DNA of 64,000 nucleotides from an uncultured Flavobacteriaceae bacterium (GTDB taxonomy: Bacteria; Bacteroidota; Bacteroidia; Flavobacteriales; Flavobacteriaceae): NCBI GenBank assembly GCA_947502635.1, contig CANNAN010000003.1, forward strand, positions 434,001 through 498,000, given 5' to 3'. Position 1 is the stretch's first letter; each line of letters starts with the position of its first letter. The position numbers and the translations under genes were made by a program. Positions 1-64,000 of the stretch are shown one piece after another. The notes under the pieces were generated by a model, which worked only from the letters and a program-made list of their open reading frames with translations, made no database searches and had not been told where the DNA came from.

Positions 1-509
1 CAATAAATGCAGAATATAAAGATGCCACTACGTCACCATTAAAAGATAAAGATAGAAAGCATTTTGAAGGTTTAGATTTTTTTAAAATTGATTCTGCTTA
101 TGTGGTAAAAGCGGCATTAAAGAGGACGCCAAATTCTAAATGGTTTAATATGAAAACAACGACAGATAGAGTTTCAAAAGAGCGTGTTTTTGGAGTTTTA
201 TCTTTTGAATTGAAAGGAGAAAAATTCGAATTAAATATATATCAAGGAAAAGAATTAATGCAAGAAGAAGGTTATGAAGATTATTTGTTTTTGCCTTTTT
301 TAGATGAAACCAATGGATTAGAAAGTTATGGAGGTGGACGTTATATGGATGTTAGAATTCCAGAAGATGATACTATGATAATTGATTTTAATAAAGCCTA
401 TAATCCGTATTGTGCATATAATGATAAATACTCATGTCCTATAGTACCTAGGAAAAACTATTTAAAAACTAGAGTAGAGGCTGGGGTTAAGGCTTTTGAT
501 AAGCGTTAA
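1..509 (+). CDS. DUF1684 family protein (C-terminal part)
   Basis: The reading frame is open from base 3 to the stop at 507-509, so the gene begins before the window. The visible part matches the DUF1684 family, whose function is unknown to me. Landmarks are an SPL...GLDFF.ID segment at the start, FGVLSFELKGEKFELNIYQ in the middle, a YLFLPFLDETNGLESYGGGRY block, and the closing DFNKAYNPYCAYNDKYSCP segment. A GTG at 102 could be read as a start, but the family-like sequence continues upstream of it without a stop, so I treat it as internal. Members of this family are often lipoproteins, but the N-terminus is not visible here. About 240 bases without a clear terminator separate it from the opposing crcB. 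Confidence 0.85.
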   Translation, partial: INAEYKDATTSPLKDKDRKHFEGLDFFKIDSAYVVKAALKRTPNSKWFNMKTTTDRVSKERVFGVLSFELKGEKFELNIYQGKELMQEEGYEDYLFLPFLDETNGLESYGGGRYMDVRIPEDDTMIIDFNKAYNPYCAYNDKYSCPIVPRKNYLKTRVEAGVKAFDKR

Positions 510-749
510 TAAAACTTTACGATTTTATTGTGCTGTTTCTTAAACTAAAGTTCGTTTTTAATTAAAAAACTATGTTTTCTGTTCCATATGTTGACAGGCT
601 AGTGCCTGAATATTTTAGGTATAAAAGAAACCATGTTTTATCTTATTTAGAATAGTAGCGGTTTATAGATGTAATTATTGCAAACGATTTGATATGAAAC
701 CGTTGTTTTACCTCTAATACTAAACAGAATTAGTGCGCTTTTAATAATT

Positions 750-1115
750 TTACTTCACCAAAAACATCCCTAAAAACACCGCCAAAAACCCAACCACAAA
801 ACTGGCAATGGTATAAATAGCAAAACTTGTAAAATCACCCGATTTTAAAAACACATGAGTCTCGTAAGCAAAGGTTGAAAAGGTGGTAAAACCACCACAA
901 AAACCAGTAGCTAAAAGTAAGGTTTGGTTTTGTGTAAGCGTATCATTTTTTGCTGCTAAACCGAGAATTATACCAATAAGTAAACTTCCTAAAATATTAG
1001 CTGCAAATGTGCCATATGGAATCCCTGTTTCTGCACTATTTAAATATTTGCCAATAAGATAACGTAGCACGCTGCCAAAGCCGCCACCTAAAAAAACCAA
1101 TAAAAGATGTTTCAT
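750..1115 (-). CDS. crcB: Fluoride ion channel CrcB/Fluc
   Basis: This is a 121-residue, four-helix membrane protein of the CrcB/Fluc family, which forms dual-topology dimers that export fluoride. Diagnostic features are the N-terminal GGGFGSVLRY segment, an asparagine in the second helix (AANILGSLLIG), and the hallmark GFCGGFTTFSTFAYE loop near residue 70-85 that carries the pore-lining phenylalanines and the central sodium site. The length is normal for the family. It stands alone and converges with the DUF1684 gene. I looked for a fluoride riboswitch in the roughly 90 bases before the ATG and saw none, so regulation by fluoride cannot be claimed from this sequence. Confidence 0.95.
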   Translation of the reverse strand: MKHLLLVFLGGGFGSVLRYLIGKYLNSAETGIPYGTFAANILGSLLIGIILGLAAKNDTLTQNQTLLLATGFCGGFTTFSTFAYETHVFLKSGDFTSFAIYTIASFVVGFLAVFLGMFLVK

Positions 1116-1207
1116 CAGTACGATTTAATTTGTTTTTTAATGGTTTGATGTCGCATTTGTTTTATGCTTTTATAGCAATAAGAACTTAGATACAAATGGG
1201 TCATATA

Positions 1208-2227
1208 TTATTTAACAGCTATGTATATTTCTGTAACCCAATCTGCTGGATTAGGGGTACTCATTGGGTCTGTTAAATAAGTCTCCAACATAGGGCCGCT
1301 TTCTGTAAATTCTAAACCATTTTCTGGGATATATTTCATAGCGCTTTCCCAAGCTTCTTTTAAATTACTATAATTACCATTAAGGGTTGTTTTAATAGCC
1401 TTAAAAGGTTCTAACTGTCCTGTTAAAATTTGACTATCTGTGCTTATTACCTTGGAGGTTGTGGGTACACAACAAGAGAACATTACTGCATTATTTTCTT
1501 CATCCCATTTGTGATAATATGTAAAAGGAGCTCCAGCCATTGCAATTTTATTAGTCATGGCATAATTTCCAACTTTAGGAAGCATTTCGGTCATTTTAGC
1601 TTCTAACTCAGTTATTTTGCAAGAAGCTGTGTTGTATAGATAATAACCGCCACTATGTTGGGTGATACCATCAACTTTTACACTATATTTTTCCATACTG
1701 GATGTTACAATACTATCTAACATCTCAAGGCTTCGTTCATAATGAGGGCCTATTTGCTTTTCCATACCACCTGTAAAGGTCGCGAATGCTTTAAAACCAA
1801 AAGGTAAATCTTTACCAGAAATAGTCCAGGTTGCATCTGTTGAACCATCTTCATTTGGCGTAAATTTCCAAGAGACATCCGATTTTGGAAATTCTGCAAA
1901 TTGCATTTCTTGAGTAATTGATTTGTTTGCTTCAACGTTTGTGTTTTTCATCGTTCCAATGCCATCTTTGTCTTCCCAGGAATAAGACCCATTGACACCT
2001 TTGGTTTGTTCGGCAAGCGTAATTTTCATATCAGGATCGGCTTCTACCCAAGAAGACCAAGCTTCCCAGTTTTTAAAATCGATCACATTATTATAAACAA
2101 CAGCAGCAGGTGCTTTTATTGTTCGGGTTCTAGTAACTTCAAATGAGTTAGGTTGCACAGCAATGTAAATAGCAGTTCCTATAATAGCGATAAGTAATAA
2201 GAACAAAATGTACTTAAAAGTTTTCAT
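1208..2227 (-). CDS. SRPBCC family protein with GyrI-like C-terminal domain
   Basis: The 339-residue protein starts with one membrane helix (about residues 5-25), followed by an SRPBCC/START-like domain (about 30-175). That domain begins with the usual TRTIKAPAAVVYNNVIDFKNW pattern for ligand-binding polyketide-cyclase-like folds and contains the conserved W and G-rich turns. Residues from about 180 to the end resemble the GyrI/AraC effector-binding fold, with a GAPFTYYHKWDEE segment and an AYE-like end. Both halves bind small hydrophobic ligands in other proteins. The ligand here is unknown. The helix suggests anchoring in the inner membrane with both domains outside the cytoplasm. It is a single gene, diverging from the dipeptidyl peptidase III gene across about 180 bases of very AT-rich DNA. 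Confidence 0.8.
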   Translation of the reverse strand: MKTFKYILFLLLIAIIGTAIYIAVQPNSFEVTRTRTIKAPAAVVYNNVIDFKNWEAWSSWVEADPDMKITLAEQTKGVNGSYSWEDKDGIGTMKNTNVEANKSITQEMQFAEFPKSDVSWKFTPNEDGSTDATWTISGKDLPFGFKAFATFTGGMEKQIGPHYERSLEMLDSIVTSSMEKYSVKVDGITQHSGGYYLYNTASCKITELEAKMTEMLPKVGNYAMTNKIAMAGAPFTYYHKWDEENNAVMFSCCVPTTSKVISTDSQILTGQLEPFKAIKTTLNGNYSNLKEAWESAMKYIPENGLEFTESGPMLETYLTDPMSTPNPADWVTEIYIAVK

Positions 2228-2411
2228 TATTTTTTTGGATTAATTAACAAATCAAATATAATCATTTTTAAACCTCGTTTAATAAATTATTATATTTGTT
2301 GTGTTAAAAATAAATTTTTTACAGTAAAATATTTGTTTTGTCGATTAATCAATAATTAAAATACTATTGTTAATCATTTTTTTTAATAATAATTAAAAAT
2401 ATTTTTATAAA

Positions 2412-4451
2412 ATGAAATTAAAATCAATACTAAATTTAGTACTACTTAGCACTTTGCTCTTATCATGTGTAAATGATAAACCTAAAGAAAATACAGAAAA
2501 TAAAGAAGTGAAAGAAAATGTTGCTTTTGATTATAATGTAGAGCAGTTTGCGGATATTAAAGTACTCCGTTATCAAATTCCTGGATGGGAAAATCTGACT
2601 TTAAAGGAACAAACCTTAGTCTATTATCTTACTCAGGCAGGTTTAGCTGGGAGAGATATTATGTGGGATCAAAATTATAGACATAATCTTAAAATAAGAA
2701 AAGCGCTTGAACATATATATACAAATTATAATGGTGATAAAACGTCTACAGATTGGCGTGCTTTTGAAACTTATTTAAAACGTGTTTGGTTTAGTAACGG
2801 TATTCATCATCATTATTCGAATGATAAATTGAAACCTGAGTTTTCTTCAGATTATTTAAAGCAATTATTAGCAGATACAAAGATCACTTTAGAAGGAGCT
2901 GCTTTCGATGTTATTTTTAATGATGCAGATGTTAAGAAAGTAAATCAAGCAAAGGGTGCTGATAATGTAGCACTTTCTGCTGTTAACTTTTATGGAGTCC
3001 ATGTTACTAATGCCGATGTGCAAAATTTTTATGCAGCAAAACAATCTCCAGACCCTGAAAAACCGTTGTCGTTTGGACTGAATTCTCAATTGGTGAAAGA
3101 AAATGGCATATTAAAAGAGCGTGTTTACAAATCTGGAGGGTTATATGGTTCGGCTATAGATGAAATTGTTAAATGGTTAGAATTAGCAAAAGGTATTGCT
3201 GAAAATGAAGATCAAGGCCATGCGCTAGGTTTATTAATTGATTATTATAAAACAGGAGATTTACAAATCTGGGATGATTATAATGTTGCCTGGACTACTG
3301 CTACAAAAGGTAATATTGATTATATAAACAGTTTTATAGAAGTGTATAATGATCCATTAGGTTATCGAGGATCTTATGAAAGTATTGTACAGATTAATGA
3401 TTTTGATATGTCTCAAAAAATGAAGGTTTTATCGGATAATGCCCAGTGGTTCGAAGATAATTCTCCATTAATGGATGCCCATAAAAAAGATAGTGTTGTT
3501 GGTGTTAGTTATAAAGTCGTCACAGTAGCAGGTGAAGCTGGAGATGCTTCCCCAAGTACACCGATAGGCGTGAATTTACCAAATGCTAACTGGATTAGAA
3601 AAGAAGTAGGAAGTAAGTCTGTTTCTTTAGGGAATATTATACATGCTTATAATAATGCTGGAAGTTCAGAGCGTTTAAAAGAATTTGTTCATGATAAAGA
3701 AGAATTAAAATTAGCAGAAAAATATGGGCAATTAGCCGATAAATTACATACAGCACTACACGAGGTCATAGGACATGCTTCGGGGCAATTAAACCCAGGC
3801 GTAGGAGAGACCAAAGAAACGTTGAAAAACTATGCTTCTACTTTAGAGGAAGGGCGTGCAGATTTAGTAGGACTGTATTATTTGTATGATGCTAAATTAC
3901 AGGAGTTAGGTTTGGTTGATGATTGGAAAAATGTCGGGAAAACAGCGTATAATGATTATATAAGAAATGGGCTTGTTATGCAGTTGATTCGTTTAAATTT
4001 AGGTGATGATGTGGAAGAAGCTCATATGAGAAACAGGCAGTGGGTAAGTGCTTGGGTATTTGAAAAAGGTAAGGCCGATCATGTTATTGAAAAAGTAGTG
4101 CGTGGTGGTAAAACATATTTTAACATTAATGATTATGAAAAGTTGCATGACCTTTTTGGACAACTATTACGAGAAACACAGCGTATAAAATCTGAAGGAG
4201 ATTATGCCGCAGTAGAAGTCTTAGTAGAAGGGTATGGCGTAAAAGTAGATCAAGCTATCCATGCAGAAGTTTTAGAGCGGAATAAACAATTTTCATCAGC
4301 GCCTTATAATGGTTTTGTAAATCCAGTATTGGTAGCAAATAAAAATGAAGCTGGGGAAATAATTGAGGTGAAAGTAACGCAACCAGAAAACTTTGCTGGT
4401 CAGATGTTAGATTATAGTAAAAACTATAATTTCTTACCAGAGGTAAACTAG
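2412..4451 (+). CDS. Dipeptidyl peptidase III (M49), lipoprotein
   Basis: This is a 679-residue zinc metallopeptidase of family M49, which removes dipeptides from the N-terminus of short peptides. The two zinc motifs are visible: HEVIGH at residues 450-455 (the HExxGH variant unique to the family, with one extra residue over HExxH) and EEGRAD at 479-484, which supplies the third ligand. The N-terminus is a lipoprotein signal ending LLLSC, with the cysteine at residue 19, so the enzyme is probably anchored to the cell envelope rather than cytosolic as in eukaryotes. Length fits bacterial M49 enzymes. A strong hairpin terminator starts 22 bases after the stop, so the gene appears to be transcribed alone. 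Confidence 0.92.
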   Translation: MKLKSILNLVLLSTLLLSCVNDKPKENTENKEVKENVAFDYNVEQFADIKVLRYQIPGWENLTLKEQTLVYYLTQAGLAGRDIMWDQNYRHNLKIRKALEHIYTNYNGDKTSTDWRAFETYLKRVWFSNGIHHHYSNDKLKPEFSSDYLKQLLADTKITLEGAAFDVIFNDADVKKVNQAKGADNVALSAVNFYGVHVTNADVQNFYAAKQSPDPEKPLSFGLNSQLVKENGILKERVYKSGGLYGSAIDEIVKWLELAKGIAENEDQGHALGLLIDYYKTGDLQIWDDYNVAWTTATKGNIDYINSFIEVYNDPLGYRGSYESIVQINDFDMSQKMKVLSDNAQWFEDNSPLMDAHKKDSVVGVSYKVVTVAGEAGDASPSTPIGVNLPNANWIRKEVGSKSVSLGNIIHAYNNAGSSERLKEFVHDKEELKLAEKYGQLADKLHTALHEVIGHASGQLNPGVGETKETLKNYASTLEEGRADLVGLYYLYDAKLQELGLVDDWKNVGKTAYNDYIRNGLVMQLIRLNLGDDVEEAHMRNRQWVSAWVFEKGKADHVIEKVVRGGKTYFNINDYEKLHDLFGQLLRETQRIKSEGDYAAVEVLVEGYGVKVDQAIHAEVLERNKQFSSAPYNGFVNPVLVANKNEAGEIIEVKVTQPENFAGQMLDYSKNYNFLPEVN

Positions 4452-4472
4452 ATTGTTTAAAATATAAACAAA

Positions 4473-4510
4473 AAAAGAACAGACTCTTTTAATCAAGGGT
4501 CTGTTCTTTT
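4473..4510 (+). terminator. Intrinsic terminator after dipeptidyl peptidase III
   Basis: A perfect 12-bp inverted repeat (AAAAGAACAGAC at 4473-4484 and its complement at 4499-4510) extends by a G-T and a C-G pair, with a 10-base loop. The right arm ends in TTTT and the left arm begins with an A-run, so it could work in both directions. Confidence 0.85.
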
Positions 4511-4791
4511 ATTAACACTAAAAGTCAAAAGAATCAAATTAACAACAATAAGGATGCTAATTATTATTAGTATTTTCATTTGTCAAATTTGTTTAGTTAT
4601 CTACTAGATGCAAAAAATTAAAAATGGTTGCGTAAAATATTACAACTATTTATATAACAGGTTAAATCCTCTTTTCCCTACTTTAGTTTTACCCTATAAC
4701 AATTAATATGCCGTAATGGGTGGTTAAATGATACGACATGTTAATTTGTAGTATTTAAATAGCTTTTTATCACTATTATTCTTGGTTTTTG
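4511..4791. other. Intergenic stretch with nothing recognised
   Basis: Between the terminator and the LuxR-type gene I see only AT-rich DNA: no convincing reading frame, no strong inverted repeat and no RNA gene. Confidence 0.6.
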
Positions 4792-5178
4792 TTAAGACTT
4801 AGATATTCTTAAATTATTTAAAATGGCATATTGTATAAGGTTCCCTTTTCTAACAAGATTTAACTTTTTTCTCATGTTCTTTCGGTGCGTTTCAATTGTG
4901 GAACTCTTTAAATTAAATAATAAAGCAATGTCTTTAGTGTTTTTTCCATGTCCAATTTGTTCTAAAATTTGTAATTCTCTTTTGGTTAAACGCGCTGTTT
5001 TTTTTGGGATGTTATGATTTTGACTATTAAAAAGAAATATCAGGGAATTTACGAGTTCTTTGTGTTCAGTAATAGACTTTGTAGCTTCTAAAAGAGTACG
5101 TATGTCTCCTTTTGAAAGTAGGTTATTCTTTTTCTTTAGATCATTTATTGTTTTTAGGAGTTCTTGAATGGGGGGCAT
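4792..5178 (-). CDS. LuxR-type helix-turn-helix protein without receiver domain
   Basis: The 128-residue protein has a C-terminal LuxR/NarL-type DNA-binding domain (about residues 63-120), recognisable from LTKRELQILEQIGHGKNTKDIA and the STIETHRKNMRKKL recognition helix. The N-terminal 60 residues are helical, charged and not a receiver domain, since no phospho-acceptor aspartate pattern is present. It is the last gene of the leftward cluster that contains a complete two-component pair. The HTH closely resembles that of the response regulator at 6161-6784 (both have the T.ETHRKN/T.DTHRKN pattern). It may bind a related site or form mixed complexes, but this is inference. It lies 92 bases after the barrel gene, with no clear promoter of its own. 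Confidence 0.8.
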   Translation of the reverse strand: MPPIQELLKTINDLKKKNNLLSKGDIRTLLEATKSITEHKELVNSLIFLFNSQNHNIPKKTARLTKRELQILEQIGHGKNTKDIALLFNLKSSTIETHRKNMRKKLNLVRKGNLIQYAILNNLRISKS

Positions 5179-5270
5179 TTGGGGATTGTGTTTTATCTAT
5201 TAACTTATTATTTTAATGGTATTAAAAAAAACTCTATGTTGAGGGGTTTTATGAAATAGTAAATATTATT

Positions 5271-6089
5271 TTATGGTGTTTTATTTTTATCGTTTTCATT
5301 TTCGTCATTATTTTTGGAAATTGGAAATCCAATATTTATACCGATGCCCAACCAAGGTTGTCTATTGTATTTCCAGTTAGTATCTTTATCATCATTCCCC
5401 AAAAAGTCAAATCCATATTGAAAACTTAAATTAATAGTTTCCTTTAATTCTAAAAGAATGCCTCCAGATAAACTAAAAGCACTAGCAGACCTATTAGAAT
5501 CTTCACTTTCTATGAGGCTGCTATTTTTTGGGTTTAATTTAATAGTAGATAAACCAATACCTAAGGTAGGTGAGATTAGCCAATCATTATCTACTTTTCT
5601 ATTCAATCTAAACCTGAAGCTAACACTCATACCCAAATTAACGTTCTGTTCAAAATCAAAATCATCAAGTCTTAGCTTAAAAGGAACAGTAAAAAGACCA
5701 GCTTTAACACCTTTAAATCTATGATAAAAATAATATCTAGAAGTAGATTTTAAAAAAGTAGATTTATTTAAAGTATGTTTTTGTAATTGATTTGTACTTG
5801 CAATATTACTATCGTAATAATAAATTTCGTTTGATGTTTTGAATTGAGTACTGTATTCTGCTATAGAATCTAATTGTTTTTCTTTTTTAGTTTTTTTAAA
5901 CTTAATATAAACAAATGAAACAGAATTTACAGTAGTATCTATGATCTTTACTTTATGACCTTCTTTATACTGTACGTTTTTATTAAATACAGGGATATCA
6001 AATCTATAAGTAGCTTTTATTTCTTGTGAAAAAATTATTGTTGAATAGTATAATAAAAAGACTATGGTTAAACCGTTTTTCTTGTACAT
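5271..6089 (-). CDS. Outer-membrane-like beta-barrel protein in two-component cluster
   Basis: I do not recognise a named family. From the ATG at 6089 the protein has 272 residues, starting with a signal peptide (MYKKNGLTIVFLL, cleaved near FSQ). The N-terminal part (to about residue 110) is rich in charged residues. The second half alternates polar and hydrophobic residues as in a small barrel, with repeated glycine-rich strand ends such as SFRFRLNR, PTLGIGLSTIKL, LSGGILLEL and WLGIGINIGF. The tail is very acidic and asparagine-rich. An upstream TTG at 6113 would add eight residues, but it lies inside the -7 promoter box, so 6089 is the better start. The gene has its own regulated promoter with a palindrome (6111-6162) matching the one before the whole cluster, so it is a likely main target of the response regulator. 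Confidence 0.6.
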   Translation of the reverse strand: MYKKNGLTIVFLLYYSTIIFSQEIKATYRFDIPVFNKNVQYKEGHKVKIIDTTVNSVSFVYIKFKKTKKEKQLDSIAEYSTQFKTSNEIYYYDSNIASTNQLQKHTLNKSTFLKSTSRYYFYHRFKGVKAGLFTVPFKLRLDDFDFEQNVNLGMSVSFRFRLNRKVDNDWLISPTLGIGLSTIKLNPKNSSLIESEDSNRSASAFSLSGGILLELKETINLSFQYGFDFLGNDDKDTNWKYNRQPWLGIGINIGFPISKNNDENENDKNKTP

Positions 6090-6110
6090 GATTATTAGTT
6101 TTGATTTATT

Positions 6111-6162
6111 CAAATCTAATAATCAGTATCACTCAAAAATATCCCCAATACTGGGGATATTT
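6111..6162 (-). promoter_or_regulatory. Promoter and palindromic operator of the barrel gene
   Basis: An 11-bp perfect inverted repeat with a 4-base spacer spans 6137-6162. Its core CCCAATACTGGG (6144-6155) differs by one base from the core at 10548-10559. Read leftward, exactly 25 bases separate the core from TAGATTTG (6118-6111), a perfect TAnnTTTG -7 box. The ATG at 6089 would then follow a leader of about 15 bases. No good -33 element is present at the usual distance, so the palindrome sits where an activator would bind. The core has the 7-2-7 inverted geometry known for NarL-family dimers. It overlaps the response regulator stop codon and is followed leftward by TTTTT, so it could also act as a terminator. 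Confidence 0.65.
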
Positions 6163-6784
6163 AAAACTTATATTTCTTTTCTAAAGCATAACGTAGTAAT
6201 TCTCCTTTTCCCTGAAGCCCTAAAATACGCACCATGTTTTTACGGTGGGTGTCAACAGTATGAATCCCAATAAAAAGTAAATCGGCAATTTCGCGAGAGG
6301 TTTTTCCTTGTGCAATAAGCTCGAGGATTTCTATTTGTCGCTTTGTTAAAATACCTTTTGTTTTAATATCTGATTTTGAATTTAAAACATTCGTATTGAT
6401 GTTGGCATCCAGATATGTTTCTCCTTTTGAAACAGTTTGAATAGCATGATATACCTCTTTTAAAGATGAATTTTTTAAGATATATCCAGAAGCTCCTGCC
6501 TGCATCATTTGTTGTATGGCTTCGATTTGCTCAAACATAGTAAAGGCTAGTACATTTATACTTGGGTACTTTTTTTTAATTTGTTTTGTAGCTTCAATAC
6601 CATCCATTTTTGGCATTCTAATATCTGTCAGCACCACGTTTGGTTGTTTGCGTTCAACAATTTCCAGTAAAGCGGCACCGTCGTTTGCAGTTCCTACAAT
6701 ACTTATACCATCTTCATATTCTAAGAGTAGCTGAATACCATCTATTAATGATTGGTGATCTTCAGCTATAGCGAGTCGTATCAT
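6161..6784 (-). CDS. NarL/FixJ-family response regulator
   Basis: This is a 207-residue two-domain regulator. The receiver domain (about 1-120) has the acidic pair E8-D9, the phospho-acceptor D54 in VVLTDIRMPKMDG, the conserved T near residue 82 and the K of the LKNSS segment. The LuxR-type DNA-binding domain (about 140-205) begins LTKRQIEILELIAQGKTSREIA. Its start codon overlaps the last 4 bases of the upstream kinase gene, which indicates translational coupling and a cognate pair. A palindrome with NarL-type geometry lies at its own 3' end, before the barrel gene, and again before the first gene of the cluster. By inference these are its binding sites. Confidence 0.92.
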   Translation of the reverse strand: MIRLAIAEDHQSLIDGIQLLLEYEDGISIVGTANDGAALLEIVERKQPNVVLTDIRMPKMDGIEATKQIKKKYPSINVLAFTMFEQIEAIQQMMQAGASGYILKNSSLKEVYHAIQTVSKGETYLDANINTNVLNSKSDIKTKGILTKRQIEILELIAQGKTSREIADLLFIGIHTVDTHRKNMVRILGLQGKGELLRYALEKKYKF

Positions 6785-8628
6785 GTTGAAATGTCTATTA
6801 TTATTGTGGTGCCTTTATCAGGTTCAGATTCTATAGTCATAGAGCCATTTAAGTGTTCAATACGTTTATCTATGCTGCTAATACCCATGCCTTTGCTTTT
6901 TGTGGTAATTTGACTAGGGTTAAATCCTTTTCCATTGTCTTCTACCATAATGTTTAGGCTTTCATCATGATTGGTTAAATGTATTGTAACTTCGGTAGCT
7001 TTGGCATGTTTAATAATATTGGTTACCAATTCTTGAATAATTCTAAAAATAGTCAATTCTAAACTATTTTCTAAGCGGTCTTCTAGACCATGGTCAACAA
7101 CCTCTATTTTTATTTTATTTGATGTAGATACTTTGTCTGCCATATTCTGTATGGCTTTTAAAAGCCCTTGTTTGGCAATCACACCAGAGTTTTTGGCATG
7201 AGCTATAGTACGTATTTTTTGGTAAGCTTCATCAAGTAGTGTGTTCGTTTTATCAAATAATTCAGGCGTTTGTTTATCTTGAAGAACATTGAAATGAAGT
7301 TTAATGGTTGCCATTAAACCGCCCAAATCATCATGTAAGTCGTTGGCAATACGTTGGCGTTCTTTTTCCTGCCCTTCTATCATGGCATCAATGCTTAGCA
7401 GCTCTTGTTCCTTCAGAACTGTGGCTAGTTTTTGAGTTTCTAAGGCTTTTTCTTGTTCTGCTAGCTTTTGTTTACGTTTGGTATTTTTTTGTATAAGAAA
7501 AGCCGTAATGCCACCAAAGAGAATAAAAGCAAACGCTCCCATTAACAAATTAAAATTTTGTTTTCGTTTTCCTTCTATTTCAAGGTTGTCAGCACGTAGT
7601 TTTTCGTTGTCGTATTGTTCTTGTATATTGGCTATTGCTATACGTTGATCTTCTTTTTTTAGGCTATCATTAAAACGGATATAATTCTTAAGATGAAAAA
7701 AAGCTAATTCAAAGTTATTCTTTTTTTTATATAATTTTGAAAGGTTCTTTTCAATAAGAGATTTATAAAATATTTTGTTTTCGCTAATATTTATGCTATT
7801 GGCTTTGATATAATATAATTCGGCATTCTTTAGGTCATTTTTTGATAAGTATGAATTGCCAATATTTATGTAAGTATTGAAGTAACTTTTGTCATTTTGA
7901 TAACTGGGGGTTGCATTTATAAATTCAATTTTTTTATCATAATAATAAATAGCTGAATCTGAATTCTTTTTTACAGTTTCAAATAAAACCCCCATACTAT
8001 TATATGTAGATAATATTAATATACTATCTTTTCTATCAAATTTATTTCTTAAAAGGCCATGGTAACTACTCAGTGCTTTTTTTATGTTATTCCGAAATAG
8101 ATAATAATTTCCGTTTAAAAATTGATGGACTTTTTTAAAATGTGAGTTATTATATTCATTGGCTTTTTTTTCTAATAAATCAAGATATGCTTGGTTGTAT
8201 GGATAATCATTAACATAATCATATGATTGAGATAATGCAGATAAGCTATATAGTACAGTTAAACTATCTTTCATAATAATAGCCTTTTTGTAAGCCAGAT
8301 TACTAAATTTTAAAAAGAGAGAATCATTATCTGATAATTTATTTTTAAGTCCTTGAAAATATAAAATTTTAGCAGATTTGTTTTCAAGGATACTTTTACT
8401 TTCAATTGTTTTTTTAAAGTATTTAGATATAGAATCTAAATCTTTTGATTTACTAAAATAGATAAGATAATAATAATTTTTACTAAATGAATTATTTTTT
8501 AAGGTGTTAATTTTTGATAAAACCTTACTTTTTGGAGTAGTTTGATGAAAATAATAATAAGTAGAATCACAATCGCTCTGTGAATAACAGAGCGATATAG
8601 AAAAGAAAAATAAGGTTATTATTCTCAA
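6781..8628 (-). CDS. TPR-containing sensor histidine kinase (HisKA_3 type)
   Basis: The order of parts is: signal peptide (LRIITLFFFSISLCYSQ), a long helical TPR region outside the cytoplasm, one membrane helix (NLLMGAFAFILFGGITAFLI), a coiled coil, the HisKA_3 dimerisation domain with NDLHDDLGG, and a C-terminal HATPase with an N-box (ELVTNIIKHAKA) and the G-boxes VEDNGKGF and SKGMGISSI. This is the usual partner type of NarL regulators, and the regulator follows with a 4-base overlap. No ATG is available near the N-terminus. A TTG at 8712 overlaps the preceding stop codon (TTGA) but would place 28 polar residues before the signal peptide. I prefer the TTG at 8628, which starts at the signal peptide and has AAGGAAAA upstream. 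Counted from the longer start, the phosphorylated histidine is residue 460. Confidence 0.88.
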   Translation of the reverse strand: MRIITLFFFSISLCYSQSDCDSTYYYFHQTTPKSKVLSKINTLKNNSFSKNYYYLIYFSKSKDLDSISKYFKKTIESKSILENKSAKILYFQGLKNKLSDNDSLFLKFSNLAYKKAIIMKDSLTVLYSLSALSQSYDYVNDYPYNQAYLDLLEKKANEYNNSHFKKVHQFLNGNYYLFRNNIKKALSSYHGLLRNKFDRKDSILILSTYNSMGVLFETVKKNSDSAIYYYDKKIEFINATPSYQNDKSYFNTYINIGNSYLSKNDLKNAELYYIKANSINISENKIFYKSLIEKNLSKLYKKKNNFELAFFHLKNYIRFNDSLKKEDQRIAIANIQEQYDNEKLRADNLEIEGKRKQNFNLLMGAFAFILFGGITAFLIQKNTKRKQKLAEQEKALETQKLATVLKEQELLSIDAMIEGQEKERQRIANDLHDDLGGLMATIKLHFNVLQDKQTPELFDKTNTLLDEAYQKIRTIAHAKNSGVIAKQGLLKAIQNMADKVSTSNKIKIEVVDHGLEDRLENSLELTIFRIIQELVTNIIKHAKATEVTIHLTNHDESLNIMVEDNGKGFNPSQITTKSKGMGISSIDKRIEHLNGSMTIESEPDKGTTIIIDIST

Positions 8629-8708
8629 ATCATTATTATTTTCCTTGTAAAATAGATAATAATTACGATAATCAAAAATAAAATTGTATTGCTTAAGGTC
8701 TAATTCAA

Positions 8709-9158
8709 TCAAGGGTACCCAACGACAATGTTACCGTTTTTGTGTTCTGGATTGGGTTCAAAGTCAATATTATAAATGTCAATATTACAAGATTTAATTT
8801 CTTCATGATCTTCTTCATACAATTTAATATGTGTGAGAATAGTATAGCCACTATCTATTTTTATATTATGATTGTTTCCATCTTTTTCTATTATAACTTT
8901 TTGGTGAGAGTTAGGTTTACCTAGATCTTTTAGATTAATAATTAAATAATAGATTGTTTTGTTTTTAATTATATCACTACACATTATAGCGCTTGTTAGC
9001 CCATAGATATTTTCTCTTCTTTCTTCATCTACAACTATTTCTATTTTAGTAATAATACCTTCTTTGACTTCGAATGAGCCACGGATGTTAAAATATTCTT
9101 CATTCAATAATAAAATGTCTTGAGTATTTGAAGTTGTATTCAGTTTTTGATATTTCAT
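8709..9158 (-). CDS. Unknown 149-residue protein in protease-kinase cluster
   Basis: I do not recognise this protein. It has no signal peptide, no membrane helix and no cysteine-rich or catalytic motif I can name. The sequence alternates short hydrophobic stretches (KIEIVVDE, TIYYLIINLKDL, IKIDSGYTILTHIKLY) with charged turns, suggesting an all-beta or alpha-beta cytoplasmic domain, and ends NIVVGYP. The gene sits 12 bases after the trypsin-like protease gene. Its stop codon overlaps a possible TTG start of the histidine kinase. Tight spacing on both sides suggests that it works with the protease, for example as substrate, inhibitor or adaptor, but nothing in the sequence shows which. Confidence 0.6.
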   Translation of the reverse strand: MKYQKLNTTSNTQDILLLNEEYFNIRGSFEVKEGIITKIEIVVDEERRENIYGLTSAIMCSDIIKNKTIYYLIINLKDLGKPNSHQKVIIEKDGNNHNIKIDSGYTILTHIKLYEEDHEEIKSCNIDIYNIDFEPNPEHKNGNIVVGYP

Positions 9159-9170
9159 AATTTTATGTTT

Positions 9171-10133
9171 TTAATTAATAAATGATTCAAAGTTTATAAT
9201 AGGTTCTTTGTCAGGGCTATCTGAAATAATAGGATTTGATAATAAATTGAAAATATTATTAGCTACAGAAATCGTATTATTTCCTCCAATGTGTAGACCA
9301 ATTACATTTTTCTTGTCTTTAATATTCCTTTCTACTATAATAGAGCCAGAATCTCCTTTTTCGAAACCAAGGTCTTTTAATAATATTTGATTTTTGAACC
9401 ACTTGTTTTTAATTTTAACTATTGCTCTAGATGAATACATATAGCCTTTATCTTTATGATAACCGGATTTCATACCTTTTCCCATTATTCTTTTTATGTT
9501 AAAGGAAGTAGGTTTCAATTCTCCAAATTTAAACTCAGGTTCTCCATAAGTTAAATAGTTTTTTGCAGTTATTTTTATAAATGCTACATCGTAATAATCG
9601 TCATAGATACTTCTGTAAAATTCTCCAATGATCTGATCGTCTAAATTGTATACTTTGACTCCTTTTCTTCTTCCGCTTTTAGAAATGACATGATGATTTG
9701 TAATAAAAAATAATTCATTTTCATTTTTTAGTTTCATAACAGCTCCTATACTACCTCTTTTTATTGAACCTTTTGGGCATTTTAATGGAGATCCAAAAAA
9801 AGTTTTTTTATCACAGTGGAATTCAAAATCGTTAATATTCTTAACAGTCTTTATTTCTAAAGTTTCATGATCACGAAAAACAAACTCTTTATTTTTTATG
9901 TTTTTAATATCATTAAATAAACCTGTATCGTCAGGAAAATAACTTTTTATATTTTTTTTTATTTTTTTTAATCTACTTAAGGTCATTTTTTCATTTGCAC
10001 CTATCTCAAAAAGGTAATTAAGCTCTTTACTTTTTATAATTGCAAAGTATTTTAACCCTGTTTCATTTTTGTATTTATTATAAATTATTTCTTGTATATG
10101 AGGGAATAATTCGTTAGCTCTATCTTCAGTCAT
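9171..10133 (-). CDS. Cytoplasmic trypsin-like serine protease (S1 fold)
   Basis: The 320-residue protein has a C-terminal chymotrypsin-fold protease domain (about residues 118-300). The predicted triad is H148 in ITNHHVIS, D182 in YYDVAFIKI and S262 in KGDSGSIIV. The typical closing strand VIGLHIGG follows. There is no signal peptide or membrane helix, so it is probably intracellular, which is unusual for this fold outside the HtrA group, and no PDZ domain is present. The N-terminal 110 residues are a separate, mostly helical, lysine-rich region that I do not recognise. It could be an adaptor or regulatory domain. The gene lies 12 bases after the small membrane protein and 12 before the 149-residue protein. 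Substrate and role are unknown. Confidence 0.82.
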   Translation of the reverse strand: MTEDRANELFPHIQEIIYNKYKNETGLKYFAIIKSKELNYLFEIGANEKMTLSRLKKIKKNIKSYFPDDTGLFNDIKNIKNKEFVFRDHETLEIKTVKNINDFEFHCDKKTFFGSPLKCPKGSIKRGSIGAVMKLKNENELFFITNHHVISKSGRRKGVKVYNLDDQIIGEFYRSIYDDYYDVAFIKITAKNYLTYGEPEFKFGELKPTSFNIKRIMGKGMKSGYHKDKGYMYSSRAIVKIKNKWFKNQILLKDLGFEKGDSGSIIVERNIKDKKNVIGLHIGGNNTISVANNIFNLLSNPIISDSPDKEPIINFESFIN

Positions 10134-10145
10134 AGTAATAAGAGA

Positions 10146-10487
10146 TTAAATTAAAGGATTAAACAAATAAACCAAAACAAAAACGGCAATAGCACCAGAA
10201 GCACTAATGGTAGGTTCCTTTTCTAAAAGAGACATGGGATTAGATTCGTTTGTACCTTCTGCATTCAAACGGGTAATAGGATTTCCATCAGGTTTGTTAT
10301 TCAAGGAAATCATTCCAGGAATCGAAATACTAATGGAGGCAGCTGCAAGAGCTGTTAACACGCGATAAAACCAAAAGTGAGGATCTTTTTCAAAGTCAAG
10401 TTCCATTTTATGAGTGATAATCATAATTGCAGAAAATGCAATCACTCCAAATAAAAACATGGTAATGGGAGAGACTAATTTTTTCAT
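10146..10487 (-). CDS. Small membrane protein, first gene of the protease-kinase cluster
   Basis: This 113-residue protein has three hydrophobic segments: about 6-26, 40-62 (containing RVLTALAAASISISIPGMIS) and 94-111 (SGAIAVFVLVYLFNP). A polar loop of about 30 residues separates the second and third. The IPG motif and the glycine-rich last helix ending FNP give the impression of a recurrent short membrane module, but I cannot name a family with certainty. It is the first gene of the leftward cluster, about 20 bases after a predicted transcription start, and is followed after 12 bases by the protease gene. A role as membrane anchor or sensor for the protease is inference only. Confidence 0.6.
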   Translation of the reverse strand: MKKLVSPITMFLFGVIAFSAIMIITHKMELDFEKDPHFWFYRVLTALAAASISISIPGMISLNNKPDGNPITRLNAEGTNESNPMSLLEKEPTISASGAIAVFVLVYLFNPLI

Positions 10488-10514
10488 AAGGGTTGGATTC
10501 GTTAATTAATATTG

Positions 10515-10562
10515 CAAATTTGCCATATAATTTCACACTAAAACATACCCAATAATGGGTAT
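10515..10562 (-). promoter_or_regulatory. Promoter and palindromic operator of the protease-kinase cluster
   Basis: The inverted repeat ATACCCA-ATAA-TGGGTAT spans 10545-10562. Read as heptamers it is TACCCAA-TA-ATGGGTA, matching the 7-2-7 layout and the TACYYMT-type half-site known for NarL. Leftward, exactly 25 bases after the core, comes CAAATTTG (10522-10515), one mismatch from the TAnnTTTG -7 box. The ATG follows after a predicted leader of about 20 bases. The core and the 25-base spacing are the same as at 6111-6162, and the spacer shares a TTTT...G.GTGA pattern. I infer that the response regulator of this cluster controls its own operon. Confidence 0.6.
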
Positions 10563-10773
10563 ATCAGTCTGTTAAGGTATTGAATTATATTTTACTGATG
10601 TGATTTCTTACTTTTTTGGTATGAAATCAAAAATAAAACCTTGTTTAAAAGAAGGAATTTAAAAATGTATTTAAATAGCAAACAATAGTAATTTAATTAT
10701 ATAGAAAGGTGTATTAACAGAGTGTTCTATATATTATGTAGTATCATTATAGACATATTATGCTGTAAAAAAG

Positions 10774-10804
10774 AAAAAAGAGAAGTTATTAACTTCTCTT
10801 TTTT
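10774..10804 (-). terminator. Terminator of the lipoprotein gene
   Basis: A 14-bp inverted repeat (AAAAAAGAGAAGTT and its complement) with a 3-base loop begins 57 bases beyond the stop of the gene at 10861. Read leftward it ends in TTTTTT. Its core resembles the terminator at 12731-12761. Confidence 0.85.
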
Positions 10805-10860
10805 TAATATATAGTGTTCTAAAATAAAGTGCTAGAAAAACAACTTATAAGAATTACTTA

Positions 10861-11949
10861 TTATTTTTTCTTAAAAATATAAGTGTCGGTATAAGTTTTG
10901 TCAAGCTCAGTAAAAGTATCCTTAATCACTAGTTCGCCAGATATAATACTTGCAGTAACATTTTCGCCATCAAAATATATAGAACCATTTTCGTATGTTA
11001 TATTATTAGTAGGGCTTAAAAAGTCTTCAAATTTAAAATCTATAATAGTCAACGTCTTTTTGTCTTCATTATAGGCCCAATTACCAGAATACTTTATATC
11101 TTCATCATCTTTATTTTCATATACTGCTGTACAAGAATTTCTTGTAGCTTCAATATTTAACTCTTTGTCAAAACCTTTATAAGTTTCATAATAATTACCA
11201 TCCTCACTAAGAACAAGCGTCCAAGCCAATTCTTCTTCTAGATTGTAATCAACAGTTAGAGTTTCTTCATTTTCACATACGACCTCTGTTTGTTCTATAG
11301 CATCATCTTCATATCTATCAAAAATCCATTCTCCAGCAATAGCTGCATTACCACCCCATGCTTCTACTTCTATGCAAACAGTAACAATCTGACTGATGTT
11401 ATTTTGTTCATCATAAATACATAGATCTGCACAAAATTTCCCTGGAGGAAAAGCGTCTGTAAAATCTACATCAATTTCATACTCACCATCTATAAGGCTA
11501 TTTGATTTAGACAATAAATTCTTTTTTAAAGATTTTTTACCTTTAGTATTTACAGATTTATTTGTTTGTAAACTTGAAACTGGAATGTCAAAATAATCAG
11601 AAGCATTATTGTTATCTGAATCTTTAAATAGTAAGTAGGCACCAGCTATGTTTGTTTCTGATGTGGAGAATTTTAAATTAAAACCAGAACTTTGAAAGGC
11701 TTCAGCCTTATCTGAACCTATTTCTAGATTTATATTACTATTAGGAGCAGGAGGTGTTCCTTGATTTTTTGAGGCTCCTTCTATGAAGATGTCAGAATTT
11801 AAATTTGCAATTGGTACAGGAGCTTCTTCTAATTGATTTTGCTCATTTGCTAATTGATCATTTTCATTGGTATTTCCATCATCCGATGAACAGGAATATA
11901 CTAATATTGAAAAAATGGTTAATGTAAATAATGTTTTAAAAAGTTTCAT
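10861..11949 (-). CDS. Lipoprotein with C-terminal lipocalin-like region
   Basis: The 362-residue protein starts with a lipoprotein signal (SILVYSC, cysteine at residue 20), followed by SSDDGN, the acidic linker typical of surface-exposed lipoproteins in this phylum. Residues from about 25 to 60 are low-complexity. The middle region (70-200) looks beta-rich and includes a CADLCIYDEQNN segment as in small extracellular Ig-like domains. From about residue 200 (GEWIFDRYEDD) to the end the pattern resembles a lipocalin-like domain that repeats G.W......L.L...G.Y. I know no specific function. It is a single gene with a clear terminator. Confidence 0.65.
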   Translation of the reverse strand: MKLFKTLFTLTIFSILVYSCSSDDGNTNENDQLANEQNQLEEAPVPIANLNSDIFIEGASKNQGTPPAPNSNINLEIGSDKAEAFQSSGFNLKFSTSETNIAGAYLLFKDSDNNNASDYFDIPVSSLQTNKSVNTKGKKSLKKNLLSKSNSLIDGEYEIDVDFTDAFPPGKFCADLCIYDEQNNISQIVTVCIEVEAWGGNAAIAGEWIFDRYEDDAIEQTEVVCENEETLTVDYNLEEELAWTLVLSEDGNYYETYKGFDKELNIEATRNSCTAVYENKDDEDIKYSGNWAYNEDKKTLTIIDFKFEDFLSPTNNITYENGSIYFDGENVTASIISGELVIKDTFTELDKTYTDTYIFKKK

Positions 11950-12088
11950 AAAGCTTATTATAATTGGTTAATAATAGATTTGAATGTGCATATCTAGAGA
12001 TATTTGCTTTATTGCGCAAAGATCTGAAACAGATTAGGAAGGGAAAAATAGAATAATCGATAAAAAGCAAATAAACCAGATAAAGTGT

Positions 12089-12274
12089 TTATTTGAAAAG
12101 AAATTTTATAGCCGAGATAAATAAAATAAATGCAATAAAAGCAATAAGTACCCATATACTACCTGAGTAAAAGCGTTTATGAAGTTTTAAATCTTTTCGG
12201 TAAGTAAAACCTATAATAATAGCAAAGACAATAAAAAATAAAACTCCAAAAATGATTTGACCTTTACTAAACAT
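12089..12274 (-). CDS. Small two-helix membrane protein
   Basis: From the ATG at 12274 the protein has 61 residues: two membrane helices (about 5-24 and 38-58) joined by the basic loop YRKDLKLHKRFYSGS. A GTG at 12316 would add 14 residues, but that extension is polar, while the ATG gives the compact MFSKGQIIFGVLFF start. I recall similar short proteins across Flavobacteriaceae, without known function. It diverges from the MazG-like gene. Confidence 0.6.
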   Translation of the reverse strand: MFSKGQIIFGVLFFIVFAIIIGFTYRKDLKLHKRFYSGSIWVLIAFIAFILFISAIKFLFK

Positions 12275-12343
12275 ATGGTTATTTTTATGCAAATTTAATA
12301 AAATTGAGATTCCCACCTTAGTGAGAATGAAAAATATTCATTT

Positions 12344-12730
12344 ATGAAAAATAAGATAGAAGCAGTAAAAGCGTTTCATACAGCATTTAAAATAGGGCAT
12401 AGAGAATCCCCAAAAGCAGATTTAGGAACAGAAAAAAATACACTGCGTTTTAATTTAATGAAAGAAGAAAATGAAGAGTATTTAGAAGCTGCAAACAACA
12501 ATGATTTGGTTGAAGTTGCCGATGCACTAGGAGATATGCTTTATATATTATGTGGTACCATTATAGAACATGGTATGCAGCACAAGATTGAAGAGGTCTT
12601 TAATGAAATACAGCGAAGTAATATGAGTAAGCTAGGGGAGGACGGGGAGCCTATTTATAGAGAAGATGGAAAAGTACTTAAAGGTCCCAATTATTTTAAG
12701 CCTAACATTGAATCTATATTAGATAAATAA
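12344..12730 (+). CDS. MazG/PRA-PH-like nucleoside triphosphate pyrophosphohydrolase
   Basis: This 128-residue all-alpha protein belongs to the MazG/phosphoribosyl-ATP pyrophosphohydrolase superfamily. The metal-binding motifs are EENEE at residues 41-45 and E57-x-x-D60 with D64 in the following helix (EVADALGD), the ExxE-12-28-ExxD signature of the fold. The C-terminal GEDGEPIYREDGKVLKGPNYFKP segment is seen in stand-alone phage-like and bacterial members. The substrate is probably a noncanonical or free NTP, but sequence alone does not say which. A bidirectional terminator separates it from the convergent ilvE. Confidence 0.82.
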   Translation: MKNKIEAVKAFHTAFKIGHRESPKADLGTEKNTLRFNLMKEENEEYLEAANNNDLVEVADALGDMLYILCGTIIEHGMQHKIEEVFNEIQRSNMSKLGEDGEPIYREDGKVLKGPNYFKPNIESILDK

Positions 12731-12761
12731 AAAAAGAGAAGCTATTAGCTTCTCTTTTTTT
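12731..12761. terminator. Bidirectional terminator between MazG-like gene and ilvE
   Basis: An A-rich left arm AAAAAGAGAAGCTA and its complement end in a T-run. The hairpin lies directly after the MazG-like stop and 25 bases before the ilvE stop, so it can serve both converging genes. Confidence 0.85.
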
Positions 12762-12785
12762 ATTTATCTAATATATTATCTCTTA

Positions 12786-13850
12786 TTAAACTTTATAACG
12801 CCATCCAAAAGGATCTTCAGCTTTATTCGTTTGTATATCGGTAATACGTTTCTTTAAGGAACTCGCATACGTGTCTTCTAATTCTGGTAGGTTAAAATCA
12901 TTATCTTTATAACCAAATCCAGCAATTGGAGAAATAACAGCAGCAGTACCTGCTCCAAACATTTCTTTTAAAGAACCATCTTTTGCAGCAGTAACGACCT
13001 CATGGACAGATAGTTTTCTGATTTCTACAGGAATACCTTCAGCTTTTGCTAATTCAATAATACTTTTGCGTGTAATACCATCTAGAATTCTATCACTAGT
13101 TGGTCCAGTAATAAGTGTATCGTTAATACGAACAAAAATATTCATTGCGCCAGCTTCTTCGATATATTCGTGCGTGTTATCATCTGTCCAGATAACTTGT
13201 TGATACCCCTTTTCTATAGCCAATTGTGTTGGATAAAACTGTCCAGCATAGTTTCCTCCCGCTTTAGCAAAGCCAACACCTCCATTAGCAGAGCGTGAGT
13301 ATTTTTCTTCAATTAAAACCTTTACTTTTCCAGAAAAATAGGAGCCAGAAGGGGCCGTTGCAATAATGAACTTATATTCATCTGCAGGAGAGGCATGAAA
13401 ACCATTTCCAGAAGCAAAAACGAAAGGTCTTATATATAAAGAACTTCCATCTTTTTTAGGAATCCACTCATTATCAACTTGTAATAAAGTTTTAAGCCCA
13501 TCCATAAAATAACCTTCTGGTAATTCAGGAATAGCTAAACGTTTTGATGAAATATTTAAACGTTTAAAATTGTCTAAAGGACGAAATAACCAGACATCTT
13601 CATTCGCATCTTTGTAGGCTTTCATACCTTCAAAGACAGATTGACCATAATGAAAAATTTTAGAAGATGGATCTAAACTAATAGCTTGATAAGGAATGAC
13701 CTTTGGGGCTTGCCATTTACCATCTTTAAAATTACATTCAAGCATGTGATCAGAAAATACATGCCCAAATTTTAAATTGTCAAAATCTACATCATTAATT
13801 TTAGTAGTTTTGGCTTTTATAATCTCGATATTGTTGATTATAGAGTTCAT
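12786..13850 (-). CDS. ilvE: Branched-chain amino acid aminotransferase
   Basis: This 354-residue fold-type IV PLP enzyme interconverts leucine, isoleucine and valine with their 2-oxo acids, using 2-oxoglutarate/glutamate. The predicted PLP lysine is K196 in GFAKAGGNYAGQ. Other landmarks are the FEGMKAY segment near 74, RLNISSKRL near 97-105, and the EEAGAMNIFV and LDGITRKS phosphate-binding loops. The length and the N-terminal extension fit the long BCAT form (class II) common in Bacteroidetes. A perfect -7 box, TAAATTTG, lies 22 bases before the ATG. It diverges from the DUF4920 gene and ends at a shared terminator. Confidence 0.95.
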   Translation of the reverse strand: MNSIINNIEIIKAKTTKINDVDFDNLKFGHVFSDHMLECNFKDGKWQAPKVIPYQAISLDPSSKIFHYGQSVFEGMKAYKDANEDVWLFRPLDNFKRLNISSKRLAIPELPEGYFMDGLKTLLQVDNEWIPKKDGSSLYIRPFVFASGNGFHASPADEYKFIIATAPSGSYFSGKVKVLIEEKYSRSANGGVGFAKAGGNYAGQFYPTQLAIEKGYQQVIWTDDNTHEYIEEAGAMNIFVRINDTLITGPTSDRILDGITRKSIIELAKAEGIPVEIRKLSVHEVVTAAKDGSLKEMFGAGTAAVISPIAGFGYKDNDFNLPELEDTYASSLKKRITDIQTNKAEDPFGWRYKV

Positions 13851-13871
13851 AAGTCTAGTTATTTATTGATA

Positions 13872-13912
13872 CAAATTTAAGTAAAAACGTTTTTAAAAAA
13901 ACGGTATATTTA
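13872..13912. promoter_or_regulatory. Divergent promoter region of ilvE and the DUF4920 gene
   Basis: On the minus strand TAAATTTG (13879-13872) matches the -7 consensus TAnnTTTG, 22 bases before ilvE. On the plus strand TATATTTA (13905-13912) is one mismatch away, 33 bases before the DUF4920 gene. No clear -33 elements were seen. Confidence 0.5.
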
Positions 13913-13944
13913 CATAAATCGATTAAAATTGAAATATTCACAGC

Positions 13945-14448
13945 ATGAAATCAATTACCTTATCAATTATTTGTGTTTTAGTGTTAAATTCTTGCAAAAA
14001 TAAAAGTGAGGAAAAGCCTGAAATAGAATCAAAAACAGAAGTCATTGAGTACGCATCTTTTGGAAAAGAAATTATTGCAGATGATGCTATTGCTGCTACT
14101 TCAATGGCATCACACTATAAAACTATGAATGTTGGGGATTCCATCAATTCTAAAATGATTGCCAAAGTAACTAGTGTTTGTCAGGCAAAAGGATGTTGGA
14201 TGACTTTAAATTTAGAAGATGGCAACGAAGTCATGGTAAGGTTTAAAGATTATAGTTTTTTTGTACCTAAAGATATTGCAGGCAAAGAGGTCATTGTAAA
14301 TGGGCAGGCTTACGTAAAAGAGGTGTCTGTTGATGAATTAAAACATTATGCAGAAGATGCAGGTAAATCTGCTGAAGATATAGAAGCAATTATAGAACCC
14401 AAAAGAACGTATTCGTTTGCAGCAGATGGCGTTTTACTAAAACAATAA
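13945..14448 (+). CDS. DUF4920 family lipoprotein
   Basis: The 167-residue protein begins with a lipoprotein signal (VLVLNSC, cysteine at residue 17). The core matches DUF4920: a VTSVCQAKGCWMTL segment with two conserved cysteines, VMVRFKDYSFFVPKDIAGKEV, then VNGQAYV. This resembles small OB-like domains. The paired cysteines could bind a metal or form a disulfide. Function is unknown. The next gene, mnmD, starts 2 bases after this stop, so the two are probably cotranscribed, although no functional link is obvious. Confidence 0.82.
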   Translation: MKSITLSIICVLVLNSCKNKSEEKPEIESKTEVIEYASFGKEIIADDAIAATSMASHYKTMNVGDSINSKMIAKVTSVCQAKGCWMTLNLEDGNEVMVRFKDYSFFVPKDIAGKEVIVNGQAYVKEVSVDELKHYAEDAGKSAEDIEAIIEPKRTYSFAADGVLLKQ

Positions 14449-14449
14449 T

Positions 14450-15139
14450 TTGAAGCGAGAAGTAGTAATAACCGCCGATGGTTCATCGACCATTCATTTG
14501 CCCGATTGGGATGAACAATACCATTCTAAACATGGTGCCATACAAGAAGCGTATCATGTGTTTATAAAACATGGCCTGTATCACTTTTATAATCCTGAAC
14601 TTATTTCAGAATTTCATAAAAATATATCCATTTTAGAAATTGGTTTAGGGACTGGATTGAATGCTTTTATAACCCTATTAGAAGCAGAGAAATTAAATGT
14701 TAATATTGATTATTTCGGGGTTGAAGGCTACCCTGTTTCGATGGACGAAATAGATCAGTTAAATTACCCTACAGAATTAAACGTAAAGAATAAAGATGCA
14801 CTTTTTAAAGAGCTTCATAAAGTGTCTTGGGAGGAAAAGCATATACTTTCTAAAAACTTTTCAATAGAGAAACAAAACCGTTTCTTTTCAGAAATAAAAG
14901 AAAAAGACAAATATGGGATTATATATTTTGATGCTTTTGGAGCTAGAGTACAACCAGAATTGTGGACAGAATCCATATTTTTAAATATGTATGATGCATT
15001 ACATGAAAATGGAGTCTTAGTAACTTATTCTGCAAAAGGCAGTGTACGTCGTGCTATGGAAGCCGTTGGATTTATAGTTGAACGTTTACCAGGGCCTCCT
15101 GGGAAACGTGAAATGTTACGTGCTTGCAAAGAAGCGTAA
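14450..15139 (+). CDS. mnmD: tRNA 5-methylaminomethyl-2-thiouridine methyltransferase (MnmD)
   Basis: The 229-residue protein is the methyltransferase half of the MnmC system. It methylates the wobble-uridine aminomethyl group of tRNA with S-adenosylmethionine. Seen here: the start KREVVITADGSSTIHL, DEQYHSKHGAIQEA, the SAM-binding loop ILEIGLGTGLNAF, IIYFDAFGARVQPELW with the catalytic-site DAF, and the closing LPGPPGKREM motif. The FAD-dependent MnmC1 domain found in E. coli is absent, so this is the stand-alone form. The start codon is a TTG at 14450, which aligns with the family N-terminus, and no in-frame ATG lies nearby. It follows the DUF4920 stop after one base. Confidence 0.88.
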   Translation: MKREVVITADGSSTIHLPDWDEQYHSKHGAIQEAYHVFIKHGLYHFYNPELISEFHKNISILEIGLGTGLNAFITLLEAEKLNVNIDYFGVEGYPVSMDEIDQLNYPTELNVKNKDALFKELHKVSWEEKHILSKNFSIEKQNRFFSEIKEKDKYGIIYFDAFGARVQPELWTESIFLNMYDALHENGVLVTYSAKGSVRRAMEAVGFIVERLPGPPGKREMLRACKEA

Positions 15140-15247
15140 TATCTCTCTTTTTTCCGTAATTAATCTACTATATTTTATAGACTGTTAAACCTAATATAAA
15201 TAGTTAGTAAACTGATAGGTCTTTTTGTAACTTTATAAAAAAAGGAA

Positions 15248-16153
15248 ATGCGAGTTTTAATAACAGGAGCGACAGGTTTAGTAGGGCAGGAGATCGTAAA
15301 ACTTTGTCAGGAAAGAGGTATTGCAATTAACTATCTAACAACTAATAATTCTAAAATATCCCAAAAAGAAAATTACAGAGGATTTTATTGGAATCCAAAA
15401 AATCAGGATATAGATACAGATTGTTTTAAAAATATTGATGCTATTATGCATTTAGCAGGAGCGCCTGTGTCCAAACGTTGGACACCCTCTTACAAAAAGG
15501 AAATTCTATCCAGTAGAAAGGAAACTACTCAATTATTAATTAATACTCTAAAAGGGGAAACACATACTATAAAACAAATTGTTTCAGCTAGTGCTATTGG
15601 AGTTTATCCAGATTCCAATACGAATTATTATGAAGAGGACTCTAAAAATTTTAGTGCTTCTTTCTTAGGCGAAGTAGTACGGGAATGGGAGCAAGAAGTT
15701 GATGCATTTACAAAATTAAATGTGGTTGTTTCCAAAATAAGAATAGGTCTGGTTTTAAGTGAAAAAGGGGGGGCACTACAAGAAATGATTAAGCCTACTA
15801 AGTTTGGATTAGGTGCTGCTTTTGGTAGTGGTAAACAATGGCAATCGTGGATTCATATTCAAGATTTAGCACAAATGTTTTTATATACTTTAGAAAATAG
15901 CTTAACAGGTGTTTATAATGGTGTCGCACCAAACCCTGTTACAAATAGTGAGTTAATAAAAACCATAGCTGGTGTCATGCGTAAACCATTATTTTTACCA
16001 AATATTCCTAAATTTTTTTTGAAGTCCATATTAGGGGAGATGCATGTATTATTATTTGAAAGCCAACGGGTGAGTTCTAAAAAAATTGAAGACAAAGGAT
16101 TCCATTTTGAATACCATCATTTAAAACCAGCATTAGTAAATATTTTACGATAG
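15248..16153 (+). CDS. TIGR01777-family NAD(P)-dependent epimerase-like protein
   Basis: This 301-residue extended SDR protein has an N-terminal nucleotide-binding motif TGATGLVG (residues 6-13). A family-specific segment follows, AIMHLAGAPVSKRWTPSYKKEILSSR, then a YEED stretch after the serine-rich SASAIGVYP. The C-terminal PNPVTNSELIKTIAGVMRKP block is typical of TIGR01777/SDR39U1 members. No substrate is known for the family. It appears to be transcribed alone: about 100 bases separate it from mnmD and more than 700 from grpE. Confidence 0.88.
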   Translation: MRVLITGATGLVGQEIVKLCQERGIAINYLTTNNSKISQKENYRGFYWNPKNQDIDTDCFKNIDAIMHLAGAPVSKRWTPSYKKEILSSRKETTQLLINTLKGETHTIKQIVSASAIGVYPDSNTNYYEEDSKNFSASFLGEVVREWEQEVDAFTKLNVVVSKIRIGLVLSEKGGALQEMIKPTKFGLGAAFGSGKQWQSWIHIQDLAQMFLYTLENSLTGVYNGVAPNPVTNSELIKTIAGVMRKPLFLPNIPKFFLKSILGEMHVLLFESQRVSSKKIEDKGFHFEYHHLKPALVNILR

Positions 16154-16835
16154 ATTCATCGTTTACTGTTTTAAATTCAAATCTCATCATTTTCGTGTCC
16201 AGATTTAGAAGATTTCTTAGGCTAATCAATGTTTACATTGTAGTTATAAAGTAGAAACATTTTATCATTTCACTGTCATGTAAAATGATAAAATGCTTCA
16301 GAAGATCAAGCTCTTTAATTATTTCATTGTCTAATAATAAGAGCTATTTGCTATTAATCTTATTGGTTTCTGTTTTTAATACTTGACTATTTTTGGTTAT
16401 TACTTTATTATGTCTTTTACATACCACAGCGCCTTTGTAATACAAATGAGCTTAGGGTTTAGGATTTATTGCATTAATGTTCGACCAAGTAAATAAATAT
16501 TGATCTTTCTTATTAGGCGCTCAGGTATGTCATATTTTAATAATACTAGATGAAATCTAGGAAGCATCGTAAATCTATCGTCTTAACTGTTTGTCTAACA
16601 TTTTTTGTAAGATAGTTTTTTACAAATTTAGTTTTGCTCTGACAACAAAGGTAGTTGAATGAATACCATTTTAATAGGATAGATATTGCAAAATATGGTA
16701 TAAACTGTTCATTGTTAGGTGATAAATCTTACATATCTTCAGTTGAGGTTAATGTATTTATACTTTTTAGATACCTTAATTATATAATTAAAAAAACTAA
16801 AAAATATTTAATGACATTATGACATTTTTATAATA
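16154..16835. other. Long intergenic region before grpE
   Basis: This is one of the longest gene-free stretches here. I see no RNA gene and no convincing coding sequence. It contains one strong hairpin (16258-16295) and, near its right end, the grpE promoter region. Confidence 0.6.
16258..16295. repeat. Inverted repeat, 13-bp perfect arms
   Basis: CATTTTATCATTT (16258-16270) and its complement (16283-16295) flank a 12-base loop. No T-run follows on either strand, so a simple terminator is unlikely. It lies 105 bases after the epimerase stop. Confidence 0.6.
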
Positions 16836-16854
16836 TTGGCAGTACTTTTGCCAA
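16836..16854 (+). promoter_or_regulatory. grpE-dnaJ promoter with overlapping -7 box and sigma-54-like motif
   Basis: TACTTTTG at 16843-16850 is a perfect TAnnTTTG -7 box, 42 bases before the grpE ATG. The same bases also fit a sigma-54 pattern: TGGCA at 16837 and TTGC at 16848, with GG and GC separated by exactly 10 bases. TTGGCA and TGCCAA also form a 6-bp inverted repeat. Which reading is used cannot be decided from the sequence. Confidence 0.5.
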
Positions 16855-16891
16855 CTAATTTTAGTATTTGTTATAAAATTTAAATGCAGCA

Positions 16892-17443
16892 ATGAGTAAG
16901 AAAGAAACAACAAAAGATATAGAAAACGATCAAATTGATGATGTACAAAATGAAACTGTTGAGATTGAAGAGCAAGTTTCTGAAGAACAGACTGTTGAAG
17001 AGAAACTTCAGGCGGAATTAAAACAAGAAAAAGATAAGTATTTACGTTTATTTGCCGAGTTTGAAAATTATAAACGACGTACTTCTAAAGAGCGCATTGA
17101 ATTATTTTCGACAGCTAGTGAAGATGTTATGAAAACGTTGTTGCCTATTCTTGATGATTTTGAGCGTGCGTTAACTCATATAGAAGAGGATAAAGAAGCG
17201 GAAGAATTGCGAAAAGGTGTCCTGTTGATTTATCAAAAATTAGTAACAACATTAGAACAAAAAGGGCTAACACCTATAAAAGTTGAAAAAGGAGATACAT
17301 TTAATGCAGATAATCATGAAGCTGTTACCCAAATACCTGCTCCTAGTGATGACTTAAAAGGAAAAATTATTGATGTTATTGAAAAAGGCTATAAACTTGG
17401 TGAAAAAGTAATTCGTTTTCCAAAAGTTGTTATAGGGCAATAA
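16892..17443 (+). CDS. grpE: Nucleotide exchange factor GrpE
   Basis: The 183-residue protein is the ADP-release factor for DnaK. It has an acidic disordered start (about 1-45), a long helix (EEKLQAELKQEKDKYLRLFAEFENYKRRTSKERIE), the four-helix region with LLPILDDFERAL, and the C-terminal beta domain with FNADNHEAV and IDVIEKGYKLGEKVIRFPKVVIG. All are family hallmarks. The gene lies 9 bases before dnaJ, forming the usual grpE-dnaJ pair. dnaK is not in the window. Regulation: see the promoter region at 16836-16854. Confidence 0.95.
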   Translation: MSKKETTKDIENDQIDDVQNETVEIEEQVSEEQTVEEKLQAELKQEKDKYLRLFAEFENYKRRTSKERIELFSTASEDVMKTLLPILDDFERALTHIEEDKEAEELRKGVLLIYQKLVTTLEQKGLTPIKVEKGDTFNADNHEAVTQIPAPSDDLKGKIIDVIEKGYKLGEKVIRFPKVVIGQ

Positions 17444-17452
17444 AATATAGAC

Positions 17453-18577
17453 ATGGCTAAAAGAGATTATTACGAGATATTAGGAGTTAGTAAAGGTGCA
17501 ACTGCAGCTGAAATAAAAAAGGCTTATCGAAAAAAAGCCATTGAGTTTCATCCAGATAAAAACCCAGATAATAAAGAAGCTGAAGCTAAATTTAAAGAAG
17601 CGGCTGAAGCTTATGAAATATTAAGTGATGCTGATAAAAAAGCACGTTATGACCAATTTGGTCATCAAGCCTTTGAAAATGGTGGCGGCGGTGGCTTTGG
17701 CGGCGGCGGCATGAATATGGATGACATTTTTAGTCAGTTTGGTGATATTTTTGGTGGTGGCTTTGGTGGTGGCGGATTCTCTGGTTTTGGAGGTGGTGGT
17801 GGCCAACGTCGTGTAAAAGGAAGTAATCTTCGTATTCGTGTAAAACTGACTTTGGAGGAAATTGCCAATGGTGTTGAGAAAAAAATAAAAGTAAAACGCA
17901 AAGTTCAAGCACCAGGAACGACGTATAAAACATGTTCAACATGTAATGGTAGTGGACAAGTGACACGGATAGCAAACACTATTTTAGGTAGAATGCAAAC
18001 ATCTGCACCGTGTAATGTGTGTGGAGGAGCAGGACAAACCATAGATAAAAAGCCAAATGATGCAGATTCGCAAGGGTTAAAGGTTGCAGAAGAGACCGTT
18101 TCTATAAAAATACCAGCAGGTGTAGTTGATGGTATGCAACTTAAAGTGTCTAGTAAAGGAAATGAAGCGCCAGGAAATGGTATTTCTGGAGACCTTATAG
18201 TTGTGATAGAAGAAGAAGAACATGACAAATTACAGCGTGAAGGTGATAATTTACACTACGATTTATATGTAAGCTATCCAGATGCTGTTTTAGGAACTTC
18301 CAAAGAAATTGATACAGTAACAGGAAAAGTCCGTATAAAAGTAGAGGCAGGTGTACAATCTGGTAAAATTTTACGCTTACGCGGAAAAGGCATACCTAGT
18401 ATTAATGGTTACGGAAAAGGAGACCTGTTAGTGCATGTAAATGTATGGACACCAAAGACATTAAATAAACAACAAAAAGAATTTTTTGAATCCATGAGGA
18501 ATGATGAGCATTTCGACCCTAAACCAGAAAGCTCTGATAAATCGTTTTTTGAAAAAGTTAAAGATATGTTCTCGTAA
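17453..18577 (+). CDS. dnaJ: Chaperone DnaJ with reduced zinc region
   Basis: The 374-residue co-chaperone delivers substrates to DnaK. Its J domain (1-70) has HPD at residues 33-35, followed by a long Gly/Phe-rich stretch (about 76-118). The cysteine-rich region has only two CxxCxGxG motifs, at 161-164 (CSTCNGSG) and 187-190 (CNVCGGAG), instead of the four in E. coli DnaJ. Only one zinc site can therefore form, and the segment between the motifs is shorter in cysteines. I recall the same reduction in other Flavobacteriaceae, so it is probably ancestral in the family rather than damage. The C-terminal substrate-binding domains (about 200-350) are intact. Confidence 0.95.
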
Positions 18578-18657
18578 ACACAGCATATCATTAGTAATAT
18601 AGAAAAGGTTTTTATACATAATTTTTTTAAACTACAAAAGAAAGTTCTCTTATAGTT

Positions 18658-18690
18658 TTGTTATTATTATATAAAAAATAACTATATTTG
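18658..18690 (+). promoter_or_regulatory. Consensus promoter of a candidate small RNA
   Basis: TTG at 18658-18660 (within TTTTG) and TATATTTG at 18683-18690 are separated by 22 bases. Both elements and the spacing fit the published flavobacterial promoter pattern (TTG, 17-23 bases, TAnnTTTG). This is the best promoter match I found in the window. Confidence 0.7.
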
Positions 18691-18694
18691 GTTC

Positions 18695-18781
18695 ATCACT
18701 AATTTATTTTAGTGATAATTTTTCTTTTTCATAGCAATTTTTTTCCCATCCTTAATTTATTAAGGGTGGGTTTTGTTTTTT
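18695..18781 (+). ncRNA. Candidate small RNA of about 80-85 nt
   Basis: Transcription from the consensus promoter would start around 18695-18700. The predicted RNA holds a perfect 8-bp stem (ATCACTAA 18695-18702 with TTAGTGAT 18709-18716), then a U-rich single-stranded linker, and ends in a strong terminator hairpin. No reading frame of useful length lies in it, and the next gene starts 134 bases further on, after the terminator. It could instead be a dnaJ 3' untranslated element, but the internal promoter argues for an independent RNA. I cannot assign it to a known RNA family. Confidence 0.55.
18745..18781 (+). terminator. Intrinsic terminator of the small RNA
   Basis: CCCATCCTTAA (18745-18755) pairs with TTAAGGGTGGG (18760-18770) through 11 pairs including one G-T, with a TTTA loop and a TTTTGTTTTTT tail. 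It is the strongest rightward terminator in this part of the window. Confidence 0.9.
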
Positions 18782-18915
18782 ATGCAGAATTTGTCAAGTA
18801 CCTGCTTAATATATTCGAAAATACTACGAATTATATTCATTTTAGCCATTATAAACTTCGCGTTAATAACCACATTTAATATATTTACAGTTATCAAGCC
18901 AATTAAAAAACAAGA

Positions 18916-19842
18916 ATGAACAACTTACTAGAAGTTAATGAAGTTTCTAAAAATTTCGCAAACTTTAAAGCACTTAATAAAGTGTCAATTACAGTCCCTA
19001 AAGGTAGTATATTTGGCTTGTTAGGGCCTAACGGCGCAGGTAAAACAACACTTATAAGAATCATTAATCAAATAACTATGCCAGATGATGGTAAGGTGCA
19101 TCTAGATGGCGAATTACTCAATCCCATTCATATTAAAGATATTGGTTATTTACCAGAAGAAAGAGGGCTTTACAAATCTATGAAAGTAGGGGAGCAAGCT
19201 TTATATTTAGCTCAGCTAAAGGGTTTAAGTAAAACTGAAGCCAGAACACGACTAAAATATTGGTTTGAACGTTTAGAAATTGGAGACTGGTGGAATAAGA
19301 AAATTCAAGAATTGTCTAAAGGAATGGCTCAAAAAATACAGTTTGTAGTTACAGTATTACATCAGCCAAAACTTTTAATTTTTGATGAACCTTTTTCAGG
19401 TTTCGACCCTATAAATGCGAACCTAATTAAAGATGAAATTTTACGTTTGCGAGAAGAAGGGGCTACTGTTATTTTTTCTACCCATAGAATGGAATCTGTT
19501 GAAGAGCTTTGTGATGATATCGCATTGATACATAAATCAAATAAAATTTTAGACGGAAAACTAATTGATGTAAAAAGGCAGTATAAAATAAATACGTATG
19601 AGGTTGGTATTCGAGCAAATAACAAAGAATCTTTAGAACAAGAACTAGCAAATAAGTTTGATATTTCAGCAGCTAATTTTAAAACTTTAGAAGATGAATT
19701 GAAATTAAATATAAAACTTTCTGAAACAGATAAACCAAACGACTTATTAAGTTATTTAAGCTCAAAAGGAGAGATTTCTCATTTTGTTGAATTGATACCA
19801 AGTGTAAACGATATTTTTATTCAAACTGTAAAGGATAATTAA
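18916..19842 (+). CDS. ABC transporter ATP-binding protein (NatA-like)
   Basis: This is a 308-residue ABC ATPase with Walker A GPNGAGKT (37-44), Q-loop, signature LSKGMAQKIQ, Walker B LLIFDEPFSGFDP and the H-loop STHRMES. After about residue 215 it has a C-terminal domain of the DUF4162 type, found in NatA-like sodium/drug exporters. The neighbour 5 bases downstream is the matching permease, and an MscS channel follows, so these three form one operon. The closest described analogy is NatAB, a sodium-extruding ABC-2 exporter. The substrate here is not shown by the sequence. Confidence 0.9.
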   Translation: MNNLLEVNEVSKNFANFKALNKVSITVPKGSIFGLLGPNGAGKTTLIRIINQITMPDDGKVHLDGELLNPIHIKDIGYLPEERGLYKSMKVGEQALYLAQLKGLSKTEARTRLKYWFERLEIGDWWNKKIQELSKGMAQKIQFVVTVLHQPKLLIFDEPFSGFDPINANLIKDEILRLREEGATVIFSTHRMESVEELCDDIALIHKSNKILDGKLIDVKRQYKINTYEVGIRANNKESLEQELANKFDISAANFKTLEDELKLNIKLSETDKPNDLLSYLSSKGEISHFVELIPSVNDIFIQTVKDN

Positions 19843-19847
19843 TTTAT

Positions 19848-21164
19848 ATGAACCATTTACCACTCATAATAAAGCGCGAATATTTAACCAAGGTTAAAAA
19901 TAAGTCATTTATAGTGATGACTATTTTAAGTCCGATTATAATGATAGCGCTTATTGCAGTTGTTGCTTATTTATCGCAATTAAATAATGAAACAGTACGT
20001 ACTATTTCTATTTTAGATGAATCTGGGTTAGTACAAAATGTTTTTAAAAACTCTGAGAAAACGACTTACCATATTCTAGAGAATAATATGTCTTTGGAAG
20101 AAGCCAAAGTATTATCAAAGGAAACAGCTGCTTATGGCCTCTTACATGTAGAGAAATTTGATGCTATAGAAACCGTATCAAATCATATTAAATTTTATTC
20201 AGAAGAAACGCCTTCACTTAATTTAATATCAGATTTAGAGACTAAGTTAGAAAAGAAGTTTACTAACATGAAACTTCGTGAAAATGGTGTTGATGTAACA
20301 ATGATTAATGCTTCAAAAATATTTGTAGATATAGCTCAAGAAAGTTTTAAGGGCGAAAAAACATCTAAAGTAGATAGTATAGTTAAGCTTGTTTTTGGAT
20401 TGGCTGCAGGGTATTTGCTATTCATGTTTATAATCATTTATGGTAATATGATTATGCGAAGTGTTATTGAAGAAAAAACAAGCAGAATTATAGAAGTTAT
20501 CATCTCGTCTGTAAAACCTATGCAGCTTATGCTTGGTAAAATTATTGGAACTTCGTTGGCAGGAATCACACAGTTTGCTATTTGGATTATTTTGTGCAGT
20601 ATTTTAATGACCATAGTATCGGCATTTCTAGGGATAGATATGGCACAAATGCAAACACCACAGCAAGAAATAATACAGCACGCTGCAGAGAATCCTGAGC
20701 TTAATATGAAAATGCAAGATGTTTTAAATGCTTTTTATAATTTACCATTGGTTAATTTAGTGATAGCTTTTGTATTATTCTTTATAGGAGGCTATTTATT
20801 ATATAGCTCACTATATGCAGCTATTGGCGCAGCAGTAGATAATGAGACAGATACACAACAGTTTTTATTGCCAATTATAATACCTTTAATTTTAGCAGTT
20901 TATATTGGTATCTTTACAGTGATTGAAGACCCACACGGAACAGTATCTACGGTATTTTCTTTTATACCGTTTACATCGCCAGTGGTTATGCTTATGCGTA
21001 TTCCTTTTGGGGTTCCTCTGTGGCAACAATTGGTATCATTATTGTTATTAATAGGTACGTTTATGTTTACGGTTTGGTTTGCAGCAAAAATATATAGAGT
21101 AGGTATTTTAATGTATGGTAAAAAACCAAGTTATAGAGAATTGATAAAGTGGATTAAATACTAA
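19848..21164 (+). CDS. ABC-2 type permease (NatB-like)
   Basis: The 438-residue membrane protein has one N-terminal helix (about 22-42), a large extracytoplasmic domain (about 43-175) and then five or six helices. That is the ABC2_membrane_3/NatB layout. The conserved VIEEKTSRIIEVIISSVKPMQLMLGKIIG segment (about 206-235) is the coupling region that contacts the ATPase. The gene overlaps nothing but starts 5 bases after the ATPase stop and ends 1 base before the MscS gene, so translation is probably coupled. Confidence 0.9.
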   Translation: MNHLPLIIKREYLTKVKNKSFIVMTILSPIIMIALIAVVAYLSQLNNETVRTISILDESGLVQNVFKNSEKTTYHILENNMSLEEAKVLSKETAAYGLLHVEKFDAIETVSNHIKFYSEETPSLNLISDLETKLEKKFTNMKLRENGVDVTMINASKIFVDIAQESFKGEKTSKVDSIVKLVFGLAAGYLLFMFIIIYGNMIMRSVIEEKTSRIIEVIISSVKPMQLMLGKIIGTSLAGITQFAIWIILCSILMTIVSAFLGIDMAQMQTPQQEIIQHAAENPELNMKMQDVLNAFYNLPLVNLVIAFVLFFIGGYLLYSSLYAAIGAAVDNETDTQQFLLPIIIPLILAVYIGIFTVIEDPHGTVSTVFSFIPFTSPVVMLMRIPFGVPLWQQLVSLLLLIGTFMFTVWFAAKIYRVGILMYGKKPSYRELIKWIKY

Positions 21165-21165
21165 G

Positions 21166-22107
21166 ATGCAGGAAGAAGTAACAGATAAAATAGGAGAAAG
21201 CGTAGAAGAAATAGGAGATGCTATTACTAAAAGTTCTGTATGGGAAAAGATTATTGATTTTCTGGAATTTAGGATTATAGATTTTACATACGGAACAGGA
21301 GATAATGTACATAATATTGTTCTTAAGGTTAAGTATGTTTTACTTGTTGCTGCTGTCATTATAATTACTACGTATCTTTTAAGATGGATAAAGAAATTGG
21401 TAACCAGAAAAATGCCAGTTGATGATAAAGCAAAATTTAACTCAGTATTTTCTTTTGCCAGATGGATTATTTATATCATAGTTATACTTATTGTTTTTGA
21501 TTCAATAGGTATAAATGTTACGGCTATTTTTGCAGCATCAGCCGCTTTATTAATCGGCGTTGGTTTAGCACTTCAAACATTATTTCAGGATATAATTTCT
21601 GGAATATTTATACTTATAGATCAATCGGTGCATGTTGGAGATATTATTGAAATAGATGGTAAAGTTGGTCGTGTAGAAGAAATTAAATTAAGAACAACAA
21701 GAGCAGTAACAATAGATAATAAAGTCTTGGTAATTCCAAATCATTTATATTTAGAAAATAGTTTATATAATTGGACGCAAAACGGCACAAAGACCAGAGA
21801 GTCTGTCAGTGTTGGTGTTGCTTATGGCAGTGATGTACAATTGGTAAAAAAACTATTACTTCAGGCTGCCAGTACACACCCAGATGTTATTAGTGAACCA
21901 GAGCCATCTGTGGTATTTACAGATTTTGGTGATAGTTCTTTAAATTTTAAAATTATTTTTACAATTAATGATAGCTTTAAGGCACAATTTCCTAAAAGTG
22001 ACATTCGTTTTGAAATAGATAGATTATTTAGAGAAAATAATATAAGTATACCATTTCCTCAGAGAGATATTCATATTATTTCACAGCATAAAGGAGAAAT
22101 AGATTAA
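21166..22107 (+). CDS. MscS-family mechanosensitive ion channel
   Basis: This 313-residue small-conductance mechanosensitive channel protects against osmotic downshock. It has an acidic N-terminal stretch, three membrane helices (about 48-70, 88-108 and 116-150), the pore-lining third helix with its small-residue pattern (AASAALLIGVGLALQTLFQDIISG), the beta domain starting FILIDQSVHVGDIIEIDGKVGRVEEI, and a C-terminal alpha-beta domain. It directly follows the ABC permease with 1 base between. That link between an ion exporter and an osmotic valve is suggestive but unproven. Confidence 0.92.
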   Translation: MQEEVTDKIGESVEEIGDAITKSSVWEKIIDFLEFRIIDFTYGTGDNVHNIVLKVKYVLLVAAVIIITTYLLRWIKKLVTRKMPVDDKAKFNSVFSFARWIIYIIVILIVFDSIGINVTAIFAASAALLIGVGLALQTLFQDIISGIFILIDQSVHVGDIIEIDGKVGRVEEIKLRTTRAVTIDNKVLVIPNHLYLENSLYNWTQNGTKTRESVSVGVAYGSDVQLVKKLLLQAASTHPDVISEPEPSVVFTDFGDSSLNFKIIFTINDSFKAQFPKSDIRFEIDRLFRENNISIPFPQRDIHIISQHKGEID

Positions 22108-22200
22108 AATAAAAAGATTTCTGGGTTTCAGAAGTCATTAAAATAAATTTACAAATTGAATACAGGTGTCTTTCATCCATATTCTTTAATTTAAAATAAA

Positions 22201-23364
22201 ATGCCAAAAATATTAGTAATAGAAGACGAAGCAGCCATTAGAAGGGTGTTAGTAAAAATTCTTTCAGAGGAAAATGACAAATACCAAGTTGATGAAGCAG
22301 AAGATGGTTTATTAGGAATTGAAAAAATAAAAAATGATGATTTCGATTTAGTACTTTGTGATATTAAAATGCCAAAAATGGATGGTGTTGAAGTTTTAGA
22401 GGCAGTAAAAAAAATTAAGCCAGAAACGCCTATTGTTATGATTTCTGGTCATGGAGATCTAGATACAGCTGTAAATACAATGCGTTTAGGGGCTTTTGAT
22501 TACATATCGAAACCACCAGATTTAAATAGACTGCTAAATACGGTCCGTAATGCTTTAGACAAAAAAGAATTAGTAGTCGAAAATAAACTACTTAAAAAGA
22601 AGGTAAGTAAGAATTTTGAAATGATTGGAGAAAGCAAAGCCATTTCTCATATAAAATCTATTATTGAAAAAGTAGCGCAAACAGATGCGCGTGTACTTAT
22701 TACTGGGCCTAATGGAACAGGAAAGGAGTTGGTTGCGCATTGGTTGCACCAAAAAAGTGATAGATCGAAAGGAGCTATGATTGAAGTTAATTGTGCAGCG
22801 ATTCCTAGCGAACTGATAGAAAGTGAATTATTCGGCCATGTTAAAGGTGCTTTTACCAGTGCTGTTAAAGATAGAGCAGGTAAATTTGAAGCAGCAAATG
22901 GGGGAACTATTTTTTTAGATGAAATTGGGGATATGAGTTTGCCTGCACAAGCAAAGGTACTTCGAGCATTGCAAGAAAGCCGTATTCAACGCGTAGGAAG
23001 TGATAAGGACATTAAGGTAAATGTTCGTGTAGTAGCAGCTACAAATAAAGATTTAAAAAAGGAAATTGCTGAAGGAAGATTTCGTGAGGATTTGTATCAC
23101 AGACTTGCCGTTATATTGATTAAGGTACCAGCTTTAAATGATAGACGAGATGATATTCCTTTATTGATAAATCACTTTACAGAGAAGATTGCTAATGAGC
23201 AGGGAACCGCGAAAAAATCGTTTTCAGGCAAAGCCATTAAATTACTTCAAGATTATGACTGGACAGGAAATATTAGGGAATTACGTAATGTTGTAGAACG
23301 CTTGATTATTCTTGGAAGTAGTGAGGTGAGTGAAGAAGATGTTAAACTGTTTGCTTCTAAATAA
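22201..23364 (+). CDS. Sigma-54-type response regulator lacking a DNA-binding domain
   Basis: The 387-residue protein has a receiver domain (1-120; E8, D9 and phospho-acceptor D54 in DLVLCDIKMPKMDG) and an AAA+ sigma-54 activation domain (about 140-370). The latter has Walker A GPNGTGKE at 169-176, the sigma-contacting loop GAFTSA at 216-221, Walker B GGTIFLDEIGD and the arginine-finger region GRFREDLYHRL. The usual loop is GAFTGA. The protein ends right after IRELRNVVERLIILG, so the Fis-type HTH of NtrC is missing. A terminator 18 bases after the stop shows this is not a frameshifted longer gene. It could act from solution on sigma-54 holoenzyme or pair with another DNA-binding protein. No partner kinase is adjacent. 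Confidence 0.9.
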   Translation: MPKILVIEDEAAIRRVLVKILSEENDKYQVDEAEDGLLGIEKIKNDDFDLVLCDIKMPKMDGVEVLEAVKKIKPETPIVMISGHGDLDTAVNTMRLGAFDYISKPPDLNRLLNTVRNALDKKELVVENKLLKKKVSKNFEMIGESKAISHIKSIIEKVAQTDARVLITGPNGTGKELVAHWLHQKSDRSKGAMIEVNCAAIPSELIESELFGHVKGAFTSAVKDRAGKFEAANGGTIFLDEIGDMSLPAQAKVLRALQESRIQRVGSDKDIKVNVRVVAATNKDLKKEIAEGRFREDLYHRLAVILIKVPALNDRRDDIPLLINHFTEKIANEQGTAKKSFSGKAIKLLQDYDWTGNIRELRNVVERLIILGSSEVSEEDVKLFASK

Positions 23365-23382
23365 AATAAATCTATATAATTT

Positions 23383-23425
23383 AAAAAAAGAGGTCATCTG
23401 AAACATTCAGATGACCTCTTTTTTT
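23383..23425. terminator. Bidirectional terminator, 20-bp stem
   Basis: AAAAAAAGAGGTCATCTGAA (23383-23402) and its exact complement (23406-23425) flank a 3-base loop. With A- and T-runs at the ends, it serves both the sigma-54-type regulator and the converging gene at 23439. Confidence 0.92.
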
Positions 23426-23438
23426 AGAATTTAATTAA

Positions 23439-24203
23439 TTAATTAAATTCATCACAACTGTTTAGTTGAGATACATATTCAGAAGCCAGAGACTTAATAC
23501 GACTGTTGTAAAAATCTTTTATTTCCTTGATGCTTTTTGCCGACATATCTTCAGAAGATTCAATGTCTCTAAAAGGCTCATAATTGGTACAACTGCAAGT
23601 GTTTAAGGTCTCGTTATAGGTGTTAATATTAGAGGTGACAGCATTTTTATAAGAAAGAATTAATTGCTTCTTCTGTATTATTAATTCTTTTTCTTTTTGT
23701 TCTGCTAATTTCATTTTAATCTGCTGCTCTTTAAGTTTTAAAACTTCTTGTTGCTGTTTTAGCCTGAGCTGCTCTATTTGTAAATCGCTAAGTTCTGCAT
23801 CTTCACCTCCGCTAGCTTCAGCATACGTAGCTGTGGGAGAAGAAACAGAGCATTTATCAATTTCAATAACACTGTTTTTGCTATAATCTCTAGCGCGTTT
23901 TACATAAAAACGACCATTTTCATAATTTTCAGCAGTATCAACCTTTGCTAATAATTCAATGCATTTGTCAGCGAGTTCTAATGCAGGTTCACAATTACAA
24001 TCACTCAATGTTTTTTTGGCAAGTTTAAATGACTCTAATGATCTATTAGCATAATATTGTAAATGATTTATATTATTAGAATCATACGAATCTTTAACAT
24101 GTGAATAGGCACTAACAAGATAAGAATTAGTATAATCGCAATCTCCTTGACTGTTAACAACTAACGATGTGATTAGAAAGAATAATAAGTAATAATTTTT
24201 CAT
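23439..24203 (-). CDS. Exported unknown protein with cysteine pairs and coiled coil
   Basis: I do not recognise a family. The 254-residue protein begins with a signal peptide (MKNYYLLFFLITSLVVNSQ) and then a mature CDYTNSY start. Residues 20-115 look helical, possibly TPR-like, with CNCEPALELADKCIELL. A Gln/Lys/Glu-rich coiled coil runs from about 140 to 185 (LRLKQQQEVLKLKEQQIKMK). The C-terminal part has a second CSC pair (NTCSCTNYEPF) and ends with SCDEFN. Even numbers of cysteines in short motifs suggest disulfides in the periplasm. It is a single gene closed by a strong terminator. Confidence 0.6.
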   Translation of the reverse strand: MKNYYLLFFLITSLVVNSQGDCDYTNSYLVSAYSHVKDSYDSNNINHLQYYANRSLESFKLAKKTLSDCNCEPALELADKCIELLAKVDTAENYENGRFYVKRARDYSKNSVIEIDKCSVSSPTATYAEASGGEDAELSDLQIEQLRLKQQQEVLKLKEQQIKMKLAEQKEKELIIQKKQLILSYKNAVTSNINTYNETLNTCSCTNYEPFRDIESSEDMSAKSIKEIKDFYNSRIKSLASEYVSQLNSCDEFN

Positions 24204-24360
24204 AAATTTGATTTTTTTGACATAAATAGGGATGGCAATGTATTAAAAAGATTATAAAAAGCATGTATTTCGTCGATTTAAAACGCCTTTAAAGTATAAA
24301 AATATCGACAAACGACTTGTTTTGTAGTTGTATGATTACAAAATAATATAAAATAATCGA

Positions 24361-24876
24361 TTACATAGTTTTGCTTATACTTGCCATAAAATCATCAATT
24401 CTAAGTTTTACCTCATTATTAATAATATCGTTTTCAATATAAGTATGTATATCTCCAAGGTAATTCATACCCAAGTAGTTTGCAGATTCAACAAATGGCA
24501 TAGAAAAACCTTCTTTTAAGTCATCAGAATTACTACAACTTACCATAGCCATATTTTTACCACGTAATTTTCTACCAGTATTTTTATGTATGCGTATAAG
24601 ATCTGAAATTCTATCAAAAAAAACTTTTAAAATACCACTCATGCTATACCAATAAACGGGGGTAGCAAATATAATAGTATCATAGGTTTCAATAATGTGT
24701 GTTGCTAAGTTTAAAAAATCATCACTTTCATTTTTATAGTCATAATCATAGTGTCCAATATTTTTTGTGTACAAATCAACAATATCAATACCATTATTTG
24801 TAGCTATATAATTGACTATTTTATTCGTGTCACCATGACTTCTTGAACTTCCTTGTATTATAACGCTTCTTTTCAT
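24361..24876 (-). CDS. NAD(P)H-dependent FMN reductase-like flavodoxin-fold protein
   Basis: The 171-residue protein has the FMN-binding start of the family (IIQGSSRSHGDTNKIV, residues 5-20) and the second phosphate/isoalloxazine loop TIIFATPVYWYSMSGILKVFFDRISDL (about 68-95), followed by MAMVSCSNSD. These are the hallmarks of NADPH-dependent FMN reductases and multimeric flavodoxin WrbA-like proteins. The short length and the PVYW motif favour a small quinone or flavin reductase. It stands alone and diverges from the PPK2 gene. Confidence 0.85.
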   Translation of the reverse strand: MKRSVIIQGSSRSHGDTNKIVNYIATNNGIDIVDLYTKNIGHYDYDYKNESDDFLNLATHIIETYDTIIFATPVYWYSMSGILKVFFDRISDLIRIHKNTGRKLRGKNMAMVSCSNSDDLKEGFSMPFVESANYLGMNYLGDIHTYIENDIINNEVKLRIDDFMASISKTM

Positions 24877-25005
24877 AATTTAAAATATTATCAAAGGAAC
24901 AATTCAAAAGAGATTTATTTAACTATTTTCTATAGAAACAATTAATAGCTAATATGATATAATCGATAGCATTTTTATATATTTAAACCACATAAACTTT
25001 TTAAA

Positions 25006-25857
25006 ATGGACAAATACAAAGTAACCACGAACATATCTTTAAAAAATTCTGAAACTAAAGTCATAATAGATAATGCAGAGAAAGAGTTAAAAAACGTTAG
25101 AAAGAAATTAGGTAAACTTCAGGATACCATTTATGCGCATGGTAAATATGCTGTTTTAGTTTGTTTACAGGGTATGGATACTTCGGGGAAAGACAGCTTA
25201 ATACGTGAAGTCTTTAAAGATTTTAATGCGCGAGGTGTGGTCGTTCATAGTTTTAAAGTACCTACAGAATTAGAGCTTAAACATGATTACATTTGGAGGC
25301 ATTATATAGCACTTCCTGCTCGAGGTAAATTTGGTGTTTTTAACAGAACGCATTACGAAAATGTATTGGTAACAAGAGTACACCCTGGTTATATTTTAGG
25401 CGAAAATATTCCAACAGTAAATTCTGTTGATGCTATTGATGATGCTTTTTGGGATAAGCGCTTTGAACAAATCAATAATTTTGAAAAGTATATAGCCGAA
25501 AATGGCACTATTATTTTTAAGTTTTTCTTAAACATCTCAAAAGAAGAACAAAAAAATAGATTGTTACGTCGTTTAAATAAACAAGAAAAAAATTGGAAGT
25601 TTTCTCCAAGCGATTTAAAAGAACGTAAGCTTTGGGATGCGTATCAAGAATGTTATGAAGATGCTATAAATAGAACATCTAAAGCACATGCACCCTGGTA
25701 TACAATTCCTGCAGATGATAAACCTACAGCTCGTTATATGGTGGCAAAAATAATGTATGATGCTTTAAGTAAATATACCGATATCCAAGAACCTGAACTT
25801 GATGATGATATCAAGGCAAATATTGAAATATATAAGGAAGAATTAAGCAATGAATAA
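25006..25857 (+). CDS. Polyphosphate kinase 2 family protein
   Basis: This 283-residue PPK2-family phosphotransferase moves phosphate between polyphosphate and nucleotides. Walker A is GMDTSGKD (56-63). The lid and second motif appear in IWRHYIALPARGKFGVFNRTHYENVL, with a conserved FLNISKEEQKNRLLRRL segment and the closing HAPWYTIPADDK motif, all typical of the single-domain PPK2 type (TIGR03709-like). Whether it prefers NDP or AMP/ADP (class I versus III) cannot be read safely. TATATTTA about 20 bases upstream of the ATG is one mismatch from a -7 box. Confidence 0.9.
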   Translation: MDKYKVTTNISLKNSETKVIIDNAEKELKNVRKKLGKLQDTIYAHGKYAVLVCLQGMDTSGKDSLIREVFKDFNARGVVVHSFKVPTELELKHDYIWRHYIALPARGKFGVFNRTHYENVLVTRVHPGYILGENIPTVNSVDAIDDAFWDKRFEQINNFEKYIAENGTIIFKFFLNISKEEQKNRLLRRLNKQEKNWKFSPSDLKERKLWDAYQECYEDAINRTSKAHAPWYTIPADDKPTARYMVAKIMYDALSKYTDIQEPELDDDIKANIEIYKEELSNE

Positions 25858-25947
25858 ATATATTGAAGCCGTTAACAATTGTTTTATGATTTTTTTTAGA
25901 TTTTAAGCTTTTAATAAATAGTATCTTTAAACTTAAAAAAATATTAT

Positions 25948-27360
25948 ATGAGTAAATTAAAATTGTTGGCTTGTCTTTTATGGAGTATATTTTCAATTGG
26001 TACATACGCTCAAAGTGATGCCGAAGTCCTGAAAACAATCTACAAAATGTCATTAACCAATGGTAAAAGCTATGATTGGTTGAATCATCTATCGAACCAA
26101 ATAGGCGGGCGTTTATCTGGGTCTTTAAATGCAGAGAAAGCGGTTAATTATACGAAGGAAGAACTTGATAAATTAGGTTTAGATAAAGTTTGGTTACAAC
26201 CAGTAATGGTTCCTAAATGGGTACGAGGTTTTAAAGAATATGCGTTTATAGAATCTGAGAAAGGAAAAACAACAACGGTTAATATTTGTGCTTTGGGAGG
26301 CTCCATCGCCACACCAGCACTTGGTTTAAAAGCACATGTTGTAGAAGTTAAAAATTTTGAAGAATTAGAAGCGCTAGGTAAAGAAAATATAGAAGGTAAA
26401 ATAGTATTTTATAATAGACCCATGCAATCAGATTTAATTAGCACTTTTGAGGCTTATGGTGGGTGCGTTAATCAACGCTATAAAGGAGCCGTTGAAGCTT
26501 CTAAATATGGAGCTGCTGGTGTTATTGTTAGATCTATGAATTTAAGATTAGACGATTTACCACATACTGGCAGTATGACTTACGACGATTTACCTGTGGC
26601 AGATCGTATACCATCGGCAGCCATTAGCACTAATGATGCAGAGCTATTAAGTACGCTGTTAAAGCTTAATAAATCATTAAAGTTTTATTTCAAGCAAAGT
26701 TGTAAGCAATTAAAAGATGTCTTGTCTTATAATGTTATCGGACAAATAACAGGGAGTGAATTTCCTAATGAATATATGATTGTTGGAGGACATTTAGATT
26801 CTTGGGATTTAGGTGATGGCTCTCATGATGATGGTGCAGGTGTTGTACAATCTATGGATGTGCTACGTTTGTTAAAAGAATCTGGTATAAAACCTAAAAG
26901 AAGTATTAGAGTTGTATTATTTATGAATGAAGAAAATGGGCTGCGAGGTGGAAATAAATATGCAGAAGTGGCTAAACAAAAAGGAGAAAACCATGTGTTT
27001 GCTCTTGAAAGTGATGCAGGAGGATTTACACCACGTGGGTTTTCTTTCGATTGTAATGATGCAAGTTTTAATCAGGTATTAAGTTGGCAACCCTTATTTA
27101 AACCTTATTTAATTCATTATTTTGAGAAAGGTGGCAGTGGTGCAGATGTAGGTCCTCTTAAAACAGAGACCAACGTATTAGCAGGATTAAGACCAGACTC
27201 ACAACGTTATTTTGACCACCATCATGCAAGTAATGATACTTTTGATGCTGTTAATAAGCGTGAATTAGAATTAGGAGCTGCCACAATGACGGCATTGGTT
27301 TATTTATTTGATAAATATGGCGTTAACCCAATTGTAAACGAGAAACAAATCAAAAAATAA
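25948..27360 (+). CDS. Exported M28 family metallopeptidase
   Basis: The 470-residue enzyme starts with a signal peptide (LLACLLWSIFSIGTYAQ). A protease-associated (PA) insert (about 120-230) contains KGAVEASKYGAAGVIV, followed by the M28 di-zinc aminopeptidase domain. Visible zinc and active-site motifs are GGHLDSWDLGDGSHDDGAG (H and bridging D), LFMNEENGLRG with the catalytic and metal-binding glutamates, ALESDAGG, and a late DHHHASNDT with the last histidine ligand. It resembles carboxypeptidase Q/PGCP-like M28 members. It is followed closely by two small genes in the same direction. Confidence 0.92.
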   Translation: MSKLKLLACLLWSIFSIGTYAQSDAEVLKTIYKMSLTNGKSYDWLNHLSNQIGGRLSGSLNAEKAVNYTKEELDKLGLDKVWLQPVMVPKWVRGFKEYAFIESEKGKTTTVNICALGGSIATPALGLKAHVVEVKNFEELEALGKENIEGKIVFYNRPMQSDLISTFEAYGGCVNQRYKGAVEASKYGAAGVIVRSMNLRLDDLPHTGSMTYDDLPVADRIPSAAISTNDAELLSTLLKLNKSLKFYFKQSCKQLKDVLSYNVIGQITGSEFPNEYMIVGGHLDSWDLGDGSHDDGAGVVQSMDVLRLLKESGIKPKRSIRVVLFMNEENGLRGGNKYAEVAKQKGENHVFALESDAGGFTPRGFSFDCNDASFNQVLSWQPLFKPYLIHYFEKGGSGADVGPLKTETNVLAGLRPDSQRYFDHHHASNDTFDAVNKRELELGAATMTALVYLFDKYGVNPIVNEKQIKK

Positions 27361-27375
27361 TAATAATAATGAGTT

Positions 27376-27699
27376 ATGTGGGATGAGAAACTAAAGGTTT
27401 ATGATCAGCTCGTTGACAAATGTTCTAGGTTTGAACGAAAAGGAAAAACAATGCCTTATACCTCTGCTAATGGATATATGTTCTCCCTTTTTAATAAAGA
27501 TTGTGAAATAGGAATTAGATTTTCAAAAGACGTACAGGAAAAGTATATAAAAGAATTCAATTCGTCAATATATAAGTCATACGGAGCTGTTATGAAGGGC
27601 TATGTATTAATTCCTCAAAGTATGTTAGAAGATTTAGATCATGTTGCTCGTTATTTAAATGAAAGTTACGATTATGTCATGTCACTAGAACCAAAATAA
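27376..27699 (+). CDS. TfoX/Sxy-like small protein
   Basis: This 107-residue cytoplasmic protein has a GKTMPYTSANGYMFSLF segment, an IGIRFSKDVQEKYIKEF helix and a final YGAVMKGYVLIPQSML...YLNESYDYVMSL block. That order resembles the TfoX/Sxy N-terminal-like family of small proteins, but I am not certain of the family. No catalytic residues are evident. It starts 15 bases after the M28 peptidase stop and ends 16 bases before the DinB-like gene, so the three are probably cotranscribed. Confidence 0.6.
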   Translation: MWDEKLKVYDQLVDKCSRFERKGKTMPYTSANGYMFSLFNKDCEIGIRFSKDVQEKYIKEFNSSIYKSYGAVMKGYVLIPQSMLEDLDHVARYLNESYDYVMSLEPK

Positions 27700-27715
27700 A
27701 CTACAGTAGAATACA

Positions 27716-28273
27716 ATGAATAAATTTACCATGACCCTTGCCTTACTGGTCTCAGTATTTGTAATGGCACAATCCGAAAAAGAAAAATTACCTTATTATG
27801 AAATACCAAATCATCCAGAAAGTTATACCGCAGGAACTGTAGCAGCCAGAATGGTAGATGGATTAGGTTTTCGTTATTATTGGGCTACAGAGAGTTTACG
27901 TAGTGAAGATTTAGCTTATAAACCTAGCGAGAGTGGACGTAGCAGTGCAGAAACTATAGATCACTTATTGGGGCTTTCAAGTTTCATTCTCAATTCAGTA
28001 TCCGAACAAGGAGAAAGAACCAAACAAATAGAACGTTCTTTTGAAGATAAAAGAAAACAAACGTTATTAAATTTAAAAAAAACCTCAGATATTTTAAGAA
28101 AAATGGATGATGTGTCTCAATTTGATAATGATAGATTTCCTTTTTGGAATATTATTAATGGCCCCATAGCAGATGCTTTATGGCATTGCGGTCAAGTCGT
28201 TATGCTTCGTCGTGCCTCAGGAAACCCTTTTAATTCTAAAGTGAGTGTTTTTAGCGGAAAATTAAAAGAGTAA
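27716..28273 (+). CDS. Exported DinB-superfamily protein
   Basis: The 185-residue protein has an N-terminal signal peptide (MTLALLVSVFVMAQ) and a four-helix DinB/YfiT-like core. The putative metal-binding histidines are in AETIDHLLGLSSFIL (about residue 83) and ADALWHCGQVVMLRRASGNP (about 161), the typical spacing and context of the fold. Most DinB proteins are cytoplasmic thiol-dependent transferases. Here the signal peptide places it in the envelope, which is common in Bacteroidetes. Its role is unknown. Confidence 0.78.
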   Translation: MNKFTMTLALLVSVFVMAQSEKEKLPYYEIPNHPESYTAGTVAARMVDGLGFRYYWATESLRSEDLAYKPSESGRSSAETIDHLLGLSSFILNSVSEQGERTKQIERSFEDKRKQTLLNLKKTSDILRKMDDVSQFDNDRFPFWNIINGPIADALWHCGQVVMLRRASGNPFNSKVSVFSGKLKE

Positions 28274-28309
28274 TTATTATATGAAATATTAATGTTTTAA
28301 GCTATTAAC

Positions 28310-29599
28310 CTACTTTTTTAGTTTAAAAACACCATAAATAATGGTTAAAGTAGCAATAAAAATGCTCGTAGCTATCATTTCATCCATAGATAAATTAGAT
28401 AAAAAGTACAAAATAATAATGATGGAAAGTATAGGTACTATAAAACCTCCTGGGGTTTTGAATTCACCTTCTTTATGCTTTTGAGATTTGCGTAATTTCA
28501 TAACCGATAACGCTACACCTAAATAAATAATTAGCATAGCACTACTAGCAATTATTGCCAATTTTTCAAAACTGCCAGTTGCAGAGAGTGTAAAACCAAT
28601 GATAGCATATACGATGATAGCTATGTACGGTGTTTTAAATGACTTATGAATTTTAGACAAAGCCATTAATGGAATAACTTGGTCTCTTGATAATGCGTAC
28701 ATAACTCTTGGATTGTTAAGTATAGAGCCACTTAAGAAACCAAACATAGAGACAACAGCTCCAATAAATAACAAGGTAAATCCAAAAGGTCCAAAAATAA
28801 CTTTAGCTGTTTCTGCAAGTGGAGCTGCTTTAAAAGTAGGTAAATCACCACCTAAAACGCCCTGTGATATCGTTTGAATTAAAATATACATGCCTACTAC
28901 AGTTAAAATACTAATAAAAATAGCTTTAGGGACTGTACGTTTAGGGTTAATAACTTCACCACCAACAACAAGTCCTGTTTCTGCTCCTTGAAAAGCAAAG
29001 AATAAGATTAGTGAAGTTTCCCCTAGTTTTCTAACACTAGGCATAGAATCAATGTATAGATTACTAAAAGATACGTCTTTCCACCCAATAAGTACGAGTA
29101 TGAGTAAAGGTGCTAATTTGGCTATGGTATTGAATTTAACCAGGCCTATACCTTGCTTTAATCCAATGATGTTGATATATGCCAACCCAAAGAAAATTAC
29201 AAATAAAAATAGTAAACGAACCCATTCAAGTTTAAAAATAGGGTAAGCAGAACTTAAAATATTAATTAAAGCATTGGATACAGCAGCATCAGCAAATAAT
29301 GCTGCTCCAATTGCAAAAATACCTCCTAAAAATCCAGCATAATTACCAAAAGCCGTTTCAATATACGTGTATGGACCTCCTGTATTTGTTACTTTGCTGC
29401 CTGCTTCAGCAAAGCATAGCATTACAAGTGCTATTAAAATGCCACAAAAAACATAAGCAGTAATACTAGAAGCTCCCATTTTAGAGGCTATAACAGCAGG
29501 CAATGCAAAAATACCAGCACCTATAATGATATTAATAATATTGGCAGACAAGCCTAGAACACCAACGGTCCTTTTAAAACTTTCCTTTTTTTGTTTCAT
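28310..29599 (-). CDS. APC-family amino acid permease
   Basis: This 429-residue secondary transporter has about 12 membrane helices. The first helix carries the unwound substrate-binding motif IIIGAGIFALPAVIA. The conserved GGPYTYIETAFG segment lies at about 73-85 and FFAFQGAETGLVVGGEVINPKRTVPKAI at about 197-225, both standard for APC-superfamily amino acid exchangers or symporters. The substrate cannot be read from the sequence. The upstream gene at 29604 ends 4 bases before the start, so both are transcribed together. Confidence 0.9.
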   Translation of the reverse strand: MKQKKESFKRTVGVLGLSANIINIIIGAGIFALPAVIASKMGASSITAYVFCGILIALVMLCFAEAGSKVTNTGGPYTYIETAFGNYAGFLGGIFAIGAALFADAAVSNALINILSSAYPIFKLEWVRLLFLFVIFFGLAYINIIGLKQGIGLVKFNTIAKLAPLLILVLIGWKDVSFSNLYIDSMPSVRKLGETSLILFFAFQGAETGLVVGGEVINPKRTVPKAIFISILTVVGMYILIQTISQGVLGGDLPTFKAAPLAETAKVIFGPFGFTLLFIGAVVSMFGFLSGSILNNPRVMYALSRDQVIPLMALSKIHKSFKTPYIAIIVYAIIGFTLSATGSFEKLAIIASSAMLIIYLGVALSVMKLRKSQKHKEGEFKTPGGFIVPILSIIIILYFLSNLSMDEMIATSIFIATLTIIYGVFKLKK

Positions 29600-29603
29600 A
29601 CTA

Positions 29604-30785
29604 TTATAAGTAGCTTAACCACCATTTATCTTTATTATTTGCTTTATAAATCATATATTTTTTAGATGGAAAATACAGAAGAGTTATAACACCTATCCAC
29701 ACTAAATAAACAATGAATAGTGAATAACCATAATTAGCTAAGTTTGGGTTACTAAAAGCATTAGCGGTTAATATCAAGTCTTTCCAATTACCTTCAAAAA
29801 TTAAAAGCCCCGCAATAGCTAAAGTGTGAATGACAAATACATGCAGAAAATAGTAAAACAACGGGACACGTCCAAAGACTAAGAAGAAGTCTGAGACTTT
29901 ATTTTTAACAGTTTCTATGCTATATAAAAATAATAGAGAAGGCCCAATAGTTATTAATATATAGACTAAAGAAGGAGGATATTTAGTGACCTTAAAAAAT
30001 GATAGTATGGTTTTAGTTGTAGTGTCTTGAATAGACCATGGTACTAAATCGCCATAAATATTAAGTCCTCTTAAAATAAAGAATAATGCTATAGAACTTA
30101 TGCCTAAAATAAGTAGCCATTTTTTGCGAACGTTTACATTAAAGCCTTTTTGATAAAAAGAACCAAAGCAAAAGCCTAAAGCCATTAATCCAATCCAAGG
30201 AATAATAGGATAGGCAAATACTACCATGCGGGTTGAGTTGATGGGAAGAAACTGTTGTTGATGTAAAATATACCATATGATAGATTTAAAACTCGTTCCT
30301 TGCATAATTTCGCTATCTAAAGAATTGTGACTAGCAACTAGTATGATACCTATAATTAAAATAACTCTTTTTGGTAAAAAAATTAAAAAAGATAAGAAAA
30401 CCATGCTTAGACCAATTGCCCAAATTACCTGAAGTACTATGAAACTATATGAAAAATCAAACCACCACAAAAAATTATTCAATACAATTTCTAAAAAAAT
30501 TAACCATAAACCTCTAGTTAACAAAAACTTAAATAGCTCAGGTTTTGTTTTTCTTGTACCATATAAAAAAGCAGATGTACCAGCTAAAAAAACAAAAACA
30601 GGTGCACAGTAGTGTGTAATAAACCGGGTAAAAAATAAAAAAGGGGTGGTTGTGTCTAAGTCTGTGGGGTCACTATTAAAAGCTCCATAATGAAAAAAGT
30701 CTCTAACATGGTCTAATGCCATAATAACCATAACGAGGCCTCTTAGAATGTCAATGGATTCAATACGGTTGGTTTTTATCTGCAT
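29604..30785 (-). CDS. DUF1624/heparan-alpha-glucosaminide N-acetyltransferase-like membrane protein
   Basis: The 393-residue protein has about 10 membrane helices and the family start RIESIDILRGLVMVIMALDHVRDFFH, in which the histidine is the likely catalytic residue of this acyltransferase-like fold. It also has FFTRFITHYCAPVFVFLAGTSAFL near residue 50-73 and a late FYYFLHVFVIHTLA segment. Members are predicted to acylate sugars or other envelope molecules, but the substrate here is unknown. It is followed 4 bases later by the APC permease gene. Confidence 0.85.
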   Translation of the reverse strand: MQIKTNRIESIDILRGLVMVIMALDHVRDFFHYGAFNSDPTDLDTTTPFLFFTRFITHYCAPVFVFLAGTSAFLYGTRKTKPELFKFLLTRGLWLIFLEIVLNNFLWWFDFSYSFIVLQVIWAIGLSMVFLSFLIFLPKRVILIIGIILVASHNSLDSEIMQGTSFKSIIWYILHQQQFLPINSTRMVVFAYPIIPWIGLMALGFCFGSFYQKGFNVNVRKKWLLILGISSIALFFILRGLNIYGDLVPWSIQDTTTKTILSFFKVTKYPPSLVYILITIGPSLLFLYSIETVKNKVSDFFLVFGRVPLFYYFLHVFVIHTLAIAGLLIFEGNWKDLILTANAFSNPNLANYGYSLFIVYLVWIGVITLLYFPSKKYMIYKANNKDKWWLSYL

Positions 30786-31157
30786 ATATAATCTATTGAA
30801 GTGTTTTTAGTTACCAGCTATGATCCAGAGATTCTCTAAAAATAGACAAACGACTTAAATAAAGCAAACGAGTTAACTAGTTATTTACGATGGAATTAAT
30901 GAAGTTTTAGTGGATAAACCGAAAATATAAACAGATTGAAGATATTTATATGTTATTAGGTATTTTTTTACTATATTGTTGTATAAGGCTACATTTTATT
31001 GCGATAATTATAATTAGGATACATTCTAACTAATTGTCACCAAATAAAAAATACATAAAAAGGATCATTTTATGTTGTTGCTTGTAGTATAGATATTTGA
31101 ATTAAATAATTTCAGTGTTATAATTACACAGAGAGTAAATGAAAATTCTGAAATTAA
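30786..31157. other. Intergenic stretch with nothing recognised
   Basis: This AT-rich DNA lies between the DUF1624 gene and the lysA terminator. I see no coding frame, RNA gene or strong repeat. Confidence 0.55.
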
Positions 31158-31191
31158 AAAATGTCCAATATATAATAATATTGGACATTTT
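31158..31191 (-). terminator. Terminator of lysA
   Basis: AAAATGTCCAATAT and its exact complement (14 bp each) flank a 6-base loop 20 bases after the lysA stop. Read leftward the hairpin is followed by a T-rich stretch. Confidence 0.85.
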
Positions 31192-31210
31192 GTTTAATTT
31201 TTAATTAAGA

Positions 31211-32446
31211 TTATTTCACTAAAACCTTTTCTTTTTTTGAAGAAAAATCTACTTCAACTTGATTTTTAGTAATATCCTCGAAAGTTTCTCTTTTTCTAAT
31301 TAAATGCGCTTTATTATTATACCATAAAACTTCCGCAGGGCGGTATCTGGAATTATAGTTACTAGCCATGGAGAAACAATAAGCTCCAGCATTTTTAAAA
31401 CATAAAATATCGCCCTCATTTATTTCGTTGATACGTCGGTTGTTTCCAAACGTGTCAGTTTCACAAATATAACCTACAACAGTATAAAAACGTTCGTGGC
31501 CTTTTTGGTTAGATATATTTACAATATCATGGTGAGATCCGTATAGCATAGGTCTAATTAGATGGTTAAAACCAGAATCTACTTGTGCGAATACTGTAGA
31601 AGTTGTTTGTTTTACAGCATTTACCTTAGTTAAAAAATTTCCAGATTCGCTCACTAAAAATTTACCAGGTTCGAAAGCCAATGTTAATTCTTTTCCGTAA
31701 TTTTTACAAAATTCATTGAATCTAGCCGATAGTTTCTTTCCTAATTCTTCAATATTAGTTTCAATATCTCCTTGTTTGTATGGTACTTTAAATCCAGATC
31801 CGAAATCAATAAAATCTAAATTTTTGAATTGTCTTGCCGTTTCAAATAATATTTCACTAGCATATAAAAAGACTTCAATATCTAAGATGTCACTACCTGT
31901 ATGCATGTGAATACCGTTGATAGTCATTTTAGTGTTTTCTACAATACGTAAAATATGAGGTATTTGATGAATAGAAATTCCAAACTTAGAATCGATATGC
32001 CCAACAGAAATATTACTATTTCCACCTGCCATAACATGCGGGTTAATACGAATACAGACAGGTGTTTTTGGATGTTTTGCTCCAAACTGTTCTAGTATTG
32101 AAAGGTTATCAATATTAATTTTAACACCCAACTTAGCTGCTTCTTCAATTTCTGATAAGGATACACCATTCGGTGTGAAAATAATTTGTTCAGGTAAAAA
32201 ACCAGCAGTTAGCCCTAGCTGTACTTCTTGAATAGATACAGTGTCTATACCAGAACCCAGACTGTTTAAAAGTTTTAATATAGATATATTAGATAATGCT
32301 TTGACAGCATAGTTAATCTTAAGTTTTTTTACATTTTTAAAGGCACTAGTAAGCCTTTTGTACTGATTTTCAATCTTTTCAGCATCATATACATAAACAG
32401 GACTCCCAAAATCTTGTGCAATTTTTTGCAATTGATTTTCTAACAT
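31211..32446 (-). CDS. lysA: Diaminopimelate decarboxylase
   Basis: This PLP enzyme of the alanine-racemase fold makes L-lysine from meso-diaminopimelate. Landmarks are the PLP lysine in KINYAVKALSN, the HMHTGSDI motif, EPGKFLVSESG, and the C-terminal active-site cysteine in GYICETDTFG, followed by GAYCFSMASNYNSR. I chose the ATG at 32446 (MLENQLQKIAQDFGSPVYVYD, 411 residues). An ATG at 32482 would add 12 lysine-rich residues not typical of the family N-terminus. It stands alone with a good terminator and diverges from sucC. Confidence 0.93.
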   Translation of the reverse strand: MLENQLQKIAQDFGSPVYVYDAEKIENQYKRLTSAFKNVKKLKINYAVKALSNISILKLLNSLGSGIDTVSIQEVQLGLTAGFLPEQIIFTPNGVSLSEIEEAAKLGVKINIDNLSILEQFGAKHPKTPVCIRINPHVMAGGNSNISVGHIDSKFGISIHQIPHILRIVENTKMTINGIHMHTGSDILDIEVFLYASEILFETARQFKNLDFIDFGSGFKVPYKQGDIETNIEELGKKLSARFNEFCKNYGKELTLAFEPGKFLVSESGNFLTKVNAVKQTTSTVFAQVDSGFNHLIRPMLYGSHHDIVNISNQKGHERFYTVVGYICETDTFGNNRRINEINEGDILCFKNAGAYCFSMASNYNSRYRPAEVLWYNNKAHLIRKRETFEDITKNQVEVDFSSKKEKVLVK

Positions 32447-32612
32447 AATTTTTCTAATTTTTTTCAAAGATATTTCATTCAAATAAATAAAAAATAAATA
32501 ATTAAAAAATAGTACAAATTAAACAACCTGTTAATTATTTAACAATTAAATTTATAGTATTGATATTGGAAAGTTTTCATAATTAAATTTAGGGTAAGTA
32601 ATTGCTATTATT

Positions 32613-32620
32613 TACATTTG
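32613..32620 (+). promoter_or_regulatory. sucC -7 promoter box
   Basis: TACATTTG matches TAnnTTTG exactly, 26 bases before the sucC ATG. It lies downstream of an alternative upstream start codon at 32602, which would therefore not be transcribed from this promoter. Confidence 0.6.
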
Positions 32621-32646
32621 CTTTTCTTAAAACGATTACGCGAATT

Positions 32647-33837
32647 ATGAATTTACACGAATATCAAGGCAAAGAAATATTAAGTAGTTTTGGGGTACGA
32701 ATACAACGTGGTATAGTAGCACAAAACGCTAATGAAGCAGTTGCAGCTGCAAAACAATTAACAAATGAGACAGGTACTAGCTGGCATGTTATCAAGGCAC
32801 AAGTTCATGCAGGAGGACGTGGTAAAGGTGGCGGTGTAAAACTAGCTAAGAATTTGCAGGAAGTAGAAGAAATTGCAGGACAAATCATAGGAATGAATTT
32901 GATTACGCCTCAAACGTCTGCTGAAGGTAAAAAAGTGCATCAAGTTTTAGTTGCTGAGGATGTTTATTATCCAGGTGAAAGTGAAACAGATGAGTTTTAC
33001 GTGTCTGTATTATTAAATAGAGGTACTGGACGTAATATGATTATGTATTCTACCGAAGGTGGTATGGATATTGAAACTGTTGCTGAAGAAACACCAGATT
33101 TAATATTTACTGAAGAGATTGACCCAACTGTTGGTTTGTTACCATTTCAAGCGAGACGTGTCGCTTTTAATCTTGGTTTGTCAGGTTTGGCATTTAAAGA
33201 GATGACAAAATTTGTTACTGCTTTATATACAGCCTATGTAAAATCTGATTCTTCATTATTTGAGATTAATCCTGTTTTAAAAACAAGTGATAATAAAATA
33301 ATGGCTGTAGATGCTAAAGTAACAATAGATGATAATGCACTTTACAGACATAAGAACTATATTGATTTACGTGATGTACGTGAAGAAAGTGCCATAGAGG
33401 TTGAAGCAGGGGAACTTGGCTTAAACTATGTAGATTTAGATGGTAATGTTGGTTGTATGGTAAATGGAGCTGGATTAGCTATGGCTACCATGGATTTAAT
33501 TAAACAAGCAGGTGGTGAGCCAGCTAACTTTTTAGATGTTGGTGGTACTGCAGATGCAGCTCGTGTAGAAGCAGCTTTTAAAATTATATTAAAAGATCCA
33601 GCTGTAAAAGCTATTTTAATAAATATCTTTGGAGGTATCGTTCGTTGTGATCGTGTAGCGCAGGGGGTTATTGATGCATATAAAAATATGGGAACCATAA
33701 ATGTACCTATTATAGTGCGTTTACAAGGAACGAATGCAGATATCGCAAAAGAACTGATAGATAATTCTGGTTTAGATGTTATGAGTGCTACTGAGTTTCA
33801 GGAAGCTGCTGATAAAGTACAACAGGTATTGGCTTAG
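32647..33837 (+). CDS. sucC: Succinyl-CoA ligase (ADP-forming) subunit beta
   Basis: The 396-residue beta subunit of the TCA-cycle enzyme makes ATP or GTP from succinyl-CoA. It has an ATP-grasp domain beginning MNLHEYQGKEILSSFGV, the nucleotide loop QVHAGGRGKGGGVKL, magnesium ligands in LFEINPVL and MAVDAKV, and the C-terminal CoA-ligase domain with FLDVGGTADAARVEAAF and NIFGGIVRCDRVAQG. The start at 32647 fits the family, and the -7 box at 32613 supports it over an upstream frame extension. sucD is not adjacent, as is common in Bacteroidetes. Confidence 0.96.
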   Translation: MNLHEYQGKEILSSFGVRIQRGIVAQNANEAVAAAKQLTNETGTSWHVIKAQVHAGGRGKGGGVKLAKNLQEVEEIAGQIIGMNLITPQTSAEGKKVHQVLVAEDVYYPGESETDEFYVSVLLNRGTGRNMIMYSTEGGMDIETVAEETPDLIFTEEIDPTVGLLPFQARRVAFNLGLSGLAFKEMTKFVTALYTAYVKSDSSLFEINPVLKTSDNKIMAVDAKVTIDDNALYRHKNYIDLRDVREESAIEVEAGELGLNYVDLDGNVGCMVNGAGLAMATMDLIKQAGGEPANFLDVGGTADAARVEAAFKIILKDPAVKAILINIFGGIVRCDRVAQGVIDAYKNMGTINVPIIVRLQGTNADIAKELIDNSGLDVMSATEFQEAADKVQQVLA

Positions 33838-33890
33838 TAATTTTTGACAATGCATGTCATTATAGTGCAATCAAAGAGTCTTTATAAATA

Positions 33891-33925
33891 AAAAAAAGAG
33901 CAACATTAATTGTTGCTCTTTTTTT
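33891..33925. terminator. Bidirectional terminator overlapping a gene end
   Basis: A 15-bp perfect stem (AAAAAAAGAGCAACA and its complement, 5-base loop) follows sucC. Its loop contains the stop codon (33906-33908) of the converging DUF1456 gene, whose last residues are encoded by the right arm. Confidence 0.9.
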
Positions 33926-34220
33926 GTGGTTTAGATTTATTGTCTAAAGGCCTGTTTTTTGAATTTGGAGTTTTAGTAATTTTTGAACTTGATTTTTTTT
34001 CAGGCATAGGCCCTCGTAAATGAATGACAAGTCCATTTAAAAAATTGCGTAAAATTTGATCCCCACATTCCATATATTTAGGATGGTCTTCTTTTCTGAA
34101 AAATGCTCCTAACTCACTTTTAGATATTCTGAAATCAACCAGGTTTAAAATTTTTACAATATCATCGTCACGAAGTTTTAAAGCAACGCGTAATTTTTTT
34201 AAAATATCATTATTTGTCAT
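33906..34220 (-). CDS. DUF1456 family protein (YehS-like, single repeat)
   Basis: The 104-residue cytoplasmic protein has one DUF1456 unit: NNDILKKLRVALKLRDDDIVKILNLVDFRISKSELGAFFRKEDHPKY, then ECGDQILRNFLNGLVIHLRG. E. coli YehS has two units in about 156 residues, so this one is a short form with one unit and a basic disordered tail (KKSSSKITKTPNSKNRP). Function is unknown. Its last codons form part of the sucC terminator. Confidence 0.85.
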   Translation of the reverse strand: MTNNDILKKLRVALKLRDDDIVKILNLVDFRISKSELGAFFRKEDHPKYMECGDQILRNFLNGLVIHLRGPMPEKKSSSKITKTPNSKNRPLDNKSKPQKKSNN

Positions 34221-34588
34221 AAGATTAATTTCTTTTTCTTTAAATACTTAAAATTATTCAATTAATTTAAAAGGATATGCCATTCTAGCGTTTTCTTAGC
34301 TTTGGCAAAGATACCTTAAATATTGATTCTTATAGAAGCTTGTAAAATATTAATAAAACTCGTTTAACTGTATGGTATATAGGTATTTGCTGCTGTTATT
34401 TTTTTTAAAAGTAAGTTTTTTAAAATGATGAAATGCAATTTTATTAGATGAATAAAAAGCCATTATTGACGAAATAAATAAAACTTACGACCAAATACCT
34501 ACTGTTTTTCGATAAGTTACATTATATACACGATTATTAAATTACTGTTGTGTGTACCTTTATACTATAATTAATTAATCCCTGAGTA
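34221..34588. other. Intergenic stretch with nothing recognised
   Basis: This is AT-rich DNA between divergent genes. No exact TAnnTTTG box, RNA gene or strong inverted repeat was seen. Confidence 0.5.
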
Positions 34589-34996
34589 ATGATTAATAGA
34601 GTAGAAAAATTAAGTCTTTTATCAGAAATGATTGCATTTGCAAAATATGATAAAGATATAAAAGCTATAGAGTATAATTTTTTATTAGGTGTTGCAAAAC
34701 AACTAGATATAGCGCGAGAAGATTTTGAATATTTGATAGAGCATCCAGTTACTTATACGCATTTGAAATCACATAGTGAGCGTATTGTACAGTTTCATAG
34801 ATTGGTATTATTAATGAATATTGATCAAGATAATGAAGGTAATCCTTCTGGTGCTATAAAGTTATATAATTTCGGTTTACGTATGGGGCTAAGCCATGAG
34901 TCCATTACTAAGGTACTATATTTAATGGAAAGTTTTCCAAATAAAATTGTACCGCCAGATGTGTTGATTGATATATTTAAAACACAATATAATTAA
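34589..34996 (+). CDS. Unknown helical protein, possibly TerB-like
   Basis: This is a 135-residue all-helical cytoplasmic protein. The first 55 residues (LSLLSEMIAFAKYDKDIKAIEYNFLLGVAKQLDI) resemble the start of TerB-like domains: a hydrophobic helix, then a D-rich turn, then E..FL..VA..L. I cannot confirm the family. The rest (FHRLVLLMNIDQDNEGNPSGAIKLYNFGLRMGLS) continues as helices. It converges with uvrB across about 70 bases and has no obvious partner. Confidence 0.55.
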   Translation: MINRVEKLSLLSEMIAFAKYDKDIKAIEYNFLLGVAKQLDIAREDFEYLIEHPVTYTHLKSHSERIVQFHRLVLLMNIDQDNEGNPSGAIKLYNFGLRMGLSHESITKVLYLMESFPNKIVPPDVLIDIFKTQYN

Positions 34997-35049
34997 TAAT
35001 TATCTGCTAAGTATTTATTAAATGTGTTGTTCCCTCATTGAGGGGTATG

Positions 35050-35081
35050 GAAAAGCTAAAAGTTTAAACTTTTAGCTTTTC
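35050..35081. terminator. 32-bp perfect palindrome at the uvrB stop codon
   Basis: The palindrome runs from GAAAAGCTAAAAG to its complement with no unpaired loop, centred at 35065.5 in the uvrB stop codon (35064-35066). The last five uvrB residues (EKLKV) are encoded by one arm. It is a likely terminator for uvrB and perhaps for the converging 135-residue gene, although the T-run is short. Confidence 0.7.
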
Positions 35082-37067
35082 TAGTTTATTTTGATAACTT
35101 TTAATTTCATCACGCAATTTAGCTGCAATAATAAAATCTAAGGCTTTTGCAGCTTCTTCCATTAATTTGCGTTTTTCTCGAATTTTCTTTTCTAATTCAG
35201 GTTTTGTTAAATAGTCACTTTCTGGTTCTGCAGCCTTTAAAGCTTCTAATTCATAACTATAGGTACTTACTGAGTTCTTGGATAAAACGTTATCTAAACT
35301 TTTATTAAGCGCCTTAGGTGTTATATTATTTTTTGTGTTGTAAGCAATTTGTTTTTCACGTCTGTAATTAGTTTCGTCAATAGTCTTTTGCATACTATTG
35401 GTTATTTTGTCAGCATACATGATGGCTTTACCATTCAAATTTCTTGCAGCTCTACCCACTGTTTGTGTCAATGAACGTGTTGAACGTAAAAAACCTTCTT
35501 TATCAGCATCTAAAATAGCAACAAGAGAGACTTCAGGTAAATCTAAACCTTCTCTTAAAAGATTAACACCAACTAAAACATCGAATAGCCCTTTACGCAA
35601 ATCTTGCATAATTTCTACACGCTCTAAAGTATCCACATCACTATGAATATAACGACAACGAATTTGTATTCTGTCTAAATATTTAGTGAGTTCTTCTGCC
35701 ATTCGTTTGGTAAGTGTTGTAACCAAAGTACGTTCATCTTTTTCAATACGTTGCTGTATTTCTTCTATTAAATCATCAATCTGATTTAAACTTGGTCGTA
35801 CTTCAATAATAGGATCTAACAACCCTGTAGGCCTAATGACTTGCTCTATATAGATGCCATCTGTTTTTTGAAGCTCGTAATCTGCAGGCGTAGCACTAAC
35901 ATAGATAACTTGATTTTGAATGGCTTCAAATTCTTCAAATTTTAATGGACGATTGTCCATAGCTGCTGGTAATCTAAAACCATATTCCACTAGGTTTTCT
36001 TTTCTACTTCTATCACCGCCGTACATAGCATGTACTTGAGAAATAGTTACATGACTTTCATCTACCACCATCAAATAATCATCTGGAAAATAATCTAATA
36101 AGCAGAAAGGCCTTGTTCCTGGCATTCTACCATCGAGATAACGTGAATAATTTTCTATACCAGAGCAATAGCCCAACTCTCTAATCATCTCTAAATCAAA
36201 TTCAGTACGCTCTTTAAGTCGTTTGGCTTCTAAATGTTTACCAATATCTTTAAAATAATCATGTTGTTTTACCAAATCATCTTGAATGTCTTTAATAGCA
36301 CCTTGTAATACGTCTGGAGACGTGACAAACATATTGGCAGGATAGATGGTAAGTTGGTCGTATTTTTCAATAACCTCATTGGTTTGAATGTTGAACGATT
36401 CAATATCTTCGATTTCGTCTCCAAAAAAATGAATTCGAAAAGCATCATCAGCATAACTAGGGAAGATATCTACTGTGTCACCTTTTATTCTAAAGTTTCC
36501 GTGCTTAAAATCAGCTTCTGTTCTAGAATATAAACTTTGTACTAATTGATGCAATAGTTTTGTTCTGGAAATGACTTGATCTCGTTTTAAGGAAACGACA
36601 TTTTTTTGAAACTCAATAGGATTTCCAATACCGTAAATGCAAGATACCGATGCTATTACTAGCACATCTCGACGTCCAGATAATAGAGAAGATGTCGCAC
36701 TCAAACGCATTTTCTCAATTTCTTCGTTGATGGATAAATCCTTTTCTATGTATACACCAGAAACAGGAATATAAGCTTCCGGTTGATAGTAATCATAATA
36801 AGAAACAAAATACTCCACGGCATTATTAGGGAAAAACTGTTTAAACTCCGAGTATAATTGGGCTGCGAGTGTTTTATTATGTGCCAAGACCAGAGTTGGA
36901 CGTTGTACTTCTTCAATGACGTTAGCCACGGTAAAGGTTTTTCCAGATCCTGTTACACCAAGTAGGGTTTGATATTTTTCATTAGATTCAATGCCACCAA
37001 CAAGTTGTTTTATGGCTTGGGGTTGATCTCCCGTAGGACTAAATTCGGATTCAATTTTAAATTGCAT
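35064..37067 (-). CDS. uvrB: Excinuclease ABC subunit B
   Basis: This 667-residue nucleotide excision repair helicase-like protein has Walker A GVTGSGKT (37-44) and the damage-probing beta hairpin FVSYYDYYQPEAYIPVSGVYIEKD (about 88-111). It also has the DESH motif (VVDESHVTI), helicase motifs including VGVNLLREGLDLPEVSLVAILDADKEGFLRS and QTVGRAARN, and the C-terminal UVR domain (about 625-665) that binds UvrC. Length is standard. The large T9SS gene upstream ends only 27 bases before it, without a terminator, so read-through from that gene is possible. Confidence 0.97.
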   Translation of the reverse strand: MQFKIESEFSPTGDQPQAIKQLVGGIESNEKYQTLLGVTGSGKTFTVANVIEEVQRPTLVLAHNKTLAAQLYSEFKQFFPNNAVEYFVSYYDYYQPEAYIPVSGVYIEKDLSINEEIEKMRLSATSSLLSGRRDVLVIASVSCIYGIGNPIEFQKNVVSLKRDQVISRTKLLHQLVQSLYSRTEADFKHGNFRIKGDTVDIFPSYADDAFRIHFFGDEIEDIESFNIQTNEVIEKYDQLTIYPANMFVTSPDVLQGAIKDIQDDLVKQHDYFKDIGKHLEAKRLKERTEFDLEMIRELGYCSGIENYSRYLDGRMPGTRPFCLLDYFPDDYLMVVDESHVTISQVHAMYGGDRSRKENLVEYGFRLPAAMDNRPLKFEEFEAIQNQVIYVSATPADYELQKTDGIYIEQVIRPTGLLDPIIEVRPSLNQIDDLIEEIQQRIEKDERTLVTTLTKRMAEELTKYLDRIQIRCRYIHSDVDTLERVEIMQDLRKGLFDVLVGVNLLREGLDLPEVSLVAILDADKEGFLRSTRSLTQTVGRAARNLNGKAIMYADKITNSMQKTIDETNYRREKQIAYNTKNNITPKALNKSLDNVLSKNSVSTYSYELEALKAAEPESDYLTKPELEKKIREKRKLMEEAAKALDFIIAAKLRDEIKSYQNKLEKLKV

Positions 37068-37094
37068 TTTACAAAATTAAGCAAAATATGTATG

Positions 37095-40000
37095 CTATCG
37101 TTTTAAAGTAAAATGTCCTGAAAATTCTCTGCCGTCTTGTAGAAAAACTCTAAACCAATAATCATCTGTAGGCAGTTGTGTACCATTAAAAGTGCCGTCC
37201 CAACCATTAGATTGAACCGATAGCTGCTTTAACAATTTGCCATATCTATCATAAATTAAAACAGCACTATTTGGTTGAACTACAGTACTTATACCTTTAA
37301 TTTTCCAGTAATCATTAATAGTATCACCATTAGGGGTGAAATATTTGGGGTGCCCTATCACAGAAATTGGAAGCATAGAAGTTCCACAAATTTCGTCCCT
37401 AACATAAATAGTATAAAAACCAGGCCTTACATTATCAAAGGAAGGGTCTTCTTGATATACTATAAATGAAGAATCTTCTGCTTTTAAGGCATATTCATAG
37501 TCACCTTGTCCTAGATTAGTAGGATCAATAGTCACCGAATTGTTTTCAGATAAATCTACTATAGTAACGGCATCTTGGGTAATATTTGCTACTTCTGAAG
37601 CCTTTACCTCAACATTTAAAGTTCTAGAACAACCCGTACCGTCCGTTTTAGTTAAAGTGACTGAGTAGGTTCCAATTGTTGATACATTATCTAATGTCGA
37701 ATTATTAGAAAGTATTGTGCCGTCCTCGTAAGTCCATTCATAGGTAAACGATTCGGTAGTGCTAGCTTCTATGGGATCTAACATTACAGAAAATGTTGGA
37801 TCGGAAGTACAAACAATTTCTTCTGGATTGATGGTGAATTCTGGCAAAGGATTAACGACAAGGTCAATATTTGTAGTTGCCATACAAGAGGCGTTGTTAG
37901 GATTTATAACCTCTACTAAAATGGTTTGATTTTCTGAAATTAAAGGATTTGGTAAAGAGGTACTGTTTGTTACTAAAACGCCATTTTCATTAATGTAATC
38001 AAAGTAGATTTCCATACCTGTTTGGTTCCCTAAAATCGTACTATTAAATGTTGAAGTATTAAAAGGGAATGCACCATCATCATCTAAATCATTCAAATCA
38101 CCGTCACATACTACTTGTATTGGAATTTGATTTGCAATTGGTTGAACATCTATTCTAAATTCAATAGTTGTTTCGTCATAACAAGGACCATCAGGAGCGG
38201 CTGTATTATTATTAGTTACCCGAGCTGTAATCGTTTGTGAAGTTGATAGAAATGTATTTGTAAAAGGACTTGAAATTAAATTTCCATCAAAATCTGTTAA
38301 TTGATTACCAGAAGCATCAAAATAAGAAACAGAGACATCCGCTAGACTTTGTCCATTTAACAAATTTGTTTCTAAACTGGCTGTGTTAAAAAGAAACCCA
38401 TTATTAGGATCTGCATCATCATCACATTCTATAAAAGGAGATATATCATTAGCAAATGGTAAGGCTTCAACATTTAGCAGTACATGGGCTCCTAAGGCTA
38501 GACAGTCATTGGCTATATTACTATCAACTCTTACATATATAAATTGCGATCCAGGGTATCCAATATTTCTATAATTTGAAATATTGGTAATTTCATTAAT
38601 TTCAGCCAATGCATCAGTTTCATTTCTGTAATAGCGTGGAGGTAAAGGATTTTGTCCTGGTGGTATAGAGCTTAAAATAGTACTCGTTACACTACTAAAA
38701 TCGAACATTGCAATACCATCTCTATCATCATTATTCATAGTATTGAGACCATTGATATCTAGAAAGTCATCACATTGATTAAAAGTTAATAGAAATGTAG
38801 ATGGGATGACTGTTGTAGATACGCTTAATTGAATCTCAGAAGCTCTGATACATCCAAAAGACGATTCTACGCTTGCCCAAACAACATCTGTACTAATAGA
38901 TCTGTTAATAAATGCGATTGGGTCGCTAATATAATCAGGACTGGTAGTATCTCCAGAAATAGCGGCAGCCTGTGTTAAGAAATAAGTAAACGTTTCGTTT
39001 GATGCATTTGTAGAAATTTCATTGTTAGCTTCTGTTAAATTAAAAGGACTGAAACCAAGGGTTGTTGGATCTTCATCATCACATTGTATTAATGTGACAG
39101 GAGAATTTATGATGGGTAGCGGGCGTACTGTTAATTCAATATCATTTGAATATAACCCACAACTATTACCAGCCACGTTTAAGAAAGCGCGATATTGATA
39201 TGTATCTATCGACAACGGTGCTGATGTAATATTTAAATTAATGGTTTGGGAACCACTATATAAGGTATTATTAGTTATTGTACTCCAATTAACACCACCG
39301 TCTGTACTTACTTCCCATTGAATTGTATCAATAGTTGATGTTACTATAGATATAGTTGTATTTGACGCTTCGCAAACTTCTGTATTAGCAGGTTGTGTTG
39401 TAATAGATATAGGAGCAAAATCTAAATAATTACTATTCGGAATGGTATAACCATCGCTAGCATTAGTAACTAATCCAGTAGCATTTGTTGTAACAGGATT
39501 ATCACCTAATATATCATCTCCATTGGCGTCAGAAAAGCCAGCTTCAATAACATCACTGCATGTATCGCCATCACTATCTAAATCGATATAAGATAAAATC
39601 GAATCATTATCTAGGTCATTAGGCGTATACCCAATGATATTGCTGTCGGGGGTGGTTTCAGCAGCATCTGCCCATCCGTTTATACCATAAGTTGGACCAT
39701 CTTCAATGCCATCTAAATTAGTGTCTGATAATAGTGTGCCTAATTGTCCAGATTCTATTAAATCGTAGATCCCATCATTATCACTATCTAAATCGTAAAA
39801 ATCATAAATAGTATCCGCATCAGTATCTAATGGTATAGCGTTAATATCAAAAATATCATCTAATCCATTAGTATCTACATCTGTATTCGATAATATTACT
39901 AGCTCACCGCTATTTTCAATGATATCGGGAAGGCCATCATTATCACTATCTAAATCCCATTCGTCTTTAATACCATCTAAATCGGTATCTTTTTTAAAAC

Positions 40001-42257
40001 AGGTGAGTGATATGACACCACTAAATGTAGATGCTGTGGCTGTATTTGACAACTTATGAATAAAAGAAAAACCATCCACTTGATTAGCGAAAAATTGGTA
40101 TGGCGTATTACCTGAAGGTGAGGGGTTTATTTTATAGTGAATTTCAGATCCCGAAATTTGAGTCACACCAGTTTCAAAAACACCGTCAAAATTGGAATCA
40201 ATTAGCAAGCGGTTATCTGGGTCAACAAGTGTGATGTTTTTATTTACGGGTGAAATCTTGGCAATAAAAGATTCTCCAGAGATTGTTGTGTGTGTAATTG
40301 CTGTATCCTCCATAAATTTCACATTTACAAATTCTGTAAAAGCCAGTGAATAGGTGCTTTCTGCACTTGATGCTGGTTGAACAATACTTGTAAAATTACC
40401 GCTATTAGTACCAGATATGGTATTTGTTGTATTTCCTGAACTATTATTTTGACTGAATACCGATGTGGTTATTGAGGTATTAATTGAATTGTCTTGAAAA
40501 ATAAGTTGTGGTTGGTTGGTATTAGAGATGTTTATCATGACATCACCTCTTGATTCTGTACAATTAAGTATACCATCATTATCATTGTCTATATCAATAT
40601 TATCAATAATACCATCATTATCAATATCATCAGGGCAGATACTTACTGGAATTTCAGCAGATTCTAACCTGTCTGATGTACAGGTGATAATTCCAATGAG
40701 TTTATATTTACCAGGTACTGTAGGTGTTAAAATAGGATTACTTATAAGCAGATTTTGGAATCCTGTTCCATCATCAAACCACCATTCAAAACTGTCAAAA
40801 TTTTGAGTATTAGCAGCTTCTAAGGTGATATTTGGAATACAGTTCCCAAGTGTTGCAAATTGCGCATCAAAATTAATTTCTGGTGCCGAAGGAAAACCAG
40901 AATAAAAACTTCCAGATGTTGCTGCACCATTGAAATTAAAATAAGCGCAATATAATTCATCACTACTTTCTACAGATATATTTCCTGAAAGCCCAGTAAC
41001 TTTATAAGTTACATAATCAGGTTTACCATTAACAGAACTAGGACCAGTTGTAGAAAAACTAGATATAGAGGTGTTATTAATTGTTACGGTAGCTCCAGAT
41101 TTTGTAACTACGGTAATGCCTCCATTATAATTAGTATTTCCGATGTTTTCGATATTAGCTATATTATCCAGTTTCCCTCTGGCTTCACAGCTTAAAGGAG
41201 GTACAAAAAACAATCCCTGATTGGCTTCATCATTTGTCGCTCCTACACCTTGATATGCAAAGACAGGTAAGGAGGTTTCAACGTACATATTGCCGTTAGT
41301 ATTGTAGTTATTTCCCTCGATTAAATAATAATCGCCAGCATTTATTGTTGCTACAGAAGTATTGCCATTTATGCTTATCGTTGTATTATCTGAATGAGCT
41401 ACAATTAAAATATTTTCCCATCCATTTTCACCACCACCTTTAACAAAAATATATTCTGTACCAACTTTAGACAGATCTACAATTTGGTCTATGCCATAAT
41501 CTCTACTACTACCATTATGAAAACTACCATTAGTTGATCCACAATTCACTACGATCGGTTTATTTGAACTTATTAAACTTCCTATTAATCCATCACGGTT
41601 AATAACAGAGGAGCTACTATTTGTTGCGATGGTATAGCTCTCTCCTTTATTTAAAGAAGTGCTTATAGGAGTCGTTCCACTATAATTTTTTATAATAATA
41701 CCAGCAGGAAGATCGCTAAAAGAGACCTGCGTATTATCTTCGGTAGCCATAACTGAAGCAAAATTCAAATAATTATCTTGAGGATTTTCATTTGTATAGC
41801 TTCCAACTCTAAAAGTAGTTCCTAGAGCAGAAAGCCCTTTGCTTACTAAAGCACCTGCCTGAGCTCCGCCTCCTGCATTCATTCTTACAGATACATAAAT
41901 TGTACTTTCAGCTTCAATAATATATCCTTTGTTATTGACGATCACACTGGTTTGAGCTGAAGGGATAAATAATTGCCCATTTCCTGAACCCAATGGTATT
42001 TGTTGTGGATTTGTATTTGAAACATTACCCGTTATATAACTAGATACTGGTTGGCCTACAAGCTTGATTGTATATGGAATATCAGTAGCACTGGGTGTTG
42101 ATAAATAGATGTATTGATCTCCTGGATTGGCATTTCCAAATTCTGCGTTGGTTAATGGCGGGATGTAATGTGTTTTACTTAATTGAGAATAGCCTTGTGT
42201 AGTGATGGTGAATATAAATATTAACAATATTTTTTTATAAAAAGCACAAAATTGCAT
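37095..42257 (-). CDS. T9SS type B surface protein with IgGFc-binding-like N-terminus (1720 residues)
   Basis: The very large exported protein has a signal peptide (1-25), an IgGFc-binding-like N-terminal region (about 30-470), an Ig/PKD-like domain (about 470-545), and aspartate-rich calcium-binding TSP3-like stretches (about 547-570 and 700-900; DNDGI, DSDNDGL). Another Ig-like domain is followed by four copies of an acidic repeat starting with a QCDDE-type motif (about 1045-1480). A further Ig-like domain and the T9SS type B (CHU_C) sorting domain complete it (about 1625-1720: YFTPNGDTINDYWKI, YDRYGKLLKQL, GWDGTFNG, PTDDYWF, HFTLKR). It is probably secreted through the outer membrane as an adhesin or matrix protein. 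No PorP/SprF-like gene is adjacent. Confidence 0.9.
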   Translation of the reverse strand: MQFCAFYKKILLIFIFTITTQGYSQLSKTHYIPPLTNAEFGNANPGDQYIYLSTPSATDIPYTIKLVGQPVSSYITGNVSNTNPQQIPLGSGNGQLFIPSAQTSVIVNNKGYIIEAESTIYVSVRMNAGGGAQAGALVSKGLSALGTTFRVGSYTNENPQDNYLNFASVMATEDNTQVSFSDLPAGIIIKNYSGTTPISTSLNKGESYTIATNSSSSVINRDGLIGSLISSNKPIVVNCGSTNGSFHNGSSRDYGIDQIVDLSKVGTEYIFVKGGGENGWENILIVAHSDNTTISINGNTSVATINAGDYYLIEGNNYNTNGNMYVETSLPVFAYQGVGATNDEANQGLFFVPPLSCEARGKLDNIANIENIGNTNYNGGITVVTKSGATVTINNTSISSFSTTGPSSVNGKPDYVTYKVTGLSGNISVESSDELYCAYFNFNGAATSGSFYSGFPSAPEINFDAQFATLGNCIPNITLEAANTQNFDSFEWWFDDGTGFQNLLISNPILTPTVPGKYKLIGIITCTSDRLESAEIPVSICPDDIDNDGIIDNIDIDNDNDGILNCTESRGDVMINISNTNQPQLIFQDNSINTSITTSVFSQNNSSGNTTNTISGTNSGNFTSIVQPASSAESTYSLAFTEFVNVKFMEDTAITHTTISGESFIAKISPVNKNITLVDPDNRLLIDSNFDGVFETGVTQISGSEIHYKINPSPSGNTPYQFFANQVDGFSFIHKLSNTATASTFSGVISLTCFKKDTDLDGIKDEWDLDSDNDGLPDIIENSGELVILSNTDVDTNGLDDIFDINAIPLDTDADTIYDFYDLDSDNDGIYDLIESGQLGTLLSDTNLDGIEDGPTYGINGWADAAETTPDSNIIGYTPNDLDNDSILSYIDLDSDGDTCSDVIEAGFSDANGDDILGDNPVTTNATGLVTNASDGYTIPNSNYLDFAPISITTQPANTEVCEASNTTISIVTSTIDTIQWEVSTDGGVNWSTITNNTLYSGSQTINLNITSAPLSIDTYQYRAFLNVAGNSCGLYSNDIELTVRPLPIINSPVTLIQCDDEDPTTLGFSPFNLTEANNEISTNASNETFTYFLTQAAAISGDTTSPDYISDPIAFINRSISTDVVWASVESSFGCIRASEIQLSVSTTVIPSTFLLTFNQCDDFLDINGLNTMNNDDRDGIAMFDFSSVTSTILSSIPPGQNPLPPRYYRNETDALAEINEITNISNYRNIGYPGSQFIYVRVDSNIANDCLALGAHVLLNVEALPFANDISPFIECDDDADPNNGFLFNTASLETNLLNGQSLADVSVSYFDASGNQLTDFDGNLISSPFTNTFLSTSQTITARVTNNNTAAPDGPCYDETTIEFRIDVQPIANQIPIQVVCDGDLNDLDDDGAFPFNTSTFNSTILGNQTGMEIYFDYINENGVLVTNSTSLPNPLISENQTILVEVINPNNASCMATTNIDLVVNPLPEFTINPEEIVCTSDPTFSVMLDPIEASTTESFTYEWTYEDGTILSNNSTLDNVSTIGTYSVTLTKTDGTGCSRTLNVEVKASEVANITQDAVTIVDLSENNSVTIDPTNLGQGDYEYALKAEDSSFIVYQEDPSFDNVRPGFYTIYVRDEICGTSMLPISVIGHPKYFTPNGDTINDYWKIKGISTVVQPNSAVLIYDRYGKLLKQLSVQSNGWDGTFNGTQLPTDDYWFRVFLQDGREFSGHFTLKR

Positions 42258-42287
42258 AGGTTTATTCTTAAAGTATTAAGATGTTTA

Positions 42288-42326
42288 AAATGAACTAAAT
42301 ACTAAAATATAGTATTTAGTTCATTT
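42288..42326. terminator. Strong hairpin between two T9SS genes
   Basis: AAATGAACTAAATACTA (42288-42304) and its exact complement (42310-42326) form a 17-bp stem with a 5-base loop, 124 bases after the 1633-residue gene. Read leftward it ends in TTTT. It is a terminator for that gene or a leader hairpin for the next one. Confidence 0.65.
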
Positions 42327-42449
42327 AGACTTTATAAAATAAGGTTGGTTTAATTTTTTTAGATAAAAAGAATAAAAAAGCGATTATTCCATAAAATAAT
42401 TGTTAAAATTGCTTTACTTCAATAATAAATGGAATAGTATTATAAAATA

Positions 42450-45400
42450 TTAGCGTTTTAAAGTGAAGTGCCCTTTTAGATTAAAAGCATTACCATCTTG
42501 AATCACATTGGCAGAGAACCAATAATCATCAGAAGGCATGTTTTGTCCGTTGTAAGTTCCGTCCCAACCTACAGATGTATGTGGTAAGGTTTTAAGAAGT
42601 TTTCCATGTCTGTTATAAATATATACAATCGTACCTGGTAATAGCTCAATACCTACAATATGCCAGGTGTCATAAAAACCATCGCTATTTGGTGTGACAA
42701 ATTTCGGGATATCTATAACGACGACATCTCTCGTTATATCCATACAGCCATTTAAATCTCTAACTGTGACAGTATGTTTGCCATATGTTACATTTTCAAA
42801 GGTGTTAGATGTTTGTGGGGTACCATCGTCTAGTATAAACACATAATCACCAATATTACTAGTATCAATATCAACTGTAATACTGTTTGGGTCTGCAAAA
42901 TCGACTGTTGTGGTAAAGTTTATGGTAGCTGCTTCAGATTCTATAACAGAAAAATTATGCGTATATGGACAATCATCACCTATTATGTACGGTCTAGTAA
43001 CTGTTACCGAATAATTACCTACATCATTTATATCATCTAGTAATATTTCTGAGGTTGTTGCACCAGTAGACCACAAATAGGTATCATTTGGATTATCAGT
43101 TTCTGCACTAATAACTAAGGGTAAATTATCTATACATAGTGGTACTATATCACCAATGGGAATAACAGGTAAAGGATTAATACGTGTATTAAATTCCGTT
43201 ATATCAAAGCAACCTGTATTATTATTATCAATACGAGCATAAATGGTTTCATCATCAAATGCTATGTAATTATTGTCTATAGCACTAATACCTGCTTCGG
43301 CATTGGCTGGATCATTGTAATAGGAAATGGTATATTCTGAAGCATTTTGAGTTCCTAAAACAGTATTGGCAGTTAATGCGGGTAAATCAAATTCAAAAAG
43401 ACCATCAAAATCATCATCACAAGAAATTATGCTTGGGATTGTGTTAGCAATGGGGTTTTGGTTTATTTGTAGTTCAAATGAAGGTGCAATAAAACAGCCT
43501 GTAGTGATATCTGAGACTCTTATAAATATGGTATGACTACTTGTTGTATAGTTAAAAATATTATTTAAAGGAGAGACATTATTGTTAGCATCATTTTGTG
43601 TGCTGTGATATGAGATATTAACTAAACTAGGATCATCCACAATCAAAGTATTAACTGTAGACAAATCGAAAGTATCGGTATCATTATCACATATAGGAAT
43701 TGATGTTATGGTATTAGTAGGTGGTGGCAGGTTGACTACTAATTCTAGAGGAACGACGCTAAAACATTCGGTAAGGGTATTTGCTACTTTGATATAGACC
43801 GTTTTTGCATCCGAATTAAAATTTGATGGATCTGGTATTTCGTTGGTGTTGTCTAAACCATCATCTTGGTTTATATCTTCAAAATTTTCAAAGTAGTTTG
43901 TTATAAGATTGGTTTGAATTCTATCTAAAATTTCAAAATCTGACGTTGTTAAATCGAATGTCGTTGACCCATTATAGTCTTCGTCACAGAGTATTAACCC
44001 GGTAGGAGTGGTTATTTCTGGAGATGCTATGATATTTATGCCAATTGGTTCAATAATATAGCATAACGAATCATCGCTTTCAATTCTGGCATATATGGTT
44101 TGTGGGTTTCTTGTATTTGTATAATTGAGAGGTAATGCATTTTGATTGTCTTCTGCATGACTTCTGGTAAGATGAAATGTTATATTTAAGGGTTCAGGAG
44201 GTGTAGATCCTTCTATTTCTAAGATTTTTTCATTTAAATCAAAGCTGTCTATACCGTCATTACTAATATCATCACATCTTAAAAAAGGAGTAGGGACATT
44301 ATAATCGGGATCTGGAGATACTTGTAATATAAATGAAGCTGTATCAAAACAACTGGCATCTGTTATATTTTCTACACGGACATAAATGGTTTGGGGACTG
44401 GATGTATTTTTATAAAGAGCATTTTTATCTATGGCGTTAGCAATATTTCCAGATGTGGCATCGATTTCATCAACAAAATAATATACTTCTTTACCTGTTT
44501 GACCATTTAAAATCTCTAAATCTTTATCAACTAATAAGAAATCAGCAGTTCTGCCACCAATGGTTTGACAAATTTGAAAGTTATTAATAGCAGGAATATC
44601 GGGTAATGTATTCACAATAACTTCAAGTTCTACAATATTATAACATCCCGAAGTATCCGAAGTACTTTCCACTCTTATATAAATAGTTTGAGTCATCGCA
44701 TTAAATGCAGTTGGAGTGCTAATAGGATTTGTAAAGGTATCAGCATCCTCAAAAGAGGTGAAAAAATCTATTTCTAAACCAGTTGGGTTAGCTACTGCTT
44801 CAGCAATTTTATCTTCAAGGTTTATAATAGAAAAACCATCGTCATCGTTATCACAAATAATGAACGGAGTTGGTTGAGATGCAGCTGGGGCTAAAACAAC
44901 TTCAATTTCGAAAAAATTAGTTGTAGCACATCCTGTATCATCATTAGTAATTCGAGCGTAAATAGGTTCTATTGGGCTTGTATTGGTATAAAAATCAGGT
45001 AATTGGTTGGATATAATGTTGTTATCTGCATCTGCAGCAGTAGGGAAATAGGTAACAAAAAAATTGGTGTTACCATTTGTCACCATATCGTCATGCGAAT
45101 GCAGATCAATACTAACGATACCATCATCATCTGTATCACAATAAGGAACTGGGTCTGCGGGGGTAAATTGTAATATAGGGTTGACAATAAGTGTTATATC
45201 ACCAACTTCTGAACAATTACCATTGTTTAGACGCACATATAATAATTTAGGGCTTGTTGCTTCGTATAAGACCCCTTTAGGAATTGGATTTGTATCTGTA
45301 TCTCTTTCTCCTTCAGTTTCATAAAACGTTACAGTAACTGGATTTGGTAAATCGTTAGAGATAAAAGTTTCTACTGAGGTGAGATTAAATTCTAAAGTAT

Positions 45401-47351
45401 CATTTTCGTCATCATTGTTATCACATAGAGCAAAATCTCCTAATTCTGTACCAGTTAAGAGTAGGTTGGTGTGAATTTCAAGAGGTACTATAGAGGCACA
45501 GAGTGTTGTATTGTCTTCTATTCTTACATAAATAGTTTGCTCATCGGGGTCTATGTTTTGATAATTTGTTTCATTAGCAATAGCATTCGTACCAGCGTTT
45601 GCATCATCAAAACTCTCATGAAATGTTGAGGTTACATTAGCAGGTAACCCTCCAACAATATTATTTAGAGCACTGGTTAAATCAAAATTAGCAGTGCCGT
45701 TCAAGTCTCTATCGCAGGCATCTAGATATAGTGTTTCTCTATCTACTATTGGGCTTGTCGTTATGTTGACCGTTAATGTTTCAGAACTATTAACGCAACC
45801 AGTTAATGAATTTATTACTCGAACATAAACGACCTCTATAGGAGTATTTGTATTAACGTAAGGCGATACTATAGGATTGTTTCCTGTATTAGCATCAGCA
45901 GGGTTGCGGTGATACGATACGATAAGATTACTTAAACCACCAGTTATTTCGTCATCCCTTTGCGTTAAGTCTATAATAGCAAAACCATCAGGAGAATCAT
46001 CTTCATCACAAATTTCTAGATCTGTAGGTGTGGTTATAGAAGGAACAGGGTTTACAACTAAATTAAAAACAGTGTAAGCAAAACAGTTACTGTTTAAATC
46101 ATCTATTCTAACAAAAATAGGTTGGGGGCTAATAGTATTGGGAATAGGCGTCGTAATTTCATTGATATCAGCTCTGGCATCTGCATCTGAATAATGATAT
46201 GAAAAGCTATAACTAGTGAAAGGAATACTATTAATATTATCAATGAGCTCCGTATTTTTAGTAGAAAGATCAAATATTTCAATACCATCTTCACATAATT
46301 CATAATCGCTAATAGCGGTAATGGGTTCTTCTGTATTTAAGGTTACATTTATTTCATCCTCTTCAGGACAGCTTGCACCATTTAAGTCTACAGTAACTAC
46401 AACTCTATAAGTACCACTTTCTATGGCGTTATAGGTAGGGTTAATAGCACCATTTATGAAAACATTATCTAAATACCAAGCATAAGTTGCCAAAGGATTT
46501 TGTATATCTGCATCTAAAAGGGTCGCACTGGCACAAGTTTCTATATCATCACCTAGGTCTAAAATTTTAAAACTGTCCCCTTCAATAAATACTGCGGAAT
46601 CTGCGGTACCATCGATTTGATCAGCAATAATTATTTTAATATGATATTGAACATTAGGGGTAATGGTTGTAGATGCTGTTAAAACGCTAGTACGCCCAAC
46701 ATAATTCGTATCACCAATATTGTAGCCATCAAAATATTGTTGATTTTGAGGCGCACAGGCAGGTAATAAATTAGGGCGTATATTATTTGAGTTAACAGGA
46801 TCTGAAGTTCCAGGTACTAAAGCAATATTTTGATAAGGTCCTGCACTGGCTGTTTCTTTTATAAGAAAGACAAATCGATCAGAAATTTGGCAAGGATCTA
46901 TGCCTTCATATTCTTCAGAGGCAAATAGATAGTTAAATTGGACTTGATTGGATATAGATACTATATCAAATTCTATAGATGTTGCATTAAGTGTGTTGGT
47001 AATGCCTAAAGCGGTTTCTAAATCTGGATCTGTTCCCCAGTTTGTAGAGCTTTCATCAAGTGGAGGTGTAATAACACCATTGCCTCCAGATGCAGCACTT
47101 CCTGTTGAAAGCATAATACCATTTTCAAAAGGGAAATTTGAGCTGGCACGTTCAAAATAACCATAACTAGGTAAACCATGCGGATTACCATTAACAGATG
47201 ATGTTATATTGGAAATGTCTACACAACCATCTACTAAATTATCTTCTATAAGTTGTTGTAAGCCAACATTACTGTCCACCGATATTTGCTGAGAATACAC
47301 AAGGTGATTACTGCAGATAAGTATAAGCAAGACATAGTAAATAAATCTCAT
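42450..47351 (-). CDS. T9SS type B surface protein with choice-of-anchor L domain and 11 acidic repeats (1633 residues)
   Basis: The protein starts with a signal peptide (MRFIYYVLLILICSNHLVYSQ), then a choice-of-anchor L domain (about 25-250; SYGYFERASSNFPFENGIML, then FNYLFASEEYEG, ISDRFVFLIKE). A short Ig-like domain follows. From about residue 350 it carries eleven tandem units of roughly 90-100 residues. Each begins with a C-D-rich motif such as ICDNDDDGFSIINL, has a central NPI...Y.N....QTIYVRVE block and ends with a C plus VNPLP-like linker. The end has one more Ig-like domain and the type B sorting domain (FVTPNSDGFYDTWHI, GWDGTYNG, SDDYWF, HFTLKR). The repeats probably form an extended calcium-binding stalk. 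It may be cotranscribed with the downstream T9SS gene. Confidence 0.9.
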   Translation of the reverse strand: MRFIYYVLLILICSNHLVYSQQISVDSNVGLQQLIEDNLVDGCVDISNITSSVNGNPHGLPSYGYFERASSNFPFENGIMLSTGSAASGGNGVITPPLDESSTNWGTDPDLETALGITNTLNATSIEFDIVSISNQVQFNYLFASEEYEGIDPCQISDRFVFLIKETASAGPYQNIALVPGTSDPVNSNNIRPNLLPACAPQNQQYFDGYNIGDTNYVGRTSVLTASTTITPNVQYHIKIIIADQIDGTADSAVFIEGDSFKILDLGDDIETCASATLLDADIQNPLATYAWYLDNVFINGAINPTYNAIESGTYRVVVTVDLNGASCPEEDEINVTLNTEEPITAISDYELCEDGIEIFDLSTKNTELIDNINSIPFTSYSFSYHYSDADARADINEITTPIPNTISPQPIFVRIDDLNSNCFAYTVFNLVVNPVPSITTPTDLEICDEDDSPDGFAIIDLTQRDDEITGGLSNLIVSYHRNPADANTGNNPIVSPYVNTNTPIEVVYVRVINSLTGCVNSSETLTVNITTSPIVDRETLYLDACDRDLNGTANFDLTSALNNIVGGLPANVTSTFHESFDDANAGTNAIANETNYQNIDPDEQTIYVRIEDNTTLCASIVPLEIHTNLLLTGTELGDFALCDNNDDENDTLEFNLTSVETFISNDLPNPVTVTFYETEGERDTDTNPIPKGVLYEATSPKLLYVRLNNGNCSEVGDITLIVNPILQFTPADPVPYCDTDDDGIVSIDLHSHDDMVTNGNTNFFVTYFPTAADADNNIISNQLPDFYTNTSPIEPIYARITNDDTGCATTNFFEIEVVLAPAASQPTPFIICDNDDDGFSIINLEDKIAEAVANPTGLEIDFFTSFEDADTFTNPISTPTAFNAMTQTIYIRVESTSDTSGCYNIVELEVIVNTLPDIPAINNFQICQTIGGRTADFLLVDKDLEILNGQTGKEVYYFVDEIDATSGNIANAIDKNALYKNTSSPQTIYVRVENITDASCFDTASFILQVSPDPDYNVPTPFLRCDDISNDGIDSFDLNEKILEIEGSTPPEPLNITFHLTRSHAEDNQNALPLNYTNTRNPQTIYARIESDDSLCYIIEPIGINIIASPEITTPTGLILCDEDYNGSTTFDLTTSDFEILDRIQTNLITNYFENFEDINQDDGLDNTNEIPDPSNFNSDAKTVYIKVANTLTECFSVVPLELVVNLPPPTNTITSIPICDNDTDTFDLSTVNTLIVDDPSLVNISYHSTQNDANNNVSPLNNIFNYTTSSHTIFIRVSDITTGCFIAPSFELQINQNPIANTIPSIISCDDDFDGLFEFDLPALTANTVLGTQNASEYTISYYNDPANAEAGISAIDNNYIAFDDETIYARIDNNNTGCFDITEFNTRINPLPVIPIGDIVPLCIDNLPLVISAETDNPNDTYLWSTGATTSEILLDDINDVGNYSVTVTRPYIIGDDCPYTHNFSVIESEAATINFTTTVDFADPNSITVDIDTSNIGDYVFILDDGTPQTSNTFENVTYGKHTVTVRDLNGCMDITRDVVVIDIPKFVTPNSDGFYDTWHIVGIELLPGTIVYIYNRHGKLLKTLPHTSVGWDGTYNGQNMPSDDYWFSANVIQDGNAFNLKGHFTLKR

Positions 47352-47667
47352 GGCTTGTAGGTTTCTTTTTATTCTTTTTGGTTAATGTTTACTTAAATAG
47401 ATTAAGGCTAATTATGGTCGGAAAGTAGCTGTTTTTCGTATGAAACACAAAAAAACACAACGAAACGCATTTTTATTAGTTTTGAGGTCTTTTTTTAATA
47501 TTTTAAAGTAAAATGATTTTGATCTACTGCTAGGAACAAACTGTTATTAAGAAATCGTTTTTTTTCTAAAAACGTAGGATCACTTATGTTTTTTTAATTT
47601 GATTATGTTAGTAATTCATCTGATTCATTGAAAAAAAATCAATTTATATGGATATTTGTGTATATAT
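47352..47667. other. Divergent intergenic region without recognised features
   Basis: This lies between the start of the 1633-residue gene and the palindrome before the serine hydrolase. GATATTTG at 47651-47658 resembles a -7 box with one mismatch; nothing else was recognised. Confidence 0.45.
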
Positions 47668-47703
47668 AGTAATTATTTGCTTAAATTTAAGCAAATAATT
47701 ACT
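47668..47703 (+). promoter_or_regulatory. 36-bp perfect palindrome before the serine hydrolase gene
   Basis: The sequence from AGTAATTATTTGCTTAAA to its exact complement forms a 36-bp palindrome without spacer, ending 46 bases before the chosen ATG (47750) and 1 base before an alternative ATG (47705). If transcription starts near 47665 it would form an 18-bp hairpin at the 5' end of the mRNA. Otherwise it may be an operator for a dimeric repressor. Confidence 0.6.
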
Positions 47704-47749
47704 TATGTTTTCGTCTCGTATTAAATGTGTTTTTAAATGGAATTTTTTG

Positions 47750-49141
47750 ATGTTCTGTTTGAAATTCAAACTATGTTTTATAATTATATTCTTAGTTGGA
47801 TGTAATGAAAATATTGAATTTGAGGAAGTTTTTAATTATAAAATAACTTTAGTATCTGGGAATAATCAAATTGGATTTCAAAACACAACACTATTAGAAG
47901 ATATCGTGGTTAAAGTTGTAGATGAATCTGGTGCGAATGCTTCTGGAATAGCGTTAGGCATACAAGTTGTTTCTGAAAGTGGAGAAATAGATAGTAATAC
48001 ATCAATAACTACAAACGAAGAAGGCCTTGCTAATATTTCTTGGAAATTAGGGTTAAACTATGATAATGCATTAAAAATATTTCCAAGTTCAAATCAATCT
48101 TCATCAGTTCTGGTGAATGCTATTGCTAAGTATAAATATACTATTCCTAATAGCACTAATGATGGATGGGATACCTCTGATATTGGTGTGCTTTTACCAA
48201 ATGAGAATAAAATATATGATGGTATAGATGAAATCAGAAAAGGAAATTATAAAGAAATACATTCTGTATTATTGTCAATAAATAATCATTTGGTTTTTGA
48301 AGAATATTTTTCTGGAACAAATTCTTTTGGAGAGTTTATAGCATATAATAAAAATGTATCTCATGAATTGCAATCAGTTAATAAATCCTTTAGAGGAGCA
48401 ATGATTGGAATAGCTATTGATCAAGGGATTATTGCTAATGACCAAGTGCCTTTGAAAGATTTTTTCCCTGAACTAAGCTATTTATCTACAGGAGGAAAAG
48501 AGCATATACTTCTAGAAAATTTTTTAAGTATGTCTTCTGGTTTAGAATGGAGTGAAGGAACCGATTTATCAGGATTTTATGGAACGCCTTTTGAAACGGC
48601 ACATACCTATGTGTTATCTAAGACTTTAGAGAATACACCTGGAACTACTTTCGAGTATAATACAGGAGCCTCATTCGTGTTAAACAGAATAATAATGAAC
48701 TCAATTAATACGGATTTTAGTGTTTTTGCTAAAGACTACTATTCTGATTTAGTTGAAAGTAGAGCATTGCCAGGTACTGGTGAGCCTTTGGATTTTAGAA
48801 ATACGCCCAGAGACATGTTAAAGTTGGGACAAGTGTATGTAAATGATGGAAAATGGAAAGATAATCAAGTAATATCAAAGGCTTGGGTTGAGGAATCTAC
48901 TAAAGTAAAATTCAATGTGTCTTCAAATAGTTCTTATGGGTATCAATGGTGGATAAGAGATTTTAGTACAGGTGCTAATACATACCATTGTTTTTATGCA
49001 GCTGGTTTTGGAGGGCAATACATTTTTGTTATTAAAGAACTCGGTTTAGTAGCTGTTTTTACAGGAGGAAATTTTAATTCTAATATGACTATTCCTTATG
49101 AAATAATGGAGAATTATATTTTACCTGCATTTGTTGAATAA
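47750..49141 (+). CDS. Lipoprotein serine hydrolase (beta-lactamase family) with N-terminal Ig-like domain
   Basis: From the ATG at 47750 the protein has 463 residues, beginning with a lipoprotein signal (FKLCFIIIFLVGC). The longer start at 47705 adds 15 residues and a second charged stretch, so I prefer the shorter one. After the lipid anchor comes an invasin-like Ig domain (NNQIGFQNTTLLEDIVVKVVD, then TNEEGLANISWKLG). A class C beta-lactamase/esterase-type hydrolase domain follows, with nucleophile motif S-V-N-K in LQSVNKSF, a tyrosine motif in FEYNTGASFVLNRI, and a late AAGFGGQYIFV block. This fold includes esterases, D-peptidases and amide hydrolases; the substrate is unknown. It lies between T9SS genes and ends 14 bases before the converging 1110-residue gene. 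Confidence 0.82.
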   Translation: MFCLKFKLCFIIIFLVGCNENIEFEEVFNYKITLVSGNNQIGFQNTTLLEDIVVKVVDESGANASGIALGIQVVSESGEIDSNTSITTNEEGLANISWKLGLNYDNALKIFPSSNQSSSVLVNAIAKYKYTIPNSTNDGWDTSDIGVLLPNENKIYDGIDEIRKGNYKEIHSVLLSINNHLVFEEYFSGTNSFGEFIAYNKNVSHELQSVNKSFRGAMIGIAIDQGIIANDQVPLKDFFPELSYLSTGGKEHILLENFLSMSSGLEWSEGTDLSGFYGTPFETAHTYVLSKTLENTPGTTFEYNTGASFVLNRIIMNSINTDFSVFAKDYYSDLVESRALPGTGEPLDFRNTPRDMLKLGQVYVNDGKWKDNQVISKAWVEESTKVKFNVSSNSSYGYQWWIRDFSTGANTYHCFYAAGFGGQYIFVIKELGLVAVFTGGNFNSNMTIPYEIMENYILPAFVE

Positions 49142-49155
49142 TAAAATTATTTTAT

Positions 49156-52100
49156 CTAACGCTTGAGTGTGAAATGATTTTTAAAGATTCTGCCATCATG
49201 TAAGGTTACAACAAACCAATAATCATCGGTTGGTAATTTTTCTCCATTAAAGGTACCATCCCACCCAAGACCTAAAGGGTTTAATTGCTTAAGGAGTTTC
49301 CCGAAACGATCAAAAATTGAAATTTGTGTGCCATTTCGAAATAAGTTAGTGACACCATATATCTGCCAAGTGTCATGAATCCCATCATTGTTTGGGGTAA
49401 AGAATTTTGGGAAACCAATAACAGAAACAGGGGCATCTACAGTTCCGCAATTGTTTTTTATATCTTTAATATTTACAGTATAAATTCCAGGAAATACATT
49501 CTCAAAAACATGACTATCTTGAAAATCTCTATATATTTTTACATTGTTTTCATCAAATAACGCATATTGGTAAGTCCCTTCTCCAGATACTATCACAGTA
49601 ACAATATTATTTGATGTAGCGTCAACAACGTCAATAGAATTAAAAGTAGCAACATTAGAAGCTTCTACAGTAATAGTTCTTTCTTTAGAACAACCATTTG
49701 TATTAGTAACTTCTACGGTATATATTCCAGGTTGGTTTATTTCAATTTCATATGAGTCATCACCAGTAGACCAATTATAGGTGTAATTAGTAGGCGTGTT
49801 GTTTAAAACGGCTGCGTTAAGTGTAATTGTTTCGGGGAATTCATTTATGCAATAATAATCATGTCCTTCTGTATCAATATTTGGCAGTTTGTTAACCGTT
49901 AGTGTTATTTCACTAATACCATAGCAAGCATTATTGTTTTCTACTCTTGCGTAAATAACTTGAGAATAACGTGTTGTATTATCATAAGGAGAACTAAGTT
50001 CATTTTGTTCCAAAAGGGCATCTTCGTATGTTTCATAATAAAGAACAGGAAATGTAATGCCATTTAAAGATTGAATGTTAGTAGTTATATCTTCTAAATT
50101 AAACCTATTAATACCATCTTCAGAGCCTATTTCATCACAAACGGCAGGGGGAGCATAGTCATCGGTTTGGGTTGATGAAACTTCCAAAGATAATTCGGCA
50201 TGAGAAACACATAGCGTTAGATCATCGATAACATCTACATAAATTGTTTGTAGATTGCTGGTGTTTATAAAACTATCGCTATTAATTTCGTTAGTTCTAG
50301 CAGGATCAGTATAAAACTTAGTTGATCGATTTGGAATGTTTTGAGTTAAAATGTCATTTGCTTCATTAAGATTGAATGTCGTAATTCCGTCTGCTACACC
50401 ATCTTCATCACATTGAATTAAGGCTGTATTTGAAAATCGAGGTAATGGGTTTATAGTTATGCTAATTGGTGACGTTACATCAAAACAATCCGTATTTAAG
50501 TTATTCTCTATTCTTGCATAAATAGTTTCTCTAAAAGCTGTTTCATTATAATAGGAGAAATTTAATGGTGCATTTCTTGTTTCAGCATCATTTAAAGACT
50601 TATAATATGTAATGGAAAAAGTCAGGGGATTTTGGGTCTTTAAAACTTCATTATCCAATTGATGCAAATTGATTTCGGTTTGTCCATTGAAAACATTTAA
50701 ATCTGTAATAATCTCCATATCACAAACCTCAACAGGATTTACAGGAAAAGCTACAGGGGTATCGAATACTTCTACAATAAAAGAAGTCATATCGTAACAA
50801 TCTGGATTTCTGTCAACTGCTAATCTTACAAAAATCTCTTGGGGGTTGGAAACGTTTTTATAGGCTCCGAAAATTTCATTTGTGTCGTTATTTGCATCAT
50901 TCAAGGTTGGATAATAATGAGTTCTATACACTTTTAGGTCTTGTGAGCCAATAATTTCTGTATCCATTAAAGTGAAATCAAACGAATGAACACCATCATT
51001 ATTATTGTCACAAATGTTTTGTTTACTTGGAGTATTTGCAATTGGTCTATCAAAACGGGCAACAAAAGCTTCTCCTTCAATATCACATTCACCATTATTA
51101 GGGGAGATAAGCAATTGATAATGTCCAGTTACATTTACGTCTAAATTAAAGTCATTATCTGGCAATACAACACCATCAAGAGTCCATGTATAGACCGCTC
51201 CAGGAATATTAGAGCCTCTCAGAGTGTAATTTTCATTTCCACATAAAGCCAAGTTTGTCGAGCTTTGACCATTTTGAATAATGTCTATTTGCTTATTAAA
51301 GAATGATTGAATAAAAGGGGGAAGACCTTGTGTAGAATTAGCAGAAAGCTTTATAGCATTATGTTTATAATCACTTGCCTTTCCTTTTCTATTTGGAAAA
51401 TTAATAACCCCGAGATGTGGAAGTCCTAAATTATAAGTCTCACTTAGAGCTCGATATATTCTTCCATCTGGACCTAACTGTAAAGCGCCTCTGTAAAGCT
51501 GACGATCGTCAATAATTACTTGAGTTTCACTAACTTCTACTGAAGGAACAGAAACGTCAAATTGTATTAGGGATGCTGAATGATTTTCAGGAAGATGAAT
51601 ATCTATAGCTGTATTATTATAAGTAGCAGCATATAAAAATTCACTGTTAGGAGAAAATTCAATTCCATAGGGAGCGTTATTAGGAGAATGAATATCAATT
51701 AAAAACTCGTTCGATACAGTACCGGTTTCTTTATCGAAATCGTATAAAAATAATCCATTAGAAACATTTGCAACAGCTACTTTTGTGCCATCAGGAGATA
51801 GTTTTAAATACCCTCTGGGGTCTAGTACTTGTTCTTGTTTTATAAAAATAGACCTAACGGCATCTAGATTGACACCTTGATCTGTTACTTCAAAAGCGTG
51901 AAATGTATTAAAATCACCATTACCCATTGATCCAGTCCGAGTTTTAGTTCCGAGTGTTATTACCCAAATAGCACCTGTTTCACAATCTTTTAAAATAGCG
52001 CTTACTTTTTCTGAAGAATATTTTAATAAGTTTACATTCTTTGTTGTGATGTCTCCCATGCCATTATTTAGTCTCATATCAACTTCAGAATAATTCAAGC

Positions 52101-52488
52101 CTTCATTGATGCTGCCATCAATACCTGTAAGATGCGTACCTACGGTAAAAATATAATAGATGTTGGGGTCTTTTGGTTTAGGGACTATTATTGCTGATTG
52201 CGAACTTGAAGGGTTTCCAAGTAAATTAGAACCATTAGGCATTATAGCATGGTTTCTTGAATAAACATAAGTTCCATCTGTTGAAAAGAGTAAATTACCA
52301 CTGCTATCAGATATAGCAGAACACCCTTCAAAAGTGTTTACACTACCAATTTCAGGTTCAACAATTCCAAGTTGTTGATTAAATCGTATCCCCGAACCAA
52401 AACCAAAAAACCAATTAGAAGCTTCCCTTTGAGCAAGTAAATTTAGACTTATTAGGTTTAGGATTATTAAAAATGCAATTTTTTTCAT
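49156..52488 (-). CDS. T9SS type B surface protein, propeller-like N-terminus, 4 acidic repeats (1110 residues)
   Basis: After a signal peptide (FLIILNLISLNLLAQ) comes a region of about 390 residues resembling a PD40/WD40-like beta propeller. Its segments include EASNWFFGFGSGIRF, GNLLFSTDGTYVY, QSAIIVPKPKDPNIYYIFTV, RGYLKLSPDGTKVAVAN and GPDGRIYRALS. An Ig-like domain follows, then four acidic repeats (ICDNNNDG, VCDMEI, QCDEDGVADG and VCDEIGSEDG starts), an Ig-like domain and the type B sorting domain ending HFTLKR. It is a paralogue of the 917-residue protein at 52896; the two align over their whole length apart from two repeat units. A decayed permease copy lies just upstream, evidence for segmental duplication. 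Confidence 0.9.
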   Translation of the reverse strand: MKKIAFLIILNLISLNLLAQREASNWFFGFGSGIRFNQQLGIVEPEIGSVNTFEGCSAISDSSGNLLFSTDGTYVYSRNHAIMPNGSNLLGNPSSSQSAIIVPKPKDPNIYYIFTVGTHLTGIDGSINEGLNYSEVDMRLNNGMGDITTKNVNLLKYSSEKVSAILKDCETGAIWVITLGTKTRTGSMGNGDFNTFHAFEVTDQGVNLDAVRSIFIKQEQVLDPRGYLKLSPDGTKVAVANVSNGLFLYDFDKETGTVSNEFLIDIHSPNNAPYGIEFSPNSEFLYAATYNNTAIDIHLPENHSASLIQFDVSVPSVEVSETQVIIDDRQLYRGALQLGPDGRIYRALSETYNLGLPHLGVINFPNRKGKASDYKHNAIKLSANSTQGLPPFIQSFFNKQIDIIQNGQSSTNLALCGNENYTLRGSNIPGAVYTWTLDGVVLPDNDFNLDVNVTGHYQLLISPNNGECDIEGEAFVARFDRPIANTPSKQNICDNNNDGVHSFDFTLMDTEIIGSQDLKVYRTHYYPTLNDANNDTNEIFGAYKNVSNPQEIFVRLAVDRNPDCYDMTSFIVEVFDTPVAFPVNPVEVCDMEIITDLNVFNGQTEINLHQLDNEVLKTQNPLTFSITYYKSLNDAETRNAPLNFSYYNETAFRETIYARIENNLNTDCFDVTSPISITINPLPRFSNTALIQCDEDGVADGITTFNLNEANDILTQNIPNRSTKFYTDPARTNEINSDSFINTSNLQTIYVDVIDDLTLCVSHAELSLEVSSTQTDDYAPPAVCDEIGSEDGINRFNLEDITTNIQSLNGITFPVLYYETYEDALLEQNELSSPYDNTTRYSQVIYARVENNNACYGISEITLTVNKLPNIDTEGHDYYCINEFPETITLNAAVLNNTPTNYTYNWSTGDDSYEIEINQPGIYTVEVTNTNGCSKERTITVEASNVATFNSIDVVDATSNNIVTVIVSGEGTYQYALFDENNVKIYRDFQDSHVFENVFPGIYTVNIKDIKNNCGTVDAPVSVIGFPKFFTPNNDGIHDTWQIYGVTNLFRNGTQISIFDRFGKLLKQLNPLGLGWDGTFNGEKLPTDDYWFVVTLHDGRIFKNHFTLKR

Positions 52489-52490
52489 CT

Positions 52491-52512
52491 TTTGGTAGAA
52501 ATAGTTACCAAA
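52491..52512 (-). promoter_or_regulatory. Inverted repeat before the 1110-residue T9SS gene
   Basis: TTTGGTA (52491-52497) and TACCAAA (52506-52512) lie 3 to 24 bases before the ATG. The same element with longer arms occurs at 55652-55673 before the paralogue. It could hide the ribosome-binding region in a hairpin or bind a regulator. Confidence 0.5.
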
Positions 52513-52516
52513 TATA

Positions 52517-52858
52517 CCACATATCTCACTTTTTTAATAATCTAAACGATAAAAAGATAAATAGGACAGTCCAATCCAAAGCAAAGGTATTTCGTACCAA
52601 TGAGAACCAAGTCGTAATGATAAATCAACCTTTTCTGGAAATTTTGCCGTGCCAATTCTTTGAAACGGTTGGCCAATTAATTTTACAAAGTAGGTTAATA
52701 AGAATTCGGTTTCTCTAAAAACGATAGAAGCTTCAGTGTAGCTTAAATAATAGTGCCCAATGTAAAGAGAAATTAGACTTATTAGTATGGTAGAAACCAG
52801 AGAAAAGAAAATAATAGAATAAAAGATTTGTACAATAAAAAACGTAAACCACTTAACA
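52517..52858 (-). pseudogene. Decayed copy of the ABC permease gene at 55678-56502
   Basis: Read leftward, this stretch aligns with the 3' two thirds of the intact permease gene: KVDLS..GSHWYE corresponds to KVDLSYDYGAHWYE, and the final LSFRLLKK segment is present in another frame. Damage is visible. There is a frameshift before WYE, and the CGA of the final arginine became TGA. The original stop TGA became TGG. A 186-base internal deletion lies between near-identical CAATTAATTT and CAATTAGTTT sites (intact copies at 55836 and 56022). About 300 bases of the 5' end are missing. Its position, directly before the T9SS paralogue just as the intact permease precedes the other, shows that both genes were duplicated together. 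Confidence 0.85.
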
Positions 52859-52895
52859 ATAGTTACAAGGAGCGTATTTGTAAAGGCTTTGTTTA

Positions 52896-55649
52896 TTAAT
52901 ATTTTAAAGTAAAATGATCTTTAAAGATCCTGCCATCTTGTAATTTAATAGAAAACCAGTAATCATCACTGGGGAGTTTATCTCCATTAATTGTGCCATC
53001 CCAACCGAGACCAATTGGGTTTAGTTGTTTTATTAATTTACCGTATCTGTTAAAAATGTGGATTTTAGTATTTGGTTGAATCATACTTGAAATACCTTGG
53101 ATTTGCCAAGTATCATGGGCGCCATCATTATTAGGTGTAAAGAATTTAGGAAAACCGATCACTGAAACTTCATCGTGACTTGGTGGACCGCAATCATTTT
53201 TTACATCTTTTACAGTTACTGTATAAATACCAGGGTATACATTTTGAAATATGTTACTTTCCTGATAAGAAGCGACTACAATATTGTTGTGGTCAATTAA
53301 TCGATATTCATATTCACCTTCACCAGATACGATAACAGTAATCGTATTGTTTTCAGAAGCGTCTTCCACATTAATTTCTTGAATGGTCGCTATGTTAGAC
53401 GATTCAACAATAATCGTTTTATTTTTAGAGCAACCATTAGTGTTAGTAACAGTTACGTTATAAGTGCCAGTTTCATTTATAGGAATTTCATAAGAAGTTT
53501 CACCATTAGACCAATTATAAGTATAATCAGAAGGGGAGCCACTTAAAATGGCCGCGTTTATAGGAGTGGTTTGAGGGTAAGTATTTAAACAATAATAATA
53601 AATTAGATCTTCGGTATCTATATCAGGCAATTCGTTAACAACAAGTATTACTTCAACTATGCCAAAGCAGGCATTGTCATTTTCAACTCGCGCATAAATT
53701 GTGTGTGTGTATTCATTATTTTCATTTGTGTAAGATAAAGCTAAACTGTTTTCTTCCAAAAGCGCATTACTATAGCTTTCGTAATAAGCTATAGGGTAGG
53801 TAAAGCTATTAATAGCTTGAATATTGGCAGTAATATCGTCTAAAATAAAAGTATTTATCCCGTCTTCAGACCCTAATTCATCACAAACTGTGTGGCTATA
53901 TGGTTGGATTTTTTCATTGCTTAAATTCAGGGTTAAAATACTTGTATCAAAACAGTCCGTATTTACATTGTAAACTTCAACGTATATGAGACTTGGAACA
54001 TCTGCATTATATCTATAATCACTGCTATTTGAAATTTCGGTGTTTCTACTATTATCAGTAAAAAATCGGGTATCTAGTTCTGGGTCTCCTCCAGTTAGGT
54101 CATCATTGGCTTGAGTGAGGTCAAATCTTGTAAAGCCACCTAAAATACCATCTTCATCACATTGCGTAAGTGTAGCATCATATGCTATTGGTTTTGAAGC
54201 GATATTAACATTTGCGACACCTTCAAGAGTTTCATCACATTTGCCAGTATTTAAGTCGACAAATACTTTGTATGTTCCTGATTCTGTAACATCTAAATAA
54301 AAATCAGATTCTGGTAGTAGAATATTATTTTTATACCATGTGTATATTGCTCCAGGAATGTTATCAGCCTTTAGAGTATAGGAGTCCCCATCGCATAATT
54401 GTAACCTCGTAGTAGATGCAGAACCGTTTCTTATAATGTCTATTTTTTCGGCAAAGAAAGAAGTTATGAAGGGAGGTAATCCCTGTCTTGAGTTACGACT
54501 TAAACCGATGGCATTATGTTCGTAATCGCATGCAGTTCCCAAAGCATTTGGGTTATTTATTACAGATAAAAATGGAGAGCCTATATTGTAGGTAACACTC
54601 ATAGCCCTGTAAATTCTGCCATCTGGCCCTAATTGTAAACTGCCTCTATACATTTGTCTGTTATCAATCAAAATTTCAGTACTACTAATATCTGTAGCAG
54701 TTAAATCATACTGCAATAGCGAAGCATATTGTTCTGTGGGATCAAAAAATTCTGTATTATCAGGGTCATAATATGCTGAAACATATAAAACATTATTGTT
54801 TTGAGAGAATTCAACGCCATAAGGAGATTGCCTTTTCCCTGGTCGGTTATAGTTGATGTTTATTTGGTTTTGATTGCTAACAATACCAGTATTTACATCA
54901 AAATCGTAAAGAAATAAGCCACTTGTTGAATTCGCGCATGCCAGTTTTGTGCCATCTGGAGATAATTTTAAATAACCTCTTTGATCAAATACCATAAGGT
55001 CTGTAAATGTGGAAGATTGGGGAGTCGTATTTATACCTGTATCAGTTACTTCGTAAGCATGAAATGTATTGAAAAGAGTGTCTGTTGTAGCTCCGTTTAT
55101 AGAAGAAAGTGTAATAACCCAAAGTGCTTGTGTTTCACAATCTTTTACAACAGCACTAATTTTCTCGGTACTATTAGGAAGCAAATTAATATTTTTTGAT
55201 GTTACATCTCCATAGGTTCCATTTAATCGCATATCTACCTCAGAATAGTTGAATCCCAGGTCTGGCTCACTATTAAATTCTGTGCTTACAGTAAAAATAT
55301 AATATATATTGGGATCTTTAGGTTTTGGAATTACTATAGCAGACTGTGTGCTGGAGGGATTTCCATATAGCCCATTTCCAGCAGAGCCATTAGCATTTGG
55401 CATGGGTCTGTGTAATCTATCCCATACGGTTATTCCGTCGGTATAAAATAATAGATTACCATCAACATCAGAGATTGTAGTACAGCCTTCATCTGTGTTT
55501 AATTGACCATCTGTTAGTTCTGTAATACTGCCGTTGGTATTAAAACGAATACCTGCATTATTACCAAAATACCAGTTTGAAGCCTCGTTTTGAGAAAAAG
55601 CCACATGACTTATAATAAAGAATATTGTTAATGTGGTGATTTTTTTCAT
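52896..55649 (-). CDS. T9SS type B surface protein, propeller-like N-terminus, 2 acidic repeats (917 residues)
   Basis: This is the paralogue of the 1110-residue protein. It has a signal peptide (LTIFFIISHVAFSQ), a propeller-like region (EASNWYFGNNAGIRF, QSAIVIPKPKDPNIYYIFTV, RGYLKLSPDGTKLACAN, GPDGRIYRAMS), an Ig-like domain, and only two acidic repeats (QCDEDGILGG and VCDELGSEDG starts). An Ig-like domain (CLNTYPQTTPINAAI, then SNGETSYEIPINETGTYNVT) and the type B sorting domain (FFTPNNDGAHDTWQI, GWDGTING, SDDYWF, HFTLKY) follow. The gene lies 28 bases after the intact ABC permease and may be cotranscribed with the ATPase and permease. A link between this exporter and the secreted protein is possible but unproven. 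Confidence 0.9.
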   Translation of the reverse strand: MKKITTLTIFFIISHVAFSQNEASNWYFGNNAGIRFNTNGSITELTDGQLNTDEGCTTISDVDGNLLFYTDGITVWDRLHRPMPNANGSAGNGLYGNPSSTQSAIVIPKPKDPNIYYIFTVSTEFNSEPDLGFNYSEVDMRLNGTYGDVTSKNINLLPNSTEKISAVVKDCETQALWVITLSSINGATTDTLFNTFHAYEVTDTGINTTPQSSTFTDLMVFDQRGYLKLSPDGTKLACANSTSGLFLYDFDVNTGIVSNQNQININYNRPGKRQSPYGVEFSQNNNVLYVSAYYDPDNTEFFDPTEQYASLLQYDLTATDISSTEILIDNRQMYRGSLQLGPDGRIYRAMSVTYNIGSPFLSVINNPNALGTACDYEHNAIGLSRNSRQGLPPFITSFFAEKIDIIRNGSASTTRLQLCDGDSYTLKADNIPGAIYTWYKNNILLPESDFYLDVTESGTYKVFVDLNTGKCDETLEGVANVNIASKPIAYDATLTQCDEDGILGGFTRFDLTQANDDLTGGDPELDTRFFTDNSRNTEISNSSDYRYNADVPSLIYVEVYNVNTDCFDTSILTLNLSNEKIQPYSHTVCDELGSEDGINTFILDDITANIQAINSFTYPIAYYESYSNALLEENSLALSYTNENNEYTHTIYARVENDNACFGIVEVILVVNELPDIDTEDLIYYYCLNTYPQTTPINAAILSGSPSDYTYNWSNGETSYEIPINETGTYNVTVTNTNGCSKNKTIIVESSNIATIQEINVEDASENNTITVIVSGEGEYEYRLIDHNNIVVASYQESNIFQNVYPGIYTVTVKDVKNDCGPPSHDEVSVIGFPKFFTPNNDGAHDTWQIQGISSMIQPNTKIHIFNRYGKLIKQLNPIGLGWDGTINGDKLPSDDYWFSIKLQDGRIFKDHFTLKY

Positions 55650-55651
55650 CT

Positions 55652-55673
55652 TTTGGTAGCAATAGCTACCAAA
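55652..55673 (-). promoter_or_regulatory. Inverted repeat before the 917-residue T9SS gene
   Basis: TTTGGTAGC-AATA-GCTACCAAA is a perfect 9-bp inverted repeat, 3 bases before the ATG. It matches the element at 52491-52512 in position and sequence, though the other copy has lost two pairs. Confidence 0.55.
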
Positions 55674-55677
55674 TATA

Positions 55678-56502
55678 TCACAAATCTCGCTTTTTTAATA
55701 ATCTAAACGATAAAAAGACAAATAGGGCAGTCCACCCCAAAACAATAGCCATTTCGTACCAATGAGCGCCATAGTCGTATGATAAATCAACCTTATCTGG
55801 AAATTTTGTCATGGCAATTCTTTGAAATGGCTGATCAATTAATTTATACATAGATTTTAAAGGAAAGAAATTTTGTATTTTTTCTGCTATATCGGTATCT
55901 AGTTTCCAAGCCATTAATCCAAATAATATCCATTCGACGATGTAAAGTATAAATAGAAAAGCTAAAGCAAAAGCAGAGCGTTTTACAAGCATTCCAAAAA
56001 ATAAACATAGACTAAAGAAGCCAATTAGTTTTACAAAATAGGCTAATAAGAATTCGGTTTCTCTAAAAATTATAGAAGCTTCCGTATAACTTGAATAATA
56101 AAGACCAATACAAAGAGAAATTAGACTTATTAGTATGGTTGAAACTAAAGAAAAGAAAACAATGGTATAAAATTTTGAAAGAATAAATTCTTTTTTACTT
56201 AACCCATCAATAAGGTTTTGTTTTATAGTTTTATTACTATACTCATTACCAATCATACTTACCACCACAATGGCAAAAAAGAATTTAAATTGCGATGCAA
56301 AGAAAGTGGTTAAATGCCAAATTATTGGAAAATTAAAAATCCCTAATTCACCTAATTCTAAAGTAAAAAAACCAAATACATTAATTTTTAATGAAGATAA
56401 AAGGATAACAAAAAAAGGTAAAATAAACGAAACGAATATTAGTATTTTACTAGTTCTGTTAAGGAGTAGTTTTTGTAATTCTAAATTTAAAAGTCGTAAC
56501 AT
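55678..56502 (-). CDS. ABC-2 type permease
   Basis: The 274-residue membrane protein has six helices and the coupling segment SMIGNEYSNKTIKQNLIDGLSKKEFILSK (about 82-110), followed by VFFSLVSTILISLISLCIGLYYSS. That is the layout of short ABC-2 permeases of bacitracin/NosY-like exporters. It ends VFLSFRLLKKRDL, the usual closing motif. The ATPase gene lies 19 bases upstream in the same direction, so they form a pair. A damaged second copy is at 52517-52858. Substrate unknown. Confidence 0.88.
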   Translation of the reverse strand: MLRLLNLELQKLLLNRTSKILIFVSFILPFFVILLSSLKINVFGFFTLELGELGIFNFPIIWHLTTFFASQFKFFFAIVVVSMIGNEYSNKTIKQNLIDGLSKKEFILSKFYTIVFFSLVSTILISLISLCIGLYYSSYTEASIIFRETEFLLAYFVKLIGFFSLCLFFGMLVKRSAFALAFLFILYIVEWILFGLMAWKLDTDIAEKIQNFFPLKSMYKLIDQPFQRIAMTKFPDKVDLSYDYGAHWYEMAIVLGWTALFVFLSFRLLKKRDL

Positions 56503-56521
56503 GCGATGTATTTTGGTTGTA

Positions 56522-57418
56522 TTAGTTGTTATCTGTTAATTGCAAAAATTGTTCTTCTAAACTTTCTTTACGCTGTATTAGATGTGTAAGTATAATACCT
56601 TTTTCGAAGAGGTATTTGTTAAAATCTTCGGATGCCATTGGCGTGTTTAGGAAAGCCGTTATTAAATCATCTTCTACCTTAACCTTTTCAAACGAGGCAT
56701 TAGTTTCTAATAATGTTATTAATTCATCTTGTTTATTGGTTTTTAATTCGAAAAAGCCATGACTGGAAATCATTTCATCGACACGGCCAGAATATAGCTT
56801 AACACCTTTACGAAGTACGACAACATGAGAGCAGACTTTTTCAACTTCATCTAATAAATGTGATGCTAAAAGAATGGTGGTACCTTTAGCAGCGATTTGT
56901 TTTATAATTTCTCTAATTTGATGTATTCCTTGTGGATCTAATCCATTGGTCGGCTCATCTAAAATGAGAATTTCAGGGTCGTTTAAAAGTGCAGATGCGA
57001 TGGCCAAACGTTGTTTCATTCCCAACGAATAAGTTCTAAACTTACTATCTTTTCTATCTACAAGCCCTACAACTTCTAGTTTTTCGTCTACTTTACTATA
57101 ATCAACCCCTTTAATTTTACAAACCAGCCTCAAGTTTTGAGTCGCTGTCATGTAGGGATAAAAATTTGGACGCTCAATAATAGCTCCAACTTTTTTTAAG
57201 GCATCATGAGTAGACGTATTTCCATCAAACCAATGAAAATCACCTTGGGTTTTGTTTACAACATTTAAAACAATGCCTAAAGTTGTCGATTTTCCACTTC
57301 CATTTGGACCTAAAATACCATAAACGTTGCCTTTGTTTATGGTAAACGATAAATCTTTTACTGCTGTTAAATACCCGAATTTTTTGGTGAGGTTGTTAAT
57401 TGTTAGTATGGATTCCAA
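56522..57418 (-). CDS. ABC transporter ATP-binding protein (BcrA/NosF-like)
   Basis: The 298-residue ATPase has Walker A GPNGSGKS (37-44), signature YSLGMKQRLAIASALLNDPE, Walker B ILILDEPTNGLDP and H-loop LASHLLDEVEKVC. The C-terminal extension (about 215-298) is typical of ATPases paired with single ABC-2 permeases. It is the first gene of the ATPase-permease-T9SS gene row. The decayed permease copy has no ATPase copy next to it, so the duplication did not include this gene or that copy was lost. Confidence 0.92.
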   Translation of the reverse strand: MESILTINNLTKKFGYLTAVKDLSFTINKGNVYGILGPNGSGKSTTLGIVLNVVNKTQGDFHWFDGNTSTHDALKKVGAIIERPNFYPYMTATQNLRLVCKIKGVDYSKVDEKLEVVGLVDRKDSKFRTYSLGMKQRLAIASALLNDPEILILDEPTNGLDPQGIHQIREIIKQIAAKGTTILLASHLLDEVEKVCSHVVVLRKGVKLYSGRVDEMISSHGFFELKTNKQDELITLLETNASFEKVKVEDDLITAFLNTPMASEDFNKYLFEKGIILTHLIQRKESLEEQFLQLTDNN

Positions 57419-57520
57419 GTTGTTTAGATTTTTATTGCCGTATGTATAATGGCATTGGTTATTTATTAAAGTATGACGATAGTCTGGTTGTTTTGTTACA
57501 GGCTTGTTAAATAAAAGTTT

Positions 57521-57528
57521 TAAATTTG
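57521..57528 (+). promoter_or_regulatory. -7 promoter box of the kinase-like gene
   Basis: TAAATTTG matches TAnnTTTG exactly, 15 bases before the ATG at 57544. It overlaps a TTG that would otherwise be a possible start at 57526, which supports the later start. The implied leader is short. Confidence 0.5.
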
Positions 57529-57543
57529 AATAATTATAACATT

Positions 57544-58602
57544 ATGCAAGATTTAAAGATATCTAAAAAAAAACCTTCGTATCCTGTAACTGCTAAATTA
57601 CATGATTATCTAACTAGATATGATAGGAATACAAAAATACCTATTTTTTATGATGATTTATTACGTTTTCAAGGTTCTGTCGTAGTATATGATAAAGAGG
57701 ATAATGATACACTGTGGATTCGGGTGTATTATAATGAATTTGAAAGAGAAGAAATCGATTCATCATTAAAAAAGGTTTATACAATCTTGCATTCTGATGG
57801 TAATGAAAACATACTACCTTTTTTAAATGTTGATGCCATTGATTACTGTACATTTGGAAATTCAAAACCTTTCAGAGTAAAAATCAGAAATGTTTTAAAT
57901 GACAATTTCACCTATTTTTATATAAAAGTGACCGATGCTTCTCGTATTTATGGTTTGGAACTGGAACACATGCTATCACCTTATAATCTTAATTTTTTAA
58001 TTTATAAGAATACGTTAATCGAAGAGCATATTGCTGGTATACCTGGCGATGAATTTATAAAGAATATGCTGCCCAAGTGCAATAAGTCTGAAAAAGCGCA
58101 AATAGCTAAAGAGTTTGTAAAGTTTAATGAACGGTGTATGATTAGGCTTTTAGGAGATATGCGATCGTATAACTATGTTATTGTGCCTACTCATGATTTT
58201 GATCATGTAGTCTATAAAATTAGAGCTATTGACTTTGACCAACAGTCTTATGAAGGCAAGTTTAATATTTACAGACCTCAGTTTTTTAAAGAGAATTTAA
58301 AAATGGTTGAATTGGTTTCTAACAGTATACAGAAATTATCTATAGATCAATATAAAACAGAGGAGCGTTCTATTTTAGTAAAACGATTAAAAAGTTTTGC
58401 TGTAAGAATAGAAAAATTATTAGATTGTATGGTGGATGATGTTATTTCTAAAGATGAAAATATAGATTTGTTAAAGACAACGATTTTTGATTATACCCAT
58501 GATGTGAATTTTAAACGCAGTAAAAATATGGGTGAAATACTTAAATATGCATTAGAGTTTTTAACCCGTAATTATGAAAATGTGAAACTTGAGAATTTAT
58601 GA
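57544..58602 (+). CDS. Unknown protein with protein-kinase-like motifs
   Basis: I do not recognise a named family. From the ATG at 57544 the protein has 352 residues and looks cytoplasmic. Numbering from the TTG at 57526, four features in order resemble a kinase/aminoglycoside-phosphotransferase fold. They are K134 in TYFYIKVTDASR (beta-3 lysine-like) with a glutamate in the following YGLELEHML helix, a hinge-like YKNTLIEEHIAGIPGDEF, D211-x4-N216 in LLGDMRSYNYVI (catalytic-loop-like), and D236 in RAIDFDQQSYEG (DFG-like, as IDFD). The order and spacing fit. The N-terminal 120 residues form a separate domain. The C-terminal 90 residues are helical. If correct, it would be an atypical kinase or pseudokinase; no partner gene is evident. 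Confidence 0.55.
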   Translation: MQDLKISKKKPSYPVTAKLHDYLTRYDRNTKIPIFYDDLLRFQGSVVVYDKEDNDTLWIRVYYNEFEREEIDSSLKKVYTILHSDGNENILPFLNVDAIDYCTFGNSKPFRVKIRNVLNDNFTYFYIKVTDASRIYGLELEHMLSPYNLNFLIYKNTLIEEHIAGIPGDEFIKNMLPKCNKSEKAQIAKEFVKFNERCMIRLLGDMRSYNYVIVPTHDFDHVVYKIRAIDFDQQSYEGKFNIYRPQFFKENLKMVELVSNSIQKLSIDQYKTEERSILVKRLKSFAVRIEKLLDCMVDDVISKDENIDLLKTTIFDYTHDVNFKRSKNMGEILKYALEFLTRNYENVKLENL

Positions 58603-58616
58603 TAGAATGAAAAGGG

Positions 58617-59129
58617 TTAGTTCCAGTTTTCGTCAAAATCTAAATTGTCGTAATCATCAACATCAATACCATCATTAAACTCATCAAAATCGTCGGTAGG
58701 ATCTGCTTCAAATAACTTATCAGGTGCTTCATTAGGTACTTGGCCTTTAACAAACATTAAATTCGGGTAATCTGTCCCATTAGCTTCTTCAACAATCTCA
58801 GCTAATTCAACATAAAAAGTCCACATACTTAAAAAATCGTATACATAAATCAATTTTGGTTGAACCTCGTGTACCACACTACTAATTTCTGTTTCGTTCA
58901 TTAAACGAGCAGAATTGTCATCACTTAAGTCGAATAACGAAATTTCTTCGCCTTGATTCCATTGTTCATCGCTTATATAAAAAGAAGCCATTTCAGTACC
59001 ATCAAATCCAAAGGACTGCGTGATGATATTATGCAAATCTTCAAGCGTATCGGTTTCACGAATTTCTAAATCGCGAAAAATATCATCTTCGGTATCATTA
59101 TCTAAAATAACTCTAAATCTGTAAATCAT
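58617..59129 (-). CDS. PRiA4-ORF3-like (IS1096 passenger-type) protein
   Basis: The 170-residue protein matches the plasmid pRiA4b ORF-3-like family: IYRFRVILDNDTEDDIFRDLEI at the start, TLEDLHNIITQSFGFDGTEMASFYI, a central IYVYDFLSMWTFYVEL strand pair, and an extremely acidic tail (DDFDEFNDGIDVDDYDNLDFDE). Family names refer to passenger genes of IS1096, but there is no transposase or terminal repeat here, so this is an ordinary chromosomal gene of unknown function. It follows the heme A synthase gene after 38 bases. Confidence 0.82.
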   Translation of the reverse strand: MIYRFRVILDNDTEDDIFRDLEIRETDTLEDLHNIITQSFGFDGTEMASFYISDEQWNQGEEISLFDLSDDNSARLMNETEISSVVHEVQPKLIYVYDFLSMWTFYVELAEIVEEANGTDYPNLMFVKGQVPNEAPDKLFEADPTDDFDEFNDGIDVDDYDNLDFDENWN

Positions 59130-59167
59130 GCTGAAAAATTATATGGCAAAGGTATGCCTTTTTTAAA

Positions 59168-60184
59168 TTATTTGGAAAAACGGTGCATTGTAAAAGTCAT
59201 GGCGCTTAATAAGAAGAAAGCACCTATTTGATGGGCTACTCCTAACCAAACGGGAACTTGCAATAATATAGTGAACACGCCTAATAAAAATTGTAAGCCT
59301 ACCATGATTAGTAATATGTTTATTCCTTTTGATTGAAGTATGGTTAGATTCAATTTTTTTGATTTTTTCCAAATCAACAGAATAAATACCACCACAATAT
59401 ATGCTAAGATTCTATGAACAAACTGAACACCACTTTTTCCTTCTGTAAAGTTTTTATACCATGGATTTTGCTCAATATAAACGGTTTGATGCATAAATTT
59501 ACCTTCACTCATCATAGGCCAGTGGTTATGTATAAAACCAGCGTCTAATCCAGCTACAAAAGCGCCATATATAATTTGAACTAATAAAAAAGCAAGCCCT
59601 AGTCGTATCAGGTTTCTAAATGCTTTATTAACTTCTTTTTTATGTAAAAACATTAAATCCAAGGCTACCCAAAAGGTGTATGCAAACGTTATAAAAGCTG
59701 TTGTTAAATGTGCTGCTAAGCGATAATGACTAACGTCTGGATTATCCACCAGACCACTTTTAACCATATACCATCCCAAAAATCCTTGAAAAGCACCCAG
59801 AGAGAGTAAAATAATAGATTTTTTTATGGTCTCTTTTGTTAGTTGTTTTTTTATTAAAAAATATAAAAAAGGAATAAAAAATATCAATCCAATAAACCTA
59901 CCAATAACACGATGTAACCATTCCCAGAAATAAATATCCTTAAAATCCTGAAGTGTAAACTGATTGTTTAATTTTTGATATTCAGGATATTGTTTATATA
60001 AGTTAAAAGCTTCTTGCCATTCAGTGTCATTCATAGGAGGAATCGTTCCCGAAATGAGTTTATAGTTAGATATTGATAACCCCGAATGGGTTAATCTTGT
60101 AATACCTCCAACAACGACCATAATAAAAATAAGGAGACATCCTGTAAGGAGCCAATATATAACCCTTTTGTTATCTTTTTTCAT
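59168..60184 (-). CDS. Heme A synthase (COX15/CtaA family)
   Basis: This 338-residue membrane protein with eight helices oxidises heme O to heme A for cytochrome oxidase. Landmarks are the start VIYWLLTGCLLIFIMVVVGGITRLTHSGLS, the first heme-ligand region WEWLHRVIGR, SHYRLAAHLTTAF, and the second-half repeats VQFVHRILAY and LGVAHQIGAFFLLS. The length and EWQEAFNLYKQYPEYQ loop are typical of the COX15 type 2 group found in Bacteroidetes and mitochondria. Neighbours are not respiratory genes, so an operon role is unclear. Confidence 0.92.
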   Translation of the reverse strand: MKKDNKRVIYWLLTGCLLIFIMVVVGGITRLTHSGLSISNYKLISGTIPPMNDTEWQEAFNLYKQYPEYQKLNNQFTLQDFKDIYFWEWLHRVIGRFIGLIFFIPFLYFLIKKQLTKETIKKSIILLSLGAFQGFLGWYMVKSGLVDNPDVSHYRLAAHLTTAFITFAYTFWVALDLMFLHKKEVNKAFRNLIRLGLAFLLVQIIYGAFVAGLDAGFIHNHWPMMSEGKFMHQTVYIEQNPWYKNFTEGKSGVQFVHRILAYIVVVFILLIWKKSKKLNLTILQSKGINILLIMVGLQFLLGVFTILLQVPVWLGVAHQIGAFFLLSAMTFTMHRFSK

Positions 60185-60262
60185 CTTTTCTTTAGTATGT
60201 CTAACCTCTTAACTATAGCTTGTTTTGACTCAAGACGAAAGGTTTAAGGTGACTATGGTGTA

Positions 60263-60715
60263 TTAGTTTATGTTTTTTTTAAAGCAAATACTATTACTTA
60301 TATCTTTATACTGTCCGTAATTTGGTATTACTGAATAACCATTCTTTTTATAAAATTGAACAGCATCTATTTGTTCCTTTCCTGTTTCTAGGATGCATGC
60401 TTCAAAATTTAATTCTTTAGACCAATCTTCTAATTCTTTAAGGATTTTAGAAGCAATTCCTTGTCCTCTAGTTTCAGGGTGTGTAAACATGCGTTTAATC
60501 TCAGCTTCATTTTTGGTAAATTTTTTAAAAGCCCCACAGCCAATGGGAGTGTCATCTATATAAGCAACTATGACATTTTTTAATACATCAATGTTGTTGT
60601 ATTGATTATAAAAGTCATGATCATCGCCATCGACAATCTTTAAATAATCATTTAATGAATTTACCAAGTTGACAAAATTATTGTCTTCAGAATTGGTTCT
60701 AACTAGTTTAACCAT
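60263..60715 (-). CDS. GNAT family N-acetyltransferase
   Basis: The 150-residue acetyltransferase has the acetyl-CoA binding motif in IKRMFTHPETRGQGIASKILKELEDW (RGQGIA) and the later strand EACILETGKEQIDAVQFYKKNGYSVI, the classic motif A and B pattern. The substrate is unknown. The ATG directly abuts the CCA-adding enzyme stop (60716), so the two genes are translated from one message. Confidence 0.9.
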   Translation of the reverse strand: MVKLVRTNSEDNNFVNLVNSLNDYLKIVDGDDHDFYNQYNNIDVLKNVIVAYIDDTPIGCGAFKKFTKNEAEIKRMFTHPETRGQGIASKILKELEDWSKELNFEACILETGKEQIDAVQFYKKNGYSVIPNYGQYKDISNSICFKKNIN

Positions 60716-62137
60716 TTAATCTATAGCTTTTAATCCTAACCGTTTACCTTCTTTTAACATCAATTTATATGCAGCATCATACTCGTTTGGGATATCGCCT
60801 TCTAAAATAGCTTCTTTTATGATGTCTTTTATCAAACCAATTTCGCGAGATGGTTTTATATTAAACGTTTTTATAATTTCTTCTCCACTAATAGGGGGTT
60901 GAAAATTCCTAACATGATCGCGTGCTTCGACTTCAATAATTTTTTCGCGAACTATTTTAAAGTTGTTATGATACTTATTGAATTTTCTGGGATTTTTGGT
61001 TGTAATATCTGCTTCACAAAGTGTCATTAAATCATCAACGTAATCACCAGCATCAAAAACCAAACGGCGCACTGCAGAATCTGTTACAATATCCTGAGCT
61101 AACACAATGGGGCGTGAGCTCATAAAAACCATTTTCTGTACAAATTTCATTTTGTCATTTAATGGCATTTTTAGTCTTTTAAATAAATGATAGACCATTT
61201 TAGAACCTTCAAATTCATGTCCATGAAATGTCCAGCCAACTTTTTTACTAAACTTTTTTGTTGGTGCTTTACCTATATCGTGCAATAAGGCTGCCCAACG
61301 TAACCACAGGTTATTAGTGTTTTCTGCGATATTATCAACAACTTCTAAAGTATGGTAAAAATTATCTTTATGCCGCTGCCCATCAACTTCGTCAATACCT
61401 TTTAGAGCCATGAGTTCAGGCATTATATAATCTAATAATCCTGTTTTTTCTAGTAAAAGGAACCCGACAGACGGTTTTTTGCTTTCTAGAATTTTATTTA
61501 ATTCTGTTACAATGCGTTCTTTGGTTATAATCTTAATTCGATGGCTATTTTTTGTAATAGCATTTAACGATTCACTTTCTATTGTAAAATTTAATTGAGA
61601 AGAAAAACGTATAGCACGCATCATTCGCAGTGGGTCGTCACTATAAGTAATATCTGGTGTTAAGGGTGTACGAATAATTTGTTTTTCCAAATCGCCAATA
61701 CCATGAAACGGGTCTAGTAGATCACCAAAGTTTGATACTCTTAAATTTAAAGCTAATGCATTAATAGTGAAATCCCGACGGTTTTGATCATCTTCCAAAG
61801 AACCATTCTCCACAACAGGGTTTCTGCTATCTTCGCTATAAGATTCCTTTCGAGCTCCAACAAACTCGATTTCAATATCATCGTATTTCAACATGGCCGT
61901 TCCATAGGTTTTAAAAACCTGAATTTTGGGTTTAGTAGGAAGATTATTAGCAACCTGTTTTGCCAGTTTAATTCCATTTCCAACAGCAACGATATCTATA
62001 TCTTTAGCACTGCCACGTTTTAATATAAAATCACGAACAAACCCACCAATAACATAACTGTCTACATTTAACTCTTCAGCAGATTGAGATATAATTTTAA
62101 AAATATTATGTTGTAATGCCTTTTTGTAATTCATCAA
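60716..62137 (-). CDS. CCA tRNA nucleotidyltransferase with HD domain
   Basis: The 473-residue enzyme adds or repairs the CCA end of tRNA. Its class II nucleotidyltransferase head has SYVIGGFVRDFIL (28-40) and the metal-binding DID at 46-48. RRDFTINALAL follows, then the RNA-binding DPLRMMRAIRFSSQL motif and an HD phosphohydrolase domain (RWAALLHDIGKA, about 280-292). The HD domain occurs in many bacterial CCA enzymes. A second methionine follows the first, so the start is uncertain by one codon. The gene lies downstream of the tsaC-like gene in the same direction. Confidence 0.93.
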   Translation of the reverse strand: MMNYKKALQHNIFKIISQSAEELNVDSYVIGGFVRDFILKRGSAKDIDIVAVGNGIKLAKQVANNLPTKPKIQVFKTYGTAMLKYDDIEIEFVGARKESYSEDSRNPVVENGSLEDDQNRRDFTINALALNLRVSNFGDLLDPFHGIGDLEKQIIRTPLTPDITYSDDPLRMMRAIRFSSQLNFTIESESLNAITKNSHRIKIITKERIVTELNKILESKKPSVGFLLLEKTGLLDYIMPELMALKGIDEVDGQRHKDNFYHTLEVVDNIAENTNNLWLRWAALLHDIGKAPTKKFSKKVGWTFHGHEFEGSKMVYHLFKRLKMPLNDKMKFVQKMVFMSSRPIVLAQDIVTDSAVRRLVFDAGDYVDDLMTLCEADITTKNPRKFNKYHNNFKIVREKIIEVEARDHVRNFQPPISGEEIIKTFNIKPSREIGLIKDIIKEAILEGDIPNEYDAAYKLMLKEGKRLGLKAID

Positions 62138-62197
62138 GTAAATTCCAATCGTTAAATTCCAAATTCCAAACCAGTTTCGATTGGAATTTGGTACTTG
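62135..62197. repeat. AATTCCAA repeats with inverted copy
   Basis: AATTCCAATCG (62141-62151) and its exact complement (62178-62188) form an 11-bp stem. CAAGTA and TACTTG extend it on both sides, with a 3-base bulge. Two further AATTCCAAA direct copies lie in the loop. It may act as a terminator between the two genes. Similar AATTCCAAA clusters are, as I recall, common between genes in this family. Confidence 0.6.
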
Positions 62198-62209
62198 AAA
62201 TTTGAGTTT

Positions 62210-62770
62210 TTATGTTCTTATAATCTTAACAATACCACTATTGCTCAATTTAATAATCGAAGATGGTTTATTGCAGATTTTTTCGCGTTGCAAATTTACA
62301 ACATAGTCTACACCTTTTAAAACCTCTGGGGGTATTTCTTTAAACGATTTTGGAGTGGGGTGTCCACTTATATTCGCTGATGTAGAAACGATTGCACTAT
62401 TAAGTTTTCTGGAGAGTTGATAACAAAATTCATCATCTGGAATTCTAATAGCTATGGTACCATCGTTAGCAATTAAGTTGGGAGCTAAATTTTGCGCGCC
62501 ATCATAAATAATGGTTGTTGGTTTTTCAGAAATATCTATAATATTTAAGGCTGCTTCAGGTATTTTGTTTACATACTTTTTTAGCATTCTATCGTCTGTT
62601 ACTAAACATATCAAAGCTTTACTGTCTTCTCGTTGCTTTAGTTCATAGATTTTTTTAACAGCAGTTTCATTTGTTGCATCACAACCAATCCCCCAAACGG
62701 TGTCTGTTGGGTAGAGTACCAGCCCTCCATTTTTAAGCGTTTTTAGGGCATTATTTATTTCAGTTTGCAT
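62210..62770 (-). CDS. Threonylcarbamoyl-AMP synthase (TsaC/Sua5/YrdC family)
   Basis: The enzyme makes threonylcarbamoyl-AMP from threonine, bicarbonate and ATP for the t6A base next to the anticodon. Seen here: the start LKNGGLVLYPTDTVWGIGCDATN, the K-x-R motif in LKQREDSKALICLV, IAIRIPDDEFC and STSANISGHPTPKSF (S-x-N). The length of 186 residues fits the short YrdC form rather than Sua5 with its extra domain. I chose the ATG at 62770 (MQTEINNALKTL). An ATG at 62779 would add three residues. Confidence 0.93.
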   Translation of the reverse strand: MQTEINNALKTLKNGGLVLYPTDTVWGIGCDATNETAVKKIYELKQREDSKALICLVTDDRMLKKYVNKIPEAALNIIDISEKPTTIIYDGAQNLAPNLIANDGTIAIRIPDDEFCYQLSRKLNSAIVSTSANISGHPTPKSFKEIPPEVLKGVDYVVNLQREKICNKPSSIIKLSNSGIVKIIRT

Positions 62771-62781
62771 ATTGTACATAC

Positions 62782-62961
62782 TTATTTTTTAATCAATAAA
62801 ACTTGATAAATACCAATTAATATTTTCCAGTTCTTTTTTTGGATGTATTCTACAACGGTTTTACTTTTTCCACCAAACCCATATTTAAAAGACATAAAAG
62901 GATATAACGATTTGAATTTTATTAAAATTTGAATACCATTTATGAATATATTTAGAAAAAA
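62782..62961 (-). pseudogene. Short open frame, possible gene remnant
   Basis: A leftward frame open for 60 codons between two stops encodes a basic, aromatic sequence (LYPFMSFKYGFGGKSKTVVE, then IQKKNWKILIGIYQVLLIKK). An ATG at 62895 would give 38 residues. The composition looks protein-like and could be the C-terminal end of a lost membrane or glycosyltransferase protein next to the glycosyltransferase gene. No upstream continuation is visible, so I call it a possible remnant, not a gene. Confidence 0.35.
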
Positions 62962-63046
62962 TTAAGTTGCAAATTAAAGAAATACTTTTATAAATACTAT
63001 AAGAATGTTGTAGGATGAAGCCAAACTAAAAATGTTTTATTTTTAG

Positions 63047-63342
63047 AGATCAAGTTTATTGATTGCTAGAATAGAAAATGTTTGGTTATATAATAATGCT
63101 GTAAGTGATGCCTCTAAAAAAGTGGGGTGGGGTTATAGAAATCCTATTAATTCAGTGGTAGTAAAATAAAACCTGAAATTGATAAATACATATATAGATA
63201 TGGGGATTCTGATATTATTGAAGATGATGAACAGACAAAAATGAATAATTTGGATGATGTTTAAGGGATAATTATGGATATTGTGGACGTAGAATTTTAT
63301 ACGTTGCAAGTCATGCTAATACATTAAAGGAAGGCGAGTAAA
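63047..63342 (+). pseudogene. Decayed coding sequence spread over three frames
   Basis: Rightward, three consecutive protein-like stretches lie in different frames: frame 2 to 63169 (VSDASKKVGWGYRNPINSVV), frame 1 to 63264 (KPEIDKYIYRYGDSDIIEDD) and frame 3 to 63342 (DNYGYCGRRILYVASHANTL, then KEGE and stop). This is the pattern of one gene broken by frameshifts. I do not recognise the original family. It lies in a 575-base gap between the tsaC-like gene and the glycosyltransferase, a likely edge of a variable polysaccharide region. Confidence 0.4.
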
Positions 63343-63354
63343 TCAAATAATATA

Positions 63355-64000
63355 TTATTTACCAAATAGAATCTCTCTATAAACTTTAATATATTCTAAT
63401 GCGGAGTCATTCCAGTTAAAGCTTTTAGCATGATTTATATAGCTTTGTGATAAGGTGTCTTTATTTTCATTGAAGGTATTTAGCCCATTTTTTAAAACAT
63501 CGGCCATGTAATTTGGATCATAATGGTTCCAATAAAAAGCAAGATCTCCTCCAATTTCAGGAAGTGAGGTGTTATTAGATAAGAATACGGGTTTCCCGAA
63601 GCGCATGGCTTCAATAGGAGGAATGCCAAAGCCTTCTCGTAATGAAGGGAAAACAAAAGCTTCACAATTTTGTAAATAATATTGCTTGTCTAATTCAGAT
63701 ATCTTACCAGTAATTAGCACTCGATTTTCTAAGCCTAACTGCTTTATTGTCTTTTGTAATGTATTACTAGCATAAGTGGTATTATTATTTCCAGAGAGAA
63801 TTAGATTGTATTCAGGCATAAATTTTAACATTTCAACTAGAGTGTGAAAGTTTTTACGTTCGGTAAACTCACCAATACTAAATAAAAATGGGCGCTTAGA
63901 TATTTGTTTTGGTGTGTAATTTTCTGGGATTTTAATATCTAAAATTGGGTTACCATTATAAATCACATATTCAGGAACGTCTGGAACTTTGAAATATTTA
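63355..64000 (-). CDS. Glycosyltransferase family 4-like (C-terminal part)
   Basis: The frame is open to the right edge of the window, so the N-terminal half lies outside. A GTG at 63966 could be read as a start, but the sequence continues in frame upstream (KVPDVPEYVIYNG) with the usual linker pattern. The visible part is the GT-B nucleotide-sugar-binding domain: FLFSIGEFTERKNFHTLVEML, RVLITGKISELDKQYYLQNCEAFVFPSLREGFGIPPIEAMRFGKPV, then SNNTSLPEIGGDLAFYW. The E-x7-E motif appears as EGFGIPPIE. It probably builds a surface polysaccharide. Confidence 0.9.
   Translation of the reverse strand, partial: KYFKVPDVPEYVIYNGNPILDIKIPENYTPKQISKRPFLFSIGEFTERKNFHTLVEMLKFMPEYNLILSGNNNTTYASNTLQKTIKQLGLENRVLITGKISELDKQYYLQNCEAFVFPSLREGFGIPPIEAMRFGKPVFLSNNTSLPEIGGDLAFYWNHYDPNYMADVLKNGLNTFNENKDTLSQSYINHAKSFNWNDSALEYIKVYREILFGK

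Follow-up and report, generated by a model that had tools for sequence, protein, structure and literature searches.

Putative operators at a fixed distance from -7 boxes link a LuxR/NarL-type response regulator to its own operon and to peptidase genes in a Flavobacteriaceae genome

At the ogt1052 promoter of E. coli, NarL acts from a single site, centred at -44.5 and lying 32 bp upstream of the -10 element (PMC9314961). The system described here shares with it a GerE-type response regulator, 7-2-7 inverted heptamers and nearly the same geometry (PMC9314961). It differs in that a Bacteroidota -7 box takes the place of the -10 element and a TPR kinase that of the nitrate sensor, and in its predicted targets, which are protease and secreted-protein genes, its own operon included. 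The partner kinase shows only TPR, HisKA_3 and HATPase-type domains and the predicted targets are peptidases and a barrel-like protein, which sets the system apart from NarL proper. Among relatives with solved structures, VraR and DesR come closest in sequence to the full regulator; their operators and regulons are different from these. Another related case is the PorX-PorY-SigP pathway of Porphyromonas gingivalis, likewise a Bacteroidota two-component pathway tied to T9SS protease secretion (PMC4800418); it controls components of secretion through an ECF sigma factor, whereas a GerE regulator with predicted operators beside housekeeping-type boxes is found here. Finally, conflict systems of the EAD/EACC1 type also place trypsin and caspase peptidase genes in regulated multi-gene modules, but they centre on NTPases and adaptor domains (PMC7159879, PMC8195603), where the present operon holds a histidine kinase and a response regulator. 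Pfam shows no NTPase or EAD adaptor core in the operon, though adaptor domains may escape Pfam.

The window, i.e. the whole stretch of 64,000 nucleotides analysed, originates from an uncultured Flavobacteriaceae bacterium. The features relevant to the locus are the following.

4792..5178, minus strand: short LuxR protein, GerE domain only
5271..6089, minus strand: barrel-like gene for a putative outer-membrane protein (272 aa, counted from the ATG at 6089), proposed target
6111..6118, minus strand: predicted -7 box TAGATTTG of the barrel promoter, 25 bases from the palindrome core; +1 predicted near 6106
6142..6157, minus strand: predicted 7-2-7 operator of the barrel gene, TCCCCAG-TA-TTGGGGA, predicted centre -43.5
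6161..6784, minus strand: LuxR/NarL-type response regulator (Response_reg and GerE), 207 aa, proposed binder
6781..8712, minus strand: histidine kinase, TPR - HisKA_3 - HATPase_c by domain search
8709..9158, minus strand: 149-aa protein with conserved C-terminal GNIIVG-like tail
9171..10133, minus strand: trypsin-like peptidase, triad-like His148, Asp182 and Ser262 by alignment
10146..10487, minus strand: opening gene of the operon, encoding a putative membrane protein of 113 aa
10515..10522, minus strand: predicted weakened -7 box CAAATTTG of the operon promoter; +1 predicted near 10510
10546..10561, minus strand: predicted 7-2-7 operator of the regulator operon, TACCCAT-TA-TTGGGTA, predicted centre -43.5

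The regulator matches Response_reg (E 8.4e-29) and GerE (E 1.9e-14) in Pfam; its sequence is related to VraR, DesR and NarL, and the alignments to VraR and NarL span almost the entire length. The Trypsin_2 match of the peptidase is weak (E 0.088), its homologue in genome G007 reaching 5.7e-7. Neither the 113-aa protein nor the barrel-like protein has a Pfam match, and the name of the latter comes from the sequence-only reading and the sequence itself.

That reading had placed two palindrome cores at 6144-6155 and 10548-10559, each 25 bases from a box. Both cores are where it put them (CCCAATACTGGG and CCCAATAATGGG, respectively), and on the minus strand 25 bases indeed separate each from TAGATTTG (6118-6111) or CAAATTTG (10522-10515). 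The palindromes are longer than it described: the one at 6144 measures 26 bp and the one at 10548 measures 18 bp, with one non-complementary pair adjoining the centre in each. They form 7-2-7 inverted repeats of the TACCCAN-TA-TTGGGTA type, far above chance, and the NarL-type interpretation is supported: the left heptamer of the operon site, TACCCAT, agrees with TACYYMT in 7/7 positions, that of the barrel site in 5/7. Twenty-five promoters align without gaps. The T-tract of the proposed shared spacer pattern TTTT...G.GTGA is conserved in this alignment, while its GTGA part is not. Under loose matching, with 2 mismatches allowed, the 12-mer shows no enrichment in the window (9 found against 11.3 expected).

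Housekeeping promoters of Bacteroidota carry a -33 element, TTTG; near -33 to -30 the 25 promoters conserve only a T-tract. The -7 box of this phylum occupies positions -12 to -5 (PMC9723704). Since the palindromes lie exactly 25 bases upstream of such a box, the operator centre is predicted at -43.5. Short leaders precede the start codons, as had been proposed, with 21 bases from box to likely ATG for the barrel gene (ATG at 6089) and 27 bases for the operon (ATG at 10487); a listed TTG start at 6113 falls within the barrel-promoter box.

Exact copies of CCCAATANTGGG occur at 5 places in the 5.44 Mb genome and those of TACCCANTATTGGGTA at 3 places. A whole-promoter model gives 4 strong matches (E <= 7.2e-9, next best 4.8e-3), all four being among its own training sites. 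Two of the palindrome copies, with the same spacing, are unlinked to the window and located on contig C4, one before a caspase/subtilisin fusion with a partner gene and one before a subtilisin. The sequence-only reading missed these two trans targets, both of them peptidase loci; together with the trypsin-like operon of the window, peptidases are encoded in 3 of the 4 predicted transcription units. The signal is carried only by exact (extended) or model-based matches: with 3 mismatches, TACCCANTATTGGGTA is found at background level (90 forward and 89 reverse versus 94 and 83 for the reversed control). A candidate further site at C3:37576 (CCCAATAGTGGG) was rejected, lacking extended arms and being absent among the listed model matches.

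We consider it probable, judging from sequence comparison, that the regulator at 6161-6784 binds these palindromes as operators and activates its own operon, the barrel gene and the two unlinked C4 loci. The sequence itself displays the sites and the exactness of their spacing, the genes that follow them, their co-conservation with the regulator and the two box classes; binding by this regulator, its phosphorylation, activation rather than repression and a function of the weak box are inferred. The adjoining TPR histidine kinase would phosphorylate the regulator, which as a dimer would bind the inverted heptamers across their 2-bp gap, centred at -43.5 beside the T-rich -33 region. The bound dimer would recruit RNA polymerase with the housekeeping sigma factor to the -7 box TAnnTTTG fixed 25 bases further on. 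The weak CAnnTTTG promoter of its own operon may keep basal output low and allow positive feedback, while boxes starting with TA would serve the barrel gene and the two C4 loci.

Agreement with TAnnTTTG is 6/6 for TAGATTTG, 5/6 for CAAATTTG and 4/6 and 5/6 for the two trans sites. A systematic contrast missed by the earlier reading, CAnnTTTG for the own operon versus TAnnTTTG for other sites, extends to related genomes: in promoters of the operon that encodes the regulator the box is weakened to [C/G]AnnTTTG, with T first in 9/62, and sites following the regulator gene keep TAnnTTTR, with T first in 76/86. That the regulator, bound at the same operators, represses or switches between repression and activation is in our view quite unlikely. 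Two-component systems can use autoregulatory sites for repression, and the operator abuts the -33 region; its centre at -43.5, however, lies upstream of the -7 region and not over it, and both the strict spacing to the -7 box and the weak -7 boxes of operon promoters fit activation.

Conservation of the spacing was measured at loci chosen by the regulator protein and not by the box. Boxes matching in at least 5/6 positions stand at this spacing in 21 of 48 noncoding oriented palindromes from 13 regulator loci (mean of other offsets 0.67, maximum 6), in 15 of 46 from 20 of the 29 regulator genomes without a strong model match (mean 0.55, maximum 2), and boxes do so in 60 of 162 from 45 named loci selected by regulator similarity (mean 1.69, maximum 7). 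The arm pattern was written after some loci had been seen; the box offset was not. At 35 loci of non-orthologous response regulators there are 0 boxes at this spacing and 6 palindromes in all, a control whose composition differs, 8 loci being taken as Bacteroidota and 27 mostly as other phyla. An earlier count of 64 boxes in 156 palindromes was biased by model-chosen regions and was replaced by these comparisons. It had been anticipated that relatives keeping the cluster would keep the sites: at least one site of the same spacing is present in 72 of 98 distinct regulator loci, the remaining 26 having none under the strict pattern, and 42 of the 98 have both the operon site and the site after the regulator gene. 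Psychroserpens luteolus and Winogradskyella ludwigii are marine relatives with sites of both types, and G273 and G369 are examples of genomes rich in sites. The expectation that sites are conserved only before these genes failed, as elsewhere they precede many other, mostly secreted-looking genes, and they are also present in some genomes without the regulator.

Across 397 genomes, with an ortholog cut-off of E <= 1e-55, both regulator and motif occur in 55, the motif only in 24, the regulator only in 29 and neither in 289; the motif is thus present in 55/84 genomes with the regulator versus 24/313 without it. Removal of the 7 training genomes leaves 48/24/29/289, an odds ratio of 19.9, the genomes being related and the Fisher p therefore not a probability. 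Among the 24 of 79 motif genomes without an ortholog at the cut-off, that of G161 is cut by a contig end. In the smaller genome set, G006 (E 8.2e-9) and G008 (7.8e-7), both of the same genus, have model matches without a regulator ortholog, so another GerE protein can probably use such sites, or these are orphan sites.

It appears unlikely that the operators are mainly bound by another GerE protein, such as the short LuxR or a paralogue of the regulator, whether by itself or competing with the response regulator. The short LuxR has the same letters THRKNM in its GerE domain as the response regulator, of which it may be a competitor or partner; the operator precedes the short LuxR gene itself in some relatives (G190, G281, G369), and a different GerE protein lies within about 1.5 kb of a site in 9 of 19 scanned motif genomes without ortholog (G161 excluded), a raw count with no background rate. 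Yet sites persist in G004, G010 and G003, where the region fetched contains no full-length short LuxR, they flank the response regulator itself, and the non-orthologous regulators have none at this spacing.

Of the 84 sites in non-training genomes, 0 lie inside a called ORF (one within-ORF match, G054 C3, was excluded from counts), 67 have a same-strand start within 450 bases and 17 have no called gene downstream. The start distance, no part of the model, is 55-110 bases at 47 of the 67 (median 81). These sites also bear on a reading of the palindromes as intrinsic terminators of the upstream gene, i.e. short GC-rich hairpins with T-tracts. The 6144 palindrome lies a few bases past the regulator stop and is followed by T5, and the upstream gene is co-directional at 64/84 sites, ending within 60 bases in 40 of the 64. 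A terminator scan nevertheless flags neither palindrome and assigns the upstream gene a terminator of its own at 10774-10804; at 18/84 sites the upstream gene is divergent, with T5 runs equally common there (11/18 versus 34/64); and a -7 box at fixed distance and a peaked start-codon distance are unexpected for terminators. We find this reading highly improbable, a dual role as operator and terminator being possible for the site after the regulator gene.

Family-wide, the first genes do not form a pure protease regulon, an idea that was abandoned. Among 66 first genes, T9SS sorting tails lead the Pfam families with 8, followed by LRR with up to 5 and by Ig and GerE with 4 each; of the 25 listed among 77 first-gene families only M43, with 1 member, is a peptidase. 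Signal-peptide-like starts, called by a crude ad hoc rule, are found in 50/66 first genes versus 172/426 other genes. In G002 and G387 a barrel-gene homologue stands downstream of the operator, as does a weaker one in G385 (30% over 145 aa). Of the 18 listed external sites 15 were scanned, and behind 4 of them stand genes for peptidases (M12B; S8 as second gene; S8; M10/astacin).

Searches of the literature yielded no account of this operator-regulator system. The two-component family, uncharacterised as far as is apparent, occurs in 84/397 of the sampled genomes of the family, about a fifth. Its operator code is readable, which allows candidate targets to be listed on the basis of sequence alone, and it connects a kinase and its regulator with peptidase genes, one of them caspase-like, with a natural design rule of a weak box for the self-promoter and a TA box for others. 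More speculatively, and with considerable doubt, one two-component system might employ a portable operator-promoter module, a fixed 7-2-7 operator with its -7 box, fronting exchangeable genes for secreted proteins and for peptidases from unrelated families (trypsin-like, caspase/subtilisin, subtilisin, M12B, M10/astacin), of which some lie in repeat-bounded cassette-like arrays; the conserved -12 defect of the regulator's own promoter might turn the entire regulon into an all-or-none positive-feedback switch, and in this genus the whole might serve as a proteolytic response programme, perhaps in defence or programmed proteolysis.

Integron cassettes were considered for the C4 target loci and rejected, with no integrase over cut-off, no Rfam match of the surrounding repeats and no convincing attC-like fold. 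The TIGR02249 integron integrase is over cut-off in 0 of 12 genomes, weaker tyrosine-recombinase matches occurring in all 12 and in 14 controls. On one strand a copy of the repeat shows no folding advantage over shuffled sequences (z -0.47), and on the opposite strand a slight one (z -1.72). The repeats at the C4 loci lie 0.6-6.8 kb apart.

An operator-promoter architecture, consisting of a palindrome at fixed distance from a Bacteroidota -7 box (TAnnTTTG), is real and conserved around a LuxR/NarL-type response regulator (6161-6784, minus strand). The sequence-only reading had placed one such palindrome and box before the kinase/regulator operon and another between the regulator and the following barrel gene (5271-6089). 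All four positions were confirmed in the window sequence, the proposed spacing of 25 bases from core to box is exact for both sites on the minus strand, and both fit the NarL-like 7-2-7 form when read on this strand. In full length the palindrome measures 26 bp at the barrel site and 18 bp at the operon site; in either one, a single pair adjacent to the centre is non-complementary. The loose 12-mer is not enriched within the window. Exact matches to CCCAATANTGGG and TACCCANTATTGGGTA occur in 5 and 3 places of the genome, respectively, and two new good sites were found on another contig, C4. The four predicted units are:

Window, before the operon, minus strand: operator TACCCAT-TA-TTGGGTA
Window, before the barrel gene, minus strand: operator TCCCCAG-TA-TTGGGGA
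C4:317058, minus strand: core-to-box distance again exactly 25 b, box TAATATTA; gene start about 61 b after
C4:351740, minus strand: core-to-box distance again exactly 25 b, box TAACCTTG; TTG gene start about 75 b after

The regulator is present at 60% identity or more in 14 of 99 genomes, including its own, and is absent from four genomes of the same genus in this set (best match about 37%). Sites at the 13 other regulator loci were detected with a matrix and then recounted under a strict rule, which gave the operon-upstream site in 11, the post-regulator site in 10 and at least one site in all 13. Twenty-five promoters align without gaps, with invariant columns CC, GG, A20-T21, T23, T26 and the box TT. 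Spacing was tested on palindromes chosen purely by their arms, in which no more than one mismatch was tolerated, and boxes were then counted at each offset from 8 to 59. At the 13 loci, 21 of 48 palindromes had a box at the predicted offset (other offsets: mean 0.67, maximum 6). Corresponding values were 15 of 46 (elsewhere mean 0.55, maximum 2) in 20 of the 29 regulator genomes without a hit of the promoter model described below, and 60 of 162, spread over 32 of 45 loci (elsewhere mean 1.69, maximum 7), for named loci drawn from the best 80. Thirty-five non-orthologous response regulator loci, used as control, yielded 6 palindromes in all and none with a box at the predicted offset. Among 98 distinct regulator loci, up to 23 of them from model-selected regions, 52 have the operon site, 62 the post-regulator site, 72 either, 42 both and 26 none.

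A model built solely from the sequences of the 25 promoters was scanned over 397 genomes of the family. It matched in 79 (E <= 1e-4), and the regulator was found in 84 (E <= 1e-55): 55 genomes have both, 24 the motif only, 29 the regulator only and 289 neither. Removal of the 7 training genomes gives 48/24/29/289 and an odds ratio of 19.9, a statistic that ignores kinship and uses rough model E-values. In a sample of 34 of 77 non-training regulator positions, mostly picked for a same-contig match, a model match lies within 15 kb of the regulator in 32 genomes, all but one such match on the regulator's strand; adjacency therefore holds for no fewer than 32 of the 48 genomes having both. Against co-occurrence stand motif matches without regulator in two genomes of the same genus, G006 (8.2e-9) and G008 (7.8e-7), and weaker ones in G012 (1.6e-5) and G021 (1.3e-5). 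Because the G006 site has a long upstream repeat in common with the C4 targets, this site is possibly a transferred cassette. Of the motif-only genomes, 19 were scanned, and 9 of these have another GerE gene no further than about 1.5 kb from the site. Four genomes without this regulator (G405, G285, G212, G371; loci L227, L242, L228, L241) encode GerE proteins of 244-282 aa whose genes stop 26-1029 b short of operator sites; these proteins perhaps represent another class of regulator that uses a similar operator. Some genomes carry many model matches (G273 11, G369 7, G313 5, G405 5); several sites cluster beside the regulator in G369 and G313, and in G405 the regulator is missing at the threshold applied.

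The position of the sites relative to genes gives evidence for promoters that is independent of the model. We took 84 model matches, mostly better-scoring ones and their clusters, without training genomes and with one site per mirror pair. Not one falls within a called ORF. A start on the same strand is present within 450 b for 67 of them and missing for 17. The start lies 55-110 b from the site start in 47 of the 67 (median 81). Boxes fall into two classes by their first letter, which was left free while 4 of the last 5 informative letters were required. Operon-upstream boxes begin with C 27, G 24, T 9 and A 2 times (62 sites, in 62 of 102 loci), whereas post-regulator boxes begin with T 76, G 5, C 4 and A 1 times (86 sites; Fisher p 1.6e-20, with kinship ignored and model-selected regions included). 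The titles of loci with non-T operon boxes name 13 genera, among them Psychroserpens, Winogradskyella, Aquimarina, Tenacibaculum and Nonlabens, and the window has the same two classes, CAAATTTG and TAGATTTG. We infer that the non-T operon box is a conserved weak self-promoter.

In Flavobacterium psychrophilum the TAnnTTTG box occupies -12 to -5 (PMC9723704), which puts the operator centre here at -43.5. The regulator would activate from this position in a NarL-like manner, with positive feedback on its own operon. For comparison, NarL occupies -44.5 at the Escherichia coli ogt1052 promoter, where 32 bp separate it from the -10 element (PMC9314961). In the features that sequence can test, the regulator belongs to the NarL/FixJ kind. 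All 14 orthologs have the HRKNM letters of the GerE domain unchanged, and these letters also occur in a short GerE-only LuxR protein (4792-5178, minus strand), which makes the latter a possible competitor. The open-access papers searched describe neither this operator nor this regulator or regulon; the regulon, the split of boxes into two classes and the link to peptidases are apparently new.

This link comes from the genes behind the sites. The protein encoded behind C4:317058 has 865 aa; its N-terminal part resembles caspases (first 400 aa as query: GSU0716 structure 3bij, 5.1e-35; metacaspase-1, 3.9e-10), and it also carries an S8 domain. The 324-aa gene after it has no Pfam match. C4:351740 precedes a 513-aa S8 peptidase. 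For the trypsin-like gene in the window operon, the Pfam match stays below threshold; one homologue scores 5.7e-7 against Trypsin_2. In an alignment of the window protein and 10 relatives, His148 and Ser262 are present in 11/11 and Asp182 in all but one. Three of the four predicted units in this genome therefore encode peptidases. The C-terminal half of the kinase is conserved, and so is the regulator. The genes ahead of the kinase and behind the regulator vary between species of one genus, and the operators are mostly retained despite this turnover. A trypsin-like gene precedes the kinase in the 11 loci compared, and a C39-like gene (1.7e-5) does so in G036; the regulator is followed by a barrel gene, in G054 by one encoding a T9SS-tailed protein, or by others. 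Family-wide, by a crude signal-peptide rule, 50 of 66 first genes look secreted vs 172 of 426 other genes, and among the families listed their commonest domains are T9SS tails, LRR and Ig. The first kinase-operon gene of L261 (G184, 6761-7435) has, judged by eye, a caspase-like beginning (VGID.Y.NAGALHSAINDA).

Both C4 target loci (C4:305424-318143 and 351759; L164, L018) adjoin a repeat of about 100-200 b, TTCTGCGTTATGTA...GTGTATGGAATGG. Its copies all have the same orientation, are spaced at 0.6-6.8 kb and alternate with single genes, a few of which look like toxin-antitoxin pairs by eye; they form a cassette-like array rather than a proven integron. In sister species (L151, L163, L149, L152; G002, G005, G006, G011) the same repeat stands upstream of genes that carry the operator and belong to unrelated families, as if the promoter travelled along with the cassette.

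The 149-aa protein encoded before the kinase (8709-9158) shares 14-24% identity with its equivalents in 10 relatives and retains a C-terminal tail like P..K.GNIIVG, with P137, G142 and I144 invariant. Activated trypsins start with IVGG, which this tail recalls; the protein is perhaps a processed signal.
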